The notes under the pieces were generated by a model. That model was not told where the DNA came from and did no database searches. It saw nothing but the letters and a program-made list of their open reading frames with translations. Below are positions 1 through 64,000 of a stretch of 64,000 nt of DNA, in pieces. Source of the stretch: Oscillatoriaceae cyanobacterium Prado104 (lineage in GTDB: Bacteria > Cyanobacteriota > Cyanobacteriia > Cyanobacteriales > Microcoleaceae); the NCBI GenBank assembly GCA_025454405.1, contig JALOON010000049.1, forward strand, positions 124,001 through 188,000, given 5' to 3'. The first letter of the stretch is position 1, and every line of letters starts with the position of its first letter. A program made the position numbers and the translations under genes.

Positions 1-960
1 TCAATTCCCGAATCAATTCCCGTAACCGTTCTCACAGGCTATCTGGGTGCAGGCAAAACAACGCTGCTGAACCGCATTTTAACCCACGAGCACGGCAAAA
101 AAGTTGCAGTAATCGTCAACGAATTCGGCGAAGTAGGGATCGACAACCAACTGGTAATCGACGCTGATGAAGAAATTTTCGAGATGAACAACGGCTGCAT
201 TTGCTGTACGGTTCGCGGCGACTTAATTCGGATTATCGGCAACTTAATGAAACGCCGCAATAAATTCGACCACTTAGTTATCGAAACCACGGGTTTAGCC
301 GACCCAGCACCCGTAATCCAAACATTTTTTGTTGACGAAGATATGCGAGATAAACTGCTGTTGGATGCAGTTGTCACCGTAGTCGATGCCAAACACATCT
401 GGCAGCACTGGGATGCCGATGAAGCCCAAGAACAAATTGCCTTTGCCGACGTAGTTTTGCTCAACAAAACAGATTTAGTCACCCCTGAAGAGTTGGCAGA
501 ATTAGAAAAACGGATTCGAGGCATGAATGTCATGGCAAAAATCTACCGCACCCGCAATTCCGAAGTAGAAATGGATGCTTTGTTGGGAGTCAAAGCCTTC
601 GATTTGAACCGGGCTTTAGAAATCGAACCGGACTTTTTGGAAGAACACGCCCACGAACACGACGCAACAGTAACTTCAGTCGCGATCGTCGAACCGGGGA
701 CGCTTGACGGCAACAAATTCAGCGATTGGATCGGCGAACTGCTGCGGACGCAAGGGCCGGATATTTTTCGGACAAAAGGCATTTTAAACATGGCTGGAGA
801 AGACCGGAGATTTGTGTTTCAAGGAGTACACATGCTGTTTGACGGTAAGCCCGATCGAGCTTGGAAACCGACCGAAACTCCGAAAAACGAGCTCGTATTC
901 ATCGGTCGTAACTTAAATGCCACTCAATTAACCGAGGATTTCCGCAAGTGTCTAGTTTAA
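1..960 (+). CDS. CobW/COG0523-family metal GTPase, 5'-truncated by window edge
   Basis: The reading frame is open from base 1, so the gene begins upstream of the window; 319 residues are visible. Family knowledge: COG0523 GTPases are metallochaperones or insertases that hand zinc or cobalt to client proteins. Seen: a Walker A motif GYLGAGKT near visible residue 13, the metal-binding GCICC motif near residue 65 (the CxCC hallmark), a Walker B-like ETTGLADP stretch, NKTD for guanine recognition, a short His/Glu-rich linker (EEHAHEHD), and a CobW C-terminal domain ending near FIGRNLN. The next gene starts inside its last codons. Its position beside znuBCA and smtA/smtB suggests a zinc role rather than cobalamin synthesis; that is inference. 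Its promoter lies outside the window. Confidence 0.93.
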   Translation, partial: SIPESIPVTVLTGYLGAGKTTLLNRILTHEHGKKVAVIVNEFGEVGIDNQLVIDADEEIFEMNNGCICCTVRGDLIRIIGNLMKRRNKFDHLVIETTGLADPAPVIQTFFVDEDMRDKLLLDAVVTVVDAKHIWQHWDADEAQEQIAFADVVLLNKTDLVTPEELAELEKRIRGMNVMAKIYRTRNSEVEMDALLGVKAFDLNRALEIEPDFLEEHAHEHDATVTSVAIVEPGTLDGNKFSDWIGELLRTQGPDIFRTKGILNMAGEDRRFVFQGVHMLFDGKPDRAWKPTETPKNELVFIGRNLNATQLTEDFRKCLV

Positions 961-2057
961 AAAAAACTGGCAAAACCAAGGCAAGCAAAAGCGAATCAAT
1001 GCTGCAATTTCACGCCAAAGAAATGCTGTCTGACTACGTAACTGCCGTTACTTGGTCGCCAGATGGCAAAACTTTAGCAATCTGTTCCGCTGCCGGGGAA
1101 GTAATGTTAGCAACTGTCAGTCCAATGAATAAATTGGTCTTGCGATCGCTGCAAACAGCTACTGGGAACTCAACAGATTGCTTGGCTTTTTCCTCAGACA
1201 GCCAACTCCTAGCAGCGGGAGGACAGGACGGAAAAGTGCGGATTTGGCACATTGAATCTGGGGAATTAATCGCCGATTTGGACAACAAGCGCGTGTGGGT
1301 TGATAAATTAGCTTGGTGTCCGAGTTGCAACGAATTAGCATTCAGTATGGGTCGCTGCGTTCAAGTTTGGAATGCTGCAGACAATACAGTTGAAGTAACC
1401 CTGAATTTCGACTCATCTTCGGTGCTAGATTTAGCATGGCATCCGGTGGTTAAATACCTGGCAATTAGCGGCTATCAAGGTGTCAAAGTTTGGAACGGTG
1501 CAGATTGGGATGAAGACCCGCATATTTTAACAGTACCGTCTGCCACTGGTGCGGTTGCTTGGTCGCCTTCGGGACAATATTTAGCCTGCGGCAATATCGA
1601 CAATACTTTAATTGTCAGCGAATGGGGCAGTTCCGAACCTTGGGTAATGCAAGGTTTTCCCGGCAAAGTGAGGCAATTAGCTTGGTCGGATAAAACTAAT
1701 TCATTGGGCGCACCTTTATTAGCTGCTGCGAGTTCCGATGGCATTGCCGTTTGGGAAAGACAAGCTGATGAAAGCATCGGTTGGGAAGGTTGGGGATTGG
1801 AAGTGCATGAAAAAGTTGTCAGGGCGATTTCTTTTCAACCCCAGACATTTTTGTTAGCTTCGGCAGCCGAAGACGGTCAAATTTGCTTGTGGTACGAAGC
1901 CGAACAATTGCTGCAAATTCTTGAGGGTGCGGTCCGAGGTTTTTCCTGTCTCGCGTGGCATCCCGAAGGTCAATTTCTTGCAGGCGGCGGCTGCGATGGC
2001 GAATTGCTTGTCTGGTCAAAGTCCACGCGGGGGAAAGGATTTAACAAGCAGAAATGA
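948..2057 (+). CDS. WD40-repeat protein coupled to the CobW GTPase
   Basis: A 369-residue protein made almost wholly of WD40 blades; seven to eight repeats can be picked out by recurring LAWxPxGxxLA and VxVW patterns (for example LAFSSDSQLLAAGG, VRIWHIES, LAWHPEGQFLAGG). Such beta-propellers act as protein-binding platforms and no enzymatic motif is seen. The start chosen is GTG at 948, inside the last 13 bases of the CobW-like gene, so the two are probably translationally coupled. An in-frame ATG near 999 is a later alternative. The overlap suggests the propeller works with the GTPase, perhaps as a scaffold for metal delivery; this is inference. No signal peptide, so cytoplasmic. Confidence 0.88.
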   Translation: MSSLKKTGKTKASKSESMLQFHAKEMLSDYVTAVTWSPDGKTLAICSAAGEVMLATVSPMNKLVLRSLQTATGNSTDCLAFSSDSQLLAAGGQDGKVRIWHIESGELIADLDNKRVWVDKLAWCPSCNELAFSMGRCVQVWNAADNTVEVTLNFDSSSVLDLAWHPVVKYLAISGYQGVKVWNGADWDEDPHILTVPSATGAVAWSPSGQYLACGNIDNTLIVSEWGSSEPWVMQGFPGKVRQLAWSDKTNSLGAPLLAAASSDGIAVWERQADESIGWEGWGLEVHEKVVRAISFQPQTFLLASAAEDGQICLWYEAEQLLQILEGAVRGFSCLAWHPEGQFLAGGGCDGELLVWSKSTRGKGFNKQK

Positions 2058-2163
2058 TGCAACAACACAGACAATAACAATAAGGTGCGTTTGGTCGATA
2101 CCAAGCGGATTCCGCAAAATCGCACTGTCTAATCGCCAAATTTGCTAACAATTTTGCACTCAT

Positions 2164-2188
2164 GTAAGGTGCGCATTGCGCACCTTAC
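2164..2188. terminator. Perfect hairpin between convergent genes
   Basis: Arms GTAAGGTGCGC and its exact complement (11 bp) flank a 3-nt loop. It lies between the convergent WD40 and znuB genes. There is no clear U-tract on either strand, and a shorter version of the same hairpin recurs at 3333-3349, so it is a dispersed repeat that may also stop transcription. Confidence 0.45.
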
Positions 2189-2285
2189 TGCCATCAATAG
2201 CGTGTCAAACTAATTTTTTCGTCAGTCCAGGATCGCCATCATCCACTCTCGATCGCCCACCAACAATCTTACATCTCAAATCGTC

Positions 2286-3122
2286 TTACTCTCTCTTTTT
2301 TGTCAAAATTCCTTGGCTGGGACTCAACAGCAAAGCCAGCAAAAACAACCCAAAAACAACCAGGACGATCGCTGCACCGGATGGCATATTCAAATAATAA
2401 CTCAGATACATTCCGATCGCGCTTGCCAAAATCCCGACAACCGCACCCACTCCCATCATTAAATGCAGTTCTTTCACCAACAAATACGCCGTAATTCCCG
2501 GCCCGATTAACAGCGAAATTACCAACAGCGCCCCCACCGTTTGCAAACTCGCCACGATCGTCAGCGTCATCGCCGAAATCATCCCCAAATAAATCCAGTT
2601 TACGGGCAAACCGCTAGCTTGCGCTCCCAACGGATCGAAAGTATAAAACAGCAATTCCTTGTAAAATAATTTAACCACCACCAGCACGATCGCGGTAATT
2701 AAAAAAGTTTGCTGCAAGTCTGACGGTGCGACTGACAAAATATTCCCAAACAAGAAACCGTCAAGGTCTAACTTTGTCGTCCGCAGCAAGCTAATCAGCG
2801 TCACGCTCAGTGCTAAAAACGTCGATAAAATTAATGCCATGATGGCATCAATCTTAATCCGAGATTGTGACTGAATCCACACCATAATTATAGCGCTGAT
2901 AATTCCCGATATAAAAGCGCCGATCGAAATGTTGAATCCTAAAGCAAAAGCAACAGGCAATCCCGCTAAAACTGAATGGGCGATCGTATCAACCATCATT
3001 CCCATTTGCTGTACGATTAAATAAGAACCGACAACTGCGCAGAGTATTCCTAACAAAATGCCAGTCGCGATCGCATTCCGCATAAACTCAAATTGTAGCG
3101 GCTCAACTAGTAAATTTAACAT
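2286..3122 (-). CDS. znuB: Zinc ABC transporter permease ZnuB
   Basis: A 278-residue, very hydrophobic protein with about eight to nine membrane segments, typical of the ABC-3 family of Zn/Mn permeases. Seen: the start region FEFMRNAIATGILLGIL, a conserved IAHSVLAGLP loop, SLQTVGALLVISLLIGPG and the final MPSGAAIVLVVFGLFL helix, all characteristic of ZnuB/MntB. It forms the inner-membrane channel of the importer with ZnuC and takes zinc from ZnuA. The ATG at 3122 is used; no strong ribosome site is visible and an internal Met at codon 14 is possible. It lies downstream of znuC on the same strand, separated by about 250 bp of repeat sequence. Zinc rather than manganese is inferred from the His-rich loop of ZnuA and the smtA/smtB neighbours. 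Confidence 0.93.
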   Translation of the reverse strand: MLNLLVEPLQFEFMRNAIATGILLGILCAVVGSYLIVQQMGMMVDTIAHSVLAGLPVAFALGFNISIGAFISGIISAIIMVWIQSQSRIKIDAIMALILSTFLALSVTLISLLRTTKLDLDGFLFGNILSVAPSDLQQTFLITAIVLVVVKLFYKELLFYTFDPLGAQASGLPVNWIYLGMISAMTLTIVASLQTVGALLVISLLIGPGITAYLLVKELHLMMGVGAVVGILASAIGMYLSYYLNMPSGAAIVLVVFGLFLLALLLSPSQGILTKKRE

Positions 3123-3182
3123 TCAATTAATTAGAAGGAAAGAGGGAGAGGGGGAGAATGTGCAACTTTTAAGCTAATGTCT

Positions 3183-3300
3183 GGTTGTCTGGTTCCCAGG
3201 CAGAGCCTGGGAATCCATGTCTAGAGGCTCTGCCTCGTCTGAGCTTCGCGAGGCAGAGCCTCTAGATCTGTGTTACCAGGCTCCAGCCTGGTAACGAGTA
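3183..3300. repeat. Dispersed double-hairpin repeat (GGCAGAGCC type)
   Basis: Several self-complementary blocks follow each other: TTCCCAGGCAGAGCCTGGGAA, then CTAGAGGCTCTGCCTCG paired with CGAGGCAGAGCCTCTAG, then TTACCAGGC paired with GCCTGGTAA. Related blocks occur at 44027-44140 and 52965-53012. It separates znuC from znuB without an open frame of its own. Confidence 0.75.
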
Positions 3301-3332
3301 AACAACGAGTAAAACTAAACTTAATTTAGTAA

Positions 3333-3349
3333 GGTGCGCAGTGCGCACC
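3333..3349. repeat. Short hairpin, copy of the 2164 palindrome
   Basis: Arms GGTGCGC and GCGCACC around a 3-nt loop, preceded by TAA as in the copy at 2164-2188. It lies 26 bases beyond the znuC stop and may act as a weak terminator or processing site. Confidence 0.4.
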
Positions 3350-3375
3350 CAGGAGTCTGCAGTCGATCGTTTCGC

Positions 3376-4095
3376 TCAAGCAGAGACCAAACTTAAATCG
3401 TATCCGTAAGCCTTTTGAATGTTAGCAGCAGTCAATACTTCCTTGCAAGAACCGCTAGCGATTAACTGCTTGTTCAGCAACAATAAATTGTCATATCTTT
3501 TTAAGGTTTCACCTAAATCGTGACTGATTACTAACAAAGTTTTATTGTCAGCTTTGAGTTCAGCAAAAATATCAAAAATAATCTCTTCTGTAGTTCGATC
3601 TATCGCGTTAAAAGGCTCGTCAAAAAAGAATAAATCTGCTTGTTGGGCGATCGACCTTGCCAAGAAAATCCGCTGCTGCTGTCCTCCGGAAAGTTCGCCA
3701 ATTTGCCGGTTTCGCAACTCCCACATTCCCACTCGCTGCAAAGCTGCTGCTACCAATTCTCGCGACTGCTTTGAGGGACTGCGAAACCAACCGGTCTGGA
3801 CAGTTCGCGCCATCATTACCGCATTCCACACCGTAATCGGATAATCCCAGTCAATTTGCGATCGCTGTGGCACGTAAGCCACCTGCTTTAACTGTTCCCT
3901 CAGCAACTTGCCCCGATACTTCACCCGCCCCCGACAAACCGGGATCAATCCCAGCATCGCTTTCACCATCGTACTTTTCCCCGCACCGTTGGGACCCAAC
4001 ACCCCCGTTAACTGCCCGGAATCCAAACAGAAATTGATGCTGTTGAGGGCCCAAATCCCTCGGTAGTTGACAGCCAAGTCTTGAACTTCTAACAT
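3376..4095 (-). CDS. znuC: Zinc ABC transporter ATP-binding protein ZnuC
   Basis: A 239-residue ABC ATPase. Seen: Walker A GPNGAGKS near residue 34, Q-loop region YVPQRSQIDWDYP, signature LSGGQQQR near residue 138, Walker B DLFFFDEPF directly after, and an H-loop VISHDL. The Q-loop wording and PITVWNAVMM are typical of the Mn/Zn/Fe (ABC-3) subfamily. It powers zinc uptake through ZnuB. The ATG at 4095 is divergent from znuA, and the shared intergenic region (4096-4190) holds the presumed control palindrome, so both transcripts are probably controlled together. Confidence 0.94.
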   Translation of the reverse strand: MLEVQDLAVNYRGIWALNSINFCLDSGQLTGVLGPNGAGKSTMVKAMLGLIPVCRGRVKYRGKLLREQLKQVAYVPQRSQIDWDYPITVWNAVMMARTVQTGWFRSPSKQSRELVAAALQRVGMWELRNRQIGELSGGQQQRIFLARSIAQQADLFFFDEPFNAIDRTTEEIIFDIFAELKADNKTLLVISHDLGETLKRYDNLLLLNKQLIASGSCKEVLTAANIQKAYGYDLSLVSA

Positions 4096-4165
4096 AATGT
4101 TTTAAGGTTTTGAGAACGATTCTTGTTTGCACACCCTCTAGAATAGAATAACTCTAAAGAGCAAT

Positions 4166-4178
4166 AACGATTATCGTT
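4166..4178. promoter_or_regulatory. Candidate Zur box between znuC and znuA
   Basis: AACGATTATCGTT is a perfect 6-1-6 inverted repeat ending 12 bases before the znuA ATG. It resembles AT-rich Zur/Fur-type boxes that control znuA in cyanobacteria. A -10-like TAGAAT lies just upstream (about 4144). Binding by Zur is inference; no zur gene is in the window. Confidence 0.6.
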
Positions 4179-4190
4179 CCAAAGGTAAAA

Positions 4191-5297
4191 ATGTTAAAGA
4201 ATTTGTCAGGGAAAACCCGCAGATTTTGCAGCGCTGCTGTGGCAATAGGTTTGGGAGTTGTTGGGTGCAATTCCAGTCCCCCCACAAACAACGCCGCAAC
4301 TACCCCAACTGCCAACCCCGCTGCGACTGAAACTCAAGCCAGCCCCGCTGCTAATTTGCCAAAAGTGGTGGCGACGACGGATGTTATTTGCGACATGGCC
4401 AAAGAAATCGCTGGAGGTACGATCGACCCTGTTTGTTTGATTAAACCCGGAGAAGACCCCCACGCCTATCAAGCGAAACCCGAAGACAACAAAGCAATTG
4501 AAACAGCAAACTTAATTTTGTACGGCGGTTACGACCACGAACCGGGCATTATTAAACTCATCAAAGCTAGCAGCAACACTGCCCCTAAAATCGCCGTTCA
4601 CGAACTAGCAGTTCCCCAACCTTTGATGGGAGAAGCGCACGACCACGAACATGAGGGAGAAAAAAAAGCTGAAGAACACGACCACCAACACGCTGAGGGC
4701 GAAAAAGTTCCTGATTCTCATGTTTGGCACAGCGCTCAAAACGGCGTCCGCATGGTGGAAACTATTCGGGATGAATTGAAAAAAATAGCTCCCAAAAATG
4801 CCGAAATTTATACCAACAATTCTGCTCAACTAACCGCAGATTTGCAAAAGTTGGATGCTTGGATTAAGGAGCAAATTGCCACAATTCCGGCAGGAAAACG
4901 CAAGTTAGTAACCACTCACGATGCCCTGAGTTATTATGCTAATGCTTATGGTTTGGAGGTGGCGGGAGCTTTGAAGGGAGTCACGACCGAGGAACAGCCG
5001 ACAGCGGGCAGAATCGCAGAATTAGTATCCGAAATTAAGACGGCTGGAGTGCCGACAATTTTTGCAGAAACGACGATTAATCCGAAATTAATGGAGACTG
5101 TGGCGAGGGAAGCAAATGTCAAAATTTCTGACAAGGAACTCTACAGCGATGGTTTGGGCGCTCTGGGAAGCGGTGCCGATACCTATGAAGGGATGTTGAA
5201 AACCAATACTTGCGCTATTGCTTCCGGTTTGGGTGGCAAATGTACTCCTTTTCAATCAACAGCAGCCCCAACTCCTAAATCAACAGTTGACAGTTAA
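4191..5297 (+). CDS. znuA: Zinc-binding lipoprotein ZnuA
   Basis: A 368-residue extracytoplasmic binding protein of the cluster A-I (TroA/ZnuA) family that captures Zn and delivers it to ZnuB. Seen: a signal peptide with lipobox GVVGC near residue 26, a low-complexity Pro/Thr/Ala linker, then the conserved VVATTDVICDMAKEIAG block. Metal ligands are probably His in DPHAYQ, His in DSHVWH and His in TTHDALSYY, with a distal Asp/Glu in FAETT and SDGLG. Between them is a His/Asp/Glu-rich loop (HDHEHEGE, EEHDHQHAEGE), the mark of zinc-specific members. Divergent from znuC, with a candidate Zur box 13 bases upstream of the ATG. Confidence 0.95.
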   Translation: MLKNLSGKTRRFCSAAVAIGLGVVGCNSSPPTNNAATTPTANPAATETQASPAANLPKVVATTDVICDMAKEIAGGTIDPVCLIKPGEDPHAYQAKPEDNKAIETANLILYGGYDHEPGIIKLIKASSNTAPKIAVHELAVPQPLMGEAHDHEHEGEKKAEEHDHQHAEGEKVPDSHVWHSAQNGVRMVETIRDELKKIAPKNAEIYTNNSAQLTADLQKLDAWIKEQIATIPAGKRKLVTTHDALSYYANAYGLEVAGALKGVTTEEQPTAGRIAELVSEIKTAGVPTIFAETTINPKLMETVAREANVKISDKELYSDGLGALGSGADTYEGMLKTNTCAIASGLGGKCTPFQSTAAPTPKSTVDS

Positions 5298-5360
5298 AGG
5301 AAGAAGGAAGAAGGAAGAAGGAAGAGGGAAGAGGGAAGAAGGAAGAAGGAAGAAGAAAAA
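5298..5360. repeat. GAAGGAA-type short tandem repeats
   Basis: Directly after the znuA stop, a run of GGAAGAAGGAA-like heptamers gives way to a complementary CTCCCACTCTCCC run. This is the short tandem repeat type common in Oscillatoriales intergenic DNA. Confidence 0.7.
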
Positions 5361-5455
5361 GTCTCTCCCCCACTCCCACTCTCCCACTCTCCCCCAATCG
5401 CAAATCGAACTATGTAACTGTCAACTGTCAACTATCAACTGCTATAAATTGCATT

Positions 5456-5719
5456 TTATTGAGGCGAATTTTCCTCACCGTTACTGGGTGGTTTTTGCCC
5501 GATTCCCAAGTTTTTCTTAGAGGATTTTAACTCTTTCCACAGCGCTTTTATGTCTTTATAGGCTTTTTCAGCGCTAATTTTGCCACCAGTTTCTAAGGAG
5601 CAAATGTAAGTTATTTTCTGGGCAAACTCTTGCAAATTTGCATTAAATGCCAAATTTTCAGGCGTAAAATCTCCGTAAAAGCGGCTGCGAGGATGTAGAA
5701 AATCTTCCCGATCGTTCAT
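5456..5719 (-). CDS. Conserved small cyanobacterial protein (DUF7219-like)
   Basis: An 87-residue soluble protein beginning MNDREDFLHPRSRFYGDF, followed by a helical stretch (LQEFAQKITYICSLETGG, then AYKDIKALWKELKSSKK). I recognise this N-terminal pattern from small proteins conserved across cyanobacteria and tentatively assign DUF7219; its function is unknown to me. No signal peptide or membrane segment. The ATG at 5719 follows an AGGAAGGGAGCC stretch, a good ribosome site. It is convergent with znuA and transcribed in the same direction as smtA, but about 285 bp downstream of it, so co-transcription is uncertain. Confidence 0.75.
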   Translation of the reverse strand: MNDREDFLHPRSRFYGDFTPENLAFNANLQEFAQKITYICSLETGGKISAEKAYKDIKALWKELKSSKKNLGIGQKPPSNGEENSPQ

Positions 5720-6004
5720 GGCTCCCTTCCTAGTTCATATTTGACTTGCGTTTCAGCGGTTAATGCGATCGATTTATACTTGGGATTGTTTGGCGTCGCT
5801 GCGTTAACTCGCTTCTATTGTAGGACGCAATTAGCTGTTGCGCTTTCTGACTGCGTGTTTCTTTATTAATGTTATTTTAACCTAAACTTGTTAAAGTTAA
5901 CATTTACTTAACCTATATTTAACCTAAACATCAAAAAAATAGGGAGTGCAATTCCTGCATCCCCCTGTGGGTAGATTGGCTAGTTTTTTCTTCAATCCCA
6001 GCGA

Positions 6005-6172
6005 TTATTTGTTGCAGGTACAGCCCGCGTGACCGCAGCCGCTGCCGTTGGGGTGACCGTCGGCACAGGCTTCGGAACAGTAGTATTGACCGCTTCTTTC
6101 AATGGCTGCGCTGAGGTTGACAACGCACAGGCACGACAGACAGGCGCATTTCATTTGGGTGACGGTGGTCAT
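6005..6172 (-). CDS. smtA: Cyanobacterial zinc metallothionein SmtA
   Basis: A 55-residue protein starting MTTVTQMKCACLSCLC. It has nine Cys (residues 9, 11, 14, 16, 32, 36, 46, 51, 53) and two His (40, 48), in the order known for cyanobacterial SmtA/BmtA, including the YYCSEACADGH zinc-finger-like core and GCGHAGCTC tail. Family knowledge: SmtA binds about four zinc ions in one cluster and protects against excess Zn or Cd. The start at 6172 is chosen over an upstream in-frame ATG at 6220 because it follows GGGAGAGAG and because it matches the family N-terminus. Divergent from smtB, with the candidate SmtB operator 42 bases upstream. Confidence 0.95.
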   Translation of the reverse strand: MTTVTQMKCACLSCLCVVNLSAAIERSGQYYCSEACADGHPNGSGCGHAGCTCNK

Positions 6173-6213
6173 TTTGCTCTCTCCCGGTAGGTTTGTGATG
6201 TGATATTTATATA

Positions 6214-6227
6214 TGAACACATATTCA
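6214..6227. promoter_or_regulatory. Candidate SmtB/ZiaR operator
   Basis: TGAACACATATTCA is an imperfect 6-2-6 inverted repeat (TGAA..TTCA), matching the ArsR/SmtB operator pattern known from the smtA promoter. It lies between the divergent smtA and smtB genes, close to smtA. Zinc would release the repressor and turn smtA on. Confidence 0.7.
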
Positions 6228-6529
6228 GATGTATGTCAAGAAAATCAAAAAGAGTTGTTACAAAAGTATTGCCGAGCGCGCTAAAATCAGGGTAAGCTCA
6301 TCTAATTTCGTTCGCGCCGGGCTCGCACTGCAAGTTGTTAAACTTAAAATCTCTACAAAAAACCGCAAATGGCAGCAAGATTTCGAGCGCTTTTGTCGAA
6401 CGTCCTGCGGGATTTCCCACCACTACGCTAACAGCATTATTTCCGATTGGTTCGATAGCACGTCGCGGCCAGAGCGGTTAAGCTGCTATTCAAAGAACTC
6501 GTCTCTGTTTTGGCGTCAGATGTACTAGA

Positions 6530-6973
6530 GTGAAAATGAGAACCAAAACAAAGCTGGAAAGAATGCCACCGAAATCTGCTGTTAACCCAGTTGCAAGCAA
6601 ACCTAACGAACAAAACGATACACCCACGTGCGATCGACCGCACGTAGCAGACAGTTTCCGAGTCCGCGACATTCAAACGCAACTTCTCACCACTGCCAAA
6701 GCGCAGCGGATGGCAGAGTTTTTCAGTCTTTTAGGAGATGCCAACCGCTTGCGGTTGCTGTCAGTCTTGGCAGAGCGAGAACTGTGCGTGTGCGATTTAG
6801 CAACAGCTTTAAACATGAGCGAATCGGCAGTTTCGCACCAGTTGCGAACGCTGCGGGCGATGCGGTTGGTCAGCTACCGGAAACAGGGGAGGCAAGTTTT
6901 TTACAGTTTGCTAGACAAACATGTTTTGGAACTCTATACAGCAGTTGCCGAACATTTAGATGAAGAAAATTGA
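6530..6973 (+). CDS. smtB: Zinc-sensing ArsR-family repressor (SmtB/ZiaR)
   Basis: A 147-residue winged-helix repressor. Seen: the DNA-recognition helix SESAVSHQLRTLR near residue 97 and the wing VSYRKQGRQVFY. Both known metal-site types appear intact. The alpha-5 site has D129, H131, H142 and E145. The alpha-3N site has C86 and C88 in ELCVCDL plus Cys34 and His38 in the N-terminal arm. This combination resembles ZiaR more than Synechococcus SmtB. The start shown is GTG 6530; ATG 6536 or ATG 6563 are possible and would not alter these residues. About 310 bp of non-coding DNA separates it from smtA, longer than usual. Likely represses smtA and perhaps itself. Confidence 0.92.
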   Translation: MKMRTKTKLERMPPKSAVNPVASKPNEQNDTPTCDRPHVADSFRVRDIQTQLLTTAKAQRMAEFFSLLGDANRLRLLSVLAERELCVCDLATALNMSESAVSHQLRTLRAMRLVSYRKQGRQVFYSLLDKHVLELYTAVAEHLDEEN

Positions 6974-7089
6974 CATTAAAATTGCATTTGTGTCGGAATT
7001 ATTAAAGACAAGATTTTTGGGATAAATCCGCAAAAATCTTGACTCTCCAATGGTCGGGTTTAAGATTTGAGGGGTTTAAGCTTCAGCAT

Positions 7090-7290
7090 TTAAGCTTCAG
7101 CAACAGTGTGACCGGTTGCAACAACCGCCTGTTTGATCGATTCTTCGGAAGCGGCTGCTTCCACAGTAACTGTTTTAGCCGCTAAATCCACATCGATTTT
7201 AGCTTCGGGTTCGACAGTTCTAATGGCTTTGGTAATCGTATCTCCGCAGCCGGAACAGACGATCGAGGGAACGTTAAGTTTGAGTGCCAT
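7090..7290 (-). CDS. Heavy-metal-associated (HMA) domain protein, CopZ/Atx1-like
   Basis: A 66-residue single ferredoxin-like HMA domain. Seen: IVCSGCGDTITKAI at residues 10-23, giving the CxxC metal site, then DVDLAAKTVTVEA and a C-terminal helix. The residue before the site is Val-Cys-Ser-Gly-Cys without the usual Met-x-Cys of copper CopZ, a wording common in cyanobacterial stand-alone HMA proteins. Family role: a soluble metallochaperone that passes Cu(I) or Zn(II) to P-type ATPases. No P-type ATPase lies in the window. Its place next to smtB suggests metal homeostasis, but which metal is open. Confidence 0.88.
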   Translation of the reverse strand: MALKLNVPSIVCSGCGDTITKAIRTVEPEAKIDVDLAAKTVTVEAAASEESIKQAVVATGHTVAEA

Positions 7291-7518
7291 AATTCAGCGA
7301 GACGTTGTAGATGACAATATGGATTCTTCTATTTAATCATAAAAAAGCATCCGGGCAAAGTCGCGGGCTTGCCGGGAGTCTGGCAAGGATTTAAACCGCT
7401 GCCGGAATGCGGAACAGACGAACAGCAGCGCAAGCGCATAGAAACTTGAGGCTAATGCTAGCGATCGGTCTAAAATTAGAAATATTGCTAAGTCCTGTAT
7501 TTCTAATATCGAGGTGCC

Positions 7519-9612
7519 ATGTCAGAACAAGAGCGATCGAAATCATCGATAAATTTCCGCAGCTTTACCGATTGGTGCTTGTACAAAAACAGTCTTTGCG
7601 CCGCAGCCAGACATACAGTTGAAGTGCTGTTGGATAAAGCTGGCACTTCTGACATTAACGAGGCCGATCGTATTCTGTCAAGCAAGGGTAAAATGTCACT
7701 GCAATTCTGTCACATATTAGACATCACACCCCTACAATCTCTGACTAATTTGACTTCTCTGAATCTGACAGGCAATCAAATATCAGACATCACACCCCTG
7801 CAATTTCTAACTAATTTGACTCATCTGCTGCTGCACGACAATCAAATATCAGACATCACACCCCTGCAATTTCTAACTAATTTGACTCATCTGCTGCTGC
7901 ACGACAATCAAATATCAGAGATCGCACCCCTGCAATCTCTCACGAGTTTGAAATTTTTGATTCTGCACGGCAATCAAATATCAGACATCGCACCCCTGCA
8001 ATCTCTCACGAGTTTGACTTCTGTGAATCTGGGAAGCAATAAAATATCAGACATTACACCCTTGCAATTTTTAAATAATTTGATGGGGCTGTATCTGCAG
8101 AGCAATCGAATATCAGACATCACACCCCTGCAATCTCTCACGAGTTTGATTTATGTGAATCTGGGAGGCAATAAAATATCAGACATCACGCCCCTGCAAT
8201 TTCTGACTAATTTGACTTCTCTGAATCTGACAGGCAATAAAATCTCAGACATCACACCCCTGCAATCTTTGACTTGTTTGACTTCTCTCAATCTGGACGG
8301 CAACCAAATATCAAATATTGCGCCCTTAAAATCTCTGATTAATTTGAGTTGGCTGGAGCTGTCTAACAATCAAATATCAGAGATCGTGTCCCTGCAATTT
8401 CTGACTAATTTAACAAATTTAACCTATCTGAATCTGAACTACAATCAAATATCAAACATCACATCCCTGCAAGCTCTGACTAATTTAAATCATTTAGAAT
8501 TGGTCAAAAATCAAATATCAGACATCCTACCTCTGCGATATCTGACTAATTTGCACTCTCTGCGGCTAGACTTCGATCGAGCTGCAACTACACCCCAACA
8601 GAAAGCTCTCCTCGAAACCTGCCGTCATTCCTATAGTTCTCTCGCCAACTCTACAGAACAGATCGATCGCGCAAAAGCCTCAACTGCCCTTCAATCTGCC
8701 TGCGAAATTCTCGGTTTAAAAACTCCTGAAATAATTTTTATCCCTAGTCCAAAAGCAGTGCTATCGCAACTACAAATATCTAAAAAACAGCCTGAAATTA
8801 AATTTGTATTGGAACTAGAAAAACAAGCAATAGATGCACTGTTACCCTTTAGCTTAATAACAGAATTGCAGGGGTACTTTTTGTCGGAAATAGCATGGAC
8901 ACAACAGCTAGAAAATTTATGGGAAGAGGAATTATATGAGCTATCGATAGTAACTCCAAAATACTTGGTTAAGGCTATCGCTATGGCTGAATTTTGTGTA
9001 TCTGGCTTGGGCATTTCACTCAAACCAGAGTCACAGAAATTGTTTGCAGCAATCGAGCAGCTTTTAGCAGAATGCGGCTGGATTTTTATGTTTGAGGATG
9101 TCTTTTATGTTTGTTCGCGCCCTACCAAACTTTCCCTCGACAGCCAATACCGCCTCCACGCAGAGGGAGAAAGCGCGATCGAATTTGCTGACGGCTATAA
9201 AATCTATTCATATCACGGCGTAACTTTGCCTGAAAAATACGGGCACATTCACCCCGAAATGTGGCAAGCCCAATGGCTTTTAGAAGAAGAAAATGCCGAA
9301 CTCAGGCGAGTGTTAATTCAAGGAATTGGTTATGCTAGAATTTGTCAAGAATTGCAAGCCACAGAATTAGATTGCTGGCAAGAGTACGCGCTGCTGAGAA
9401 TTGATGCCGATATTGACGGCTTCAATCCTGAAGATTTTGAGGACGATGATGGTGTTCCTGAAAAAGAACCAATTCATCTGTTAAAAATGACTTGTCCGAG
9501 TACGGGATTCATTCATGCGTTGCGAGTACCGCCCGATATCGCATCCGCCCGCGAGGCAATTCGTTGGGTAAATTGGGATATTGAACCCGAGGAATTTAGC
9601 GTGCAAACTTGA
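7519..9612 (+). CDS. Leucine-rich-repeat protein with DUF6745-like C-terminal domain
   Basis: A 697-residue protein. Residues about 65-360 are some fourteen 22-residue LRRs of the pattern ISDITPLQSLTNLTSLNLTGN, an internalin-like form that builds a curved binding surface. From about 360 the repeats stop and a mixed alpha/beta region begins; residues about 545-697 (YRLHAEGESAIEFADGY, YSYHGVTLPEKY, then a helical ELRRVLIQGIGYARI) resemble DUF6745, found with LRRs in other bacteria, function unknown to me. No signal peptide, so probably intracellular. ATG 7519 follows GAGGTGCC. Two adjacent repeats (7801-7866 and 7867 onward) are identical over about 55 bases, so the array has recently changed length. 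A MITE-like element follows the stop by 15 bases. Confidence 0.88.
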   Translation: MSEQERSKSSINFRSFTDWCLYKNSLCAAARHTVEVLLDKAGTSDINEADRILSSKGKMSLQFCHILDITPLQSLTNLTSLNLTGNQISDITPLQFLTNLTHLLLHDNQISDITPLQFLTNLTHLLLHDNQISEIAPLQSLTSLKFLILHGNQISDIAPLQSLTSLTSVNLGSNKISDITPLQFLNNLMGLYLQSNRISDITPLQSLTSLIYVNLGGNKISDITPLQFLTNLTSLNLTGNKISDITPLQSLTCLTSLNLDGNQISNIAPLKSLINLSWLELSNNQISEIVSLQFLTNLTNLTYLNLNYNQISNITSLQALTNLNHLELVKNQISDILPLRYLTNLHSLRLDFDRAATTPQQKALLETCRHSYSSLANSTEQIDRAKASTALQSACEILGLKTPEIIFIPSPKAVLSQLQISKKQPEIKFVLELEKQAIDALLPFSLITELQGYFLSEIAWTQQLENLWEEELYELSIVTPKYLVKAIAMAEFCVSGLGISLKPESQKLFAAIEQLLAECGWIFMFEDVFYVCSRPTKLSLDSQYRLHAEGESAIEFADGYKIYSYHGVTLPEKYGHIHPEMWQAQWLLEEENAELRRVLIQGIGYARICQELQATELDCWQEYALLRIDADIDGFNPEDFEDDDGVPEKEPIHLLKMTCPSTGFIHALRVPPDIASAREAIRWVNWDIEPEEFSVQT

Positions 9613-9627
9613 ATGCAGTTTTTGATT

Positions 9628-9760
9628 TATATCATGTTGGGTCGATTGACCGCGATAAGTAAGGATCGAGCGTGTGGACTTCAGTCCGCTCCCTGAATGC
9701 GGACTGAAGTCCGCACTACAAGCATTTTTTATTACTGGTAATCGACCGGACTTGATATTA
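9628..9760. mobile_element. MITE-like element, family A copy 1 (133 bp)
   Basis: Both ends carry inverted repeats that start ATATCA and include GGTCGATT (left end 9629 onward, right end complement of 9737-9758; about 16 of 19 aligned bases match). Inside is a strong hairpin GTGGACTTCAGTCCGC / GCGGACTGAAGTCCGCAC. A second full copy in the opposite orientation is at 47723-47853 and a rearranged one at 39467-39640. It has no coding capacity. Confidence 0.75.
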
Positions 9761-9785
9761 CAGATCGATCGATATTGGCGCAAGA

Positions 9786-10010
9786 TTTTAGTTAAAATTG
9801 AGATATTGCATCAATGTCAGAAACTGGGTTTCTCCTATAAATTATGCACCTCAACCAATATTTTGTGCCTAGAATCCCGGTTTATCGGAGTTAGTAGGTG
9901 GGGTGGGGGCGGGTTTTTGAGATTGTCAATTATTGCCAGAGATTGTTGGTGAACCCGCCCCTACATATTTATTGAGAATGGTGCAAGATCTCAATTAAAA
10001 CTGACTTGTA
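9786..10010. repeat. Composite inverted-repeat element (family B)
   Basis: The ends are inverted relative to each other: AAATTGAGATATTGCATCAA near 9796 and the complement of GTGCAAGATCTCAATTAAAA near 9998. Between lie a CTGGGTTTCT/ATCCCGGTTT block and a GGGCGGGTTT / GAACCCGCCCC pair. Parts of the same composite recur at 21775-22040. No gene seen. Confidence 0.5.
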
Positions 10011-10143
10011 AAATCTGACGCTAAAAACTCTAAACTGAAGTTCCCCCCTGGCAAAAACTTGAAACTGTCTCACTGTGCGACTTCCAAGTATTTTAGAGTC
10101 GCTCGCGCATGGGTACAATCGCTGAAATTTCTGGTTCATAAGC

Positions 10144-10300
10144 TGAAACACCAAGCAGCACAAGGGTTTCAACCCACGTCTCAGTATTTCTACGGGGGGA
10201 ACTTCAGTCTAAATTGCAGTCCTCTTTGAGAGGACTTTCGCTATGAGACAGGGGTTTTCAACCCCTGTCGGACTGTCGGACTGTCGGATTGTCGGACTCT
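10144..10300. repeat. Hairpin repeats downstream of aroF
   Basis: It contains GACAGGGGTT / AACCCCTGTC (10247-10269, 10-bp stem, 3-nt loop), AGTCCTCT / AGAGGACT just left of it, and an 8-bp direct repeat (GTCGGACT, four slightly varied copies at 10268-10298). The first hairpin begins 36 bases after the aroF stop and may end transcription. A related set lies at 56482-56575. Confidence 0.5.
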
Positions 10301-10305
10301 CGAAT

Positions 10306-11166
10306 TCACCTAAGACTTAATAGCTTTGAACCTGCATTCATCTCAGCAACACTGCGTCCAACCGCCGCCGCCAAAGGCCGCAAACTAGCAACCAAATCGA
10401 CCATAGCATCCAAAGAAAGAGCTTGTCGCGCGTCGGAAACAGATTTTTCCGGTTCCGGGTGACACTCAACAATCAACCCGTCAGCGCCGCAAGCAACAGC
10501 AGCTTTAGCCATCGGTGCAACTAATTCCCGCTTGCCGACAGCGTGAGAAGGATCTACAATTACTGGCAAATGAGTTAACTGTTTCAGCGCAGCTACTGCA
10601 CCTAAATCCAACACATTTCGCGTATAATTGTCGAAACTGCGGATGCCCCTTTCACACAAAACTACGTCGGGATTTCCGTGGCTGATAATGTATTCGGCGG
10701 CCATCATCAATTCTTCAATTGTGGCAGACAAGCCGCGTTTTAAAAGAACGGGTTTTCCAGCTTGACCTATCGCTTTTAAAAGCTCGAAGTTTTGCATGTT
10801 GCGGCTGCCTATTTGCAGCATATCAGCATAGGTGACAACAGGTTCGATTTGGGCGATCGACATTACTTCTGTCACCACCGGCAAACCGTAACGGCGGCTA
10901 ACTTTTGCCAAAATTTCTAATCCTGCAATTCCCATTCCTTGGAAAGCGTAGGGAGATGTGCGGGGTTTGTAAACGCCTCCCCGCAAAGCTTGCACCGGTG
11001 CAGTCGCAAGTTTTTCGGCGACTGCTTCCATTTGTTCTAAACTTTCAACGGTACAGGGGCCGCCGACGATTAATAATTCCGTACCGCCGACAGAAACTGT
11101 ATCTGATATTTTGACAATCGTCTGATGTTCGGGATGGGATTTGGTTGCGAGTTTGGCATCTAACAT
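10306..11166 (-). CDS. aroF: 3-deoxy-7-phosphoheptulonate synthase (DAHP synthase, AroF type I-beta)
   Basis: A 286-residue enzyme joining phosphoenolpyruvate and erythrose 4-phosphate, the first step of the shikimate pathway to Phe, Tyr, Trp and other aromatics. Seen: GGPCTVES near residue 35 (PEP/metal Cys), LRGGVYKPRTSPYAFQG, QIGSRNMQN, LLKRGLSAT, LCERGIRSF and the late VDPSHAVGKR and IVECHPEPE motifs with metal-binding His and Glu. The length fits type I-beta without an added regulatory (ferredoxin-like or chorismate mutase) domain. The ATG at 11166 follows CAAGGAGAATACCCTC, a strong ribosome site. Upstream lies a 410-nt leader with two aromatic leader peptides and two terminators, so transcriptional attenuation probably provides the control that the short enzyme lacks. 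Confidence 0.95.
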   Translation of the reverse strand: MLDAKLATKSHPEHQTIVKISDTVSVGGTELLIVGGPCTVESLEQMEAVAEKLATAPVQALRGGVYKPRTSPYAFQGMGIAGLEILAKVSRRYGLPVVTEVMSIAQIEPVVTYADMLQIGSRNMQNFELLKAIGQAGKPVLLKRGLSATIEELMMAAEYIISHGNPDVVLCERGIRSFDNYTRNVLDLGAVAALKQLTHLPVIVDPSHAVGKRELVAPMAKAAVACGADGLIVECHPEPEKSVSDARQALSLDAMVDLVASLRPLAAAVGRSVAEMNAGSKLLSLR

Positions 11167-11214
11167 GAGGGTATTCTCCTTGACAATTAAGTAAAAACTA
11201 AGTGGGTGAGTTGC

Positions 11215-11246
11215 AAAAAAAACCCGGAACTTTAAAGAGTTCCGGG
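11215..11246 (-). terminator. Intrinsic terminator of aroF attenuator 2
   Basis: Read on the minus strand: CCCGGAACT (11246-11238), a 6-nt loop, AGTTCCGGG (11231-11223), then eight U (11222-11215). A 9-bp GC-rich stem with a U-run is a textbook terminator. It lies about 50 bases before the aroF start. Its 5' arm is also complementary to the end of leader peptide 2. Confidence 0.9.
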
Positions 11247-11288
11247 GGCGTGCGAAAAAACAGCGCGACAGTTTACCCGGAACTCCTT
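11234..11288 (-). promoter_or_regulatory. Antiterminator of aroF attenuator 2
   Basis: On the minus strand AAGGAGTTCCGGG (11288-11276, the last codons of leader peptide 2) pairs with CCCGGAACTCTTT (11246-11234). That is 13 pairs with one G-U. The second segment is the 5' arm of the terminator at 11215-11246, so the two structures exclude each other. Confidence 0.8.
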
Positions 11289-11335
11289 CGGGGCCAAAAA
11301 TAAAAGCCGTAATACCAGTTACTGAATAAAGTCAT
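11273..11335 (-). CDS. aroF leader peptide 2, rich in Phe, Tyr and Trp
   Basis: A 20-codon mini-ORF: ATG at 11335, TAA at 11275-11273. The peptide begins MTLFSNWYYGFYFW and ends PRRSSG; eight of 20 residues are aromatic (three Phe, three Tyr, two Trp). Its last codons form the 5' strand of the antiterminator, the arrangement of classical ribosome-mediated attenuators. Upstream, AGG lies 12 bases before the ATG, a weak ribosome site. If aromatic tRNAs are charged, the ribosome reaches the stop, covers that strand and lets the terminator form; stalling at the Trp-Tyr-Tyr codons frees it. Translation is inferred from composition and position. Confidence 0.85.
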   Translation of the reverse strand: MTLFSNWYYGFYFWPRRSSG

Positions 11336-11378
11336 TGCTGTTTTCGCCTGTACTTCTTGTTGCTGAGAAAAAAGATAG

Positions 11379-11411
11379 AAAAAACAAAACCGCAGGTGTT
11401 AAGCTGCGGTT
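11379..11411 (-). terminator. Intrinsic terminator of aroF attenuator 1
   Basis: Minus strand: AACCGCAG (11411-11404), an 8-nt loop, CTGCGGTT (11395-11388), then TTGTTTTTT. The stem can be lengthened slightly by A-U pairs. It lies between the two leader peptides and ends transcripts before the second is reached. Confidence 0.85.
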
Positions 11412-11455
11412 CGCCCGGATGTTCGCAGTGAACTGTAATTCACTCCGGGCGAACC
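11408..11455 (-). promoter_or_regulatory. Antiterminator of aroF attenuator 1
   Basis: Minus strand GGTTCGCCCGG (11455-11445, inside the last codons of leader peptide 1) pairs perfectly with CCGGGCGAACC (11418-11408). A nested 6-bp stem AGTGAA/TTCACT (11444-11439 with 11432-11427) continues it. Four bases (11408-11411) are shared with the terminator stem, so antiterminator and terminator exclude each other. Confidence 0.8.
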
Positions 11456-11496
11456 TTCCAATACCAAAAATAAAAATAGCTGCGTGTTGCGAACAT
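11440..11496 (-). CDS. aroF leader peptide 1, seven aromatic codons in a row
   Basis: An 18-codon mini-ORF: ATG at 11496, TGA at 11442-11440. The peptide is MFATRSYFYFWYWKVRPE, with Tyr-Phe-Tyr-Phe-Trp-Tyr-Trp at residues 7-13 and Phe at 2. Its aromatic content (three Phe, three Tyr, two Trp) equals that of leader peptide 2 and both contain Phe-Tyr-Phe-Trp. The codons after the aromatic run, and the stop, form the 5' strand of the antiterminator. It begins about 80 bases after the predicted transcription start. No strong ribosome site is obvious before the ATG. It senses aromatic amino-acid supply by inference from composition. Confidence 0.87.
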   Translation of the reverse strand: MFATRSYFYFWYWKVRPE

Positions 11497-11581
11497 AATT
11501 AAAGCGATCGAACTCAAGGAATGGACTAAAAGGCTGAGCTAAAAGGTTGCGATTGATGGATTAATCACAACATTACCTGAA

Positions 11582-11610
11582 AACATAGCACAGATCGACC
11601 GGAATGTCAA
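11582..11610 (-). promoter_or_regulatory. Sigma-70-type promoter of the aroF leader
   Basis: On the minus strand TTGACA (11610-11605), a 17-base spacer and TATGTT (11587-11582). The -35 is perfect and the -10 has four of six consensus bases. Transcription would start near 11575, giving a leader of about 410 nt. Confidence 0.7.
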
Positions 11611-11734
11611 GCTCTTCCGATCGAAAGATTGTGAGCATTGGTAACAAGTGGCAACAAGCACCCTACTTAATATCACTAGCAATTTGAGTTATGATAATTA
11701 GAGACTAAGCAGACTTCAGTTTTTAAGAAGTACA

Positions 11735-11968
11735 ATGATGACACAACAAGAGTTGATTAATGAGTTTTTGTCTCTACCTGCTGAAGCACAAAGCCAGGTA
11801 GTAGATTTTATTGCTTTTTTGCGGAAAAGATATACAGTATTTCAACCTGCATCTGGAGCATCAGATATTGACTTGATAAGCGATAAATTTATTGGAATGT
11901 GGCGAGATCGTCAAGATTTAGCTGACAGTAATACTTGGGTTCGGAACGTGCGAAAAACAGAGTGGTGA
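11735..11968 (+). CDS. Antitoxin-like protein of a VapBC-type pair (DUF2281-like)
   Basis: A 77-residue protein with a helical start (QQELINEFLSLPAEAQSQVVDFIAFLRKRY) seen in DUF2281-like antitoxins of cyanobacteria, followed by a charged, probably unstructured tail ending WVRNVRKTEW that could embrace the toxin. Two ATGs in a row (11735 and 11738) follow AAGAAG. The stop is seven bases before the PIN-domain gene, so the pair is an operon. In such systems the antitoxin neutralises the RNase and represses the operon. No classic AbrB or RHH DNA-binding domain is evident. Confidence 0.75.
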   Translation: MMTQQELINEFLSLPAEAQSQVVDFIAFLRKRYTVFQPASGASDIDLISDKFIGMWRDRQDLADSNTWVRNVRKTEW

Positions 11969-11975
11969 ATGTAGC

Positions 11976-12365
11976 ATGACTAATCCAACTATCGTCGATA
12001 CTGATATTTTGATTGATGCTGGTCGCGGTGTTAGCGAAGCAGTTAACTGTTTGCAAAATTTAAAAGCAAGTTCTGGACTAGCAATTAGCATAGTTACAGA
12101 AATGGAACTGATAGTTGGCTGTGCTAACAAAGTAGAACTACAAACATTAGAAAATTTCCTGAAACAGTTTGATATTATTAAGATAGACTTGTCCGTGTCA
12201 GACAAAGCAGTTGAGTTATTGCGGCTTTATCGTCTAAGTCATGGCTTGCTGATTGCCGATAGTATTATCGCAGCTACAGCAATCGTGTGGAATTATCCGT
12301 TTATAACAAAAAACCAACGTGATTATCGATTCATTCAGGGGTTGAATTTGTTGCCATATCCTTAA
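11976..12365 (+). CDS. vapC: PIN-domain toxin RNase, VapC family
   Basis: A 129-residue PIN domain. Seen: VDTDILID at residues 6-13 (first catalytic Asp), an acidic residue in TEMELIVG near 44, LLIADSIIAATAI with Asp near 91, and a final ITKNQRDYRFI with the last Asp. These are the acidic residues of Mg-dependent VapC endoribonucleases, which cleave tRNA or rRNA when free of antitoxin. It follows the antitoxin gene with a 7-base gap. All catalytic positions look intact, so the toxin is probably active. Confidence 0.88.
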   Translation: MTNPTIVDTDILIDAGRGVSEAVNCLQNLKASSGLAISIVTEMELIVGCANKVELQTLENFLKQFDIIKIDLSVSDKAVELLRLYRLSHGLLIADSIIAATAIVWNYPFITKNQRDYRFIQGLNLLPYP

Positions 12366-12429
12366 TACTATTTGGCTGCAACCTGAATTAATAGCAATCT
12401 TATATGACTTTGTACCAAGCCGGGAGGAG

Positions 12430-12485
12430 GGTATCATCTGACTGATGACTAATGACTGATGACTGATGACTGATGACTAATGACT
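12430..12485. repeat. TGACTGA short tandem repeats
   Basis: Seven-base units of the type TGACTGA/TGACTAA run up to the stop codon of the sulfotransferase gene; the last unit contributes to its stop region. Confidence 0.7.
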
Positions 12486-13248
12486 AATCCCAACCGAAGT
12501 CTCGATCGAGCATTTCTTCTAGTCTTTGATTGTGCGATCGAAAGTATTCTTTTAACTGCTGGTATACTGTTTCGCTGACCTGCGGATATTCGGTAGCGTT
12601 ATATTTTTCATAGATTTCTAGTTGGTGCGATGGCAAGTTTAAAAATTCTAAAACTTGGTTGTAATTTTCGCAGGGATTGGCGTACAAATCCTCGCTTTTG
12701 AGAATTAAGATTTGTTCTTTGGGAAATAGTTTCAGCCACGCTGGGAGTTGGTCGGCGTAGATGCCACGGGCTAGATAAGCGTGGTGTTGGTGTTCGTAAC
12801 TGTAGTAGGTTGGGCTGGCTAGAAGTTTTTCAATTTCGCCTTTGAGTCTTTCCGGTTCGCGGGCGATCGCCTCTGCAAATGATAGCGATTCGTACTGAAT
12901 TTTTATATAGTAATAATAATGAGAAATTGCCCGCTCTACAGGATTTCTCAACAAGGCAATTATTTTAACTTTAGGAAATAAATCGTAAATTCGCTGGGGA
13001 ACTCGCGGGTGAAAAATATAGTAAGGGCTGGCTTCTCCCGTTAATAACGATTCGCCCCCGGCTGGAGTGGGAAAGTGGGAACAATACCAGTCTGTGCTTT
13101 TGTCAAAATTGAAGTCAAAGTAATGTATTTCTTTTTGGCTGGCGGCGGCGATTTGAGGATGTTGGATCAGGTAGTTGTAGAGGGATGTCGTGCCGCCTTT
13201 TTGAACGCCGATGATGATGAAGTCGGGAGTTTTGAGGGTTGATTTCAT
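12484..13248 (-). CDS. PAPS-dependent sulfotransferase domain protein
   Basis: A 254-residue cytosolic sulfotransferase-fold protein. Seen: the 5'-phosphosulfate loop IIIGVQKGGTTSLYNYL near residues 11-27 and the 3'-phosphate motif KIIALLRNPVERAISHYYYY near residue 90. Family role: transfer of sulfate from PAPS to a sugar, lipid or protein; the closest wording is that of heparan-type sulfotransferases, so a polysaccharide or glycolipid acceptor is plausible. The start chosen is ATG 13248, at the conserved N-terminus; the frame can extend to a GTG at 13299 but that runs through a hairpin. It follows atpC on the same strand with about 70 bases between. Confidence 0.87.
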   Translation of the reverse strand: MKSTLKTPDFIIIGVQKGGTTSLYNYLIQHPQIAAASQKEIHYFDFNFDKSTDWYCSHFPTPAGGESLLTGEASPYYIFHPRVPQRIYDLFPKVKIIALLRNPVERAISHYYYYIKIQYESLSFAEAIAREPERLKGEIEKLLASPTYYSYEHQHHAYLARGIYADQLPAWLKLFPKEQILILKSEDLYANPCENYNQVLEFLNLPSHQLEIYEKYNATEYPQVSETVYQQLKEYFRSHNQRLEEMLDRDFGWD

Positions 13249-13265
13249 TAATTTCTGAGATTGCA

Positions 13266-13291
13266 AACCCCGGGTCGATCGGCCCAGGGTT
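13266..13291 (-). terminator. Hairpin after the ATP synthase genes
   Basis: AACCC/GGGTT and GGGTCG/CGGCCC-type pairing give a 12-bp stem with one mismatch and one G-U. It lies about 25 bases after the atpC stop. No U-run follows on the minus strand, so it may be a weak or processing structure. Confidence 0.35.
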
Positions 13292-13316
13292 GTTGACACT
13301 TTTTTTACCCCTTGGT

Positions 13317-13724
13317 CTAAATCGTGCCGCCTGCCGCTTGAAAACGAGCTCGCGCGCGTTTTACTGCTTGCTTGGCTTGAATTTTCTCTTGCAAAGTACC
13401 GGCTTCGGCCTTTTCCAAACGAGCTTCAGCTTCAGCATAATCGGTACGAGCAGCTTCCTTGTCGATCGCATCGCCTTTTTCAGCGCCGTTGACTAGAATA
13501 GTTACTTCGTTTTCTTCAATTTCTGCAAAGCCGCCCATCAGAGCGATCGAGATCCACTCTTTACCGGGACGGACGCGCATCACGCCCGTATCCAAAGCCG
13601 TCAACATTGGAGCGTGACCCGTCAAAATACCTAATTGACCGGTCGTGCTCGGCAAAATTACTTCTTCAGCATTAGAATCCCAAACAGTTTTGTCTGGGGC
13701 AACTACGCGCACAGTTAATGTCAT
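13317..13724 (-). CDS. atpC: F1Fo ATP synthase epsilon subunit
   Basis: A 135-residue protein with the N-terminal beta-sandwich ([51 protein letters not shown]) and a C-terminal helical hairpin rich in Ala, Glu and Arg. It belongs to the central rotor stalk and inhibits ATP hydrolysis; in plastid-style naming it is atpE. ATG 13724 is chosen because it matches the family N-terminus; the frame open to 13838 is translated repeat DNA. It lies 172 bases downstream of the beta-subunit gene, with short tandem repeats filling the gap. Confidence 0.97.
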
Positions 13725-13728
13725 AAAT

Positions 13729-13820
13729 CGGGAATTGGGAATTGGGAATTGGGAATTGATAATTAGGAATTGGGCATTGGGCATTGGGCATTGGGCATTG
13801 GGCATTGGGCATTGATTTTT
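13729..13820. repeat. Tandem repeats GGGAATT and GGGCATT inside the atp operon
   Basis: About four units of GGGAATT-type are followed by six of GGGCATT-type; a complementary run (CCCATTA) lies at about 13850-13890. Together they fill most of the atpD-atpC intergenic space and could fold back on one another in the transcript. Confidence 0.8.
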
Positions 13821-13896
13821 TGTATTTCGCTCTCCCATACAACCAAATCATTGCCCATTACCGATTATCGATTACCCATTACCCATTCCCAATTTT

Positions 13897-15402
<1,506 letters not shown>

Positions 15403-15492
15403 TTAACATTTAGAAATGCTATTTTTCAGAGTACCACTGAACAGACTCACTATTTAGATTTGTGTACGACTGCGCTCAACATTTTGTTCCAG

Positions 15493-16290
15493 TCATTTTG
15501 CCGAGCGCCGGAGTCGCTTTCGCTGGGCGCGGGCCGCGCCTAAAGCGCCGATTCCGAGCATCGTCCCGAACAGCGTGACGGGTTCGGGAGCTAACTGAGC
15601 TCTAACGCTGAAGTCTTGGAAATCAGCGTCATCTCCGCCACCGTCGTCAAAGGAGATTTTTGTGCCTTGGGCGAGCTGGGCCATTGTCACCGATTGAAAT
15701 CCTTCCGATCCGACACCGCCGTTGTTTGCGGAAAAGGACTCAGTGGAGCCGTAGTTAAGGTTGAAGTCACCAAAGACGGCTTGCTGGCAGCCGGCTGCGA
15801 GGCATTCAGTTCTCCGGAAGCGACTGTTGGCGGCAAACCATTCGGGGCTGTTCATAAAGGTACTCGACGAGACGTACTGCTCGAACTGCAGCCCGCTGCC
15901 CGTATCGCTCCACAGTAGGAGTGCGTAAAGCTGGTCTTTGAGAAAGGTGAAGGTTTGACCCCCGGAACCACTGTTGGGAAAGACTGTGTTGCCTGCTGTT
16001 CCTTTCCATTCATCAGCCGGGCCGTTGTCTGAAGATTTGATTTCGTAAAACAGCCTGGATATGTTGCTGTAGCCGGTGTTTCCCGACTGGGCTTGGGCTA
16101 CCCACAAACTAGACTGGTACATTCCGTGAGATTCGTCGAAGGTAAAGCGGACTGTTGTTTCTTCGTCGAATTGGATGCCTGTCGTCCCGAACATGAAAGC
16201 TCGAGCTGGCGTGCAGACGCCCAGCAAGATGGCAGTTGCTATGCTGGCGATCGTCCAGGATGTTTTTTTGCCTGAGGTTAATGCTGTCAT
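15493..16290 (-). CDS. PEP-CTERM sorting-domain protein
   Basis: A 265-residue exported protein. Seen: an N-terminal signal peptide (TIASIATAILLGVCTPARA), a beta-rich middle with no enzyme motif, and a C-terminal PEP-CTERM signal: APEPVTLFGTMLGIGALG followed by a basic RKRLRR tail. Family knowledge: such proteins are handled by an exosortase (EpsH/XrtC type) and often reach the surface or extracellular matrix. No exosortase is in the window. Two Cys in the middle (ECLAAGCQQ) may form a disulfide. ATG 16290 follows GGAGGAATCAGGGTT; the longer frame to 16410 is unlikely. Confidence 0.88.
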   Translation of the reverse strand: MTALTSGKKTSWTIASIATAILLGVCTPARAFMFGTTGIQFDEETTVRFTFDESHGMYQSSLWVAQAQSGNTGYSNISRLFYEIKSSDNGPADEWKGTAGNTVFPNSGSGGQTFTFLKDQLYALLLWSDTGSGLQFEQYVSSSTFMNSPEWFAANSRFRRTECLAAGCQQAVFGDFNLNYGSTESFSANNGGVGSEGFQSVTMAQLAQGTKISFDDGGGDDADFQDFSVRAQLAPEPVTLFGTMLGIGALGAARAQRKRLRRSAK

Positions 16291-16410
16291 AACCCTGATT
16301 CCTCCAATAAAATTGTTAGGTGGTTGATGCTGGGGATGGCGCAAGCTTGCTGGAATTTTGGATAGCATTCGCGATCGTACTACCGATCGGCGAGCCCCCG
16401 AGCTTGCCAA

Positions 16411-17254
16411 AGATTCTACAAAGCGGTGTCGAATAACTATGTCTTTGAGTAGATGAGTGGTCTGTTCCTTTCAGAGTAATTACTGATACCAGACTGCCAT
16501 AACTTAATATGTTCTCGCAAGATTTTGAACCCGTATTTATTTAAAACTTACAATATTTACCGTTCGATACAACCATCTAAAGTTCACTGCAAGACTAGGA
16601 ATTATTAGCTTTCACGATTAATTCATGATTTTTTTTTCTCTGGGCTTGTAAAGTTTTAGTGAAGGCAACCTCAAAAATATCGATAATACTTACGCATGAG
16701 ATACCCAAAATTGTTTTTGTTTGCCAAAATACCGGATCGCAGTTTTAACGATCGTGAAAAACAGGGTTTCTTTGGTAATTATACGTAAGTTGCGATCGAC
16801 TTTGCCAGCACCGAACTCAGTAAATTCTGTGAAGGTCCCAGTCTGGAGCTGGTCGATCGGGGTGGTATGCTTCAAGGTGTTGGGTAATTCCCGAGGTGAG
16901 ATGTGTGAAGTGGTAGGGGGTAAGTTCAAGGTGGGAGGGACTTGCACCTAACACCTAGAACCTGAAAACTCAAACCTCAAACCTCAAACCTCAAATCAGT
17001 AAGTTTTTAGGCTATTCGCAGCTTGTGTTTAATGAGGTAAACTTACTATTAATCCAGAAACCGGGTCGTTGACGCCGCGAACCTCCGGGACTGTCTCAAA
17101 CTAGCTGTAGGTGTTGGGACGATCGATCGAAAAATAAGTCATTCGTAACAGATGTTGAAGGAAGAAAACTTTTTACCAATAATCAATTCCTGAGTTTTAC
17201 ATACTCGGACAAAGCTTTGCCCGTCCTCTGGTTTCACGGTTGTAAAATTACCCG
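16411..17254. other. Gene-free stretch of about 840 bp
   Basis: No convincing gene. It holds parts of dispersed repeats (AGAAACCGGGT at about 17055) and a CTCAAAC short tandem run at about 16970-17000. Small open frames here lack ribosome sites and family-like sequence. Confidence 0.6.
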
Positions 17255-18904
17255 CTACAGTTCTCCAATCAGCCAGTAAGTTTGCATTTTGCCCTTACCT
17301 TTAACTGGGATGTGGCCCCGTTCTTCAAAAATAAATTTCTCCCTCAAACGTTCGTAAGTTGCCGCGGTTACCTGAATTTTTCCCGGCAATCCGTTCGACT
17401 CCATCCGCGAAGCGACATTTACAGTATCGCCCCACAAATCGTAGCTAAACTTGCTAATTCCAATAATTCCCGCCACTACCGAACCGCTATTAATCCCGAT
17501 CCGCAAGTGAAAACCCTCTCCGATTTTATCATTAAACCGACCTAAAGCTGCTTGCATCTCCAGGGCTAACAGCGCGATCGCCTGTGCGTGATCGGTGCGC
17601 GGAGTCGGCAAGCCGCCAACTACCATGTAAGCGTCGCCAATAGTCTTAATTTTTTCCAATCCGTGGGCTTCAGATAGCTTGTCAAACTCAGAAAAAATCG
17701 CGTTGAGAATTTCCACCAACTGACTCGGAGTTTTGTGAGATGCAAACTCTGTAAAACCCACTAAATCGGCAAACAACACGCTCACTTCGTCAAAATGGTC
17801 GGCGATCGGCTTTTGTTGTTGTTGCAATCGCTCGGCGATCGGCTTTGGTAAAATATTCAGCAGCAATCTCTCTGTTTGTTTTTGCTGCAATCTCAGCGCT
17901 GCTTCGGCTTGCTTGCGCTGGATCGTCGCGCCTAGCTGCGTCGCCACCGCACTTACTAATTCCAACAACCGAGGCTGGCAGGAAAGAACTTTTTCGCGAT
18001 AAAAAACCAAAACAGCCAGCACCTCGCTGTCCGCCATTATCGGCACTCCAAAAGCAGCTTTTAAGCCCACACCAGCCGCCATTTCCGCTCGCAGAAAAAC
18101 TTGTTCGCTGGCAGTAGAAACATCTTCAATCCATTCAGACTGCTGGGACTGCCAAATCCTCCCCGGCAGCCCGATTCCGGGAGCAAATGTTAACTGCCAG
18201 CTTGCCTTTCTGAATTCTGACAAACGAGGCTCGCTGACATACCTGCCTCTAGCGCATTTTAATATTTTGTCTTCGCTGCTAGGAATCCAAGCTTCCCCCA
18301 CATTCCATTCAATTGTCCGACAAATCAATCCTAAAATTACGTCGATCGCCGACTCAAAATCATCGGATTTGCTAATCGCTTGCGTTGCTTTCAGCAGCAA
18401 GGTAGTTTCCATTTCCACCTGTTGACGATCGCTAATTTCTTTTTGCAGGAGTTGGTTTTGCTCGGTCAGTTGTTGATTTTTTTCTTGCAATTCTCTTTGC
18501 AAGTTGCGCACGGCAAGCTGATTGCTGACTCGCGCCAATACTTCTTTAACTTGAAAAGGTTTTGTAATATAATCAGCGCCGCCAATTTCAAAGGCTTTTG
18601 CCTTATTTATTGCTTCTTCTAATGCCGTGAGAAAAATAATGGGAATTTCCTGATATTGCGGTTCGGCTTTTAATTTTTTACACAGTTCGTAACCGTCAAG
18701 TTGCGGCATCATAATATCCAGCAATATCAAATCCGGGCGGCTGGATTCGATCGCCTCCAAAGCCGAAAAACCGTTAGTCACTGGTCTAACTTTATAGCCG
18801 TGTTTTTGTAAAATTCTAATCAACAAACGCAAGTTATCTGGCGTATCGTCAATTACTAAAATATCAGCTCGATCGCTATTAGTTCCCCGTGCCTTCATCT
18901 GCAT
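17255..18904 (-). CDS. Response regulator - GAF - class III adenylate cyclase
   Basis: A 549-residue signalling enzyme. Order: REC at about 15-130 (ILVIDDTPDN, phospho-acceptor in LILLDIMMPQLDGYE), coiled coil at about 135-170, GAF at about 180-325, then a class III cyclase at about 365-549. Metal Asp residues are in VLFADLVGF and IGDAYM. Substrate-choosing Lys lies in EKIKTIGDAYM and Asp in FSYDLWGD, the pattern for ATP, so cAMP is the expected product. The transition-state Arg is in NVASRMES. ATG 18904 follows GGAGG with 9-base spacing and lies inside the end of the upstream kinase gene (26-base overlap), so phosphorylation by that hybrid kinase is a natural hypothesis. Confidence 0.92.
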   Translation of the reverse strand: MQMKARGTNSDRADILVIDDTPDNLRLLIRILQKHGYKVRPVTNGFSALEAIESSRPDLILLDIMMPQLDGYELCKKLKAEPQYQEIPIIFLTALEEAINKAKAFEIGGADYITKPFQVKEVLARVSNQLAVRNLQRELQEKNQQLTEQNQLLQKEISDRQQVEMETTLLLKATQAISKSDDFESAIDVILGLICRTIEWNVGEAWIPSSEDKILKCARGRYVSEPRLSEFRKASWQLTFAPGIGLPGRIWQSQQSEWIEDVSTASEQVFLRAEMAAGVGLKAAFGVPIMADSEVLAVLVFYREKVLSCQPRLLELVSAVATQLGATIQRKQAEAALRLQQKQTERLLLNILPKPIAERLQQQQKPIADHFDEVSVLFADLVGFTEFASHKTPSQLVEILNAIFSEFDKLSEAHGLEKIKTIGDAYMVVGGLPTPRTDHAQAIALLALEMQAALGRFNDKIGEGFHLRIGINSGSVVAGIIGISKFSYDLWGDTVNVASRMESNGLPGKIQVTAATYERLREKFIFEERGHIPVKGKGKMQTYWLIGEL

Positions 18905-21515
18905 GATGCGATTCCTCCGCCTCGGCAATTAAATTGAGAATTTTCTGGTAATCAAAATTATCGAGATAACCCTGGAGGATTTGAGTAAATTCAGGAAAAG
19001 CGTCCCGGATTTCCTCAATTGTCGCGACTATTAAGTCAAAGTCAGCGCTGCGGATAACCTGTCTCATGTTACCGATCCATTCTGCGGGTAATTCTGGCAG
19101 AAAAGCAAGCACAGCATTTGAAGATGACTCAGATAGAGCGTTTCGAGCGCTTGCAGAACCGGAGTCGGCCAAGCTAGAACTAGAATAAATATAATTCACC
19201 CCCAAATGTTTGTTGAGCGTCTCAAATATATCTGTTTTGCGGAAAGGTTTTCTGATAAAGTCGTCACATCCAACCAATAAAGCAAAAGACCGCCGTTCCT
19301 CAATTGTACTGGCTGTGAGGGCAATAATCTTCGGAATAGGGAATTCCCGACGGACAGCGGTGCTTTCCCCTCTCGCTGCTTGCTCTTCCTCTCTTTCCTG
19401 GATTCTGGCTCTAATTTCGATCGTCGCTTCGTAGCCGTCCATCACCGGCATTCGCAAATCCATCAAAATTAAATGCGGCTGCCAAATTTCCCAGATTTCT
19501 ACTGCTTCTGTGCCGTTGCTGGCCTCTTGCAGGGGGAAACCTAAGGGAGAAAGCATTTTGACTAACAGTTGGCGGTTGTCTTCGCGATCGTCCGCAATTA
19601 AAATGCGATATTCAGGCTGATTCGGTGCCAGTGCAATAACTTCGCGTTCGATTTTTGGAGGTACGATCGCGCTGGCATCAATCACCTTAGCTGCTATCTC
19701 AAATCTAAAAGTTGTACCGCGTTCGAGCTGGCTTTCTACAGCAATATCGCCGCCCATCAGCCTGACAAATTGGCGGCTGATGGTCAATCCTAAACCCGTA
19801 CCTTTTTGAGTTGTTTGACCGGATTCTGTTTGCACGAATGCTTGAAAAAGATTGCCCAATTCTTCCGGCGCAATACCAACCCCCGTATCTTCTATTTCAA
19901 ATTCCAAAAACAGCGCCTGAGAAATATCTAAATCGCCCGCCATCGCACCTGCACCGGCTGGCGGACTATTAATTGTCAAATTCTCTGAATTTGCAGGATT
20001 TTCTGCGCCGAGACTCGCTGCGCCTGCTGTCTCCTTGCCGGTTGGTTGTGGCGCGCGATCGAAGCCATCCATCGCATCACCTGCATTGGCACTAACAGCA
20101 GGTCTAACTCTGACAGACACCCCGCCGGTTTGCGTAAATTTCAGCGCATTGCTGAGCAGATTGATCAGCACTTGACGCAGTTTTATTTCATCGGTTCGCA
20201 CGTACCGAGGAACATCCGTACTGCGCAGGAACAGCAACTGCAAGTCTCGAGATCGGGCGCGCAATTGAAACATATCTTGCAAGTCGTCAAGCAAGCGATA
20301 CAGATCGAAGTTGCTGGGAAACAATCCCATCCGCCCCGCTTCAATTTTTGCTAAATCTAAAGCTTGATTGATTAAAGTCAGCAAGTGTTCGCCGCTGCGG
20401 TGAATTATTCGGAGATTTTCTCGGTCTTCTGCTGTCAGGTTCGGACTGGGTTCGATGATTTGAGTAAAACCGAGTATGGCGTTGAGGGGAGTGCGCAACT
20501 CGTGGCTCATGTTCGCCAGAAACGTGCTTTTTGCTCTGTTTGCTGCTTCGGCGGCTGAGGCGGCTTGTTGCAGTTGTTCGGTGCGTTCGACAATTTCTGC
20601 TTCTAAGGTGCGCTGGTAATTTGCGAGAACTCTTTCTGCTTCTTTGCGCTCGCTGATGTCTTGAATAACTGCGATCGCATAGGAAATATTGCCGCTGCTA
20701 TCAAAGATTGGCGTTGCACTTACCTCCAAGGTAACTATTAAACCGTACTGGGTGATTTGTACGTTATCAACTTTGACAAATTCCCCTTGCAGCGCCTGCA
20801 AAATCGGAAAATTTTCCGGTAAATACAGCTCGTCGAGGTTGGGGTTATAAAGTCGATCGTTTGATGGCAATTGTTGGGCTGCCCTTCCCAGGATCGTATT
20901 TGCTCCTAGCAATTCCCGCGCTGCATGGTTCAAATAGGCGATCGAACCGTCGGAATTGTAAACAGATACCCCCACCGGCAAAGCTGCTAAAAATTGATTC
21001 AGCCTGCTTTCATTTGCTGAGAGTTCTGCGTTAGCTCTGATTAATTCCTGGTTGACTCTCGTTAGTTGCTCATTAATTTGTTGTCGCTTGGCAGTTTCAA
21101 TTGCTAATTTGCGATCTTGCAAGTAACTGTGTACTGCTTCGATTACTGTCAACTTCAAGTCTTCTTGCTGCCAAGGTTTGGGGATGTATCGGTACAGCTT
21201 GGCATACTTAATACTGTTGCAGAGGGCTTGTAAGTCGGCTTGCCCTGTCAGCATGATGGTCAGGGTGTCGGGCGATTGTTCGTGAATTTGTCTGAGCAGT
21301 TCGTCTCCTTTGATATCCGGCATGATATAATCGGAAAGCACTAAAGCTATTTCATTCTCGTCTGCTTGCAAATCTGCTAGCAATTCTAAAGCATCGGCTC
21401 CGCCTTCTGCTGTTTCGATGATGCACCGATCGCCGATCGCCTTTTTTAGTTCGATTTTTAAACTATTCAAAACATCCGGCTCGTCATCTATACAAACAAT
21501 CACAGGTTTTTTCAT
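18879..21515 (-). CDS. Hybrid histidine kinase REC-PAS-HK-REC (copy 1)
   Basis: An 878-residue soluble hybrid kinase. Order: REC (1-120; VCIDDEPDV, LSDYIMPDIKGDE), coiled coil, PAS (about 180-300; GVSVYNSDGSIAYLNHAA), HisKA with ANMSHELRTPLNAILGF near 335, HATPase (LINLLSNALKF, DTGVGI, GTGLGL), second REC at about 640-770 (ILIADDREDNRQLL, MDLRMPVMDGYEA) and a helical tail. No transmembrane segment. It is close in sequence to the next gene upstream (22274-24898), a tandem duplicate. Its ATG overlaps the stop of a decayed response regulator in ATGA form. The adenylate cyclase gene overlaps its 3' end. Confidence 0.95.
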   Translation of the reverse strand: MKKPVIVCIDDEPDVLNSLKIELKKAIGDRCIIETAEGGADALELLADLQADENEIALVLSDYIMPDIKGDELLRQIHEQSPDTLTIMLTGQADLQALCNSIKYAKLYRYIPKPWQQEDLKLTVIEAVHSYLQDRKLAIETAKRQQINEQLTRVNQELIRANAELSANESRLNQFLAALPVGVSVYNSDGSIAYLNHAARELLGANTILGRAAQQLPSNDRLYNPNLDELYLPENFPILQALQGEFVKVDNVQITQYGLIVTLEVSATPIFDSSGNISYAIAVIQDISERKEAERVLANYQRTLEAEIVERTEQLQQAASAAEAANRAKSTFLANMSHELRTPLNAILGFTQIIEPSPNLTAEDRENLRIIHRSGEHLLTLINQALDLAKIEAGRMGLFPSNFDLYRLLDDLQDMFQLRARSRDLQLLFLRSTDVPRYVRTDEIKLRQVLINLLSNALKFTQTGGVSVRVRPAVSANAGDAMDGFDRAPQPTGKETAGAASLGAENPANSENLTINSPPAGAGAMAGDLDISQALFLEFEIEDTGVGIAPEELGNLFQAFVQTESGQTTQKGTGLGLTISRQFVRLMGGDIAVESQLERGTTFRFEIAAKVIDASAIVPPKIEREVIALAPNQPEYRILIADDREDNRQLLVKMLSPLGFPLQEASNGTEAVEIWEIWQPHLILMDLRMPVMDGYEATIEIRARIQEREEEQAARGESTAVRREFPIPKIIALTASTIEERRSFALLVGCDDFIRKPFRKTDIFETLNKHLGVNYIYSSSSLADSGSASARNALSESSSNAVLAFLPELPAEWIGNMRQVIRSADFDLIVATIEEIRDAFPEFTQILQGYLDNFDYQKILNLIAEAEESHHADEGTGN

Positions 21516-22190
21516 AACTTTGCTAGCCCCGATTTTTTATTGTTTGCAGGACTGGGGCCAAAGTAGTTTGACGCGCTCCCGAGAGCGATCGGGCGCGCCA
21601 CCAGCATCCGCAGTGTAGAATAAGTGCTTGAGTCTTTTTTTATTAACTCTTCACCCTTCCAACCCGCACCTTCTTTTACCCGCAGTTTCACTGCATTGAT
21701 ACCCCGCCCGGCCGACACCACTTTAACAACCTCGGGATATTTTTGGTAAGTTCCTTGGATCTGATATCTTGCACCATTCTCAGAAACCCGGTTTCTGGCA
21801 AAGATCTTGCGTAAAATCCGATATTTACCGCCAGAAATTCGGTGTCTCGCTTGTATGTTGGAAATGGTGCAAAATGTCAGTTGAATCTCAGATCTTGCAA
21901 CAATGTCTGTGGGGGTTTTTTGTGGGGTGAGGGCGGGTTTATTTAAGTTGTTTGCTGCGTTTAATCCGATCGGCGAACCCGCCCCTACAGGATCCCTACA
22001 GGATTGTCGATCGCGCTGCAATATCTCAGTTGAATGAAAATTTTTGCAGTTTTACTCCCCAGCATCAACCCGTCAAAAAACACAGTTTTCTCCTGCAAGT
22101 CTTGCAGAAAATTCCCAGGAGATTCTAACTGGTTTTTGAGGTTGACTTTTAGCTCCCTTACCTGTAGTAGCATAGCTGGCTGGCGATTCC
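21512..22190 (-). pseudogene. Decayed response regulator, duplicate of 24895-25287
   Basis: Fragments line up with the intact regulator at 24895-25287 in order. Near 22173-22050 the frame gives LKVNLKNQ and FLQDLQEK, matching LKMQLKQ and LIEDFQEK. Near 21760-21700 it gives YQKYPEVVKVVSAG, matching HQKHPKVVKVMLTG. The very end reads GLAKL and a TGA that overlaps the kinase ATG, as in the intact copy (GIAKL, ATGA). The phospho-acceptor region is lost and replaced by repeat DNA (about 21775-22020). It is therefore a relic, though the retained terminal codons may still matter for translation of the kinase. Confidence 0.75.
21775..22020. repeat. Repeat block interrupting the decayed regulator
   Basis: It contains TTGCACCATTCTCAGAAACC, an AAACCCGGTTTCTGG hairpin unit, GGGCGGGTTT / GAACCCGCCCC, and CAATATCTCAGTTGAA at the right. 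These pieces recur in the family B element at 9786-10010. Confidence 0.6.
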
Positions 22191-22273
22191 TTTTTAGTCC
22201 GAAGTTATTAAAATTAAGAAGTTGTTAAAAAATGTTGCGATCTTGTTATCGAGAGCGAGTTTCCCGCTCGAAC

Positions 22274-24898
22274 CTAATCTCCGCTGTTTGATTCCTCTGA
22301 CTCGGCAATTAAATTGAGAATTGCCTGATAATCAAAATTATCGAGATGGCCCTGAAGCAGTCGGGCAAATTCCGGAAAATCCGATCGAATTTCCTCTATT
22401 GTTGCAACAATTAGATCGAGATCGGCGCGGCGAAGGACCTGTCTCATATTACCGATCCATTCAGCAGGCATTTTGGGCACAGCAGCGAAAGAGGTACTGG
22501 AGGTGGAATCAGAGATCGAGCTGCGATCGGCCCTCGAACTAGAGCTAATTAAGTCAGAATAAATATAGTTCACCTCCAAATGTTTTTGCAACATATCAAA
22601 TATATCTGTTTTGCGGAAAGGTTTTCTGATAAAGTCGTCACAACCGACCAACAAAGCAAAAGACCGTCTTTCTTCAAGTGTACTAGCTGTCAAAGCAATA
22701 ATCTTCGGAATTGGGAACTCAGGATTGGGAAAATCCGTCTGGCCGCTTGCTTGTCTGTCTTCCTCTGTTTGCTGGATTTTAGCTCTAATTTCGATTGTCG
22801 CTTCGTAGCCGTCCATCACCGGCATTCGCAAATCCATTAAAATTAAATGCGGCTGCCAAATTTCCCAGATTTCTACTGCTTCTGTGCCGTTACTGGCTTC
22901 TCGCATCTCAAAACCCAAGGGAGAAAGCATTTTGACTAAAAGTTGGCGGTTGTCTTCGCGATCGTCCGCAATTAAAATGCGATATGCTGGCACATCCGGT
23001 GCCAGTTCGATAACTTCGCGTTCGATATTTGGGGTGGCAATCGTCGCAGAATCAACCACCTTAACGGCAATCTCAAATCTAAAAGTCGTTCCGCGTTCTA
23101 GTTCGCTTTCTACCGCAATATCTCCTCCCATTAACCTAACAAATTGACGGGCGATCGTCAATCCCAAACCCGTACCTTGTTGGGCTTTTTTCCCGGATTC
23201 TGTTTGCACGAATGCTTGAAAAAGATTCTCCTGTTCTTCTGGCGCAATGCCAACGCCTGTATCTTCTATTTCAAATTCTAGAAATAAGGAGCCATCAATA
23301 TTTAAATTCCCGGCGGCGGCCGGTGCTTCGCACTCAAGCTGACGGCTAATTAGGACATTTTCTGCATCATTGCTGGCTGCTATCTCGGAAGTTGTCAAAT
23401 TGTCTGGGGGATTGGCAGTTTCTGTTTCCTCCTCCGTTCCTTGGGTGGTATTCCCGATCGCCTCAGTTGCATAACGGCTAGTGTCTTTGGTTCTAACTCT
23501 GACAAATACCCCGCCGATTTGCGTAAATTTCAGCGCGTTACCGAGCAGATTGATCAGCACTTGACGCAGTTTAATTTCATCGGTACGCACGTACTGCGGC
23601 AGATCCGTACTGCGCTGGAAAAATAATTCTAATTCTTGCCTTTTAGCGCGCAATTGAAACATATTTTGCAAGTCGTCAAGCAAGCGATACAGGTCGAAGT
23701 TGCTGGGAAACAATCCCATCCGCCCCGCTTCAATTTTTGCTAAGTCTAAAACTTGATTGATTAAAGTCAGCAATAGTTCGCCACTGCGGTGAATAATTCG
23801 GAGATTTTCTCGGTCTTCTACTGTCAGATTCGGGCTGGGTTCGATGATTTGGGCAAAGCCGAGTATGGCGTTGAGGGGAGTGCGCAACTCGTGGCTCATG
23901 TTCGCCAAAAACGTGCTTTTTGCTCTGTTTGCTGATTCGGCGGCTGAGACGGCTTGTTGCAGTTGTTCGGTGCGTTCGGCAATTTCAGCTTCTAAGGTGC
24001 GCTGGTAATTGGCGAGGAATCTTTCTAATTCTTTGCGCTGGCTGATATCTTGAATAACTGCGATCGCGTAAGCAACATTGCCGCTGTTGTCAAAAATCGG
24101 TCTGGTGCTAATTTCTAGGGTTACTACCAACCCGTATTGGCTGATTTCTACTTCATTAACCTTGGCAGCTTCCCCTTGCAGCGCCTGAAAAATGGGAAAA
24201 TTTTCGGGAAAATATAGCTGGTCTTTTTCACTATTATAAAATTGAGAATTGGCAATTAATTGTTCCACATTGCTTGCCATACTGGTGTCTACCAGCGCAG
24301 TATCTGTAATCAGCATCTGCTCCGCTGCATGATTGATATAGGCGATCGAGCCGTCGGGATTGTAAACAGATACTCCCACGGGCAAAGCTGCTAAAAATTG
24401 CTGCAACCTGCTTTCCTTGGCTGCCAATTCCTCGTAGGCGATCCTTAATTTCTCGTTAGCTTCTCGTCCTTTAATCACTTCATCCGCTAACTTGCGATCT
24501 TGCAAGTAACTGTGTACTGCTTCCACTACAGTTAATTTCAAATCTTCGGTGTGCCAAGGTTTGGGGATGTAGCGGTACAGCTTCGCATACTGGATCGCGT
24601 GGCCGACAGCATCTAAATTTGCTTGGCCCGTCAGCATAATTTTCAGCGTATTGGGCGATCGTTCGTGAATGATGCGGAGCAGTTCGTCTCCTTTGATATC
24701 CGGCATGATATAATCGGAAACTACTAGAGCTATTTCGTGTTCCTCTGCCTGCAAATCTGCCACCAATTCTAAAGCATCTTCGCCCCCTTCAGCAGTTTCG
24801 ATGATGCACCGATCGCCCACTGCTTTTCTCAATTCGATCTTTAAGCTGTCTAAAACGTCAGGTTCGTCATCAATACAAACAATCACAGGTTTTTTCAT
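22274..24898 (-). CDS. Hybrid histidine kinase REC-PAS-HK-REC (copy 2)
   Basis: An 874-residue near-duplicate of copy 1, with the same domain order: REC (VCIDDEPDVLDSLK, VSDYIMPDIKGDE), coiled coil, PAS, HisKA (ANMSHELRTPLNAILGF), HATPase (LINLLGNALKF, DTGVGI, GTGLGL), REC (ADDREDNRQLL, MDLRMPVMDGYEA) and the tail WIGNMRQVLRRADLDLI. Differences gather in the PAS domain and in the loop before the G box. ATG 24898 is chosen because it matches copy 1 and overlaps the stop of the preceding response regulator as ATGA; the frame open to 24949 is that gene's shadow. About 370 bases of relic and repeat DNA separate it from copy 1. Confidence 0.95.
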   Translation of the reverse strand: MKKPVIVCIDDEPDVLDSLKIELRKAVGDRCIIETAEGGEDALELVADLQAEEHEIALVVSDYIMPDIKGDELLRIIHERSPNTLKIMLTGQANLDAVGHAIQYAKLYRYIPKPWHTEDLKLTVVEAVHSYLQDRKLADEVIKGREANEKLRIAYEELAAKESRLQQFLAALPVGVSVYNPDGSIAYINHAAEQMLITDTALVDTSMASNVEQLIANSQFYNSEKDQLYFPENFPIFQALQGEAAKVNEVEISQYGLVVTLEISTRPIFDNSGNVAYAIAVIQDISQRKELERFLANYQRTLEAEIAERTEQLQQAVSAAESANRAKSTFLANMSHELRTPLNAILGFAQIIEPSPNLTVEDRENLRIIHRSGELLLTLINQVLDLAKIEAGRMGLFPSNFDLYRLLDDLQNMFQLRAKRQELELFFQRSTDLPQYVRTDEIKLRQVLINLLGNALKFTQIGGVFVRVRTKDTSRYATEAIGNTTQGTEEETETANPPDNLTTSEIAASNDAENVLISRQLECEAPAAAGNLNIDGSLFLEFEIEDTGVGIAPEEQENLFQAFVQTESGKKAQQGTGLGLTIARQFVRLMGGDIAVESELERGTTFRFEIAVKVVDSATIATPNIEREVIELAPDVPAYRILIADDREDNRQLLVKMLSPLGFEMREASNGTEAVEIWEIWQPHLILMDLRMPVMDGYEATIEIRAKIQQTEEDRQASGQTDFPNPEFPIPKIIALTASTLEERRSFALLVGCDDFIRKPFRKTDIFDMLQKHLEVNYIYSDLISSSSRADRSSISDSTSSTSFAAVPKMPAEWIGNMRQVLRRADLDLIVATIEEIRSDFPEFARLLQGHLDNFDYQAILNLIAESEESNSGD

Positions 24899-25287
24899 AA
24901 CTTCGCAATCCCGGATCGGATCGTCTCGATTAATTCTTTGCTCTTCCAAGGTTTGTAGAGGCAGCAGTATAAATCGGCGCTTTTTACTGCCCGTTTTACT
25001 GCTGCTGCGTCCGCCTGTCCGGTCAACATAACTTTAACAACCTTAGGATGTTTTTGGTGAATTTTAATTAAAAGTTCATCTCCTTTAATTCCCGGCATCA
25101 GCCAATCCGAAACAACTACGATCACTTGCTCTTTTTCTTGGAAATCTTCAATTAACTCTAACGCTTCATCGCCACTTTCCGCTAATTCGTAAAAATACTT
25201 ATCTTTAAATTCTTGTTTGAGCTGCATCTTAAGAGTATTCAAGACATCCGGTTCATCATCAACGCAAAGAATTACAGGCTTATTCAT
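24895..25287 (-). CDS. Single-domain response regulator
   Basis: A 130-residue stand-alone receiver. Seen: LCVDDEPDVLNTLK (acidic pocket), VVSDWLMPGIKGDELL (phospho-acceptor Asp near residue 63), VMLTGQADAAAV (Thr switch) and LYKPWKSKEL (conserved Lys). There is no output domain, so it acts as a phosphate carrier or by protein contact, like CheY. Its stop overlaps the start of the copy 2 kinase (ATGA), implying coupled translation and a phosphorelay partnership. ATG 25287 follows GAGGAGAAAA, a good ribosome site. Its receiver resembles the N-terminal REC of the two hybrid kinases. Confidence 0.93.
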   Translation of the reverse strand: MNKPVILCVDDEPDVLNTLKMQLKQEFKDKYFYELAESGDEALELIEDFQEKEQVIVVVSDWLMPGIKGDELLIKIHQKHPKVVKVMLTGQADAAAVKRAVKSADLYCCLYKPWKSKELIETIRSGIAKL

Positions 25288-25412
25288 TTTTCTCCTCTTT
25301 GTTTAATTTAACTGTGTCGGGCGCAGCATTCAAGATGTTCGCAAAAATCAGATCTTCACGTTTAATTTCAGCGAACTCTCCAAATTCTTTGGTATTAATC
25401 CATTCAGCCTAT

Positions 25413-25538
25413 GCGATACCAAATCCGGTTGGGCTACCCCCTTGTCGGTCGATCGCCAATTTCTCCCTGCCCTCACTCTCCCCCTTTCCCCTTCTCCCTA
25501 TCGGTAAATAGGGATTTTTAACTCGGATTTGGTATGAG
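25413..25538. repeat. Inverted-repeat element in the signalling operon
   Basis: ATACCAAATCCGGTT (25416-25430) and AACTCGGATTTGGTAT (25520-25535) are inverted copies enclosing a CT-rich stretch. It fills much of the 322-bp gap between the response regulator and the kinase at 25610-27034 and looks like a small non-autonomous element. Confidence 0.55.
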
Positions 25539-25609
25539 ATGGTGCGGGGTTAAGGTCGATCGCACTCGGTTTTTGGTGCAGGTACAAACATACCTCTTCC
25601 CACCGTATT

Positions 25610-27034
25610 TTAGTTGATGGGCAGCGAGACTGTAAACGCCGTCTCCCCCGGTACTGACTCTACCGAAATAGTTCCTTCATGCTTGTCAATAATTTTTTTG
25701 ACAATATCCAATCCCAAACCGCTACCTTCTCCGGCAGCTTTAGTAGTAAAAAATGGCTGAAATATTTTGGGCATAACTTCAGGGGTGATGCCTTTACCGC
25801 TATCAGTCAATTTGATAAATACACTCGCATCTTTTTTGTAAGTTTCGATCGTTAAAGTTCCTTTGTAATCCATTGCTTGCAGGGCGTTGTGAATCAGATT
25901 TGTCCAAACTTGATTCAAGTCATCTGGGTAGCAAACTACCTGGGGCAGATTGCTATATTTTCTCACTACTTCTATGCCGTGTTTCAGTTGATTTTGGTAA
26001 AGCGTTAAAACCGTTTCAATGCCATCGTACAAGTTTGCCTCAACTTTTTCTTGAGCGCTATCGAAATGAGCGTAGGTTTTGAGGGCAAATACTACTTTCC
26101 CTGATTTGGCTGTGGCTCTTTGAATTAAAGCGATACTTTTTTTGAAGCTAGCAAACTCGTAAGCAGTATTTAAAACTAATGCCCAACTGGGCGATTTAAA
26201 AAATGGCAGCAATTCTTCAAGATTATCGTAGATTTCCATATCTACCAAGGTATCGGCAATTTCGTCCGCATTTTCTACTGCGCTTGCTGACAAATAACTA
26301 ATTAACTGCTGCTTTAACTTGCGCTTTTCTTTGCTGGTCAGTACATTATCTTGTTCTGTCGATCGGTTCAATAAAGTTAAAAAATAATTTCGATCGTCCG
26401 CACTGAGTTTTTGAAAGAATTGAGGTAAATTGCTGACATTGACATCCCAAAAAGTAGCGATATTATCAATAGACGAACCGATAATGCCGAGCGGAGTATT
26501 AATTTCGTGGGCGATCCCAGCGATCAGTTGCCCCAGGGCTGCCATTTTTTCCGATTGAATTAAGTGTTCTTGAGTTGCTTGCAGTTGGTGGATAGCAGTT
26601 GCTAAATCTTGATTCTTTTCCTGCAAACTATGTTGCAGGGAGCAAATTTTTAAGTGCGTTTCAATCCGAGCTAAAACTTCTTCCACTTGAAAAGGTTTGG
26701 TGATGTAGTCTACCCCTCCAACATCAAAAGCTTTAACTTTATCCATCACGTCATTGACAGCGCTGATAAAAATTACCGGAATGTCTTTGGTTGCTTCCGA
26801 AGCTTTGAGTTGCCGGCAAACTTCGTAGCCGTCAATTTCGGGCATCATAATATCCAGCAGCACTAAATCCGGCGGGATATTTTGAGCTGCCGAAAGCGCT
26901 AGCTTGCCGTTGGGAACCGGTCGGGCTTGATAGCCTTTTTCCGTAAGAATTCCTGCGAGCAATCGCAAGTTTTCGGGCGTGTCGTCAACAACTAAAATGT
27001 TACCATTATGCGATTTGTTTAAATTTGCGCTCAT
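25610..27034 (-). CDS. Response regulator - histidine kinase fusion (REC-HK)
   Basis: A 474-residue soluble protein. Order: REC at about 12-130 (ILVVDDTPENLRLL, LVLLDIMMPEIDGYEV, ITKPFQVEEVL), a coiled coil at 135-170, HisKA-like block with phospho-His in IAGIAHEINTPLGIIG near residue 183, a long helical insert, and HATPase from about 360 (IHNALQAMD, LTDSGKGI, GSGLGLDI). This is the cyanobacterial type in which an upstream kinase modulates a cytoplasmic kinase through its receiver. ATG 27034 lies 3 bases after the stop of the large sensor kinase, so they are one transcript. Confidence 0.94.
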   Translation of the reverse strand: MSANLNKSHNGNILVVDDTPENLRLLAGILTEKGYQARPVPNGKLALSAAQNIPPDLVLLDIMMPEIDGYEVCRQLKASEATKDIPVIFISAVNDVMDKVKAFDVGGVDYITKPFQVEEVLARIETHLKICSLQHSLQEKNQDLATAIHQLQATQEHLIQSEKMAALGQLIAGIAHEINTPLGIIGSSIDNIATFWDVNVSNLPQFFQKLSADDRNYFLTLLNRSTEQDNVLTSKEKRKLKQQLISYLSASAVENADEIADTLVDMEIYDNLEELLPFFKSPSWALVLNTAYEFASFKKSIALIQRATAKSGKVVFALKTYAHFDSAQEKVEANLYDGIETVLTLYQNQLKHGIEVVRKYSNLPQVVCYPDDLNQVWTNLIHNALQAMDYKGTLTIETYKKDASVFIKLTDSGKGITPEVMPKIFQPFFTTKAAGEGSGLGLDIVKKIIDKHEGTISVESVPGETAFTVSLPIN

Positions 27035-27037
27035 GTT

Positions 27038-30000
27038 TTACTTCTCCTCGCTTTTTGCAATTGCGCTCAAAATGCGGTCGTATTCAAAATTATTAATACA
27101 CTCTTGAAGCGTGTCAGAAAGAGGAGGATTGACCCTGCGAATTAGTTCTATAGAAGAAGCGATCGCCTCCATATCAACGCTCAAAATTCTTTGCTTGAAT
27201 TGGGCTATCCATTCGGGATCGAGACAAGAGATCGCCGCTGGTGTGAGTACATCCCGATCCAAATCGCCCGTAGTTGGCGTCATGGCGGCTGTCGGATCTT
27301 CATAAATATAGCGCACTCCCAAATGTTTGCCCATTGCCGAAAAGATATCTTCCTCTCGGAACGGTTTGCGCATAAAATCATCGCAACCCGTCGAAAGAAT
27401 CACTGCCCTTTCTTCTTCCAAAACGCTAGCAGTCAAAGCAACAATTGCCGTTGCTTGCCCTTGAGTAGTCGTTTTAATTTGTTTTGTTGCTTCGTATCCG
27501 TCCATTACGGGCATTCTCATGTCCATCCAAATTAAGTGCGGTTCCCATTCCTGAAAAATCTCGATCGCTTCTTTACCGTTACTCGCTTCTCTCAATTCAA
27601 ACCCCAGCGGATTTAGGAGTTTGACTAACAGTTGGCGGTTCAGCGGTTTGTCGTCCACAATCAGCAACCGATAGCGGGGCTGATTCGGTTCTAGGGCAAT
27701 GACGCGGCGTTTGGGTTTTTTGCTTTCAATATCGGCAGCTTCTACGAGGTGAACTTGGATGTCAAACTCAAAAGTTGTCCCTTTTCCTACCTCGCTGCTG
27801 ACTGCTATTTCGCCTCCCATTAAATGTACGAATTCGCGGCTGATAATTAAACCCAAACCAGTACCTTCTTGAGCATCTTTTCCGGTTTTTGTCTGTACGA
27901 ATGCTTCAAACAGCCGATCGATTTCATCAGCAGCAATTCCCGGCCCGGTATCTTGCACTTCAAAATGCAGCAAATAGCGAATGCTCGATCGCTCTCTGTT
28001 ATGCTTTTTCCGGTTGCCAACGCCGCCCCTGACTCGCACCGAAACTCCGCCTTCTGAGGTAAACTTAATTGCATTGTTGAGCAAGTTAATTAAAACTTGA
28101 CGCAATTTCACTTCATCGGTACAAATGTAGTGCGGAACTTCGGGATCTCGAACGAACACTAACTGCAGGTCTTTCTCCTCAGCTTTGAGAGCAAACATAT
28201 CTTCTAAATCGTCTAGCAATCGGTAGAAATCGAAGTTTTTCTCGTTTACCGTAGTGCGTCCGGCTTCAATTTTAGATAAATCTAAAACTTGGTTGATTAA
28301 AGTCAGCAAATGTTCGCCGCTGCGCAGGATAATCCCGACATTTTCTTGATTTTCGGCAGATAGGGTTTGACTGCGGATCGCGACTTGGGCGAAGCCGATA
28401 ATCGCGTTCAAGGGCGATCGCAATTCGTGGCTCATATTGGCAAGAAATGTACTCTTGGCTTTGTTCGCTGCTTCTGCTGCTTCTTTGGCTTGCTGCATTT
28501 TGATTTCAGCTTGTTTGCTAGCAGTAATATCTTTGATAAATCCTTCATAATAGAGGAAGTTTCCAGCCGCGTCGCAGACAGCACGGCAATTTTCGGAAAT
28601 CCAGATCGTGCTGCCATCTTTTTTGTAAACTTGCGATTCAAAGTTTGACAGGATGCCGTATTCGTCCATCAGCGCAATAAATTCTTCGCGACGGTGAGGG
28701 TTAACGTAAAGTTGATTGTTAAAAGCTGGCTGTGCGGCGATTAATTCTGTGGCGGATTCGTAGCCGTAAATGTGAGCTAAAGCGGGGTTAGCACTGATGT
28801 ATTTCCCATCAGCAGCAGTCTGAAAAATTCCATTTAAAGCGTGTTCGTAAATATTGCGGTATTTTTCCTCAGCTTGGCGCAGGGCGATTTCTGCTTGCCG
28901 CCGTGCGGTAATGTCGCTGGACATTGATAAAAAGCAAGGTTCTCCATCAATATTGATGGTTTCGATCGACAGCAGCGCCGTTCTTTCCGTACCGTTTTGA
29001 TTTCTAAATTGCAGCTCGTAATTGTGTATTGCCGTTTTGTTTTGCAGCATTTTAATCATGCGATCGCGCTCTGCTAAACTCGCCCAGAAATTCAGTTCTA
29101 CCGCGGTTTTGCCGATAATTTCATCGTGGCTGTAGCCGATCATCTGGCAAAAACTGTCGTTGACTTCTAGGTGACAGCCGTCGCTAATTCTCGTAATGGT
29201 AATCGCATTCGGGCTCGATCGAAAAGCTTTAGCAAACTTTTCTTCTGCCTTCGCAAGTTCGGCAGCGCGTGCGGTCACTTGCGATTCTAAATTTTGATTG
29301 TAGTCTCTTAAGAGTTTTTCGGTGGATTTGCGTTCTGTAATATTTTGAAAAGCGCAGATTGCGTAAATAATATTTTCTTGGGCGTCGTAAATAGGAGTAC
29401 CCCAAACTTGCAGGGGAATAGTTTTGCCATCTAGGCGAACTTCCATATCGTCAATAGTGATACTTTTACCCTGCAAAGCATTTAAAATTGGATCGCGTTC
29501 TGCCGGGTAAATTCCCTCAGATCCTGCTAAATAAACATGATAGGATGTGCGCAAATTTTCAGTATCTGCATCTAAAATTCCTTGACCCAAGATGTCCTCT
29601 CCCGTGGGATTGATGTAATAAGGTTTGCCAGTGGTGTCGGCGATAAAAATACCGATCGGTATGGCATTTAGAAACTGCTTGACTCGGTTTTCGCTTTCTT
29701 GCAGCGAAGTAAAGGAATGGCGCAACTGTTCTGCCATACTGTTAAAAGAATCAGTCAGTTCTCCCAATTCATCGGAACGCTCCAAAGCAATTTTTGTATC
29801 CCATTGATTCTGGGACAAAGCTTTTGCTGCGGCGTTCAACTTTAAAATCGGTCGCACCACCCATTTAGCAGTCAAAATTCCGATAATTGCAGCCGCGATC
29901 AGCGCTGCAACTGACAGGAAAACAGTGGTGCGGGTATTGGCATCAATTTGCTCCATAAAGTCCGATTCAGGCACCACTACTGCAATCAGCCAATCCAAAC

Positions 30001-30988
30001 CCCGATCGTCCTTAAATGGAGTTACCTGAATAAAATTGAGCTTGCCGTCAACTTCAAAAGCCAACTGTCGAGAACTATTAATATTAGCCAAACTGCCGTA
30101 AAATTTATCTAAATACCTTGCCGTTTCGCGAATTACGGGATTTTCGCTGTCGGCAGCTTTGATGCGCTTGGCTTCTTTACCCTGAGGCGCTAATGCTTGA
30201 GTGTTTGTTGAAGTTGCAATTAACAATCCCGATCGTTCCATGACAAAAGTCTGTCCTGTCTTGCCAATCTCGATCGTTGATAAAAATTCTTTGATTCTGG
30301 AAAACAACAAATCGCTGGCAGCTACTCCTAACAGATTGCCACTGTCATCGTAGATCGGCATCGCAGCAGTAATTGCCAAATCTCTAGTTAAAAAATCAGT
30401 ATAAATTGGCGTCCAAATAGGTTTTTTAGCTGCTTTTGCCGCTACGTACCAAGGTCGAGTTCGCGGGTCGTAAACATTCTCAGATATTTGCACCATATTG
30501 ACGCGGTTCCCTTGAGAATCAGCAGTAAACCGAGCTAATTTATTATCGGTAGAAGCATCAGCAGCAGAGATCAGAATGCCATTTTTTGTGCGGATGGCTC
30601 CCGAATGTTCTCCATTCTCTTTGCCCGTATAAATGATACTGATCGAATCAAAATATTGAATTTGTTCTAGAAAATGATGTTCGAGTTTTTGCTTGTCTGC
30701 TAAGTTCAATTGCCCCAACCTTACCCCTTGAACGTTAAGGTGGTTGACAATGTGAGGAATTGACATATAATTTTGAATCTTGTCTCTGATGCGCTCGGTA
30801 ATTTCTTCTCGCAACTGAGCGGCAACATCATTAACAGCTCGCTGGCCGTTTTGAAATGACAGCCAACCTACAACTCCTACAGTGCCAACAATTTGGATTA
30901 AAAAAGGAACAACCAGCACAGTTTGTAAGGGAGCTTTGCCTAAAACTTTGGCAGCAAAGCGATTTAGCTGTAGAGAAAAAATCTTCAT
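27038..30988 (-). CDS. Membrane hybrid histidine kinase dCache-HAMP-PAS-PAS-PAS-HK-REC
   Basis: A 1316-residue sensor. Order: TM near 20-40; periplasmic double Cache domain at about 45-350 (DPRTRPWYVAAKAAK is a typical Cache motif); TM near 360-380; HAMP at 385-435 (WVVRPILKLNAAAKAL); PAS domains at about 450-570, 600-715 and 725-845; HisKA with ANMSHELRSPLNAIIGFAQ near 865; HATPase (LINLLNNAIKF, DTGPGI, GTGLGL); REC at about 1125-1245 (LLIVDDKPLNRQLL, MDMRMPVMDGYEA) and a helical tail. dCache domains usually bind small molecules such as amino acids or purines. ATG 30988 is chosen; the frame extends to 31018 without better support. First gene of the signalling run to 17255. Confidence 0.95.
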   Translation of the reverse strand: MKIFSLQLNRFAAKVLGKAPLQTVLVVPFLIQIVGTVGVVGWLSFQNGQRAVNDVAAQLREEITERIRDKIQNYMSIPHIVNHLNVQGVRLGQLNLADKQKLEHHFLEQIQYFDSISIIYTGKENGEHSGAIRTKNGILISAADASTDNKLARFTADSQGNRVNMVQISENVYDPRTRPWYVAAKAAKKPIWTPIYTDFLTRDLAITAAMPIYDDSGNLLGVAASDLLFSRIKEFLSTIEIGKTGQTFVMERSGLLIATSTNTQALAPQGKEAKRIKAADSENPVIRETARYLDKFYGSLANINSSRQLAFEVDGKLNFIQVTPFKDDRGLDWLIAVVVPESDFMEQIDANTRTTVFLSVAALIAAAIIGILTAKWVVRPILKLNAAAKALSQNQWDTKIALERSDELGELTDSFNSMAEQLRHSFTSLQESENRVKQFLNAIPIGIFIADTTGKPYYINPTGEDILGQGILDADTENLRTSYHVYLAGSEGIYPAERDPILNALQGKSITIDDMEVRLDGKTIPLQVWGTPIYDAQENIIYAICAFQNITERKSTEKLLRDYNQNLESQVTARAAELAKAEEKFAKAFRSSPNAITITRISDGCHLEVNDSFCQMIGYSHDEIIGKTAVELNFWASLAERDRMIKMLQNKTAIHNYELQFRNQNGTERTALLSIETINIDGEPCFLSMSSDITARRQAEIALRQAEEKYRNIYEHALNGIFQTAADGKYISANPALAHIYGYESATELIAAQPAFNNQLYVNPHRREEFIALMDEYGILSNFESQVYKKDGSTIWISENCRAVCDAAGNFLYYEGFIKDITASKQAEIKMQQAKEAAEAANKAKSTFLANMSHELRSPLNAIIGFAQVAIRSQTLSAENQENVGIILRSGEHLLTLINQVLDLSKIEAGRTTVNEKNFDFYRLLDDLEDMFALKAEEKDLQLVFVRDPEVPHYICTDEVKLRQVLINLLNNAIKFTSEGGVSVRVRGGVGNRKKHNRERSSIRYLLHFEVQDTGPGIAADEIDRLFEAFVQTKTGKDAQEGTGLGLIISREFVHLMGGEIAVSSEVGKGTTFEFDIQVHLVEAADIESKKPKRRVIALEPNQPRYRLLIVDDKPLNRQLLVKLLNPLGFELREASNGKEAIEIFQEWEPHLIWMDMRMPVMDGYEATKQIKTTTQGQATAIVALTASVLEEERAVILSTGCDDFMRKPFREEDIFSAMGKHLGVRYIYEDPTAAMTPTTGDLDRDVLTPAAISCLDPEWIAQFKQRILSVDMEAIASSIELIRRVNPPLSDTLQECINNFEYDRILSAIAKSEEK

Positions 30989-31018
30989 TCTCAGAACAAT
31001 CAGTAATGGGTCCAGCAA

Positions 31019-31380
31019 AACGCAGGGGAGTCAAACGAGGTAATTGGTAATTGGTAATTGGTAATTGATAATCGATCGAGATAAGTGAAAAACTGTTATC
31101 AGTGTCTTCGCGACATACGCGCCACGAATAATTGTAATAGTAGATATCTCTTTAAATCACTATAACGTAATTTCTGCAGGCAACTTTTCCGCAACTGTTA
31201 GTACAAATAATTCCTTCGATCGCCCTGTCGATCGCTGCTGCGAACTCGTCTATTTTACCCTCTACGGTTGAGTTTGTCGCGATGCAAACGTGGGTTGGCA
31301 GCAACGCTGCCAATCGAGTATTGTAGCACGTATTTTTTGAAACAAGCCGGAGCAACCGCACGATCGCCCCCAAGCTGCAT
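31019..31380. other. Gene-free stretch with GGTAATT tandem repeats
   Basis: Seven-base GGTAATT units at about 31040-31070 precede the sensor kinase gene. The rest shows no gene; it probably holds the kinase promoter and the end of the gene at 31381. Confidence 0.5.
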
Positions 31381-34188
31381 TTACCTGCGATTAAACTCAA
31401 CCCTTTCGCCGTAACGCAACAGCATATCCAAACTATCCAAACGATTTTGCCAAGTTTGCACTTGATAACTATTATCGGTAGAATGCAGCCTCATCGCAGA
31501 TTGAAATTGAGTTTGAAAATCAGCCAGCAATCTTTTGGCAGTTGCTAAATTTCCCGCAGTCGGACTTGATGCCAATTTGCTCAAAGCTTGCGCTAATTCG
31601 TCCGATCGACTTTGCAAAACTCTCAGTTCCGATTCCGACAACCGCAATCGATCGTTCGCTAACAAAAAACTCCATTCCTGCTTCATCGCAGTATATCTCG
31701 AAGCAGCAGCAGCAAACGGCTGGCGGTAAGGAATCGGTTCTGCAGCAGAGTTCGCTCTTCCCGGTTGGCCCTGAGTGCGGTTGAAAAATCCCTGCATCCC
31801 GTTGCTGATGCTTTCCACCGCAAAAATTGCATAACCCCCTGTCGGCAAATCCCGCAAAGCCTGAATTTGGTCGATCGCTACAATTTCCGGCAAAGTCAAC
31901 AGTTTCACCGCAGGCGCAATCAAAGCCGGTCCGAGATTTCTTTCGGTTGCCAGGGGCTGAGTAATTCGCTGCAGGCGGTTCGTATCCAAAGCATAAGTCA
32001 TCGGCACGATCAAATCGACAATTCCCTGCCTTGCCCAAATTTCCCAATTTTGTTGAATTTTATAAATCCGCTGGCTTTCCGGGTGCGGAAACACGGCTAC
32101 CGACAGAATTGTTCGGGGATAATTCTGCCGTAAAAGTTGAGAAACTTCAGCTACAAAAGTATTAATTTTATTAGTTTTAAACTCCACCCACTGCCGCCAC
32201 AAATGGCCATCTCCTGGGGAAATATTCACGGGATCTCTACCAGTCAACTGCTTGAATTCCTGTCGCGCCGCCGTACCGTAACCGTAGGTAAAACCTGCAT
32301 TGTCGTTTTGAAAAGGATAGCGGATATAGTCTAGTTGTATGCCATCTACTTGATAGCGGCTGACAATTTCATTAACAATTTGCAGTAAATAATTGCGCGC
32401 TTCTGGATTAGCCGGATCGAGATAAAATTTACCGTCGTTAGGGTTTTGCCTGCGTCCTTTATTATCAATATTCGCCCAATTTGGATAAGCGGAAAGTACC
32501 GGACCTGGATAAGTAGGAGGCTTGCCGATTAAAGCATTGTGGCGCTTGTTTCCAGTAGCAAAAGTCCAAATCCAGGCGTGCAGTTCCATGCCCCGCTCGC
32601 GAGCTAATTTAACAGCAGATTCCAGCGGGTCCCAGCCGACAGTCAGGGGGTTTTGCTGCGGCGCAACTTGACTCGGATAGATCGGATATCCAGCATTTAA
32701 AGTTTCAAAAAAAACAGTATTGATACCTGCAGCGGCTAGCCGATCGAACACTGCCGCCAAACCCTGCTCCGATCGCGCCGCTACAATTGTCCCGCGATCG
32801 AGCCACACCGCCCGAATTTCCGCTCCTACCCGCAGCCCTTCCTGCGGGTAATTTTGCCACAGCAACTGCCGCGCTGCCAGCCACTGCTGCCGCGCCTCCT
32901 GGTAATTTTGCTGGGCGATGAGTCGATCGAAATTTTGCAACACCTGACGCGCTTGGGCGATCGCCCGCATTCTGGTCCCTTGTACCACCGGGCGGGTCGC
33001 CACCGGCCCGCCCGCGCCGTTGCTGCCCGCCACCAATTGAGCGCTAGCGGTGTTGAGATTGGCGGGGGTATTGGCTGAATTAGCTGCCGTCAGCGCGCTT
33101 TCAAACCTGCCGAGGAGGTTAGTTAGTTCTTGGCGCATCAAATACGCTTCAATGCTGACGATCGGCTTGTTGGAATTAGCCTGCACTTCCAAACCCGCCG
33201 GCGCTGACTGATCCGAAGGGTCGGTGAAAGTTGCAGGCACCGGATCGGGCAGTAGGGGCTGTGCCCCCGTGCCCGCCCCTGGAGAGGGAGAAAGCCTCGT
33301 TTGTGGGGTGTTTCGGGGCGAAATTGCTGCGTTTCTTGAGGGTGTGGAGGGGGGATTGGGTCTGGGCAAAGCGGTCGCTGTTTGAGGTGCAGGGGGCGCA
33401 CCGACAGTACCTCCCCAACGGGCGATCGCGGCCCGCAGCCAAGCTTGGTCTACAGAACCCGCCCCGTCAATGCCCCAGCGCCAGCCGAAATAGGTAGCGC
33501 GATCGGTAGCGATCGCGGCCGAGGAACCGGAACTGTCTTTCCAAGTAGCGACTGTTTGACTGTTAGCATCGGCCGGAATCAATACGCCGCCTTGAACGGA
33601 AGCATTTCTTTGTTCCGGGGGCATCCAATTGTTAGCAGCGTTGCAAGCAATATCGCGACAGCGAGTGCGGGGCTGGGGCTGCGCGCGCTGCGTCAGGGGA
33701 AAAGCCCAATAAGCGCCGAGGAGGGTGCGCAAAGATTGGCGGACTAAAGCCGGGGAACTGCGGCCGACGGGCCCGGAAGCAATCAAACGGCCTCCCTGTT
33801 TTGCCCAAGCTTCTAGAACTTTAATTTGCTCGGGAGTCAAAGTTTCAATATTGGGCAAAAACAGCACGTTAAAGCCTGCTAAATCTGCCGTACTTTTAAT
33901 TTGTTCGAGGTCGATCGGTTGGTAAGCAACGCCGCTTTCCCAAATCCGCGTGGTAATCTTTACCCAGTCTCGAGAATTTTCCGAACTGCGAACTACTCCC
34001 AGGACGACTTGCGCGAAACTTGGCGCGGGCAACAGAATGAAGAGATGGAGTAATGCAGTTGCGAGTGTTCCAATTAACGCTCTTTGCAAGAAGGTCAAAA
34101 AGCGAATTTTTTGAGCCTGGGGGCGGACATCAGACATTTGATGGGGTTGTTTGATTTGTTGCATTGACACGAGAATTACCCACAGCAC
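31381..34188 (-). CDS. Exported GHL10-type (family 10 glycosyl hydrolase-like) protein
   Basis: A protein of up to 935 residues. Seen: an N-terminal hydrophobic export segment (LIGTLATALLHLFILLPAPSFA), a Rossmann-like block (FNVLFLPNIETLTPEQIKVLEAWAKQGGRL) that resembles a glutamine-amidotransferase-type fold, a Pro/Ala/Thr-rich linker at about 270-350, then a TIM-barrel of the GHL10 (DUF187) family: EIRAVWLDRGTIVAA, AGINTVFFETLNAGYP, ELHAWIWTF, YQVDGIQLDYIRYP with the likely catalytic Asp residues, and DLIVPMTYALD. Family members act on cell-wall or surface polysaccharides. The true start is unclear; Met at 34164 or 34137 are alternatives to 34188. Confidence 0.87.
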   Translation of the reverse strand: MLWVILVSMQQIKQPHQMSDVRPQAQKIRFLTFLQRALIGTLATALLHLFILLPAPSFAQVVLGVVRSSENSRDWVKITTRIWESGVAYQPIDLEQIKSTADLAGFNVLFLPNIETLTPEQIKVLEAWAKQGGRLIASGPVGRSSPALVRQSLRTLLGAYWAFPLTQRAQPQPRTRCRDIACNAANNWMPPEQRNASVQGGVLIPADANSQTVATWKDSSGSSAAIATDRATYFGWRWGIDGAGSVDQAWLRAAIARWGGTVGAPPAPQTATALPRPNPPSTPSRNAAISPRNTPQTRLSPSPGAGTGAQPLLPDPVPATFTDPSDQSAPAGLEVQANSNKPIVSIEAYLMRQELTNLLGRFESALTAANSANTPANLNTASAQLVAGSNGAGGPVATRPVVQGTRMRAIAQARQVLQNFDRLIAQQNYQEARQQWLAARQLLWQNYPQEGLRVGAEIRAVWLDRGTIVAARSEQGLAAVFDRLAAAGINTVFFETLNAGYPIYPSQVAPQQNPLTVGWDPLESAVKLARERGMELHAWIWTFATGNKRHNALIGKPPTYPGPVLSAYPNWANIDNKGRRQNPNDGKFYLDPANPEARNYLLQIVNEIVSRYQVDGIQLDYIRYPFQNDNAGFTYGYGTAARQEFKQLTGRDPVNISPGDGHLWRQWVEFKTNKINTFVAEVSQLLRQNYPRTILSVAVFPHPESQRIYKIQQNWEIWARQGIVDLIVPMTYALDTNRLQRITQPLATERNLGPALIAPAVKLLTLPEIVAIDQIQALRDLPTGGYAIFAVESISNGMQGFFNRTQGQPGRANSAAEPIPYRQPFAAAASRYTAMKQEWSFLLANDRLRLSESELRVLQSRSDELAQALSKLASSPTAGNLATAKRLLADFQTQFQSAMRLHSTDNSYQVQTWQNRLDSLDMLLRYGERVEFNRR

Positions 34189-34343
34189 CGGAAAAGGGAA
34201 AAAGTCAGCGAAAAGTCAGGGCGATCGCTTTGCACCTACATTTTTTTATCACGTCATGCAACCTGAATCAGGACAATGGGCGATCGTCCCGATCGATATT
34301 ATCATCGAGCGCGAGTGCAGTCGATCGCAAGGTAGCGATCGCG

Positions 34344-34416
34344 CGACTGCCCAAGAACCGGGTTTTTTCGATAATTTTTGGTTGTGATGCACGGATGCAG
34401 CCAAAAATCCGAGTTC
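34344..34416. repeat. CCGGGTTTTTTCG hairpin repeat (family C)
   Basis: AAGAACCGGGTTTTTTCGAT is followed about 45 bases later by a diverged complement (AAAAATCCGAGTTCTG). The same unit with better arms is at 35627-35702; others are at 49160-49226 and 56832-56902. Confidence 0.7.
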
Positions 34417-34477
34417 TGCGATCGGAGTACGTAAATCTTACAACAGTTAAAATTTTGGAATATAGAGGATATTAGTG

Positions 34478-34924
34478 ATGCAAAAGTACATTATTTTTCA
34501 GGCTGAGTCAGGTGAAGATGAAGGCTGGAGACAGAGAAAACTCCAACACAGCCAAGCTTTAACTTCGATCGTGGCAGAAAACTGGGATTCTTCTAACGAA
34601 CCGATTCCCGAACCGGGATATCGCCCTGTGGAATTTGTGCGAGTGGAGTCAGAACACGATCGCAAAGAACACGCGCACCATACTCACTATCGCGCCAGCA
34701 ATTGGGAAGTTGTGCGGGTGCAAACATACACGCCTGACATTCCAACTCCGATGAGCGAATATGACGTAATCGTGCTGTGTTACTGTCGGTACAATCCGAT
34801 CGACGCTCCTCTCAAACCAATGCCGCAACGACAGGTTTCGATCGATTCTTTTGGTGGCGATGAAATAGCTTACCAACAATATTTAGAATCGGAAAAAAGC
34901 AAGAAATATGCGCCGTCAACTTAA
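34478..34924 (+). CDS. Hypothetical protein
   Basis: A 148-residue soluble, acidic protein that I do not recognise. It has a short N-terminal strand (MQKYIIFQAES), a His-rich segment near residue 60-70 (EHDRKEHAHHTHYR) that might bind metal, and a YDVIVLCYCRYNPIDAPL block. ATG 34478 follows GAGG with about 10-base spacing; a GTG at 34475 is also in frame. Codon use looks like its neighbours. Followed by Uma2 on the same strand after about 100 bases. Confidence 0.65.
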   Translation: MQKYIIFQAESGEDEGWRQRKLQHSQALTSIVAENWDSSNEPIPEPGYRPVEFVRVESEHDRKEHAHHTHYRASNWEVVRVQTYTPDIPTPMSEYDVIVLCYCRYNPIDAPLKPMPQRQVSIDSFGGDEIAYQQYLESEKSKKYAPST

Positions 34925-35022
34925 GCTAATGACCCAGAAACAGAAACCGGGGTTTTTTGAAATTTTACTAAAGAATGACGCACTCTAAAAGCTAACCAAC
35001 AATGACAACCTTGGAGGTTGAA

Positions 35023-35607
35023 ATGCAGGCGATCGCACAAACTGAAAAAAAGGTTTACACGCCCGAAGAATACCTCGAATTTGAGGTTAACTCGGAAGAA
35101 CGACATGAATATATCAATGGTGAAATTGTCCTTATGACTGGCGGAACTCCAAATCACAATCAAATTACTGGCAATTTCTATGCTGAGTTAAACTTTGCGC
35201 TCAAACGCCAGCCTTATCGCGTCTTTGTTACAGACCAACGGCTGTGGATTCCTACAAAACGCATGCATACTTATCCTGATGTGATGGTAGTTCAGGGTGA
35301 GTTACAATTGGAAGAAGGGCGGCGAGATACAATTACTAATCCATTAATGATTGCTGAGGTGCTGTCAAAGTCTACTAGAAGTCATGATAAGGATGATAAG
35401 TTCGCGGCCTATCGTACTATTCAAAATTTTCAGGAATATTTACTGATTGACCAGTATGAAATGCACGTCGAGCAATATTTTAAAACTGATGGGAATAGTT
35501 GGATTTTTTCGGAGTATGATGGGAATGAAACTATATCTTTGAAGTCACTTTCTTTTCAGTTTACGCTGCCAGATATTTATGATAAAGTTAATTTTGAGTC
35601 TGATTAA
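35023..35607 (+). CDS. Uma2-family (DUF820) putative endonuclease
   Basis: A 194-residue Uma2 protein, a PD-(D/E)xK-fold family greatly expanded in cyanobacteria and of mostly unknown role. Seen: YTPEEYLEFEVNSEERHEYINGEIVLM (in parts: YTPEEYLEFE, RHEYINGEIV), the central YPDVMVVQGE with Asp, and LMIAEVLSKSTRSHDKDDKFAAYRTI containing the conserved Glu and Lys. The start is ATG 35023, six bases after GGAGG; ATG 35002 lies upstream of that ribosome site. Catalytic residues look intact. Confidence 0.9.
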   Translation: MQAIAQTEKKVYTPEEYLEFEVNSEERHEYINGEIVLMTGGTPNHNQITGNFYAELNFALKRQPYRVFVTDQRLWIPTKRMHTYPDVMVVQGELQLEEGRRDTITNPLMIAEVLSKSTRSHDKDDKFAAYRTIQNFQEYLLIDQYEMHVEQYFKTDGNSWIFSEYDGNETISLKSLSFQFTLPDIYDKVNFESD

Positions 35608-35626
35608 TTAAGCTTAGGGCTTGCGC

Positions 35627-35702
35627 ATGGTGCCAATAAACCGGGTTTTTTCGACAATTTTTGATTGTGATGCCAAGATGAGGCGAAAAACCCGGTTTCT
35701 GC
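35627..35702. repeat. CCGGGTTTTTTCG hairpin repeat (family C)
   Basis: AAACCGGGTTTTTTCGACAA and the inverted CGAAAAACCCGGTTTCTG flank about 30 bases. It ends just before the stop of the TPR fragment, between convergent genes, where it could serve as a terminator. Confidence 0.75.
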
Positions 35703-35713
35703 TTCCCATCGGG

Positions 35714-36604
35714 CTAACTGGTGACAGTATCCTCACCCAAATTATCGAGATATTCTTGCAGCGAATCGCGGCTATTGCGAACCCAATCGTCATTAGGAGC
35801 AATGGCTAAAGATCGATTAAACATTTCCAGTGCTTCTTGCCAATTCTTGAGCGCTTCCTGTTGCTCCGATAATTGGACTTGCAAATCACCCAGAATGTTC
35901 AGTACAAGCCCTTTGCTTTTGAGAGCATAAAGATAATCGGGTGCAATAACTAAAGCAGAATTTAAGGTAGCGATCGCCTCTGAGTAAGACCGTTTTGCAG
36001 CCTCAAATTCACTTAGCTGTGCTTGCAATTCACCCAGACTTTGGAGTGCCCCCCCTTTGCTGATGAAAATCAAAATATAATCCGGTGTAATAATTAAAGC
36101 AGAATTAATAGCAGCAATCGCATCTGAGTAAGATTGTTTTGCTGCCTCAAATTCACTTAGCTGTGCTTGCAATTCACCCAGTCTTAGCAGCACGCCTCCT
36201 TTGTTGTTGAGAGCAGCGATATCATCCGGTGCAATAAGTAAAACAGAGTTAAAGGCAGCGATCGCCTCTGAGTAAGACTGTTTTGCCGCCTCAAATTCAC
36301 TTAGCCCTGCTTGCAAATCACCCAGACATCCGAGCGCACTGCTTTTGATGTTAATAACTGAAATATAATCCGATGCAATAACTAAAGCAAAATCACAGGC
36401 TGCGATCGCATCTGAGTAAGACTGTTTTGCTGCCTCAAATTCACTTAGCTGTGCTTGCGATTCACCCATTCTTACCAGCGCACCTCCTTTGTTGTTGAGA
36501 GCAGCAATATCATCCGGTGCAATAAGTAAAACAGAATTAAAGGCTGCGATCGCATCTGAGTAAGACTGTTTTGCCACCTCAAATTCACTTAGCTGTGCTT
36601 GCAA
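35714..36604 (-). pseudogene. 3' part of a frameshifted NTPase-TPR gene
   Basis: An open frame of up to 296 residues made of 48-residue TPR-like units of the pattern QAQLSEFEAAKQSYSDAIAA...ALIIxPDxxxxLNxKG, continuing directly, in another frame, the repeats of the gene upstream (36589-39024). The only start codon at the junction is a TTG inside a repeat. The two frames were evidently one protein of about 1,120 residues before a deletion (about 58 bases) at 36618. It may be untranslated, or be reached by reinitiation because the frames overlap by 16 bases. Confidence 0.75.
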
Positions 36605-39024
36605 TTCACCCAGACTTCAGAATTAATAGCTGCGATCGCATCTGAGTAAGACTGTTTTGCCACCTCAAATTCACTTAGCTGTGCTTGCAATTGACCCAGA
36701 CTTTGGAGTGCAGTCCCTTTATTGTTGAGAGGAGTGGTATTATCCGGTACAATAAGTAAAGCAGAATTAAAGGCTGCGATCGCCTCTGAGTAAGACTGTT
36801 TTGCAGTCTCAAATTCACTTAGCTGTGCTTGCAATTGACCCAGACTTTGGAGTGCAATCCCTTTGCTGTTGAGAACAGAATTCTCATCTGGTGCAATAAG
36901 TAAAGCAGAATTCAAGACTGCGATCGCCTCCGAGTAAGACTGTTTTACAGTTTCAAATTCTCTTAGGCTTGTCTGCACATCACCCAGAAAGTTCAGCACC
37001 AGTCCTTTGGTGTTGAAAGCACTAATATCATCCGGTGAAATAAGTAAAGCTAAATTACAGGTAGCGATCGCATCTGAGAAAGACTGTTTTGCAGCCTCAA
37101 ATTCTCCTAGACTTATCTGTAACCTACCCAAATTTAGCAGCACAAACCCTTTGCTGTCGAGCGTATTTAGATCGTCAGGATTTGTGATGAGTACGCGATC
37201 GTAAGCTGCAACTGCCTCCAAATACTCTTGTTTTGCTTCGGCATATCGAGCTAATAAATAATAGTAAAATCCTTCAGCTCGTGAAATCAGTCCCAGCAAA
37301 TAATCACTTTTAATCCACAACTCCTCTCTAACTCCTAGCAGCGATTTGCATACCCCATAAAGACTCTTGTTCAAAGCTCCATTAAACACCCCTTGCCATT
37401 CCCTCGCACCCCGCTCCCAATCCAAACGATTAGCATGAAAAATTGCCTCAGCCACATCCCCCACTTCCCGATAATGCCCCTCTAAAACCTCATGAGCCCT
37501 GCGAGTTTTCGGATTATCCCGATCGGCATCCAAACGCCGCAATAAATCATGAATCCGATACCAATTATCCCCCCGCTTTTCCGATTTCCACACAAAGGAA
37601 AAACCCGTCAACATCTCAAAATTTGCACTGCTTGCCTGGAAGTAGCAACCAGCTCCCAATTTCACGTACAAATCTTCATCAAAAGCGCGGCAAGCACTCA
37701 AAGAATGCACGGCCGATCGCACTTCGCGATCGACATAACTCAGCAACCGATCTGTTAATTCCGCAGTCTTGTTTTCCAACTTCGGAATCCGCGCAAAATC
37801 CGACGACAGCAACTCAATTCCCCGCCTTCTTTCTGCCAGCACCGCATCCGCGCACAAACCCAAATAAAACGGATGTACCTGCAAATTTTCCCAAGGATCG
37901 TCGGGATTAACGCTGGCATATCTAATCACAGCATCCGCCAAATCAGCCTTGTCAATCTCCACTTTGTGCAAGTAATCCCTCGCATCATCCGGCGACAAAT
38001 GCCACACTAATTGTGCATCTATATAATCTGCGGGAATCGGAAACTTTGACGCATTCGGCCACCGCAATTGCGTCACCGGACACTCTCGCCCTGCCACAAC
38101 AACTACAATCCCCAATTTGTAATCTAATGCCCTCAACAACCGCCGAAACCACTCATCTTGATACCAAAAAGTTGCGCCTTGAGAATTGCGTTTTTCCTCC
38201 CACATTTTCTCGTGAGTATCGAACAGCATCACGAGGCGATCGGGTTTATTTTTGCCAGCCATTGCCACATTCAAATCCCCAGCAAACAATTTCGGCAAAC
38301 AGTCGGTTAACTCAGTATCAATATCTAGACGGCGAATTTCCTCCGCTTTTTCGTCGCTGACACCCAAGCGATTTTGAATTAATTTCATCGCCCGCTTAAT
38401 CCCGCCGAATTTATCTATTCCTTTGAGCACCGCTACCGCTTGCGCCACCACCGGAAAATCAGCAAAAGTTTCAACTACAGGTGCCACCAATTCCGCCACA
38501 TCATCGGGAAAAAGTTGGTTGAGAGTTGCCTGTGATTCGCCTTTGTTCAGCAAATACCAAAAGCAAGCAAAGTCATAATTGGGAAATTTAAATTTATATT
38601 TCTTAGTTGCTGCTGCAACATTTCGCCGCAGCATCAGCAAGCCGTAAAATCTATCTTGCGGTTTATCTTCTTTAATCGGTATCAATCCGAAATCGTGTCT
38701 GACTGCGGGGATGGGAGTGTAGGTTTTAGTTGCTGCATAGCGGACGGAATTAGCAACTTCGGCGGCTTGCGATTCTGGGAGTGCGCGCCATTGTTGCCAC
38801 ACATCCGGTGCAAATCTTTTGCAGCAGTGAAACTCCAAGTGTTTTAGCAGCAATGACTTGCCGTTGCCTCCATCCCCAAAAAAATACAAAATTTGTTCCG
38901 GCGGCGGGTCGTCGTTTAAATAAAAGGCAAATCTGCGGGTAAATTCGTGTCTGTCGGTGAAGAGTTGGAGTTTGCGATCGCTGCTAATAGTTTCGCTGTC
39001 AAAATCTTCGTCGTCTATTGGCAT
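36589..39024 (-). CDS. P-loop NTPase with TPR-like repeats, C-terminus lost by frameshift
   Basis: An 811-residue protein. Residues 40-90 hold a P-loop (FFGDGGNGKSLLLKHLEFH), and RLVMLFDTHE near 265 looks like Walker B, so it is a STAND/NACHT-like ATPase. A helical middle with LLRRLDADRDNPKTRRAHEVLEGHYREVGDVAEAI (in parts: LLRRLDADRDN, HEVLEGHYREVG) leads to TPR-type repeats from about 595. The last repeat breaks off in INSEVWVNCKHS*, which is out of frame. STAND NTPases with TPR arrays bind ligands through the repeats and oligomerise; some serve in defence or regulation, but nothing here shows which. ATG 39024 is preceded by ACCCGCAAAAAT, not a clear ribosome site. Confidence 0.82.
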   Translation of the reverse strand: MPIDDEDFDSETISSDRKLQLFTDRHEFTRRFAFYLNDDPPPEQILYFFGDGGNGKSLLLKHLEFHCCKRFAPDVWQQWRALPESQAAEVANSVRYAATKTYTPIPAVRHDFGLIPIKEDKPQDRFYGLLMLRRNVAAATKKYKFKFPNYDFACFWYLLNKGESQATLNQLFPDDVAELVAPVVETFADFPVVAQAVAVLKGIDKFGGIKRAMKLIQNRLGVSDEKAEEIRRLDIDTELTDCLPKLFAGDLNVAMAGKNKPDRLVMLFDTHEKMWEEKRNSQGATFWYQDEWFRRLLRALDYKLGIVVVVAGRECPVTQLRWPNASKFPIPADYIDAQLVWHLSPDDARDYLHKVEIDKADLADAVIRYASVNPDDPWENLQVHPFYLGLCADAVLAERRRGIELLSSDFARIPKLENKTAELTDRLLSYVDREVRSAVHSLSACRAFDEDLYVKLGAGCYFQASSANFEMLTGFSFVWKSEKRGDNWYRIHDLLRRLDADRDNPKTRRAHEVLEGHYREVGDVAEAIFHANRLDWERGAREWQGVFNGALNKSLYGVCKSLLGVREELWIKSDYLLGLISRAEGFYYYLLARYAEAKQEYLEAVAAYDRVLITNPDDLNTLDSKGFVLLNLGRLQISLGEFEAAKQSFSDAIATCNLALLISPDDISAFNTKGLVLNFLGDVQTSLREFETVKQSYSEAIAVLNSALLIAPDENSVLNSKGIALQSLGQLQAQLSEFETAKQSYSEAIAAFNSALLIVPDNTTPLNNKGTALQSLGQLQAQLSEFEVAKQSYSDAIAAINSEVWVNCKHS

Positions 39025-39222
39025 ATTTTTGCGGGTGAGGGGTGGTTTAATTATAGCAGTGGACGATAATAGTTACAGATTTGATGGACTTCTATCTCAC
39101 TTGCTACACCCGATCGTTTTGTACCGTTCAAATTCAAAAAACCTGCCGTGTCAACATATGCTGAAACCTAGCTCAATACAGTTGTTGTAGCGCGATCGCC
39201 GATCGATAATTCTCTCATTTTA

Positions 39223-39441
39223 TCAAGCAACTTGAAGCGTTCTTGGTTCGGGAATAGATTCACCTTCTGCTTGCCAAGCTTCCAGATACATTTCAATTAC
39301 TTCTTCGCCGTTACGAATTGCTTCGGAGCGAGTTTTGCCATGAGTGCACGGCATCACAACGCGATCGGAAAACTCTGGAATTGTTACCAGAAAAAGCCGA
39401 TCTTCATCTGACCACTGAACGATCGTGCTGTATCGATTCAT
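39223..39441 (-). CDS. Orphan HicB-family antitoxin-like protein
   Basis: A 72-residue HicB-like domain: MNRYSTIVQWSDEDRLFLVTIPEF, then CTHGKTRSEAIRNGEEVIEMYLEAW, the partly degraded RNase-H-like fold of HicB. No C-terminal DNA-binding domain, and no HicA toxin on either side. ATG 39441 follows GGAGGAAAAGGACTG, a strong ribosome site; the frame upstream to 39516 runs into repeat DNA. Solitary HicB-like proteins are common in cyanobacteria. Loss of a toxin partner through the repeat insertion upstream is possible but not shown. Confidence 0.8.
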   Translation of the reverse strand: MNRYSTIVQWSDEDRLFLVTIPEFSDRVVMPCTHGKTRSEAIRNGEEVIEMYLEAWQAEGESIPEPRTLQVA

Positions 39442-39466
39442 CAGTCCTTTTCCTCCTCCCTTAGTT

Positions 39467-39640
39467 CGTCGAGTGCCGCGAGCGATCGGGTTCGTAGTGT
39501 GGACTTCAGTCCGCATTCAGGGAGCCGTCGAGTGCCGCGAGCGATCGGGTTCGTAGTGTGGACTTCAGTCCGCATTCAGGGAGCGGACTAAAGTCCACAC
39601 TACAAGCCTTTTTTATTACTGGCTTTCCCTCGGACACTAT
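39467..39640. mobile_element. Rearranged family A MITE with a 59-bp tandem duplication
   Basis: Bases 39467-39525 are repeated exactly at 39526-39584 (59-bp unit including GTAGTGTGGACTTCAGTCCG). The right part (ACTACAAGCCTTTTTTATTACTGG, in two pieces: ACTACAAGCC, TTTTTTATTACTGG) matches the right part of the copy at 9628-9760. The left terminal repeat is missing and the right one is diverged. Confidence 0.65.
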
Positions 39641-39641
39641 C

Positions 39642-42380
39642 TCATTCTGCCGCTTCATTCACCGGGAATCGATCGATTAACTGCATCGCCCGATTGGCAT
39701 TGCGGCGCAAAGCATCGGAAATGTGAGGAACGTGAGGAATTTGAGATAAGAAATCCAAAGTCCGACGCAAAATCCGCACCACATCCCCTTCATCCAAACT
39801 CGTATGACTCACGAGTTCCAGCCACTCAACGCCCAAGGCCCACTGTTCGACCAAAGTCACTAAATCCCTTTCCAGCCAAATCGGGATCGCTGAAGCACCG
39901 TGTTTGTACTGCACTTGAAACAGCCTGCGCCGCAGCCCTTTTTGCAAGTTGTTCAAAGGTTCCAAAACTTCCGGGGACAGCGAATAGTGCGTCCAACTGT
40001 CAGGTCTGGAAACTTCCGTCACCAAAGCAGCGCAAGCAGCAGCGAGGTGGTGGGGATCGAGTTCGTCAAATTCCCCTGACATCAGGGACAAGCCCAACCA
40101 CAGTTCGTTGTCGCCGCGAATGGCAGCGCAAGCTTGACCCAAAGTTGTGGGAACCAACCTATCGGAGGGGCTGCTGTCTCCCGCATCCGAGGGCATGAAT
40201 TTTTCCAAGCAGCCGAAACTGAGCAAAATGTCAATTAAATTAACAAATTCTTCCCAGTAGCGGGCGCGCTGTCTTTCCAAATCTTGTTGTCCCTTGCGGA
40301 TTTCAGCTTGCAGTTCTTTGCGGCGGCGCTGGCGCTTGAGCAAGTTGCCGGGATTGCCCCATTCCAGCAGCGGGTGATTTTCCAGTTTGGCTTCGGCGGC
40401 TGCAACTCGCTGTTCTTGGGCGATTATCTCCGGGTTGGGTTCCGGCGGTGGCAGTTGGGGAATCGAAGCAGCAAAGGCTGCGGTTTCTTCTGTTCCCGCG
40501 CGGCACTGGCCCAGTCTCAGGGGCATTTCCGGCGGGTTCAAACTGTCTGCTGCTGCCAAACGGGGCAACTGCGGGTGCAAACTCGCCACATCGCTAATGG
40601 CGACTACATACCAGCGGTTGTCTTTGCCCAAGCACACCAAATTCGGCGCTTGTCCGGAACCTGCTGTTTTGCCAACCAGCACGGCGGGTACAGCAGTTGC
40701 TTGCGGGCGCTTGGCGGTAGGAACGTGCTTGCCTTTGAGACTCAGTACCGTACCCAGCATGGCAAAAGATACTGCCACGGACATATCCTTCATCCGCACT
40801 TCATCTGCTTGCTGCCATAAAGTTTTTAACAGGCGTTTTTCTTCTTTGAGTTTGCCTTGCAATTTTTCGTAATTGACCAGCAGTTTTTCCAGAGTTGAGA
40901 GATTGCCGCCCGCCCCTAACGAAACCTCCACCACTGCCAATTCTGCAATCAGTTTATCGATTTCGGCTTGCTGGGGCTGCAAGTACAGGGTAGAAAGGTA
41001 CTGGCCGAAACTCCTCTCTACCAACTCTTGAGCTTCATCGAGGGTGTGAGTTTGCAGCAAATTCAGTACCATGCCGTAGCTGGGCGTAAACTGGCTGGCT
41101 AGAGCGTCGGCTTTTGCCGTGGCCAAATAGGAGGCTTCTTTTGCGCCTTCAAAGCGCGTTTGAACGGTGACTACGTGCCCCAGCTCGTCCATGCCCCTCC
41201 GCCCCGCCCGACCGGCCATTTGCAGGAATTCGGAAGCGTTGAGCAGTCGGTGTCCCTTGTCGGTGCGCTTGGACAGGGTGGAAATGACTGTGGTGCGGGC
41301 GGGCATATTAATCCCGGCGGCCAGGGTTTCAGTGGCAAATACAACTTTGATCAAACCGAGGCCGAAAAGTTCTTCGACTAAGCCTTTCCAAGCTGGCAAG
41401 ATGCCTGCGTGGTGGGCGGCGATGCCTTTTAAGAGTGCTTCTTTTTGACCCAGCCTTTCCGCTTCGGGATTGCGCTGCAAGAAATCGTCAATGATGCGTT
41501 TGAGCAAGGCTGCTTCGGCTGCATTAACAAGGGCAACATTGCCGACTTCGGCGACGGCTTGGTCGCACCCCCGGCGGCTGAAGATGAAGTAAATTGCCGG
41601 TAGCATATCTCGATCGCTCAATCGAGATAAAACATCGGTCAAACTGGGAATGGGAATGCTGCCCCTTTCTACTTTTTGCTGCTTTTTTTTGGGAACGAGG
41701 CGCTGGTTGGCTCTTTTCCCGGTGTCGTCGAGGAGGGGAAACAATCCTTTTTGGTTGCAGAAGTGGAATTGCAGCGGCACGGGGCGGAAGTCCGAGTAAA
41801 CTAGCTCGGTGGGGCCGTGTACTTTGTCAATCCAGTCGGTGAGTTGGGCGCTGTTGGCGACTGTCGCGGAGAGGGCCAGCAGTTGAATGTCGCCGGAACA
41901 GTAGATAATTGACTCTTCCCAAACTGTACCGCGCTGGCGATCGTTCATGTAGTGGCACTCGTCGAGAACTACGGTTTCGACTCCGCTTAGGGATGTACCG
42001 ACGGCTCCGATCGGCGTACCGTAGAGCATATTGCGGAAAATTTCGGTAGTCATTACCAAAATCGGCGCGTCCCGGTTGAGGGAGATGTCCCCCGTCAGCA
42101 AACCTACGTTGTCGGCTCCAAATTGCTTGCGGAAGTCGCGCAGCTTTTGGTTGGAGAGGGCTTTGAGGGGTGTGGTGTAGAAGACGCGGCGCTCCCGCAA
42201 AAGTGCTTTGTGGATGGCGTATTCGCCGATTAAGGTTTTCCCGGAGCCTGTGGGGGCGCACACGACAACGGACTTGCCTGCATCGAGGGCGGCGATTGCC
42301 TCTCTTTGAAAGTCATCTAGCTCGAATGGAAATATAGTCTTCAGATCCAGCTCTGGGCGGTTCTGGGAGGTGTCTGGCAC
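39642..42380 (-). CDS. Ski2/Mtr4-like DExH-box RNA helicase
   Basis: A 912-residue superfamily 2 helicase. Seen: Q-motif-like FELDDFQREAI, motif I APTGSGKT near residue 45, motif II DECHYM (DExH), SATVAN, PAIYFIFSRRGCD, HHAGILPAWKG, VVFATETLAAGINMPA and QMAGRAGRRG (motif VI), followed by a long C-terminal DSHCT-type region. This is the cyanobacterial relative of Ski2/Mtr4 and of plastid ISE2, which unwinds RNA during processing and decay. Start uncertain: GTG 42380 fits the conserved N-terminus; the frame reaches TTG 42440. The end is two bases from the MITE relic. Confidence 0.92.
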   Translation of the reverse strand: MPDTSQNRPELDLKTIFPFELDDFQREAIAALDAGKSVVVCAPTGSGKTLIGEYAIHKALLRERRVFYTTPLKALSNQKLRDFRKQFGADNVGLLTGDISLNRDAPILVMTTEIFRNMLYGTPIGAVGTSLSGVETVVLDECHYMNDRQRGTVWEESIIYCSGDIQLLALSATVANSAQLTDWIDKVHGPTELVYSDFRPVPLQFHFCNQKGLFPLLDDTGKRANQRLVPKKKQQKVERGSIPIPSLTDVLSRLSDRDMLPAIYFIFSRRGCDQAVAEVGNVALVNAAEAALLKRIIDDFLQRNPEAERLGQKEALLKGIAAHHAGILPAWKGLVEELFGLGLIKVVFATETLAAGINMPARTTVISTLSKRTDKGHRLLNASEFLQMAGRAGRRGMDELGHVVTVQTRFEGAKEASYLATAKADALASQFTPSYGMVLNLLQTHTLDEAQELVERSFGQYLSTLYLQPQQAEIDKLIAELAVVEVSLGAGGNLSTLEKLLVNYEKLQGKLKEEKRLLKTLWQQADEVRMKDMSVAVSFAMLGTVLSLKGKHVPTAKRPQATAVPAVLVGKTAGSGQAPNLVCLGKDNRWYVVAISDVASLHPQLPRLAAADSLNPPEMPLRLGQCRAGTEETAAFAASIPQLPPPEPNPEIIAQEQRVAAAEAKLENHPLLEWGNPGNLLKRQRRRKELQAEIRKGQQDLERQRARYWEEFVNLIDILLSFGCLEKFMPSDAGDSSPSDRLVPTTLGQACAAIRGDNELWLGLSLMSGEFDELDPHHLAAACAALVTEVSRPDSWTHYSLSPEVLEPLNNLQKGLRRRLFQVQYKHGASAIPIWLERDLVTLVEQWALGVEWLELVSHTSLDEGDVVRILRRTLDFLSQIPHVPHISDALRRNANRAMQLIDRFPVNEAAE

Positions 42381-42481
42381 AAGGATTATGTATGATTGCG
42401 GGGTAAGAATGCTGAAATCTTGCTCGCGGCAAGGCAGCAAGGGACTTTATTGATTTTAAACCTTTGCTAGCAAATCGGCTT

Positions 42482-42530
42482 TGACACTCTCCGTCCTAGA
42501 GGCGCGGAGATTCTTCTAAACAAGGAGTTC
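42482..42530. mobile_element. Possible end of an IS200/IS605-type element
   Basis: ACACTCTCCGTCCTAGAGG and CGCGGAGATTCTTCTAAAC form a TCTCCG/CGGAGA hairpin followed by an unpaired tail. This resembles the subterminal hairpins of IS605-type elements in cyanobacteria. No transposase or tnpB frame is present nearby, and 42540-42830 has no recognisable gene, so at most a relic. Confidence 0.35.
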
Positions 42531-42883
42531 CCTATCGATATGTCGATAGTCATTACTCAAACCACAACTGGCAAAGCCGTTTACTCGAACTTCGCTGTTG
42601 TGCGAGAGGGGGTGCCAATTCCCACTACTCTCTCCGCTATTTCTAGCATTGAGGCTACTTTTAGACTTTTTGCTTCACTCGTTTCAAAGTCATTGCTAGT
42701 AGGGGCTGGGGCTGGAGTGCAACGCACTGAACTGGTCATTTCGACCGATCGCCTTTTAACCAGGTGTCCCGCTACGGGGTGTTTCACCCACCTTTGAAAG
42801 TCAATGTGGCTAATACAATTGTACCGCAAATGTCGTTAGTGCGAGCGTCCCCGCTCGCGAAATTAGTCGTTGTTTCGTTGTTT

Positions 42884-44020
42884 ATGATTCCTGTTATTTC
42901 GAGTATTCCTGTGGTGCAGCTTGCTTCGGGCGATCGTCTTTCGCTGCAAGTCTATCAGTTTCGGGGCTCTGTTGGGGGCAAAAAGGCTTATCTCCAGTCT
43001 AACTTGCACGGGGCTGAGATTAGCGGTAATGCTGTTATTTATGAGTTAATTGAGTATTTGATGTCTTTGGACAGCTCTCAATTAATTGGGGAAATTTGGC
43101 TGCTTCCTGTTTGCAATCCTGTCGGAGTCAGCCAGCGATCGCACCATTTTTCTCCGGGTCGTTACAATCTTTACGACGGGGAAGATTGGAACCGGATTTT
43201 TTGGGATTTTGAAAAGCAAGGCGAGGATATTCTGGCTTTTGCTAAGTCTCACCTGGAACTCGATGCAAATACTATTAAGGTTAATTACCGCAAGGAAATT
43301 GCTTTGAGTTTTGCCAAGCAGCTAACTATAATTAATGCTCCGAGCAGCAGGCCTTACAGCGAAATTTATCGCTATCACCTGCAATCTTTGTGTTTGGATG
43401 CCGATTTGGTGTTGGACTTGCACAGTTCTACAAATCATGCTTTGGATTACATTTATTGTTTCAGTTCCCGAGAGGAAAGTGCCAAAGCTTTTTTGTTCGA
43501 TCGGGGAATCTTGATGGACGAGTACGATGGCGATGCTTTTGACGAAGCTTTTCTCAAGCCTTGGCTGGCTTTGGAGAGGGTTTTTGCCGAATTGGGAAGA
43601 AATATTGTTTTTGATGTGGAATCTTGGACGCTGGAATTGGGTTCGGGAATGCAGATAAATCCCGAATCTGTAACGTCAGGATTGCGGGGAATTAAAAATT
43701 ATTTGGCGACCCAAGGTTTGTTAAAAATAGATGGCTTTCCCCTGCCGGAGACAGTGCAACATCAAATAATTTTAACTCCCAAAAATTCGGTTAAAAAATA
43801 CTACGCTCCGGGCGGTGGGATGATTCGATCGAGAGTGGAGTTGGGGAGTTTTGTCAAGCAGGGAGAGCTGCTTTATCAAATTCTTATCTTCAACAAAAGT
43901 GGCGAATTTCCGAGTATTGTAGATGTTGGTGCTGAGTCGGATGTTTTTGTTTTCGATTTGTCTACGAACCAGTCTGTCAATCAAGGAGAATACGTGCTGT
44001 CTGTGATGGCAAATTCCTAA
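42884..44020 (+). CDS. Succinylglutamate desuccinylase/aspartoacylase-family protein
   Basis: A 378-residue member of the AstE/AspA (M14-like) zinc hydrolase family. Seen: QSNLHGAEISGNAV (zinc HxxE), LLPVCNPVG, DLVLDLHSSTNHALDYIY (second His), a C-terminal beta domain with APGGGMIRSRVELGSFVKQGELL, a lipoyl-like fold often found in this family. It should hydrolyse an N-acyl amino acid amide bond; the substrate is not evident. ATG 42884 is chosen at the conserved N-terminus. The frame reaches 42764, through a GAGCGTCCCCGCTCGC repeat. A hairpin repeat follows the stop. Confidence 0.87.
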   Translation: MIPVISSIPVVQLASGDRLSLQVYQFRGSVGGKKAYLQSNLHGAEISGNAVIYELIEYLMSLDSSQLIGEIWLLPVCNPVGVSQRSHHFSPGRYNLYDGEDWNRIFWDFEKQGEDILAFAKSHLELDANTIKVNYRKEIALSFAKQLTIINAPSSRPYSEIYRYHLQSLCLDADLVLDLHSSTNHALDYIYCFSSREESAKAFLFDRGILMDEYDGDAFDEAFLKPWLALERVFAELGRNIVFDVESWTLELGSGMQINPESVTSGLRGIKNYLATQGLLKIDGFPLPETVQHQIILTPKNSVKKYYAPGGGMIRSRVELGSFVKQGELLYQILIFNKSGEFPSIVDVGAESDVFVFDLSTNQSVNQGEYVLSVMANS

Positions 44021-44026
44021 TTGGAC

Positions 44027-44140
44027 ACGCGAGGCAGAGCCTCTAGACATGGGTTCCCAGGCATAGCCTGGGAACCAGTAAACCAGTAATTACTCGTCGA
44101 TCGCTCGTTTGCTCGCTACCAAGCTGTGTCTGGTAACGCA
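44027..44140. repeat. Dispersed hairpin repeat (GGCAGAGCC type)
   Basis: CGAGGCAGAGCCTCTAGACA, then TTCCCAGGC/GCCTGGGAA and TACCAAGC/TCTGGTAAC. It is the same composite as at 3183-3300, in one orientation. Confidence 0.7.
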
Positions 44141-44147
44141 GATCCAG

Positions 44148-44583
44148 ATGCCACTGGATTTAATCGCAGGTCAAGTCAAAATTCCCGTAACAGACGGAGA
44201 AATACCAGCCTACAGGGCAATGTCCGCAAGAGGCAGCAATTTTCCAGTAATTTTAGTGATTCAAGAAGTCTGGAGTAGTTTGGTACGGACGTTTAGTTGG
44301 CGACTCTACCGCTGTGACTCCGAAACACCCGATCGATATTGCAGCGACTTTGAAAGTACCTGTATTGGGACTTTACGGCGGCAACGATGATTTAATTCCC
44401 AAGGATACAGTGGAGAAAATGCAACAAATTCTCAAAACAGGAAATAGTAATTCACAAATTGTACTTTATCCCAATACACCGCACGGTTTTTATGCCGACT
44501 ACCGCCCCACTTACCGACAAAAAGAAGCTGAAGATGCTTGGAAACGGCTGCAAGATTGGTTTAAGAAACACCAAGTCATTTGA
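44148..44583 (+). pseudogene. Dienelactone hydrolase-family pseudogene, catalytic Cys region deleted
   Basis: The front (from ATG 44148) reads [16 protein letters not shown] and ends [10 protein letters not shown] near 44273. The sequence then jumps, in another frame, to [18 protein letters not shown] and the family C-terminus: [15 protein letters not shown] with the catalytic Asp, YPNTPHGFYADYRPTY with the catalytic His, and a final KKHQVI. An intact member has about 100 further residues between the two parts, including the nucleophile Cys. With an internal deletion and a frame change the gene is dead. Intact members hydrolyse dienelactone or similar esters. Confidence 0.85.
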
Positions 44584-44757
44584 TTTAAGAGTTTTGACTG
44601 GAGATTGTTTTGAAAGTAGAACATTTCCGATCGAAAAAAGCAATATCGGTAATCTCAACAGTTACGGTGAGTCGATCGACACCTCCGATAGTTGGGTTTG
44701 TGGGCCCTCGATTGCTAAACTAAGCGGTGTAGAACCATCGATCGAACAGGTAAACCC

Positions 44758-45240
44758 GTGCTAGACGAACAAGCTAAAAAGACCATCCTGCGCAAAATTC
44801 CTCACGGACTGTACATCTGCGGCGTCAAAGACGGCGAGGAAGTTAACGGCTTCACCGCTAGCTGGGTAATGCAATCTTCGTTTACCCCTCCCTTAGTCGT
44901 CAATTGCGTCAAGCAAGACTCCAAATCTCACGCCATGATTAAATCCAGCGGTGTGTTTGCCCTGAGTTTCTTGGAAGCAGGACAAAAAGACTTGGCCCAA
45001 AAATTCTTCAAACCGCAGCGCCGCATCGGTGACAAATTTGAAGATGTAGAGTTTTATGCCGGGGCTGAAACTGGCTGTCCGATTATCTCCGACTCCCTGG
45101 GTTACGTCGAGTGCAAAGTTGTCGGTGCTGTAGAGCACGGAGATCACACGGTTTATGTTGGAGAAGTTATTGGTGCTGGCGTTCATCGCGAAGGCGAGCC
45201 GCTGCTGCTAGAAAGCACTGGCTGGAATTACGGCGGATGA
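44758..45240 (+). CDS. Flavin reductase-like FMN-binding protein
   Basis: A 160-residue flavin-reductase-like split-barrel protein. Seen: KIPHGLYICGVKDGEEVNGFTASWVMQSSF (in parts: IPHGLYICG, NGFTASWVMQ), PPLVVNCVKQDSKSHAMIKSSG, FALSFL and the late DHTVYVGEVIGAGV, all typical of the NADH:FMN oxidoreductase family and of the flavin-reductase module attached to cyanobacterial flavodiiron proteins. Here it stands alone. The start is GTG 44758, after CAGGTAAACCC. It reduces flavin or binds FMN as part of an oxidoreductase; partner unknown. Confidence 0.87.
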   Translation: MLDEQAKKTILRKIPHGLYICGVKDGEEVNGFTASWVMQSSFTPPLVVNCVKQDSKSHAMIKSSGVFALSFLEAGQKDLAQKFFKPQRRIGDKFEDVEFYAGAETGCPIISDSLGYVECKVVGAVEHGDHTVYVGEVIGAGVHREGEPLLLESTGWNYGG

Positions 45241-45296
45241 GTTGAAGTAAAGAAGGAAGAGGGGGAGAGGGGGAGAGGGGGAGAGTGGGAGAGGGG

Positions 45297-45470
45297 GAAG
45301 TTCTGAGTTTTAAGTTTTGAGTTTTGAATAAAGAACTGTCTTTAACTCAAAACTCAAAATTCAAAACTCAAAACTCAAAAGAACTGTCTTTAACTCAAAA
45401 CTCAAAATTCAAAACTCAAAACTCCCGAACAACTCAAAATTCAAAACTCAAAACTCCTGCCCAACTATCA
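45297..45470. repeat. AAACTCA short tandem repeats
   Basis: Units of the AAACTCA / AAAATTC type run for some 170 bases, with a longer block (AAAGAACTGTCTTTAACTCA) present twice. A matching run is at 51260-51356. Confidence 0.8.
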
Positions 45471-45525
45471 ACTCTTAACTCTCTTCCTTTTTTCGAGCGA
45501 TTGTTATCGTACTTTGGCAAACTCT

Positions 45526-47721
45526 ATGTGTAGAATGCCCGATCGAAAGCTACTTGAAATATTGTTGGAACACACGCCCGCTGCTGTAGCTGTACTCGAC
45601 TCCGAGATGCGCTACATTGCTGCAAATCAGCGGTGGCTGAAGGATTTCGGGTTAGTGGGTACGGAGTTAGAAGGTCGATCGCACTGGGAAGTTTTTCCCC
45701 GCACGCGCGATCGCTGCAAAAAAATTTATCAAAATAGTTTAGCTGGCGAAGCTGGCAGTTACGAGCAAGTTATTATCAACCCTGACGGTTCCGCAGACTG
45801 GATGAATTGGGAAATCCGCCCTTGGTCTGACAGCAACGGAGAAATAGGAGGCGTTACGATCTTTAGCGAAGTGATAACTGAACGCAGAGCAGAGCTGAAT
45901 TACCGCTCTATTTTTGATGCAGCTAACGATCTAATTTTTATTTGCGATATTGAAACCGGCGAGATTGTGGATGTCAATCAAACAACTGCCGATGTTTTGG
46001 ACTACACGCAATCAGAAATTAAACGTTTGGGTTTGAGCGTTTTATGTTTGGAAATACCGCCTTACAATATCGAAAATCTCCGAGAATCGATGCAAAAATC
46101 GATGTTAGGAGAACCGCAAATATTTGAGTGGCAAACTCAAAACCGACAGGGAAAGCGGTTTTGGGTAGAAATGAGTTTGAAGCTAGCTCAAATCGGCGAC
46201 AAACAGCGCTTGCTGGCTGCGGTGCGGGATATTACCGATCGCAAGCGGGTTGTTGATGCTTTGCGGCAATCGGAAGCAAGGGAACGAGAAAAAGCTCAGC
46301 GCCAAGAACTTCTCAATGAACTTGCAGGTCAAATCCGGCAATCTCTGGAATTGACAGCTATTTTGGAAACTGCTGTTAGCGAAATTCGCAATTTGCTGCA
46401 AATCGATCGGTGCAGTTTTGCTTGGTACAAACCTTACAACAATCCGCCAGTTTGGGAAATAGTGACGGAATCTTGTGCTTCTGGAATTGACAGTTTGACT
46501 GGCATTTATGCGGCTCCCGATGTGAAGTCTGCCACTGAATGCGATTTGAGGTTAGAAATTCTCCGCATTGATGATGTTGGCGAGTTTTTGGCAGCGAGCA
46601 ACCGGGAGATGGTGGAATCTCTCGGATACAAATCGCTGTTGAGTTTGCCGGTGCGGACAACTTCAGGCTTGACAGGGGCGATTGTTTGCGGTAATTGTCG
46701 GTCGCCCAGGGCTTGGCAGGATGCAGAAGTGGAGTTGTTGCAAGCAGTAGCGGCTCAATTGGCGATCGCAGTAAATCAAGCGGATTTGTACGCTCAAACT
46801 CGCGAGGCGGCGAATATTGCCAGGGAACAAGCAAAACAGTTGGAACAAACTTTGTACGAGCTCAAACGCGCGCAGTCCCAGCTAATTCAAACAGAGAAAA
46901 TGTCGAGTTTGGGGCGGTTAGTTGCTGGTGTCGCCCATGAAATTAACAATCCAGTAAATTTTATTTACGGCAATCTCAGCCACGCTAAAGTTTACGTTCA
47001 AGAGTTGCTGGAATTGGTGCGACTTTATCAAACAGAATATCCCGAGCCTGCGGCAGCGATCGTCGATAATATGGAGGATATCGACTTTGATTTTTTAATT
47101 GACGATTTACCGAAGCTGATGGCTTCGATGGAAGTGGGGGCCGATCGCATTCGAGAAATTGTTCGCAGTTTGAGGAATTTTTCGCGACTCGATGAAGCTG
47201 AAATGAAGTTAGTGGACATTCACGCTGGGATTGACAGCAGTTTGATGATTTTACAAAGCCGCCTGAAATCCCAACACGAACGTCGGGCGATCGAGATTGT
47301 TAAGGAGTACGGAGAACTGCCACAAGTGGAGTGCCGGGCCGGTCAGCTAAATCAAGTATTTATGAATATTTTGACGAATGCGATCGATGCTTTGGAGGAG
47401 CGCGACAGCAAGCGGTCGATCGAGGAAATTACTCTATGTCCGTCGCGAATTACTATTTCTACGGCAGTCAAACAGCAAGATGCAGAGGGGTTTGCGGTAA
47501 TTCGGATTTCGGACAACGGTATGGGGATGAAAGAGCAGATTCAAGAACATTTATTTGAACCTTTTTTTACAACTAAACCAGTAGGTCAGGGTACTGGTTT
47601 GGGATTGGCAATTAGCTATCAGATTGTAGTAGAAAAACACCGCGGCAAGTTAGAATGTTTTTCCGAAGAGGGTGCGGGGACAGAATTTGCGATCGAAATT
47701 CCCATTCAGCAAGACCATTAG
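45526..47721 (+). CDS. PAS-PAS-GAF sensor histidine kinase
   Basis: A 731-residue soluble kinase. Order: PAS at about 10-120 (TPAAVAVLDSEMRYIAANQRW), PAS at about 130-245 (DAANDLIFICDIETGEIVDVN), GAF at about 270-425 (LQIDRCSFAWY, LLSLPVRTTSGLTGAIVCG), coiled coil, HisKA-like ARLVAGVAHEINNP form (LVAGVAHEINNPVNFIYG, phospho-His), and HATPase with FMNILTNAIDAL, ISDNGMGM and GTGLGLAI. No receiver partner is adjacent. The frame starts at TTG 45514; ATG 45526 or 45535 are likelier starts. Signal unknown. A family A MITE begins two bases after the stop. Confidence 0.93.
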   Translation: MCRMPDRKLLEILLEHTPAAVAVLDSEMRYIAANQRWLKDFGLVGTELEGRSHWEVFPRTRDRCKKIYQNSLAGEAGSYEQVIINPDGSADWMNWEIRPWSDSNGEIGGVTIFSEVITERRAELNYRSIFDAANDLIFICDIETGEIVDVNQTTADVLDYTQSEIKRLGLSVLCLEIPPYNIENLRESMQKSMLGEPQIFEWQTQNRQGKRFWVEMSLKLAQIGDKQRLLAAVRDITDRKRVVDALRQSEAREREKAQRQELLNELAGQIRQSLELTAILETAVSEIRNLLQIDRCSFAWYKPYNNPPVWEIVTESCASGIDSLTGIYAAPDVKSATECDLRLEILRIDDVGEFLAASNREMVESLGYKSLLSLPVRTTSGLTGAIVCGNCRSPRAWQDAEVELLQAVAAQLAIAVNQADLYAQTREAANIAREQAKQLEQTLYELKRAQSQLIQTEKMSSLGRLVAGVAHEINNPVNFIYGNLSHAKVYVQELLELVRLYQTEYPEPAAAIVDNMEDIDFDFLIDDLPKLMASMEVGADRIREIVRSLRNFSRLDEAEMKLVDIHAGIDSSLMILQSRLKSQHERRAIEIVKEYGELPQVECRAGQLNQVFMNILTNAIDALEERDSKRSIEEITLCPSRITISTAVKQQDAEGFAVIRISDNGMGMKEQIQEHLFEPFFTTKPVGQGTGLGLAISYQIVVEKHRGKLECFSEEGAGTEFAIEIPIQQDH

Positions 47722-47722
47722 T

Positions 47723-47853
47723 TATATCATGTCCGATCGATTACCCGCAATCAAAGAGGCTTGTAGTGCGGACTTAAGTCCGCTCCATTTGCGGACTTAA
47801 GTCCGCACGCTCGATCCTTACTTATCGCGGTCAATTGACCGGACACGATATTA
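47723..47853. mobile_element. MITE-like element, family A copy 2 (131 bp)
   Basis: The left end ATATCATGTCCGATCGATTA (47724 on) and the complement of the right end ATATCGTGTCCGGTCAATTG agree at about 20 of 25 bases. The middle is a hairpin GTGCGGACTTAAGTCCGC with its partner. It is the inverted counterpart of 9628-9760. Confidence 0.78.
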
Positions 47854-48017
47854 GTCGATCGTTGATAGTTGATAATTGGAGAAATCATCAATTGGCGAGT
47901 TCACGATCGGCAATCTAACAGATCGTGCCGAGCGTTTAGCCGAGGCAAGACTGCAACACAGTATTTTAACTGCGCCGATTTCGATTTGAACGCCGTCAGT
48001 TAAACTTGCATCAAAAC

Positions 48018-48048
48018 ATGGGAAAATCTCGCAATCTTCCCATTTTTC
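48018..48048 (+). terminator. Hairpin with U-run
   Basis: ATGGGAA and TTCCCAT (7 bp, extended by two more A-T pairs after one mismatch) around a short loop, then TTTTTC. It lies between convergent genes, just beyond the deacetylase stop codon, and would stop rightward transcripts. Confidence 0.5.
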
Positions 48049-48054
48049 AAAATT

Positions 48055-48993
48055 TTATCTTTGTGCTGTTTCCTGCTGCTTTAAATGTCGTTCTTCCATC
48101 TTTAATAATTCGGGAACTGTTACGAACTTGTACCCTTCTTTTCTCAATCTAGCAATAATATCGGGCAAAGCTTGTACGGTTCTGGCTCGATTGCCGCCAC
48201 CATCGTGCATCAGTACGATGCCACCGGAATTGGCTTGCCGGATTACGTTGTCCATCAGCGATTGCGTACTGGTTCGCCAATCTAAAGAATCTGCCGACCA
48301 CATGATTACTCCATAATCTTTTTTCTGAGCGTAACTGGCTAATCCATTGGTTAAAATGCCTCCCGGCGGTCGGAACATGAATGTTTTAACTCCCGTCACT
48401 TCCTCAATTAATGCTGTCGTGCGATCGATCTCCCGAGCTGCACCGCTGTCATTATATCTATGATATTGATGGTTCCAAGTGTGGTTGCCGATCGCGTGAC
48501 CTGCCTCGGCGACTTTCTTGCCCAATTCGGGATAAGCTTGCAGGTATCTTCCGACCCAGAAGAAGGTAGCCTTAATATTGTTTTTCTTGAGAATATCGAG
48601 GATTTGTTCGGTGGTTCTCGGCCAAGGACCGTCGTCAAATGTCAGGGCGATCGCTTTTTGCTGGGAGTCGAGTGTTGCCTGACGGAGGGTTGTACCGCGA
48701 AACTGAGATGGTAGGGCAGAGTCAAAACGATTTTCTTGCAATCGATCGAGCGCTTGTTGGGAAAACCCAACTCTCTGCTCGATTGCTTGTTGCACTTTGC
48801 CCACTTTTGGGCTGGGATTTTGGATGCTTTGTAACTGGGATACAGCGACGACTTGGGCTGGAGGTGGCGCTTCCGGGCGATCTGCCCGCAAGTTTACCGG
48901 CAGCGTCACACCTACCAAAAAACTGCCTGCGGCGGCTATAAAAGCAACAATTAATTTTTTGCGCCGCCTCCATAACCGTTTGATATTTGCCAC
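48055..48993 (-). CDS. Polysaccharide deacetylase (NodB homology domain)
   Basis: A 312-residue exported CE4 enzyme. Seen: an N-terminal membrane anchor or signal (KKLIVAFIAAAGSFLVGV), then the NodB fold: motif 1 ALTFDDGPWPRTTEQIL near 125 (Asp-Asp), motif 2 HAIGNHTWNHQYH (zinc His-x3-His), motif 3 FRPPGGILTNG, motif 4 MWSADSLDW, and motif 5 IVLMHDGGGNR. It removes N-acetyl groups from chitin- or peptidoglycan-like chains in the envelope. All expected active-site residues are visible. ATG 48993 follows GGAGAAAAAAACGTG, a good ribosome site. Confidence 0.94.
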   Translation of the reverse strand: MANIKRLWRRRKKLIVAFIAAAGSFLVGVTLPVNLRADRPEAPPPAQVVAVSQLQSIQNPSPKVGKVQQAIEQRVGFSQQALDRLQENRFDSALPSQFRGTTLRQATLDSQQKAIALTFDDGPWPRTTEQILDILKKNNIKATFFWVGRYLQAYPELGKKVAEAGHAIGNHTWNHQYHRYNDSGAAREIDRTTALIEEVTGVKTFMFRPPGGILTNGLASYAQKKDYGVIMWSADSLDWRTSTQSLMDNVIRQANSGGIVLMHDGGGNRARTVQALPDIIARLRKEGYKFVTVPELLKMEERHLKQQETAQR

Positions 48994-49159
48994 GTTTTTT
49001 TCTCCTTCACACCTTGCGCGATTAATTTTAACTTTGATGCGGATATCTCAAGCAACCCTATTATTTCATTTAAGAAACCGCATTTTAAATCCGATTTCCA
49101 CTAAAGATACTACTGCAACTAACCGTTCGCAGGAAAGAGCGATCGAAAAAACTTAACTC

Positions 49160-49226
49160 AGGCAGAAACCGGGTTTTTTGCGACAATACTGGAGTGCAAC
49201 TTCAATCCCGCTAAAAACCCAGTTTC
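49160..49226. repeat. CCGGGTTTTTTGCG hairpin repeat (family C)
   Basis: GAAACCGGGTTTTTTGCGAC and the inverted AAAAACCCAGTTTCTTT flank about 30 bases. It sits between the divergent deacetylase and convergent panC/cmk ends. Confidence 0.7.
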
Positions 49227-49257
49227 TTTAGTCTGAGCGCCCGCGAACTCTCGTCAC

Positions 49258-50856
49258 CTAATTTCCGGCGATCGGACTCGCACTCGGCGCACCTATTCTC
49301 TCTTTGTATAAAGCGATAATGCGATCGATAACTTCCGAGATCGAGAGACCGTCTGTGGAAATTTCCACAGCATCGTCAGCTTTGCGCAAGGGTGCTATTT
49401 TGCGGGTACTGTCTTTTTCGTCCCGCAAGGCGATATCTTGTTCCAACTGTGCCAAACCGATATCGCCCCGACCGGTATCTTTCAGTTCTAACTGCCGCCT
49501 GCGAGCTCGCTCCCGTACCGAAGCTGTTAAAAAAATCTTCAATTCCGCATCGGGAAACACGTTAGTGCCGATATCGCGGCCTTCTGCCACAATTCCGCCA
49601 AGTTTACCGCACTGCTGCTGCTGCTTCACCATAAACTGCCGGACAGCGAGATGGGCGGCAATTTCCGAAACGCGGGCTGTCACTGCCAAACTGCGAATGG
49701 CTTCGGTCACATCTTCGCCGTTAATTTTCATCATGAAAGATGCGGGGTCGAGGTTGTATTCCAAATAGCTGGAATTAACTAATTCGGCGATCGCGGGCGC
49801 ATCGGAAATTGGGGTATTGGTGGCTAGCGCCCGCCAAGTCAGAGCCCGGTACATCGCCCCGGTATCCAGATAAGACAGACCCAACGCTCGGGCTGCTTGC
49901 CGAGTGACAGTGGATTTGCCCGCCCCTGCCGGACCGTCGATCGCCACGATCGGCCGCCTGTTCTTCAAAATAATGTTGTCAATCAATCGAGCCGGGCCGA
50001 CTCTGGCCGCCACTGCTAAAAGTCCTGCTGTTTCTACTGTTTCTAACCGCGTCAAAGTGTCGGGATCGACAAGTTCGGCGTACTCGATCTGAACTTCTGG
50101 CACTTGGGCTGCTGCTGCTTTGACGGTGGCGAGAGCGGTCGCAGCCGCGCGATCGCCCGATTTGAAAGCTTGTTCTGCCTGCTGCAAGGCGCGGTAGAGT
50201 ACGGAGGCTTGCTGTTTTTGCTCTGCTGTCAGGTACTGATTGCGAGAACTCATTGCCAATCCGGAGTCTTCGCGGACGATCGAACAGGGGACAATTCCCA
50301 CAGGCCAGTTAAAATCTGCCACCAACTTCCGGATAATGGCTAATTGCTGGGCGTCCTTCTGACCGAAATAAGCTCTGGTGGGCTGCACTATATTTAAGAG
50401 TTTCAGGACGATCGTCGCCACGCCCTGAAAGTGACCCGGCCGCGACTTACCGCACAACACTGCTGTCATTGTCGGTGGTGGTACTACCTGAGTCAATGAT
50501 GCAGCTTGAATCGGCGCGACAGCAAGCTGCGAGCCTGCATCGATCGCCTGTCCGAACATTTCCCCTGCTGCGGGAGCAAAAATGACATCTACTCCTGCTC
50601 GTTCGCACAGCAGCCGATCTTGCTCCAAATTGCGGGGATAATCTTGAAAATCTTCTGTCGGTCCGAATTGCAGCGGGTTGACAAAAATGCTGACAACGGC
50701 GATCGCATTTTCTTGCCTCGCCCGCCGGATCAAGCTGAGATGTCCCGCGTGCAAAGCCCCCATTGTCGGCACCAAACCAACTTCTACGTCAGGTGCTGCT
50801 GATTTTTGTAAATTTAAGTAGCAGCGCAGTGCTGCAATGCTAGTAAACAGGCGCAC
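49258..50856 (-). CDS. panC/cmk: Bifunctional pantoate-beta-alanine ligase / cytidylate kinase
   Basis: A 532-residue fusion found in cyanobacteria. The N-terminal half (1-280) is PanC: VPTMGALHAGHLSLIRRAR with the HxGH nucleotide motif, FVNPLQFGPTEDFQDYPR and GQKDAQQLAIIRKL; it joins pantoate and beta-alanine for coenzyme A synthesis. The C-terminal half (from about 300) is Cmk: IVAIDGPAGAGKSTVTRQ (P-loop), YLDTGAMYRALTW, IVAEGRDIGTNVFPDAELKIFLTAS and RDEKDSTRKIAPL, phosphorylating CMP. The start chosen is GTG 50856 (VRLFTSIAALR); the frame extends to 50910 but lacks family sequence there. Confidence 0.95.
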   Translation of the reverse strand: MRLFTSIAALRCYLNLQKSAAPDVEVGLVPTMGALHAGHLSLIRRARQENAIAVVSIFVNPLQFGPTEDFQDYPRNLEQDRLLCERAGVDVIFAPAAGEMFGQAIDAGSQLAVAPIQAASLTQVVPPPTMTAVLCGKSRPGHFQGVATIVLKLLNIVQPTRAYFGQKDAQQLAIIRKLVADFNWPVGIVPCSIVREDSGLAMSSRNQYLTAEQKQQASVLYRALQQAEQAFKSGDRAAATALATVKAAAAQVPEVQIEYAELVDPDTLTRLETVETAGLLAVAARVGPARLIDNIILKNRRPIVAIDGPAGAGKSTVTRQAARALGLSYLDTGAMYRALTWRALATNTPISDAPAIAELVNSSYLEYNLDPASFMMKINGEDVTEAIRSLAVTARVSEIAAHLAVRQFMVKQQQQCGKLGGIVAEGRDIGTNVFPDAELKIFLTASVRERARRRQLELKDTGRGDIGLAQLEQDIALRDEKDSTRKIAPLRKADDAVEISTDGLSISEVIDRIIALYKERIGAPSASPIAGN

Positions 50857-51034
50857 CAGTACACACTCCTGAAGACAAAAGGCAGAATGTTCGATCGCAA
50901 CGATCGTCATGAGTTTCTTAGCACATTGCGGGCGATCGAGATCGAGACCTCAGGTGAAGATTTGTGTACTTTAAATGCTGCAATTTGCCTGTCAGCCGAC
51001 AGCCGACAACTGTCAATCGATCGCGAGCGGGGAC

Positions 51035-51252
51035 TAATTAGGGCTTGCTGAATAAGTCTTTTGGTGAGGGGGGCATAGGGCATAGAGCATAGTTTTTCTC
51101 CGTTTCGAGTCGGGAATTAGACACACCACACAAAGGAAACAGTGCTGTGGTTTTGAACATCTCTATGCGATCGTCCCGCACTAAATCGATCGCAAAAGGC
51201 TCAAAACCCTTGCTCTCGGGGGCTGAGAGTTTTATTCAGCAAGCCCTAATTA
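51035..51252. mobile_element. Non-autonomous element with perfect 21-bp inverted ends (218 bp)
   Basis: Bases 51035-51055 (TAATTAGGGCTTGCTGAATA plus A) and 51232-51252 are exact inverted copies. The inside has no gene; it contains a GGGCATA repeat. The ends resemble transposase-recognised termini (GGGCTTGCTGAATAA) of cyanobacterial insertion sequences. Confidence 0.75.
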
Positions 51253-51259
51253 AAGAAGT

Positions 51260-51356
51260 TCTGAGTTTTAAGTTTTGAGTTTTGAATTAAAGAACTGTCT
51301 TTAACTCAAAACTCACGCATTCACAACTCAAAACTCAAAACTGTCAACTGTCAACT
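51260..51356. repeat. AAACTCA short tandem repeats
   Basis: A TTTTGAGTT run followed by AACTCAAAAC units; it can pair with itself and matches the block at 45297-45470, including AAAGAACTGTCTTTAACTCA. Confidence 0.8.
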
Positions 51357-51358
51357 AA

Positions 51359-52438
51359 TTACCGTTCGACGGTTTCCTGTTTCTGAGGTTCGATCACCTC
51401 TAATTCTACTGGGGCGACGCCACTGCCCAGCATTCCGAGTACGTTGGCGGCGGCGGCGGACAGGTCAATTACCCGATCTCCCGCATAAGGGCCACGATCG
51501 TTAATTCTAACCACCACAGTACGGCCGTTATCCAGGTTTCTCACCATCACTAAAGTTCCAAAGGGCAAATAGCGGTGGGCTGCTGTCAGGTCATTTTGGT
51601 TGAAGCGTTCGCCGCTGGCGCTGAGGTTGCCGTGAAATCCGGGGCCGTACCAGGAAGCCCAACCGTTAATCCGCAATTGCACCGGACCTAAAGACAGTAC
51701 GGGGGGTTCTGGTTGGGGCTTGCCTGCGATTTCTTCGAGGGGCGGGGCGTTGCCGAAGAGGCGGCGGAGGCGGTTGGTTGCTTGGAGGGCGTCTTGGCTG
51801 AAGTCGCTGGTGGTGTCGGGGAGGATGGTTTCAGCGTTGATTTTTACCAGGTCTTCGCCGTTGGCTTGAATGATGTAACGATCGTTTGTTTCCCACTTGA
51901 CCGTGATGGTGTTGGGATCGATGTTGTTGCGGGCTAGCTGGTTGAGTCTTGCTGCTAGGCTAGAAGCCCGCCACACCGGATCGGCAGAGTTAGTGCTGGC
52001 TGCTTGTTGGGTGCGATTTTCTCGATCGCCAGCTACTTTCACTTCGCTGCTGGCATCGGATTCGCCGTCGGTTTTGCCAACTTTTGTGTCTGTTTCCGGA
52101 TTCAGGAAGGTGATGACCGGAATGTTGCGCACGTAGACTGTAGCTGCTTGTCGGTCGCCCAATTCGTGGGTTTGAATTTTGGCGATCGAGCCTCGGTCAA
52201 TTACAGCTTTGGCTTGGTACTGGTATTGTCCGACTTTTTGTGCTTCGGCCCGAGTTGCGTTTAACTGCGGGGACGGTTGGCTGGAAATTACTTGGTTGTT
52301 GTTCTGAGAGTTTTGTCCGGCCCGACGAGTGGGTTGTGCGTGGCAAGATGATGCCGTTCCTACCGTAGGAACTAACAAGACCGCAAGTAGACCACCAACA
52401 AATTTTTCCTTCATACGTCCATTTTTGTGAAGAGCCAT
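51359..52438 (-). CDS. rlpA: RlpA-like septal/lytic protein with DPBB domain
   Basis: A 359-residue exported protein. Seen: an N-terminal hydrophobic export segment (VGGLLAVLLVPTVGTASSCHA), a long middle region of unclear fold, and a C-terminal double-psi beta-barrel: NGWASWYGPGFHGNLSASGE, LTAAHRYLPFGTLVMVRN, RTVVVRINDRGPYAGDRVIDLS. In other bacteria RlpA cleaves denuded glycan strands at the division site; the RINDRGPY block is the family signature. A Cys in the signal region (SSC) could make it a lipoprotein. ATG 52438 or 52414 are possible starts. Confidence 0.9.
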   Translation of the reverse strand: MALHKNGRMKEKFVGGLLAVLLVPTVGTASSCHAQPTRRAGQNSQNNNQVISSQPSPQLNATRAEAQKVGQYQYQAKAVIDRGSIAKIQTHELGDRQAATVYVRNIPVITFLNPETDTKVGKTDGESDASSEVKVAGDRENRTQQAASTNSADPVWRASSLAARLNQLARNNIDPNTITVKWETNDRYIIQANGEDLVKINAETILPDTTSDFSQDALQATNRLRRLFGNAPPLEEIAGKPQPEPPVLSLGPVQLRINGWASWYGPGFHGNLSASGERFNQNDLTAAHRYLPFGTLVMVRNLDNGRTVVVRINDRGPYAGDRVIDLSAAAANVLGMLGSGVAPVELEVIEPQKQETVER

Positions 52439-53202
52439 TGCCGATCGAGATTGGAGGATTGATTTTTTGACGCTGCGTTTCCCCGATCTCTCTAGAATCG
52501 GCAGTGTCACCCCCGCGAGTTGCAGTCAACTTTCCGGGTGCTGTTTGGCTTTAATGCTTCAGCAAATAAAAAATTTTACTGAAACTTCCCCTTGGGGCGG
52601 GCACGGAGGCACCGCTCCTACCAACTCATACTCGATCCGCAATTTGTTTTTTGTTAACGAACTGCAACAGATTACCACAAACTTTTGAGATTGGGGATCG
52701 GTGGGATCGATTAATTTACCGAATCTTCATCAAATCTTCACCAGGCAATTTGCTTTAAGATGCTTTCATCTCAAGGCTTGCAGCGAATTCAGCCATAGAG
52801 AAAAATTTGTCAAATGTTAATAAAATTTTTTGCAGGTTTTGTGGGGACATCTGACCCGTTGCTGAGAAATGCCATGAGACGGGCGATCGTTTTTTATAAC
52901 AAGTGAGATTAAATATATTACGCAGTTCAAGCCAAAGATTGAATTGTCTCGCACTGGGACTCGCGAGGCTCTGCCTCGCCGATCTGGGTTCCCAGGCTGT
53001 GCCTGGGAACCAGTTCATTTGAGAGTAAAATTAATTGAATTCGAGCTTAGAGAAAAGAAAAAAGAATGTGAATTGGCGATCGCTCTTGAATTTGACTGTA
53101 TGAGAAAGGGCGCACAATTCCGCAATCTCTTCGTAGTTGACAGCCCAATATTTGAGGAACTCTTCGGGTTCCATCAACTATCAACTATCAACTATCAACT
53201 AA
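52439..53202. other. Gene-free stretch of about 760 bp with a hairpin repeat
   Basis: No gene supported. It contains a GGCAGAGCC-type repeat at 52965-53012 (GCGAGGCTCTGCCTCG, then TTCCCAGGC/GCCTGGGAAC) and CAACTATCAACT short repeats before the ppk1 stop. The rlpA promoter must lie near its left end. Confidence 0.55.
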
Positions 53203-55392
53203 CTAATGACTGTTTAAAGCCATATCCATCAAAATTTGCTGAGAACTCATTTCCTGACAATTAGCAGACGGACGCCGCTGAGTGTAATTTCCCCCTGGTT
53301 GTAAATCCCAAGCTTGGCGATTATCTGCCAGCATCACACCCAAAATTTCTTGCAATTCCTTAGCAATTGTCGGGTCTTCCACCCGCACTACCGCCTCCAC
53401 CCGGCGGCTGAGATTGCGCTGCATCCAGTCAGCAGAACCGATATAAACCTCTTCATCGCCGCCGTTGAAAAAGTAAAAAATTCGGGAGTGCTCCAAAAAA
53501 CGACCGACAATACTGATAACTTTAATATTTTCGCTCACCCCCTCAACACCGGGACGCAAACAGCAAATTCCCCGAACGATCAAATCGATTTTTACTCCAG
53601 CTTGAGATGCTTCGTACAAAGCAGCAATAACTTGAGGGTCAACTAAAGCATTCATTTTAGCAACAATCCGACCGCAATTAGGGCTGTCGCTTTCACCCTG
53701 CAACCGACAATATTCTGCTTCCCGGCGGATTAAAGCTAAAAATCGATCGCGCATATTCACCGGCGCTACCAACAATTTTCGATAAGCAACTTGTCTCGAA
53801 TAACCTGTCAAATAATTGAACAAATCTGTCAAATCCGCCCCCAAATCTTCGCGGCAACTCAACACGCCCAAATCCGTATAAAGCGCTGCGGTTTTCGGGT
53901 TGTAATTGCCAGTGCCGATGTGCACGTAACGGCGGATGCAACCTTCTTCACGGCGCACCACTAATAAAATTTTTGTATGCGTTTTCAGCCCTACCAAACC
54001 GTAAACTACGTGAACGCCAGCTTGTTCCAACTTGCGCGCCCAAATAATATTATTTTCCTCATCAAATCTTGCCTTGAGTTCTACTAAAACGGCTACCTGC
54101 TTGCCATTTTCCGCAGCTTCAATTAGGGCATTGACGATCGGAGAATCTCCAGAAGTCCGGTATAAAGTCATTTTAATTGCTAAAACCGATCGATCGTGCG
54201 CCGCCTCAGTAATAAACCGCTGTACCGTCGCGGCAAACGAATGATAGGGGTGGTGCAACATCAAATCCCCCCGGCGGATGACCGTAAAAATGTCCTCCAC
54301 TTCATCACAATTGGACATCGATTCATCAAAAATCCGCCCCGATTCCGTGCAGCGCAAGCGCGGCGGCACCACCGGATTCCAGGGTGGGTCTTTCAGTTCC
54401 GGCACCGGCAGCCCGATAAAAGACATCAAATCCTTGAGCCCCAGCAGCCCTTCGACGGCGTAAACATCCTGCGGCCCGAGTTCCAACTCTTCCTGCAGCA
54501 TATCTCGAAGTGCAGGCGGCATTGTGGCTTGAATTTCCATTCGCACTGCCGAACCTCCTACGCGACGCTTGCGGAGTTCCTGTTCTATCGCCAGCAGCAA
54601 ATCCTCTGCCTCATCCTCCTCCACCGTCAAATCAGCATTGCGAGTAATCCGAAACGGGTGATATTCCTGAATGTCCATCCCCGGAAACAAAGCCTCTAAA
54701 TTATGGGCAATCACCTGTTCCAAAGGCACGCCCGTCCATACAGGAGACATCCCCCTCTGCTGCCACTGCAACTCGCCGGGAAGGGGCAAAAATCTTGGCA
54801 ATACTTGGGGGACTTTGACGCGGGCAAACAATTCTTCCTGGGTGTCAGGATCTCTAACTACTACTGCTAAATTGAGGCTGAGATTGGAGAGGTAGGGGAA
54901 GGGGTGACTGGGGTCAACGGCGAGGGGAGTGAGTACGGGAAAGACTTGTTCTTTAAAATAGCGGTGCAAATAATTGCGCTGTTCTTGGTTGAGGTCAATG
55001 TAGTCGAGAATACAAATGCCATTTGTTGCTAATTTCGGTCGCAGGGTTTGATCGAAATAGGCGTGCTGTTGAGTAACCATCGGCAACAGTCGCTTGTTAA
55101 TAGCATCTAGCTGTTCTTGGGGCGTCCGGCCGTCGGATGTCAATTTTCTGACTTTTGCTTCTACTTGCTGTTTGAGAGCGCCGACGCGCACCATAAAATA
55201 TTCGTCTAAGTTGGAGCTAAAAATAGCGAGAAATTTGAGTCTTTCTAACAGGGGCGTGCGGGGGTCTAGGGCTTCGTGGAGGACGCGGTTGTTGAATTCC
55301 AGCCAGCTTTGTTCTCGGTTGAAGTAATATTGTGGGTCGCTGAGGTTGACTTCAACGTAATTTTTGGCGGGAGCTTTTTTAGTCTTGGGCAT
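53203..55392 (-). CDS. ppk1: Polyphosphate kinase 1
   Basis: A 729-residue enzyme making polyphosphate from ATP, reversibly. Seen: N-terminal FNREQSWLEFNNRVLHEA and RLKFLAIFSSNLDEYFMVRVG, then the catalytic core with MTLYRTSGDSPIVNALIEAAE, RFDEENNIIWARKLE, and the phospho-acceptor His in VHIGTGNYNPKTAALYTD; a second active-site His appears in the SADWMQRNLSRRVEAV region upstream segment FLEHSRIFYF. Length and order match bacterial PPK1. In cyanobacteria it stores phosphate in granules. The ATG at 55392 follows CTCCAGACTTCCCCAAACC, with no strong ribosome site. Confidence 0.96.
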   Translation of the reverse strand: MPKTKKAPAKNYVEVNLSDPQYYFNREQSWLEFNNRVLHEALDPRTPLLERLKFLAIFSSNLDEYFMVRVGALKQQVEAKVRKLTSDGRTPQEQLDAINKRLLPMVTQQHAYFDQTLRPKLATNGICILDYIDLNQEQRNYLHRYFKEQVFPVLTPLAVDPSHPFPYLSNLSLNLAVVVRDPDTQEELFARVKVPQVLPRFLPLPGELQWQQRGMSPVWTGVPLEQVIAHNLEALFPGMDIQEYHPFRITRNADLTVEEDEAEDLLLAIEQELRKRRVGGSAVRMEIQATMPPALRDMLQEELELGPQDVYAVEGLLGLKDLMSFIGLPVPELKDPPWNPVVPPRLRCTESGRIFDESMSNCDEVEDIFTVIRRGDLMLHHPYHSFAATVQRFITEAAHDRSVLAIKMTLYRTSGDSPIVNALIEAAENGKQVAVLVELKARFDEENNIIWARKLEQAGVHVVYGLVGLKTHTKILLVVRREEGCIRRYVHIGTGNYNPKTAALYTDLGVLSCREDLGADLTDLFNYLTGYSRQVAYRKLLVAPVNMRDRFLALIRREAEYCRLQGESDSPNCGRIVAKMNALVDPQVIAALYEASQAGVKIDLIVRGICCLRPGVEGVSENIKVISIVGRFLEHSRIFYFFNGGDEEVYIGSADWMQRNLSRRVEAVVRVEDPTIAKELQEILGVMLADNRQAWDLQPGGNYTQRRPSANCQEMSSQQILMDMALNSH

Positions 55393-55733
55393 GGTTTGGG
55401 GAAGTCTGGAGGAGACTCGGTGATGGCTTCTGAGATCTAGTATCGCAGGTTCAAGAGTGCGTTTGCATCTATGGATCGTAGATTTTTTCCGAGCTGTTGC
55501 GGATGTATTGCAGGCGACATCTGCTGGAAGATAGGTGTCAGGATCTGGTAGTGGTGTATTTGATGGAAGAGATCGGCTTTTTTGCTGGAATGGGAATTAC
55601 CGAATCGGATAAAATAAACGTTTTTTTACTCTTTTATTATTTTGATTTGGCATTTTTCCTACCCCATTGTTGGTAACACCATATTTTAATTCCTTGCAAA
55701 GCTTGCCTCTCCTTAATCATAGCAAAATTATCC
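55393..55733. other. Gene-free stretch between ppk1 and Uma2
   Basis: About 340 bp with no gene, repeat family or clear hairpin seen; an AT-rich part at 55600-55660 may hold the ppk1 promoter. Confidence 0.4.
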
Positions 55734-56429
55734 CTAGCATTCTTGCTGTTCTCGATCGGCTGACAAATTCTCGATTTGTTGGGCAAACCACATCGCCGCC
55801 ATCCCGTTGCCTTCACCCAAAAGCTTCAAAGTTTCCGATAGCAAAGCAATCGGCAATCCCTCAAGCGCTACCGAAAAATCGCATTCCTGATACTTGCCAT
55901 TTTCTTGCAAGCGAAATGCTAACACTCTCTGGCCTTGAATATCGACTACCCAATATTCGGGAATTTGCAAAGCAGCATACAATCGTTTTTTTTCATCTAA
56001 ATCGCTTGCTAAAGTTGTATCGGCTGTCTCTACTACTAAATCGGGAATTCGCGATCGATCGAGATTGATGCGGCGCGGTTCTCCACTTTGCCACTGCGGG
56101 AAATCTGTGCCAATGTATAAAATGCGATCGGGCGCACCAGCCCCCACTTTCGGCTTGACAATTACACAGCCACCCAAATCGTCGAAAGCTTGTCTTCCTT
56201 TGCTAGCGAACCAAAATCCAAATAACAGCGTTAGTAGGTTGTTAAATCTGGCGTGCTGAGGTCCTTCGTTACCCATGTCTATCCAAAGATATCCTTCATA
56301 ATAAAATATTCTTGCTTCCTCAAATTGCAGCTTTTCGCAAGCAGCTAAATAATCTTCCCACGTGGCGGGTTGCCATTGGGGAATTTCGCTGGTTTGGGGG
56401 AGGATGAATTTTGCAGTTGTAGAAGTCAT
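55734..56429 (-). CDS. Uma2-family (DUF820) putative endonuclease
   Basis: A 231-residue Uma2 protein, distinct from the one at 35023. Seen: TWEDYLAACEKLQFEEARIFYYEGYLWIDMG (in parts: WEDYLAACEKL, RIFYYEGYLW), NRSRIPDLVVETADTT with the active-site Asp and Glu, EKKRLYAALQIPEYWVVD with the Lys, and a QGQRVLAFRLQ strand. The active-site residues of the PD-(D/E)xK fold look intact. ATG 56429 begins MTSTTAKFIL. Function not known. Confidence 0.9.
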   Translation of the reverse strand: MTSTTAKFILPQTSEIPQWQPATWEDYLAACEKLQFEEARIFYYEGYLWIDMGNEGPQHARFNNLLTLLFGFWFASKGRQAFDDLGGCVIVKPKVGAGAPDRILYIGTDFPQWQSGEPRRINLDRSRIPDLVVETADTTLASDLDEKKRLYAALQIPEYWVVDIQGQRVLAFRLQENGKYQECDFSVALEGLPIALLSETLKLLGEGNGMAAMWFAQQIENLSADREQQEC

Positions 56430-56942
56430 GATTCACAAGCAAATTGCCGATGATTTTATGTTAGCAATAATTGGATTAAACCCGCAGTCCGGCAGGGGTA
56501 TAAACCCCTGCCTCAAAGCGAAAGTCCACAGCGAGAGAGGACTGAAGAATTCATTAGTCCTCTTTTGGGAGACTTTAAAATTAAAGCGCGATGCCCAAGA
56601 AATTGTCAATTGTTAAAACTTAGCGCTAAGTTTTAACGCTTGTCATATCTGAAGTCCTTATCTGCTATGAATCGAACAGTTTTATTTTGTATTAGTTTGC
56701 TATAGTGTTTGCTAAATTAACAATATAAAATTAACATAAATTAACAGTATGGTAGGGGCGGGTTCGCCAAAGTATCTGATACCAAGCCGACATTTAGTAA
56801 ACCCGCCCTGCCCGATCGAGTTGAGTAGAAACTCAAGAAACCGGGTTTTTATGAGACTGTTGGCTTTCCCAAATTAGGCTGGCGAAAAACCCGGTTTCTG
56901 GGCCTCGGCGCGGCGATCGCCCGCCAATACAACATCACAAAC
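56430..56942. repeat. Gene-free stretch filled with dispersed repeats
   Basis: It contains GGCAGGGGTATAAACCCCTG at 56490-56510 with a GAGGACT/AGTCCTC pair behind it (compare 10144-10300), GGGGCGGGTTCGCC / AACCCGCCC at 56752-56812 (compare 9896-9966), and a family C hairpin GAAACCGGGTTTTTATGAG / AAAAACCCGGTTTCTGG at 56832-56902. No gene seen. Confidence 0.7.
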
Positions 56943-57527
56943 TCACTCTTTTGTCAGCACAAATACGCTACCTTCATTTCCGCGCCCGATCCGCAAATCG
57001 TTATCCAAATAAGTAACATCCAACCATCCTTGCTGTTCCCTAGTATCGAGTCCGAAATCAACAGCAGTGAACTTTTTACCTGACTCAATTGCATCGATAA
57101 ATTTGACAGGAGATTCATAGCCAATTAACCTGCTTAATCCCACGATCGATCGCTCAAATTTAACCTGCACTCGCCGTTCCGAAGTCGCTTCAAATCTTGC
57201 GGCGACGCTCACTATTCCTTCTAAGTAAGGCAAGCCGTAAAGTTCGGCAATATTGTAAATTTTAGATTGTGCAACCCGGATGCATTGATAAATTTGACCC
57301 AATTTTAATAAGGGGAAATTATCTAAACCGAGCAACGCGCGACTGCTGGTATATAACAACCGCCAATCGCCATTTAAAAGTTCTGCTGCCTCGACAGGGC
57401 GAGGCGTAGGATTGTAATCTTCCAATTGGGCGATCGCACTTAAAATCGCTTGTTTGTCGGTTGCAGTCGCCAGCAAACCGCGATTTTTACCTGCAATTAT
57501 TTCTAAGAGTTCTGATTTTTTAAGCAC
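56943..57527 (-). CDS. PAP/fibrillin (plastid-lipid-associated) family protein
   Basis: A 194-residue lipocalin-like protein. Seen: RGLLATATDKQAILSAIAQLEDYNPTP (in parts: GLLATATDKQ, IAQLEDYNPTP), LNGDWRLLYTSSRALLGLD, IYQCIRV, VAARFEATSERRVQVKFERS, and the ending LDVTYLDNDLRIGRGNEGSVFVL. These are PAP/fibrillin motifs; plant fibrillins stabilise plastoglobules and thylakoid lipids under light stress, and cyanobacterial members are associated with thylakoids. ATG 57527 begins MLKKSELLEIIAGK. No signal peptide. Confidence 0.93.
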   Translation of the reverse strand: MLKKSELLEIIAGKNRGLLATATDKQAILSAIAQLEDYNPTPRPVEAAELLNGDWRLLYTSSRALLGLDNFPLLKLGQIYQCIRVAQSKIYNIAELYGLPYLEGIVSVAARFEATSERRVQVKFERSIVGLSRLIGYESPVKFIDAIESGKKFTAVDFGLDTREQQGWLDVTYLDNDLRIGRGNEGSVFVLTKE

Positions 57528-57557
57528 GGTTTTTTACAAGTAATTAGGTATTAGTTA

Positions 57558-57715
57558 GTAGTGCGAGCGTCCCCGATCGCGAACTTATTTATTACCATGT
57601 TCGTGCCCCAATCGCGAACTTATTTATTACCATGCCCATGCCCCAGACCCCGCTCGCAAACTTATTTATTACCATGCCCCATGCCCCATTCCCCATTCCC
57701 CATTCCCAATTACCA
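57558..57715. repeat. Repeated CGCGAACTTATTTATTACC units
   Basis: Three copies of a unit including GCGAACTTATTTATTACCAT (57578, 57609 and 57655, the last with small changes), then CCCCATT-type heptamers. It lies between the fibrillin and glycosyltransferase genes and has no coding support. Confidence 0.8.
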
Positions 57716-59389
57716 ATCATCAATAACTAAAATCCCAAATTTCACCAAATAAAGTAGAGTTCGATACAAGTATGCTAACTCTTTCTTGTTTTTGACGTAG
57801 CGACCGACAATTTCCCCAACGCTGACAGCACCCTTTTGTTCGATCGCCTGCAATATTTCCACCTGTATTTTAACAGATATTCTCCGCTCCTGACCGAAAC
57901 TGGTAAACCAAATTGCCTGCAAATGCTGCAAGAGTTCTGGATTAGCACTTGTCCCCAAACTTAACATCATTTCATTGCTGAAGGTTTGAGTCGAATAGTG
58001 TTGCAATACCCGAAACGGATCGTCGCACAGCGGATCGGGCGGCATCCCCGGTTTCAAATGAGCGGACTCCGGTGCAGCAAGGCGAATTTCTGCTAATTCC
58101 CGCCACAACTGTTCGTAAGCAGCAATTACCACCTTCCAATCGTAAAGCTCCCTCGCTCTTTGCCTGCCATTTTCCCCCATCCTCTTTCTCATTTCGGGGT
58201 TGTTAATTAACTGACACAAAGCGCGAGTGCAGGCATCAATATCAACTGCTGTAGCTAGAGAAGTGTGACCCATGTAAGTCGGCCAATTCAAACTGTTGTC
58301 GAGATAATTTAGTGCTAAATCCAAACAAGCTTCCGGTGGCGGAATCAGAGTCGGAATGCGGAAGCCGTCGATTTCGTGGCGGACAGATTCTTTATATCCG
58401 TTCCAGTCGGAGACTATTGCCGGCAGTCCGTTCGCCATCGCTTCAATGGGCGTCAGTCCGAAAGTTTCTTGAATGTTGTCTGACAGCGAGATAAAAATAT
58501 CGGCAGCCGACCAAATATTAACTCGGATTTCTGGCTTGCGGCCGTCTGCAAAAATGACATTTACCGACGGACAAAAGATGCGCGCGCTATTTTTAAAGTC
58601 GGGTTCTTCTCTCGGATCTTCAATCCAGCCGGCTTGGATTAAGTGAATTTTTTGCTTCGTGCGCTGGGCTGCCCGTTCCAAGGCGATGTACATCGGCACC
58701 GGATGGGCTTTTGCCGAAAAAGTCAAGCGACCGACGAATAACACAACTATATCTTCTGAAGCAATTCCCAGTTCTTGCCGCTGTCGATCGCGCGCGCTAA
58801 GGGCCTCCACACCCTCTGGAAACGCGCTGCAATCCACTCCGAGGGGAATCACCGGCAATTTGACCAAAATTTTCGGTTGACCGCCTGTACGCGACGCTAA
58901 ATACTCGATCCACGAACCCAGAACTCGTTCTACTGCTGTCTTCACCGCTGCAGAAGTGCAAATTAGGGCATCCCAAGGTTGCACGGGCGCTGTTACCAAA
59001 TCGCCGATCGAAGCCATAACGTATTTTGTAGCAATTGTGTGGGTAACGCCGCAAACGCTGTAGGCCCGCTGGTCGAGAAAGCGGCGCGCCCACACTACCT
59101 CCGACAGGGCAGGATCTGGTCGGTAAATTGTGCCCGGTTCGGATAGCAAATCGGGTCGAGAAGACTGAATCCACCGGACTCTTCGAGGTTTTTGCAGCCA
59201 AGGTTGGATGCGCGCGCAAAACTCCTTAAACGTGGCTTCGCTGTCCGCGCAACAGTAGATAGAATCTGCCGTGCCGTGTTGGACTAAGCTTTTGAGAAAT
59301 CCTTCTCCGGCTGCATGACGCCCCAAAAGCCTTTTGCCTCCGGTGTCATAACCGTCTTTACTGTATACAACTGCCGCTGTTGTGTCCAT
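57710..59389 (-). CDS. Family 4 glycosyltransferase
   Basis: A 559-residue GT-B enzyme. Seen: an N-terminal domain with KYVMASIGDLVTAPV and a Rossmann half with IVVLFVGRLTFSAKAHP at about 215, VIFADGRKP, AADIFISLSDNIQETFGLTPIEAMANGLPAIVSDWNGYKESV (in parts: FISLSDNIQETFG, TPIEAMANGLPAIVSDWNG), the E-x7-E signature of GT4, and MRKRMGENGRQRARELYDW. A C-terminal 100-residue tail resembles a winged helix (AIEQKGAVSVGEIVGRY). It probably transfers a sugar from an NDP-sugar to a surface glycan; acceptor unknown. Confidence 0.9.
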   Translation of the reverse strand: MDTTAAVVYSKDGYDTGGKRLLGRHAAGEGFLKSLVQHGTADSIYCCADSEATFKEFCARIQPWLQKPRRVRWIQSSRPDLLSEPGTIYRPDPALSEVVWARRFLDQRAYSVCGVTHTIATKYVMASIGDLVTAPVQPWDALICTSAAVKTAVERVLGSWIEYLASRTGGQPKILVKLPVIPLGVDCSAFPEGVEALSARDRQRQELGIASEDIVVLFVGRLTFSAKAHPVPMYIALERAAQRTKQKIHLIQAGWIEDPREEPDFKNSARIFCPSVNVIFADGRKPEIRVNIWSAADIFISLSDNIQETFGLTPIEAMANGLPAIVSDWNGYKESVRHEIDGFRIPTLIPPPEACLDLALNYLDNSLNWPTYMGHTSLATAVDIDACTRALCQLINNPEMRKRMGENGRQRARELYDWKVVIAAYEQLWRELAEIRLAAPESAHLKPGMPPDPLCDDPFRVLQHYSTQTFSNEMMLSLGTSANPELLQHLQAIWFTSFGQERRISVKIQVEILQAIEQKGAVSVGEIVGRYVKNKKELAYLYRTLLYLVKFGILVIDDW

Positions 59390-59687
59390 CCCGAGAATTT
59401 TACCCTCAAATCGATGCCGGGGTTTGCAGTTGGTAAATAATTACCAAACTCATGCCTGCAAACAGTTATAGCTTGCGATCGCCCGCACTTAATCTTCATT
59501 CGATCGACTGCTTGGGCGATCCAATGTATCTCAGGATATCTTATGAATGCCTGGTTTCGGATTAAAATATTTGCGGCAAAAGGGGGATGACGGAGAGCGG
59601 ATTTCATGTTAGTCTAGCCCCCGAGAAAGGCGCAAATCACCTTTCCCATCTGCCATCCTATCCCGATCCGGAACCATACAGGGGCTG

Positions 59688-59696
59688 TGGTATAAT
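59688..59696 (+). promoter_or_regulatory. Extended -10 promoter before the DUF3134 gene
   Basis: TGGTATAAT: a perfect TATAAT (59691-59696) with the TG of an extended -10. No good -35 is seen. A transcript would start near 59703, about 100 bases before the ATG at 59805. The rest of 59390-59804 shows no gene. Confidence 0.5.
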
Positions 59697-59804
59697 GCCT
59701 TAGCCCAAACAAGTCCCAGATTTGGTCGGGTAAATTAAGGGGCAGCCTGTCGGCCAAGCATTACTCAAACTCGATCGCGTCTTTGTCTTTAAAAACCGAC
59801 AATC

Positions 59805-60044
59805 ATGTACAATCCTTCTCTGCGTCAAATACCTCGACACCTGCCAGCGGAAGTCATTCCATTAAAGCAGCAATCTTCTCTCTTAGATTGGTTGGAATCT
59901 ACTAATCGCTTATTAGCAAGGGATTCTCAAGAACCAGACTACTTGCACGAAGAAGAAATCTCGGAATTGATGGCTGTTGAAGACAGTCCTTACGATGATT
60001 TGGAAGATGAGATTGAAGATGACGCAAGTGTCGCTGACGACTAA
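59805..60044 (+). CDS. DUF3134 family small protein
   Basis: A 79-residue acidic protein: MYNPSLRQIPRHLPAEVIPLKQQ, then SSLLDWLESTNRL and a very acidic C-terminus (DSPYDDLEDEIEDD). This is the pattern of DUF3134, small proteins confined to cyanobacteria with no known function. No signal peptide. Preceded by an extended -10 promoter and followed by mraY on the same strand after about 155 bases. Confidence 0.88.
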   Translation: MYNPSLRQIPRHLPAEVIPLKQQSSLLDWLESTNRLLARDSQEPDYLHEEEISELMAVEDSPYDDLEDEIEDDASVADD

Positions 60045-60200
60045 CTGCGATCGGAGCGAACCGATGAAGAAAAAGGGAAACAAAAAAACTCAAAAACATC
60101 CCGATTTTTCAAGGTTTGACCTGATACTTTAATTATCGTCAATTGCTGATTTTGATTATGGTGTGCGGTAATTTTCAACTGGTGTGTGATGAGGAGTGTT

Positions 60201-61316
60201 ATGGACAATTTTTTGGATGAGAAAGTCCCTTTCAGTATGCCTGTTAAACTTACAGGCAAGAATTTATTTTTGCTGCTGGGTTTGGGGCTCGGAATTGTAG
60301 CTATCGGTTTGGATTTAGCAGCGGGTCGATTTTTAGATGCACCTGCATCGCTATTCATGCCCCTAGCTATTTGCGCTTCAATTGCAGCGGGGTTGGGCTA
60401 CATTGTTGTGCCCGTACTCCAGCAATTAAAAGCAGGACAAATAATTCGCGAAGACGGCCCCCAAGCCCACTTGAAAAAAGCGGGAACGCCGACGATGGGA
60501 GGAGTGTTTTTTGTGCCGGCAGGGGTCGCAGTCGCTTTGCTGTGGTCGAATTTTAATTCAGATGTTATTGCTGTATCGGCTTTAACTTTAGCTTACGGTT
60601 TTATCGGTTGGCTTGATGACTGGCAAATCCTCCGCCGCAAGTCGAATAAAGGTATTTCGCCCCGGATGAAATTGGCTTTGCAAATCTTGTTTGCAGCAAT
60701 GTTTTGTATCTGGTTGATGTTCCACCAGCCAGCTATTTCTACAAACGTTGCTTTGCCTTTCGGTTGGGTATTGCCTTTGGGTTTGTTGTTCTGGCCTTTA
60801 GCGGGTTTTGTACTGGTAGCTGAAAGCAATGCTACTAATCTTACCGATGGTATTGATGGGTTGATGGGCGGTTTGGGTGCGATCGCGCTTTTGGGATTGG
60901 GCGCATCTGTAGCTTCAACTTCGCCGGAATTAATGATATTTTGTGCTTGCATCAGTGGCAGTTGTTTCGGTTTCTTGACTCACAACCGCAATCCGGCCAG
61001 GGTGTTTATGGGAGATACGGGTGCCTTGGCATTGGGAGGTGCTTTGGGTGCGGTAGCTTTATTAACTAATAGCCTTTGGATATTATTAATACTCAGCGGT
61101 ATTTTCTTTATTGAAACGCTGTCGGTAATCGCCCAAGTCGGTTATTACAAAGCTACAAAAGGACCGGATGGTATCGGCAAGCGCTTGTTAAAAATGGCCC
61201 CGTTACACCATCATTTAGAACTGTGCGGCTGGCTGGAAACTCAAGTTGTTGGCATTTTTTACCTAACTAATGGGGTGTTAGTGTTAATGAGTCTGATGTT
61301 GACCAGTTCGAGTTAA
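60201..61316 (+). CDS. mraY: Phospho-N-acetylmuramoyl-pentapeptide transferase MraY
   Basis: A 371-residue integral membrane enzyme with about ten hydrophobic segments. It transfers phospho-MurNAc-pentapeptide to undecaprenyl phosphate, giving lipid I in peptidoglycan synthesis. Seen: LKKAGTPTMGGVFF, GFIGWLDDWQILRRKSNKG (catalytic Asp pair), NLTDGIDGLMGGLG, VFMGDTGALALGG and MAPLHHHLELCGW with the HHH motif. The ATG at 60201 is chosen as it stands four bases after GAGGAG; the frame extends to 60186. It is not inside an mur cluster here. A long hairpin lies 70 bases after the stop. Confidence 0.96.
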   Translation: MDNFLDEKVPFSMPVKLTGKNLFLLLGLGLGIVAIGLDLAAGRFLDAPASLFMPLAICASIAAGLGYIVVPVLQQLKAGQIIREDGPQAHLKKAGTPTMGGVFFVPAGVAVALLWSNFNSDVIAVSALTLAYGFIGWLDDWQILRRKSNKGISPRMKLALQILFAAMFCIWLMFHQPAISTNVALPFGWVLPLGLLFWPLAGFVLVAESNATNLTDGIDGLMGGLGAIALLGLGASVASTSPELMIFCACISGSCFGFLTHNRNPARVFMGDTGALALGGALGAVALLTNSLWILLILSGIFFIETLSVIAQVGYYKATKGPDGIGKRLLKMAPLHHHLELCGWLETQVVGIFYLTNGVLVLMSLMLTSSS

Positions 61317-61384
61317 CAGCAGTTCGATCGCGGATTTCACAGCAAGATACAACTAACTGATTTTTCTGTCAGGTTTAAAGACAA

Positions 61385-61437
61385 TTAAGATGCCTGTTTC
61401 GCAGCAATTAAATGATGTTGTGAAGCGGGCATCTTAA
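61385..61437 (+). terminator. Long hairpin after mraY
   Basis: TTAAGATGCCTGTTTC (61385-61400) pairs with GAAGCGGGCATCTTAA (61422-61437): 16 pairs, two of them G-U. Transcripts would then run into TCGATTTTAGATTTT. Plausible terminator, loop 21 nt. Confidence 0.5.
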
Positions 61438-61439
61438 TC

Positions 61440-61545
61440 GATTTTAGATTTTGGATTTTAGATTTTAGATTTTAGATTGGAGATTGGAGATTGGGGATTG
61501 GAGATTGGAGATTGGAGATTTGGGAGAATTTTTCCTTCTTCCTTC
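61440..61545. repeat. TTTTAGA / TTGGAGA tandem repeats
   Basis: Heptamers TTTTAGA change into TTGGAGA and end in CTTCCTTCTTCCTT units. Intergenic between mraY and the L,D-transpeptidase gene; no gene in 61440-61657. Confidence 0.8.
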
Positions 61546-61657
61546 TTCCTTCTTCCTTCTTTGGTCGGACGAATGACTCAGTTCATACGGATAATTCATC
61601 CGTGTATCCGTGTTATCCGTGTCGTGCCTTCCTTCTTCCTTCACAAAACTTAACGCT

Positions 61658-62365
61658 ATGGAACTCAAACAAAGCAAGCGGAATTTTTGGATAATTGGTT
61701 CATCGGCCGCCCTGCTGTTGCTAGCGGCTAGTTCAGTTTTTTACTGGAAACTTGTCAGACTCGGTTATGCTGTTCCCATTCCTTATATTTTAGATGTTTT
61801 CTGTTTGAATAACTGTGCGGTTGACAGTGTAATTGTTTTGCATTCTCAATTGCCACCAGATAATTTATTAAATTACGATCGCCCTTTAACCCAAATTTTA
61901 GGCGCGCCCGATAAGCTAGATAAAACGAGGATTTCCATCTTGGTGGAAAAGTCTAAACATAAATTAACTGTATATGCCGACAAACAGCCGGTTAAATCTT
62001 ATCCTGTAGTATTTGGCGGCAACCCCATAGGCGATAAATTAAAGGAAGGAGATTTGCGAACGCCGGAAGGAATCTTTACAGTCAAAGACATTTACCCTCA
62101 CGATACTTGGTCGAAGTTTATCTGGCTGGATTATCCGACTAAACAATCTTGGCGCAAACATATTAAAGCCAAACAAGCAGGTACAATTTCATGGCAAGAT
62201 AGTGTGGGCAGCGAAATCGGAATTCACGGGGTGCCGGCTAATTCGCAGAAGTTGATTAAAGAGCGATCGAACTGGACTTTGGGCTGCGTTTCGCTGGAAA
62301 ATCAGGATGTTGATGAGTTGTATCAGTTCGTGCAAAAAGGAACGGCTGTCGAAATTATTCCGTAA
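61658..62365 (+). CDS. L,D-transpeptidase (YkuD domain)
   Basis: A 235-residue, N-terminally anchored protein. Seen: one membrane helix (WIIGSSAALLLLAASSVFYW), then a YkuD domain at about 85-235: ISILVEKSKHKLTVYAD, SYPVVFGGNPIGDKLKEGDLRTPEG (in parts: YPVVFGGNP, KEGDLRTPEG) and the active site IGIHGVPANSQ...NWTLGCVSLENQD with His and Cys. Such enzymes make 3-3 cross-links in peptidoglycan or attach proteins to it, in the periplasm. ATG 61658 is preferred; the frame to 61610 runs through repeat DNA. It follows mraY, another wall gene. Confidence 0.92.
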   Translation: MELKQSKRNFWIIGSSAALLLLAASSVFYWKLVRLGYAVPIPYILDVFCLNNCAVDSVIVLHSQLPPDNLLNYDRPLTQILGAPDKLDKTRISILVEKSKHKLTVYADKQPVKSYPVVFGGNPIGDKLKEGDLRTPEGIFTVKDIYPHDTWSKFIWLDYPTKQSWRKHIKAKQAGTISWQDSVGSEIGIHGVPANSQKLIKERSNWTLGCVSLENQDVDELYQFVQKGTAVEIIP

Positions 62366-62828
62366 GTTAAAGGACGGACTGTGGTGCGAGATCCATTTTC
62401 TGCCCCTTACCATAAAACTTGCAATTTGTCAAATTTCGCTCTTTTTGCGTTATAATTCTTATCTTCTTAGCAGAAAGCAAAATCCGTTTTTTGCATCATA
62501 GATTTGGTTTTTTGCATTTCCAGAGTTCGGTTATTTAAGGAATTTAAAGGGTTTGCGTCTGCAACAGCAAAATTTAGTTATAGTAATAGCAAATTATAGA
62601 GAATCTTAGCACACTTACGAAAATTACACAATACGCTCAAACAACGCAAACACGTCGAATAATTGAGAATGGTGTCAATAATTTGGGCTCGATCGAGATT
62701 TCCTGAAGATTGGGGAGGCCCCCATTAGATAGAAAATTTCAAACAAAATCGTTTTTTAGATTGGATTTGTTTATCAAACGGACTGCGCGGGGATTCCCCT
62801 TACAAAACAGGTTTGCGAAAGGTGAATC
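62366..62828. other. Gene-free stretch of about 460 bp
   Basis: No gene seen. A TATAAT at 62451-62456 with TTGTCA 19 bases upstream may be a promoter for the glycosyltransferase, giving a long untranslated leader. A GAGAATGGTGT piece at about 62664 recalls the family B element. Confidence 0.4.
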
Positions 62829-63788
62829 ATGAATGATAATTTTTTACCGATGGTTTCGGTGGTGGTGCCTGTTTTTAACGGCGAGATGGATTTGCCGGAG
62901 TTAATTGAATGTTTGCGATCGCAAACTTATCCCCCAAACAGAGTAGAATATCTTTTGGTAGATAACAACAGTCGCGATCGCACTTCAACTATCCTCGAAA
63001 CAGCAGCCAAATCTTCCAACCAAGAGGGGTTGACTCAAATCAACATTCGCAATCTCACTGAAAATCAAATTCAAAGTTCCTACGCCGCCCGCAATCAAGG
63101 TATTCGCACCTCGCAAGGCGAAATTATCGCTTTTACGGATGCAGATTGTCGCCCCGAACCTCAATGGTTGGAAAATTTAGTTAAACCCTTCGGTGACTTA
63201 GAAATCGGAATTACTGCCGGAGAAATCCTTGCCCTTCCCGGTAAAACTATCTTAGAAAAACACGCCGATCGCGAACATACTTTATCTCAAAAACATACTC
63301 TAAATCACCCTTTTTGTCCCTACGGTCAAACTGCAAATTTAGCCGTCCGCCGCCTTGTTTTGCAGCAAATTGGTTTGTTTCGCCCGTACCTTACGAGTGG
63401 CGGTGATGCGGATTTGTGCTGGCGGGTTTTGCAGCAAACTCCATACAAAATATTTTTTGCTGAAAATGCGATCGTCCGCCACCGCCACCGCTCTACAATG
63501 AAACAGTTACAAATTCAATGGTATCGCTACGGCGAGTCAAATCAATATTTGCACGAACTCCACGGTGTCGATTTGATGCGAGAATTGACTGTTCGGGAAT
63601 ATTGTTATCGCTTGGTTAGGTGGTTGTTGAAGGAGTTGCCTGTTGCTGCTGTTAAAAGCGCGATCGGTAAAGCAGAATTGGTAGATTTGTTGAGTACGCC
63701 GATCGGTCTTTTTAATGCGCGATCGAGGTCGATCGGGCAGCGACAAGCTAAACTTCCCGCAGCAGCTTGGGAAATTGCACAGTTTTAA
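62829..63788 (+). CDS. Family 2 glycosyltransferase
   Basis: A 319-residue GT-A enzyme. Seen: VSVVVPVFNGEMDLPELIEC (nucleotide-sugar site), EYLLVDNNSRDRT, ARNQGIRTSQGEIIAFTDADCRPEPQWLE (in parts: ARNQGIRTS, IAFTDADCRP; DxD motif), then SGGDADLCWRVLQQ (ED-like base region) and a basic helical tail. It likely adds sugars to surface polysaccharide; acceptor unknown. No membrane segment, but the end may associate with the membrane. ATG 62829 follows AAAGGTGAATC, a good ribosome site. The last gene in the window; 63789-64000 shows no further gene. Confidence 0.92.
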   Translation: MNDNFLPMVSVVVPVFNGEMDLPELIECLRSQTYPPNRVEYLLVDNNSRDRTSTILETAAKSSNQEGLTQINIRNLTENQIQSSYAARNQGIRTSQGEIIAFTDADCRPEPQWLENLVKPFGDLEIGITAGEILALPGKTILEKHADREHTLSQKHTLNHPFCPYGQTANLAVRRLVLQQIGLFRPYLTSGGDADLCWRVLQQTPYKIFFAENAIVRHRHRSTMKQLQIQWYRYGESNQYLHELHGVDLMRELTVREYCYRLVRWLLKELPVAAVKSAIGKAELVDLLSTPIGLFNARSRSIGQRQAKLPAAAWEIAQF

Positions 63789-64000
63789 TTTGGGCAATTT
63801 TAATTTTGGCAATAACTCTAGCGTGCATCTTCGATACCTGAAGAGCATAAATTAACTAAGCATTAACACTTACAATCTTCGTTGGCATCTGATAAGTATA
63901 GTTTATCTGTGTATAAGTATGCTGGATAAGGAAATATGAGAATTTCCTGTAATCCTTAATATAAAATTAATAAGTCTACTGGGAAGCGCTGGGTTTGCAA

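What the first reader, a model, noticed from the sequence alone, without database searches (positions are those of the whole stretch)
11215..11610. Two serial leader-peptide attenuators in front of the DAHP synthase gene
The roughly 410-nt leader of aroF contains, in order on the minus strand: a TTGACA-17-TATGTT promoter, mini-ORF 1 (11496-11440), terminator 1 (11411-11379), mini-ORF 2 (11335-11273), terminator 2 (11246-11215), then aroF. Both mini-ORFs hold eight aromatic codons out of 18 or 20, with the same composition (three Phe, three Tyr, two Trp). In both, the codons just before the stop pair with the 5' arm of the following terminator (11 perfect pairs in unit 1; 13 pairs with one G-U in unit 2). 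This is the logic of trp/phe attenuators: a ribosome stalled early in the aromatic run frees the antiterminator strand, and one that reaches the stop hides it. Leader-peptide attenuation is established in enterobacteria; two in a row, for all three aromatic amino acids, in a cyanobacterium is not something I know from the literature.
Basis: partly seen in the sequence, partly recalled or inferred. Interest (0 to 1): 0.95.

Follow-up and report, generated by a model that had tools for sequence, protein, structure and literature searches.

The report
Double aromatic attenuator before cyanobacterial aroF
In this cyanobacterium the gene for the first enzyme of aromatic amino acid synthesis is preceded by two short reading frames packed with Phe, Tyr and Trp codons, each followed by a terminator-like hairpin; the arrangement recurs in many cyanobacteria and their non-photosynthetic relatives and is predicted to work as two serial switches in which stalled ribosomes would let transcription continue when aromatic amino acids run short.

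Summary
Both aromatic mini-ORFs, both terminators and both competing arms are in the window, and no other ATG frame of 12-30 codons there is as aromatic. In 292 sampled genomes of the phylum, 29 carry this short-form aroF; 27 of these 29 have both units, in the same order, directly upstream. Other model hits are one decayed aroF and six weak matches. The antiterminator helix of unit 1 shows compensatory changes, and synonymous recoding rarely keeps the pairing. In occlusion folding the conserved aromatic run ends about where a stalled ribosome stops freeing the arm.

A further finding: four Obscuribacterales-type genomes with two attenuated aroF copies each pair a Tyr-codon leader with a Phe/Trp-codon leader, as expected if codon identity is the sensor.

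Best reading: two serial ribosome-mediated transcription attenuators for all three aromatic amino acids, controlling the only DAHP synthase detected in this genome, a form without the N-terminal extension of its regulated relatives. Translation, termination and the starvation response are inferred. The mechanism class is known; the phylum, the serial same-signal layout and the isozyme-specific codon split appear new. A 2016 paper states that no reliable data on attenuation exist for cyanobacteria.

The parts
11582..11610 (-). Promoter-like site TTGACA-17-TATGTT with TG before the second hexamer; predicted start of a leader of about 410 nt
   Evidence: 10 of 12 matches; number of such sites in the region is at chance level; the only exact match in the window; TTGACA invariant in 13 of 13 aligned sequences, window included. 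Transcription start not measured.
11440..11496 (-). Leader ORF 1, MFATRSYFYFWYWKVRPE*, 18 aa, 8 aromatic
   Evidence: unit found by model R1 in 72 of 80 named aroF loci (my count) and in 28 of 29 sampled genomes with short-form aroF
11464..11478 (-). Conserved sensor codons of unit 1 (Tyr-Phe-Tyr-Phe-Trp, residues 7-11)
   Evidence: Aromatic fraction 0.90 over codons -12 to -7 in 50 distinct tails; Trp at -8 in 52 of 58
11444..11455 (-). Antiterminator arm A1, the last codons of ORF 1
   Evidence: 12 perfect pairs with 11419-11408; helix 91.9% paired over 41 sequences, 7 of 12 pairs with two-sided changes
11408..11419 (-). Antiterminator arm B1; its last bases are the base of terminator 1
11379..11411 (-). 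Terminator 1: stem AACCGCAG/CTGCGGTT and T-rich tail
   Evidence: 99.4% paired in 41 sequences; the 26-nt hairpin folds at -12.4 kcal/mol, z -5.2
11273..11335 (-). Leader ORF 2, MTLFSNWYYGFYFWPRRSSG*, 20 aa, 8 aromatic
   Evidence: model R2 at its own site in 57 of 80 named loci (my count) and in 28 of 29 sampled genomes with short-form aroF
11294..11317 (-). Conserved sensor codons of unit 2 (Trp-Tyr-Tyr-Gly-Phe-Tyr-Phe-Trp, residues 7-14)
   Evidence: 39 distinct tails; last Trp at -7 in 39 of 43
11276..11287 (-). Antiterminator arm A2, the last codons of ORF 2
   Evidence: 12 pairs incl. one G-U with 11246-11235 (13 if extended by one, read by eye); 91.6% paired in 32 sequences, 3 of 10 pairs with two-sided changes
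11235..11246 (-). Antiterminator arm B2, the 5' arm of terminator 2
11215..11246 (-). Terminator 2: 9-bp stem CCCGGAACT/AGTTCCGGG and T8
   Evidence: 97.6% paired in 32 sequences, 4 of 9 pairs with two-sided changes; -14.7 kcal/mol, z -4.3
10306..11166 (-). aroF: short-form 3-deoxy-7-phosphoheptulonate (DAHP) synthase, 286 aa, without the N-terminal extension seen in longer relatives
   Evidence: PF00793; over the cut-offs of NCBIfam NF006421, TIGR01361 and NF009239, the last a bifunctional model matched only from position 97; aligns from residue 4 to the 276-aa chain 1vs1, and its residue 8 falls on position 74 of 1rzm; only PF00793 match in G000, no PF01474 match

Best explanation
The leader of aroF carries two serial attenuator units, each a mini-ORF rich in Phe, Tyr and Trp codons followed by a terminator-like hairpin, and is predicted to act as two ribosome-mediated transcription attenuators that would sense charging of all three aromatic tRNAs. 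Shown by sequence and comparison: the mini-ORFs, the terminators, and a helix between the last codons of each ORF and the 5' side of its terminator that shares bases with the terminator stem; their conservation, order and gene linkage. Inferred: when charged aromatic tRNAs are plentiful the ribosome runs to the stop codon, covers the ORF-tail arm, and the terminator forms. When one is scarce the ribosome stalls within the aromatic run, the arm stays free and pairs first as RNA emerges, and RNA polymerase reads on. Passage through both units is needed, so read-through would multiply and the induction range widen. In this genome the switch would govern entry into the whole shikimate pathway, because no other DAHP synthase was detected; since this one lacks the N-terminal extension that carries feedback control in longer relatives (recalled), RNA control would stand in for feedback inhibition.
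For: Linkage: 27 of 29 genomes with short-form aroF have R1 then R2 upstream on the same strand; the other two, G116 and G143, have one unit each. Of the 30 R1 genomes, 28 lie at aroF, 1 is a decayed aroF (G030) and 1 is weak (G006). Coding: over the aromatic block the in-frame aromatic fraction is 0.90 and 0.84, against 0.15-0.29 in the other frames, with TAT/TAC and TTT/TTC exchanges and F/Y/W swaps. RNA: two-sided changes in 7 of 12 pairs of antiterminator 1, and slid controls pair at most 49.8% against 91.9%; terminators 99.4% and 97.6% paired; random synonymous recoding of the last seven codons reaches the observed helix score in at most 5% of trials in 52 of 58 and 32 of 43 loci. Geometry: with a footprint reaching 11 nt past the first base of the A-site codon, the competing antiterminator pairs form for stalls up to codon -9 (P 0.99) and -8 (0.74) in unit 1 and up to -7 (0.91) in unit 2, and at P 0.00 with the ribosome at the stop; these limits match the last conserved Trp. 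All three amino acids occur at or upstream of the limit in 54 of 58 and 41 of 43 loci. Codon split: 4 of 4 genomes with two attenuated copies, among 22 searched, pair a Tyr leader with a Phe/Trp leader in unit 1; all 8 copies keep the ORF, an overlapping arm of 8-11 pairs and the terminator in unit 1.
Against: No RNA, ribosome-profiling or starvation data. Shine-Dalgarno-like motifs lie within 20 nt upstream of only 7 of 58 ORF-1 and 9 of 43 ORF-2 starts, so initiation is unexplained. In equilibrium folds of full-length unit 2 the terminator still wins in most loci even with the ribosome stalled early (mean terminator-base P about 0.55 at -14 to -12; antiterminator ahead in 17 of 43), so unit 2 needs co-transcriptional kinetics; in the window itself the antiterminator wins there. 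Whether Trp at -8 of unit 1 is sensed depends on the footprint (mean P 0.90 at 10 nt offset, 0.73 at 11, 0.44 at 12, 0.08 at 14, half of the rows). Covariation of antiterminator 2 is modest: 39-42 of 500 shuffles reach the counts of two-sided changes, and the 86-nt unit-2 segment of the window folds only at z -2.05. The synonymous fraction of unit 1 lies between those of the two wrong frames. R1 misses 8 of 80 named loci (one has only 67 nt upstream) and R2 misses 23 of 80. Trichodesmium L035 has an earlier stop in ORF 1, and L038 has a weakened arm and terminator. In the split paralogues an arm overlapping terminator 2 was found in only 3 of 6 second units examined.
Confidence: 0.88

Rival explanations
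1. The mini-ORFs are arrest peptides: the nascent aromatic peptide, or free aromatic amino acid bound in the ribosome (as in TnaC), stalls the ribosome, rather than uncharged tRNA.
For: The peptide sequence is strongly conserved in cyanobacteria, beyond mere aromatic content; the terminator switch would read either kind of stall.
Against: The aromatic block tolerates F/Y/W swaps and turns into runs of Tyr or of Phe/Trp in paralogues, which fits codon reading better than a specific arrest motif. The C-terminal codons track RNA pairing.
Confidence: 0.06
2. Only one unit is the sensor; the other is a constitutive partial terminator or a relic, so the double layout has no regulatory meaning.
For: Natural single-unit leaders exist: G116 unit 1 only, G143 unit 2 only. 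R1 matches unit 2 weakly in several loci, as expected of an internal duplication. In split paralogues 3 of 6 second units show no overlapping arm.
Against: Both units are kept in order in 27 of 29 genomes, and each keeps codons, arm and terminator. In two genomes with split paralogues (G304, G309) the Tyr versus Phe/Trp identity changed in both units together, apart from one Phe in a Tyr unit; in G308 the Phe/Trp copy's second unit has one Tyr.
Confidence: 0.08
3. A protein- or ligand-controlled leader (T-box, riboswitch, TRAP-like) that merely contains short ORFs.
For: Long structured leader with terminators.
Against: No Rfam family reaches its gathering score in the window, and an E-value scan of the leader gives six weak hits, none a T-box or riboswitch. 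The conserved features are ORF, arm and terminator, with no separate aptamer seen. A TRAP site was not searched for.
Confidence: 0.02
4. The small peptides themselves act in trans, as reported for peTrpL of Sinorhizobium (PMC7298713, start of abstract seen in listings).
For: Conserved peptide sequences.
Against: C-terminal codons follow the RNA arms and synonymous recoding rarely keeps the pairing; strong model matches lie only at aroF or its remnant. A role in trans in addition is not excluded.
Confidence: 0.02

Closest known systems
Corynebacterium glutamicum aroR-aroF attenuator (Neshat 2014, as described in PMC11802643; predicted in PMC4046766; passages seen)
   Same: Leader peptide with Phe-Tyr-Phe before a DAHP synthase gene; ribosome-mediated transcription attenuation
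   Different: Another phylum; one leader peptide in the passages seen, responding to Phe but not Tyr; here two serial units with all three aromatic amino acids
Enterobacterial trp and pheA leader-peptide attenuators (recalled; summarised in PMC11802643, passages seen)
   Same: Regulatory codons in a mini-ORF, alternative antiterminator and terminator
   Different: Here each unit is described by three RNA segments, the ORF tail itself being the antiterminator arm; two units; the target is DAHP synthase
Salmonella mgtCBR tandem attenuators, mgtM and mgtP (PMC3641672, abstract and passages seen)
   Same: Two short ORFs in one leader acting as tandem attenuators; one senses proline codons
   Different: There the two ORFs read different signals (ATP, proline), called a singular example by its authors; here both units carry the same set of codons and each has its own intrinsic terminator
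hisS/hisZ histidine leader peptides in bacilli (PMC2965389, passages seen)
   Same: Leader-peptide system predicted by comparison outside Proteobacteria and Actinobacteria, at paralogous genes
   Different: Different amino acid and gene; no codon split between paralogues is described in the passages seen

Membership tests
Ribosome-mediated (leader-peptide) transcription attenuator | Short ORF in the leader with clustered codons for the end product of the regulated pathway | tested here: met
   8 of 18 and 8 of 20 aromatic codons before a DAHP synthase gene
Ribosome-mediated (leader-peptide) transcription attenuator | The ORF is translated | tested here: inconclusive
   Frame-specific aromatic conservation; few Shine-Dalgarno-like motifs; no ribosome data
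Ribosome-mediated (leader-peptide) transcription attenuator | Intrinsic terminator between ORF and gene | tested here: met
   By sequence and conservation only; termination itself not measured
Ribosome-mediated (leader-peptide) transcription attenuator | Antiterminator that excludes the terminator, conserved by covariation | tested here: met
   unit 1, strong; unit 2, modest
Ribosome-mediated (leader-peptide) transcription attenuator | A stall at the regulatory codons frees, and a ribosome at the stop hides, the antiterminator arm | tested here: met
   Folding model; robust for early codons, footprint-dependent for the last ones
Ribosome-mediated (leader-peptide) transcription attenuator | Read-through rises when the cognate tRNA is uncharged | not testable with these tools
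   Needs RNA from starved cells
T-box riboswitch | Match to the Rfam T-box family | tested here: not met
Rfam leader families (Trp_leader and the like) | Rfam match at or above the gathering score | tested here: not met
   no match in the window; it works like them but matches no Rfam family of this release

The most novel reading that the evidence does not exclude
The aroF leader is an ancient, two-stage RNA controller of the shikimate pathway in the Cyanobacteria/Melainabacteria lineage, and its codon content is an evolvable amino-acid address. After aroF duplicated in Obscuribacterales, one copy's leader was rewritten to Tyr codons and the other's to Phe/Trp codons while the unit-1 arm and terminator stayed, giving tyrosine- and phenylalanine/tryptophan-controlled DAHP synthase isozymes by RNA alone: a codon-based counterpart of the regulated isozymes of E. 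coli.
Probability: 0.65. Interest if true: 0.9.

Novelty: new variant of a known kind. Interest (0 to 1): 0.83.

Why it matters
If true, classical leader-peptide attenuation extends to Cyanobacteria and Melainabacteria; one comparative paper states that there is no reliable data on attenuation in cyanobacteria (PMC4833913, discussion section read). It offers a serial, same-signal design whose gain over a single unit can be measured, with natural single-unit leaders as controls. It suggests how a DAHP synthase without the N-terminal extension of its regulated relatives, the only one detected in this genome, could be kept in check, and gives a handle for engineering aromatic production in cyanobacteria. 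The Tyr versus Phe/Trp split between paralogues makes the evolution of regulatory specificity readable from codons.

Tried and rejected
Rfam families for the leader: nothing at gathering score; NsiR1 at E 0.08 and five others judged chance. Aromatic leaders before pheA (L142) and the two trpE-type genes (L143, L144) of the same genome: none convincing; one 10-aa frame in L144 was taken as chance. R2 hit L140 is a hairpin between the ends of two convergent genes; the other weak hits (G006, G023, G124, G156, G180) were not read and are not counted as members. Whole-helix mean pairing was replaced by the competing pairs only, because arm and terminator of unit 1 overlap by only 3-7 nt. Independent origin of two Tyr/Phe-Trp splits: the tree forces two label changes, but, with L152 and long-form paralogues, does not rule out one, so no claim is made. 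No attempt was made to place L063 (labelled Actinobacteria) and L066 (Chloroflexi); they may be misbinned.

Rows dropped: and one search used 68 of 80 named loci (L070-L081 came later). The folding sets (58 unit-1 rows and 43 unit-2 rows, window included) leave out L038, L039 and L064 for unit 1, L017 and L069 for unit 2, and all rows without a called ORF, terminator or arm. The footprint scan used every second row, 29 and 22, and codons -11 to -5 or -3 only. Alignments A1 and A2 keep 41 and 32 rows after a 93% similarity filter and the same omissions. The 22 genomes were chosen by me from the Melainabacteria-type loci.

Full report
What is there. The two mini-ORFs are the only ATG frames of 12-30 aa with at least 40% aromatic residues in the whole window, and 0 of 2000 shuffles of the leader have two. 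The number of promoter-like sites in the region is at chance level and that of terminator-like sites little above it, so the case rests on the hairpins' stability and on comparison.

Conservation. A scan with AroF gave 80 named loci, the best 80 of 246. Covariance models were built from 41 unit-1 and 32 unit-2 sequences. R1 finds unit 1 at E 1.6e-4 or better in 72 of the 80 loci (one, L045, only in part, cut by the contig end); missing are L011, L019 (67 nt upstream only), L061, L068, L073, L077, L078 and L079. R2 finds unit 2 at its own site at E below 1e-3 in 57 of 80, and 55 of 80 have both (my counts from the tables). The sequences that built the models are among these. In some Melainabacteria unit 2 is present but beyond the model, as read by eye in L056. 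A drawn sample of 292 genomes of the phylum gives the fairer picture: 29 have an AroF at least 69% identical to the window's (the next best is 53%); R1 lies 63-339 nt and R2 16-175 nt upstream on the same strand; 28 of 29 have R1, 28 of 29 have R2, 27 of 29 have both, always R1 first. G116 has unit 1 only and G143 unit 2 only. In this sample genomes without this aroF gave no match to either model, except G030, where R1 sits before an aroF fragment, and six weak hits, of which one (L140) was read and is an ordinary terminator; the search used strict filters that can lose weak matches. Two genomes of the window's own genus (G195, G203) lack both gene and leader.

Peptide-level selection. In the block -12 to -7 of unit 1 (50 distinct tails) and -14 to -7 of unit 2 (39) the in-frame aromatic fraction is 0.90 and 0.84; the other frames give 0.15-0.29, and the +2 frame runs into stops. 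The synonymous fraction of codon differences is 0.19 (unit 1) and 0.35 (unit 2), against 0.12/0.22 and 0.15/0.24 in the shifted frames, so for unit 1 this measure is not decisive; the aromatic fraction is.

RNA-level selection. The helix between the ORF-1 tail and the terminator-1 side is 91.9% paired over 41 sequences, with 7 of 12 pairs changed on both sides; sliding by 1-3 columns gives 27.9-49.8%. Terminator 1 is 99.4% paired, 3 of 8 pairs changed on both sides, though its number of further pair types is not above the shuffles. For unit 2 the antiterminator is 91.6% paired with 3 of 10 pairs changed on both sides, a weak signal (39-42 of 500 shuffles reach the counts), and the terminator is 97.6% with 4 of 9. 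Random synonymous codons for the same peptide tail reach the observed helix score in at most 5% of trials in 52 of 58 and 32 of 43 loci; the window's values are 0.5% and 0%.

How it would work. I folded each unit with the ribosome's footprint held unpaired (from 15 nt before to 11 nt after the first base of the A-site codon), stopping the transcript after the terminator's 5' arm. In unit 1 (58 loci) the competing antiterminator pairs form at P 0.99 for codons -12 to -9, 0.74 at -8, 0.07 at -7 and 0.00 at the stop. In unit 2 (43 loci) they form at 0.94-0.95 from -14 to -8, 0.91 at -7, 0.65 at -6, 0.25 at -5 and 0.00 from -4 to the stop. The conserved Trp that ends each run is at -8 in 52 of 58 and at -7 in 39 of 43, that is, at the edge. 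The edge moves with the assumed footprint: for offsets of 8 to 14 nt, stalls at -11 and -10 always left a mean P of at least 0.93, and at -5 (unit 1) or -3 (unit 2) it was 0.00. PMC4833913 (discussion read) also puts the ribosome's cover at up to 12 nt past the stop codon. All three amino acids lie at or upstream of the edge in 54 of 58 and 41 of 43 loci. Without a ribosome the antiterminator forms first (0.99 and 0.84), so an untranslated leader is predicted to be on. In full-length equilibrium folds the unit-2 terminator is usually the more stable, so antitermination there has to be kinetic; in the window itself the antiterminator wins for the early codons. Termination, stalling and multiplication over two units are inference.

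The gene. AroF is a 286-aa DAHP_synth_1 protein. It aligns from residue 4 to the 276-aa chain 1vs1 and from residue 13 to the 262-aa 1zco, while 1rzm, of 338 aa, carries about 73 N-terminal residues before the match; that this extension is the regulatory domain is recalled. It is the only PF00793 match in the genome, rated 99.94% complete, and no PF01474 match exists. Many other cyanobacteria carry a longer paralogue of about 350 aa, roughly 50% identical; three such copies, from Melainabacteria-type genomes, were examined and have no aromatic leader.

Codon split between paralogues. In 22 genomes of Melainabacteria-type loci, chosen by me and searched for AroF, four have two attenuated copies: G309 (L072 MRNFGFFWFSEVHPG and MSNKGFWFFAFRVPGR; L074 MTRKYYYYHNDEVHQM and MSQQRTYYYYQSRTLRGSPR), G308 (L080 Phe/Trp; L071 Tyr; a third copy, L079, without leader), G307 (L070 Phe/Trp; L075 Tyr with one Phe) and G304 (L152 Phe/Trp; L064 Tyr, with one Phe in unit 2). 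In all four the first unit of one copy has no Tyr and that of the other is dominated by Tyr, while the tail motif (EVHxx/EVRxx) is kept in all eight. R1 matches all eight first units (E 5.3e-14 to 1.4e-5), and each has a terminator and an overlapping arm of 8-11 pairs. Second units were seen in six of the eight copies: all six have a terminator, three have an overlapping arm (L152, L064, L074), and that of L080, a Phe/Trp copy, contains one Tyr. In the Phe/Trp clade of the tree, the two genomes in which no Tyr copy was found (G311, G313) have Tyr in their leader. Of 17 genomes with one attenuated copy, 15 have Tyr in unit 1 (G306 only at residue 2); G297 and G303 do not, which counts against a strict rule, although L051 of G297 is the sister of L152, whose genome has a Tyr copy. 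G310 has no leader. In the tree the Tyr copies L071, L074 and L075, the five Phe/Trp-clade copies and four leaderless copies each form a group at 100/99, with L064 and the leaderless L073 elsewhere; with other rows the support is 100/98, 94/90 and 100/100. Whether the split arose once or twice is open.

Novelty. Literature (open-access PMC papers only, and the four longer lists were capped at 20 or 30 of 49 to 117): no title or abstract start in the listings concerns a cyanobacterial leader-peptide attenuator or an aroF leader in this phylum. PMC4833913 (2016) says there is no reliable data on attenuation in cyanobacteria; PMC2965389 (2010, passages) knew amino-acid leader peptides only from Proteobacteria and Actinobacteria before adding bacilli. 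Precedents: aroR-aroF of C. glutamicum (PMC11802643, PMC4046766, passages) and the tandem mgtCBR attenuators with different signals (PMC3641672, passages). The mechanism is therefore a known kind; the phylum, the serial same-signal layout with three amino acids, and the isozyme codon split are the new part. Subscription papers, among them Lopatovskaya 2010 (seen only as a reference in PMC4833913), were not read and might hold earlier predictions.

Noticed in passing
L071, L074, L075 versus L070, L072, L080; L064 versus L152: Obscuribacterales-type aroF paralogues in one genome carry Tyr-codon versus Phe/Trp-codon leaders; taken up in the report as the novel case.
   Followed up: yes
L110 (G030:C48:74041-74155): Unit 1 survives in front of an aroF remnant with unit 2 and the gene start gone; the genome keeps longer AroF paralogues.
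   Followed up: partly
L104 (G116) and L135 (G143), also L061: Natural single-unit leaders: unit 1 only (G116), or unit 2 only (G143, with a TTGACA site upstream, and L061); good controls for the value of two units.
   Followed up: partly
window 11546-11571 and alignment A3: A palindrome-like element (TTGTG-N7-CACAA in several relatives) lies just past the predicted transcription start, upstream of ORF 1; it could be an operator or a third hairpin.
   Followed up: no
L002, L018, L021: About 170-210 extra nt lie between unit 2 and aroF compared with relatives, perhaps a small mobile or repeat insertion.
   Followed up: no
L005, L007 and others, unit-2 sites: Model R1 weakly matches unit 2 (best E 4.3e-4), which hints that the two units arose by duplication.
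   Followed up: no
window 11735-12365, plus strand: Two small ORFs (77 and 129 aa) divergent from the aroF promoter look like an antitoxin and PIN-domain toxin pair; judged from memory, not searched.
   Followed up: no
window 7519-9612, plus strand: An ORF of 697 aa with leucine-rich repeats (by eye) lies convergent to aroF, so aroF appears to be transcribed alone.
   Followed up: no
L063 and L066: Contigs labelled Actinobacteria and Chloroflexi carry this aroF with a unit-1 leader (L066 with both units); misbinning or transfer.
   Followed up: no
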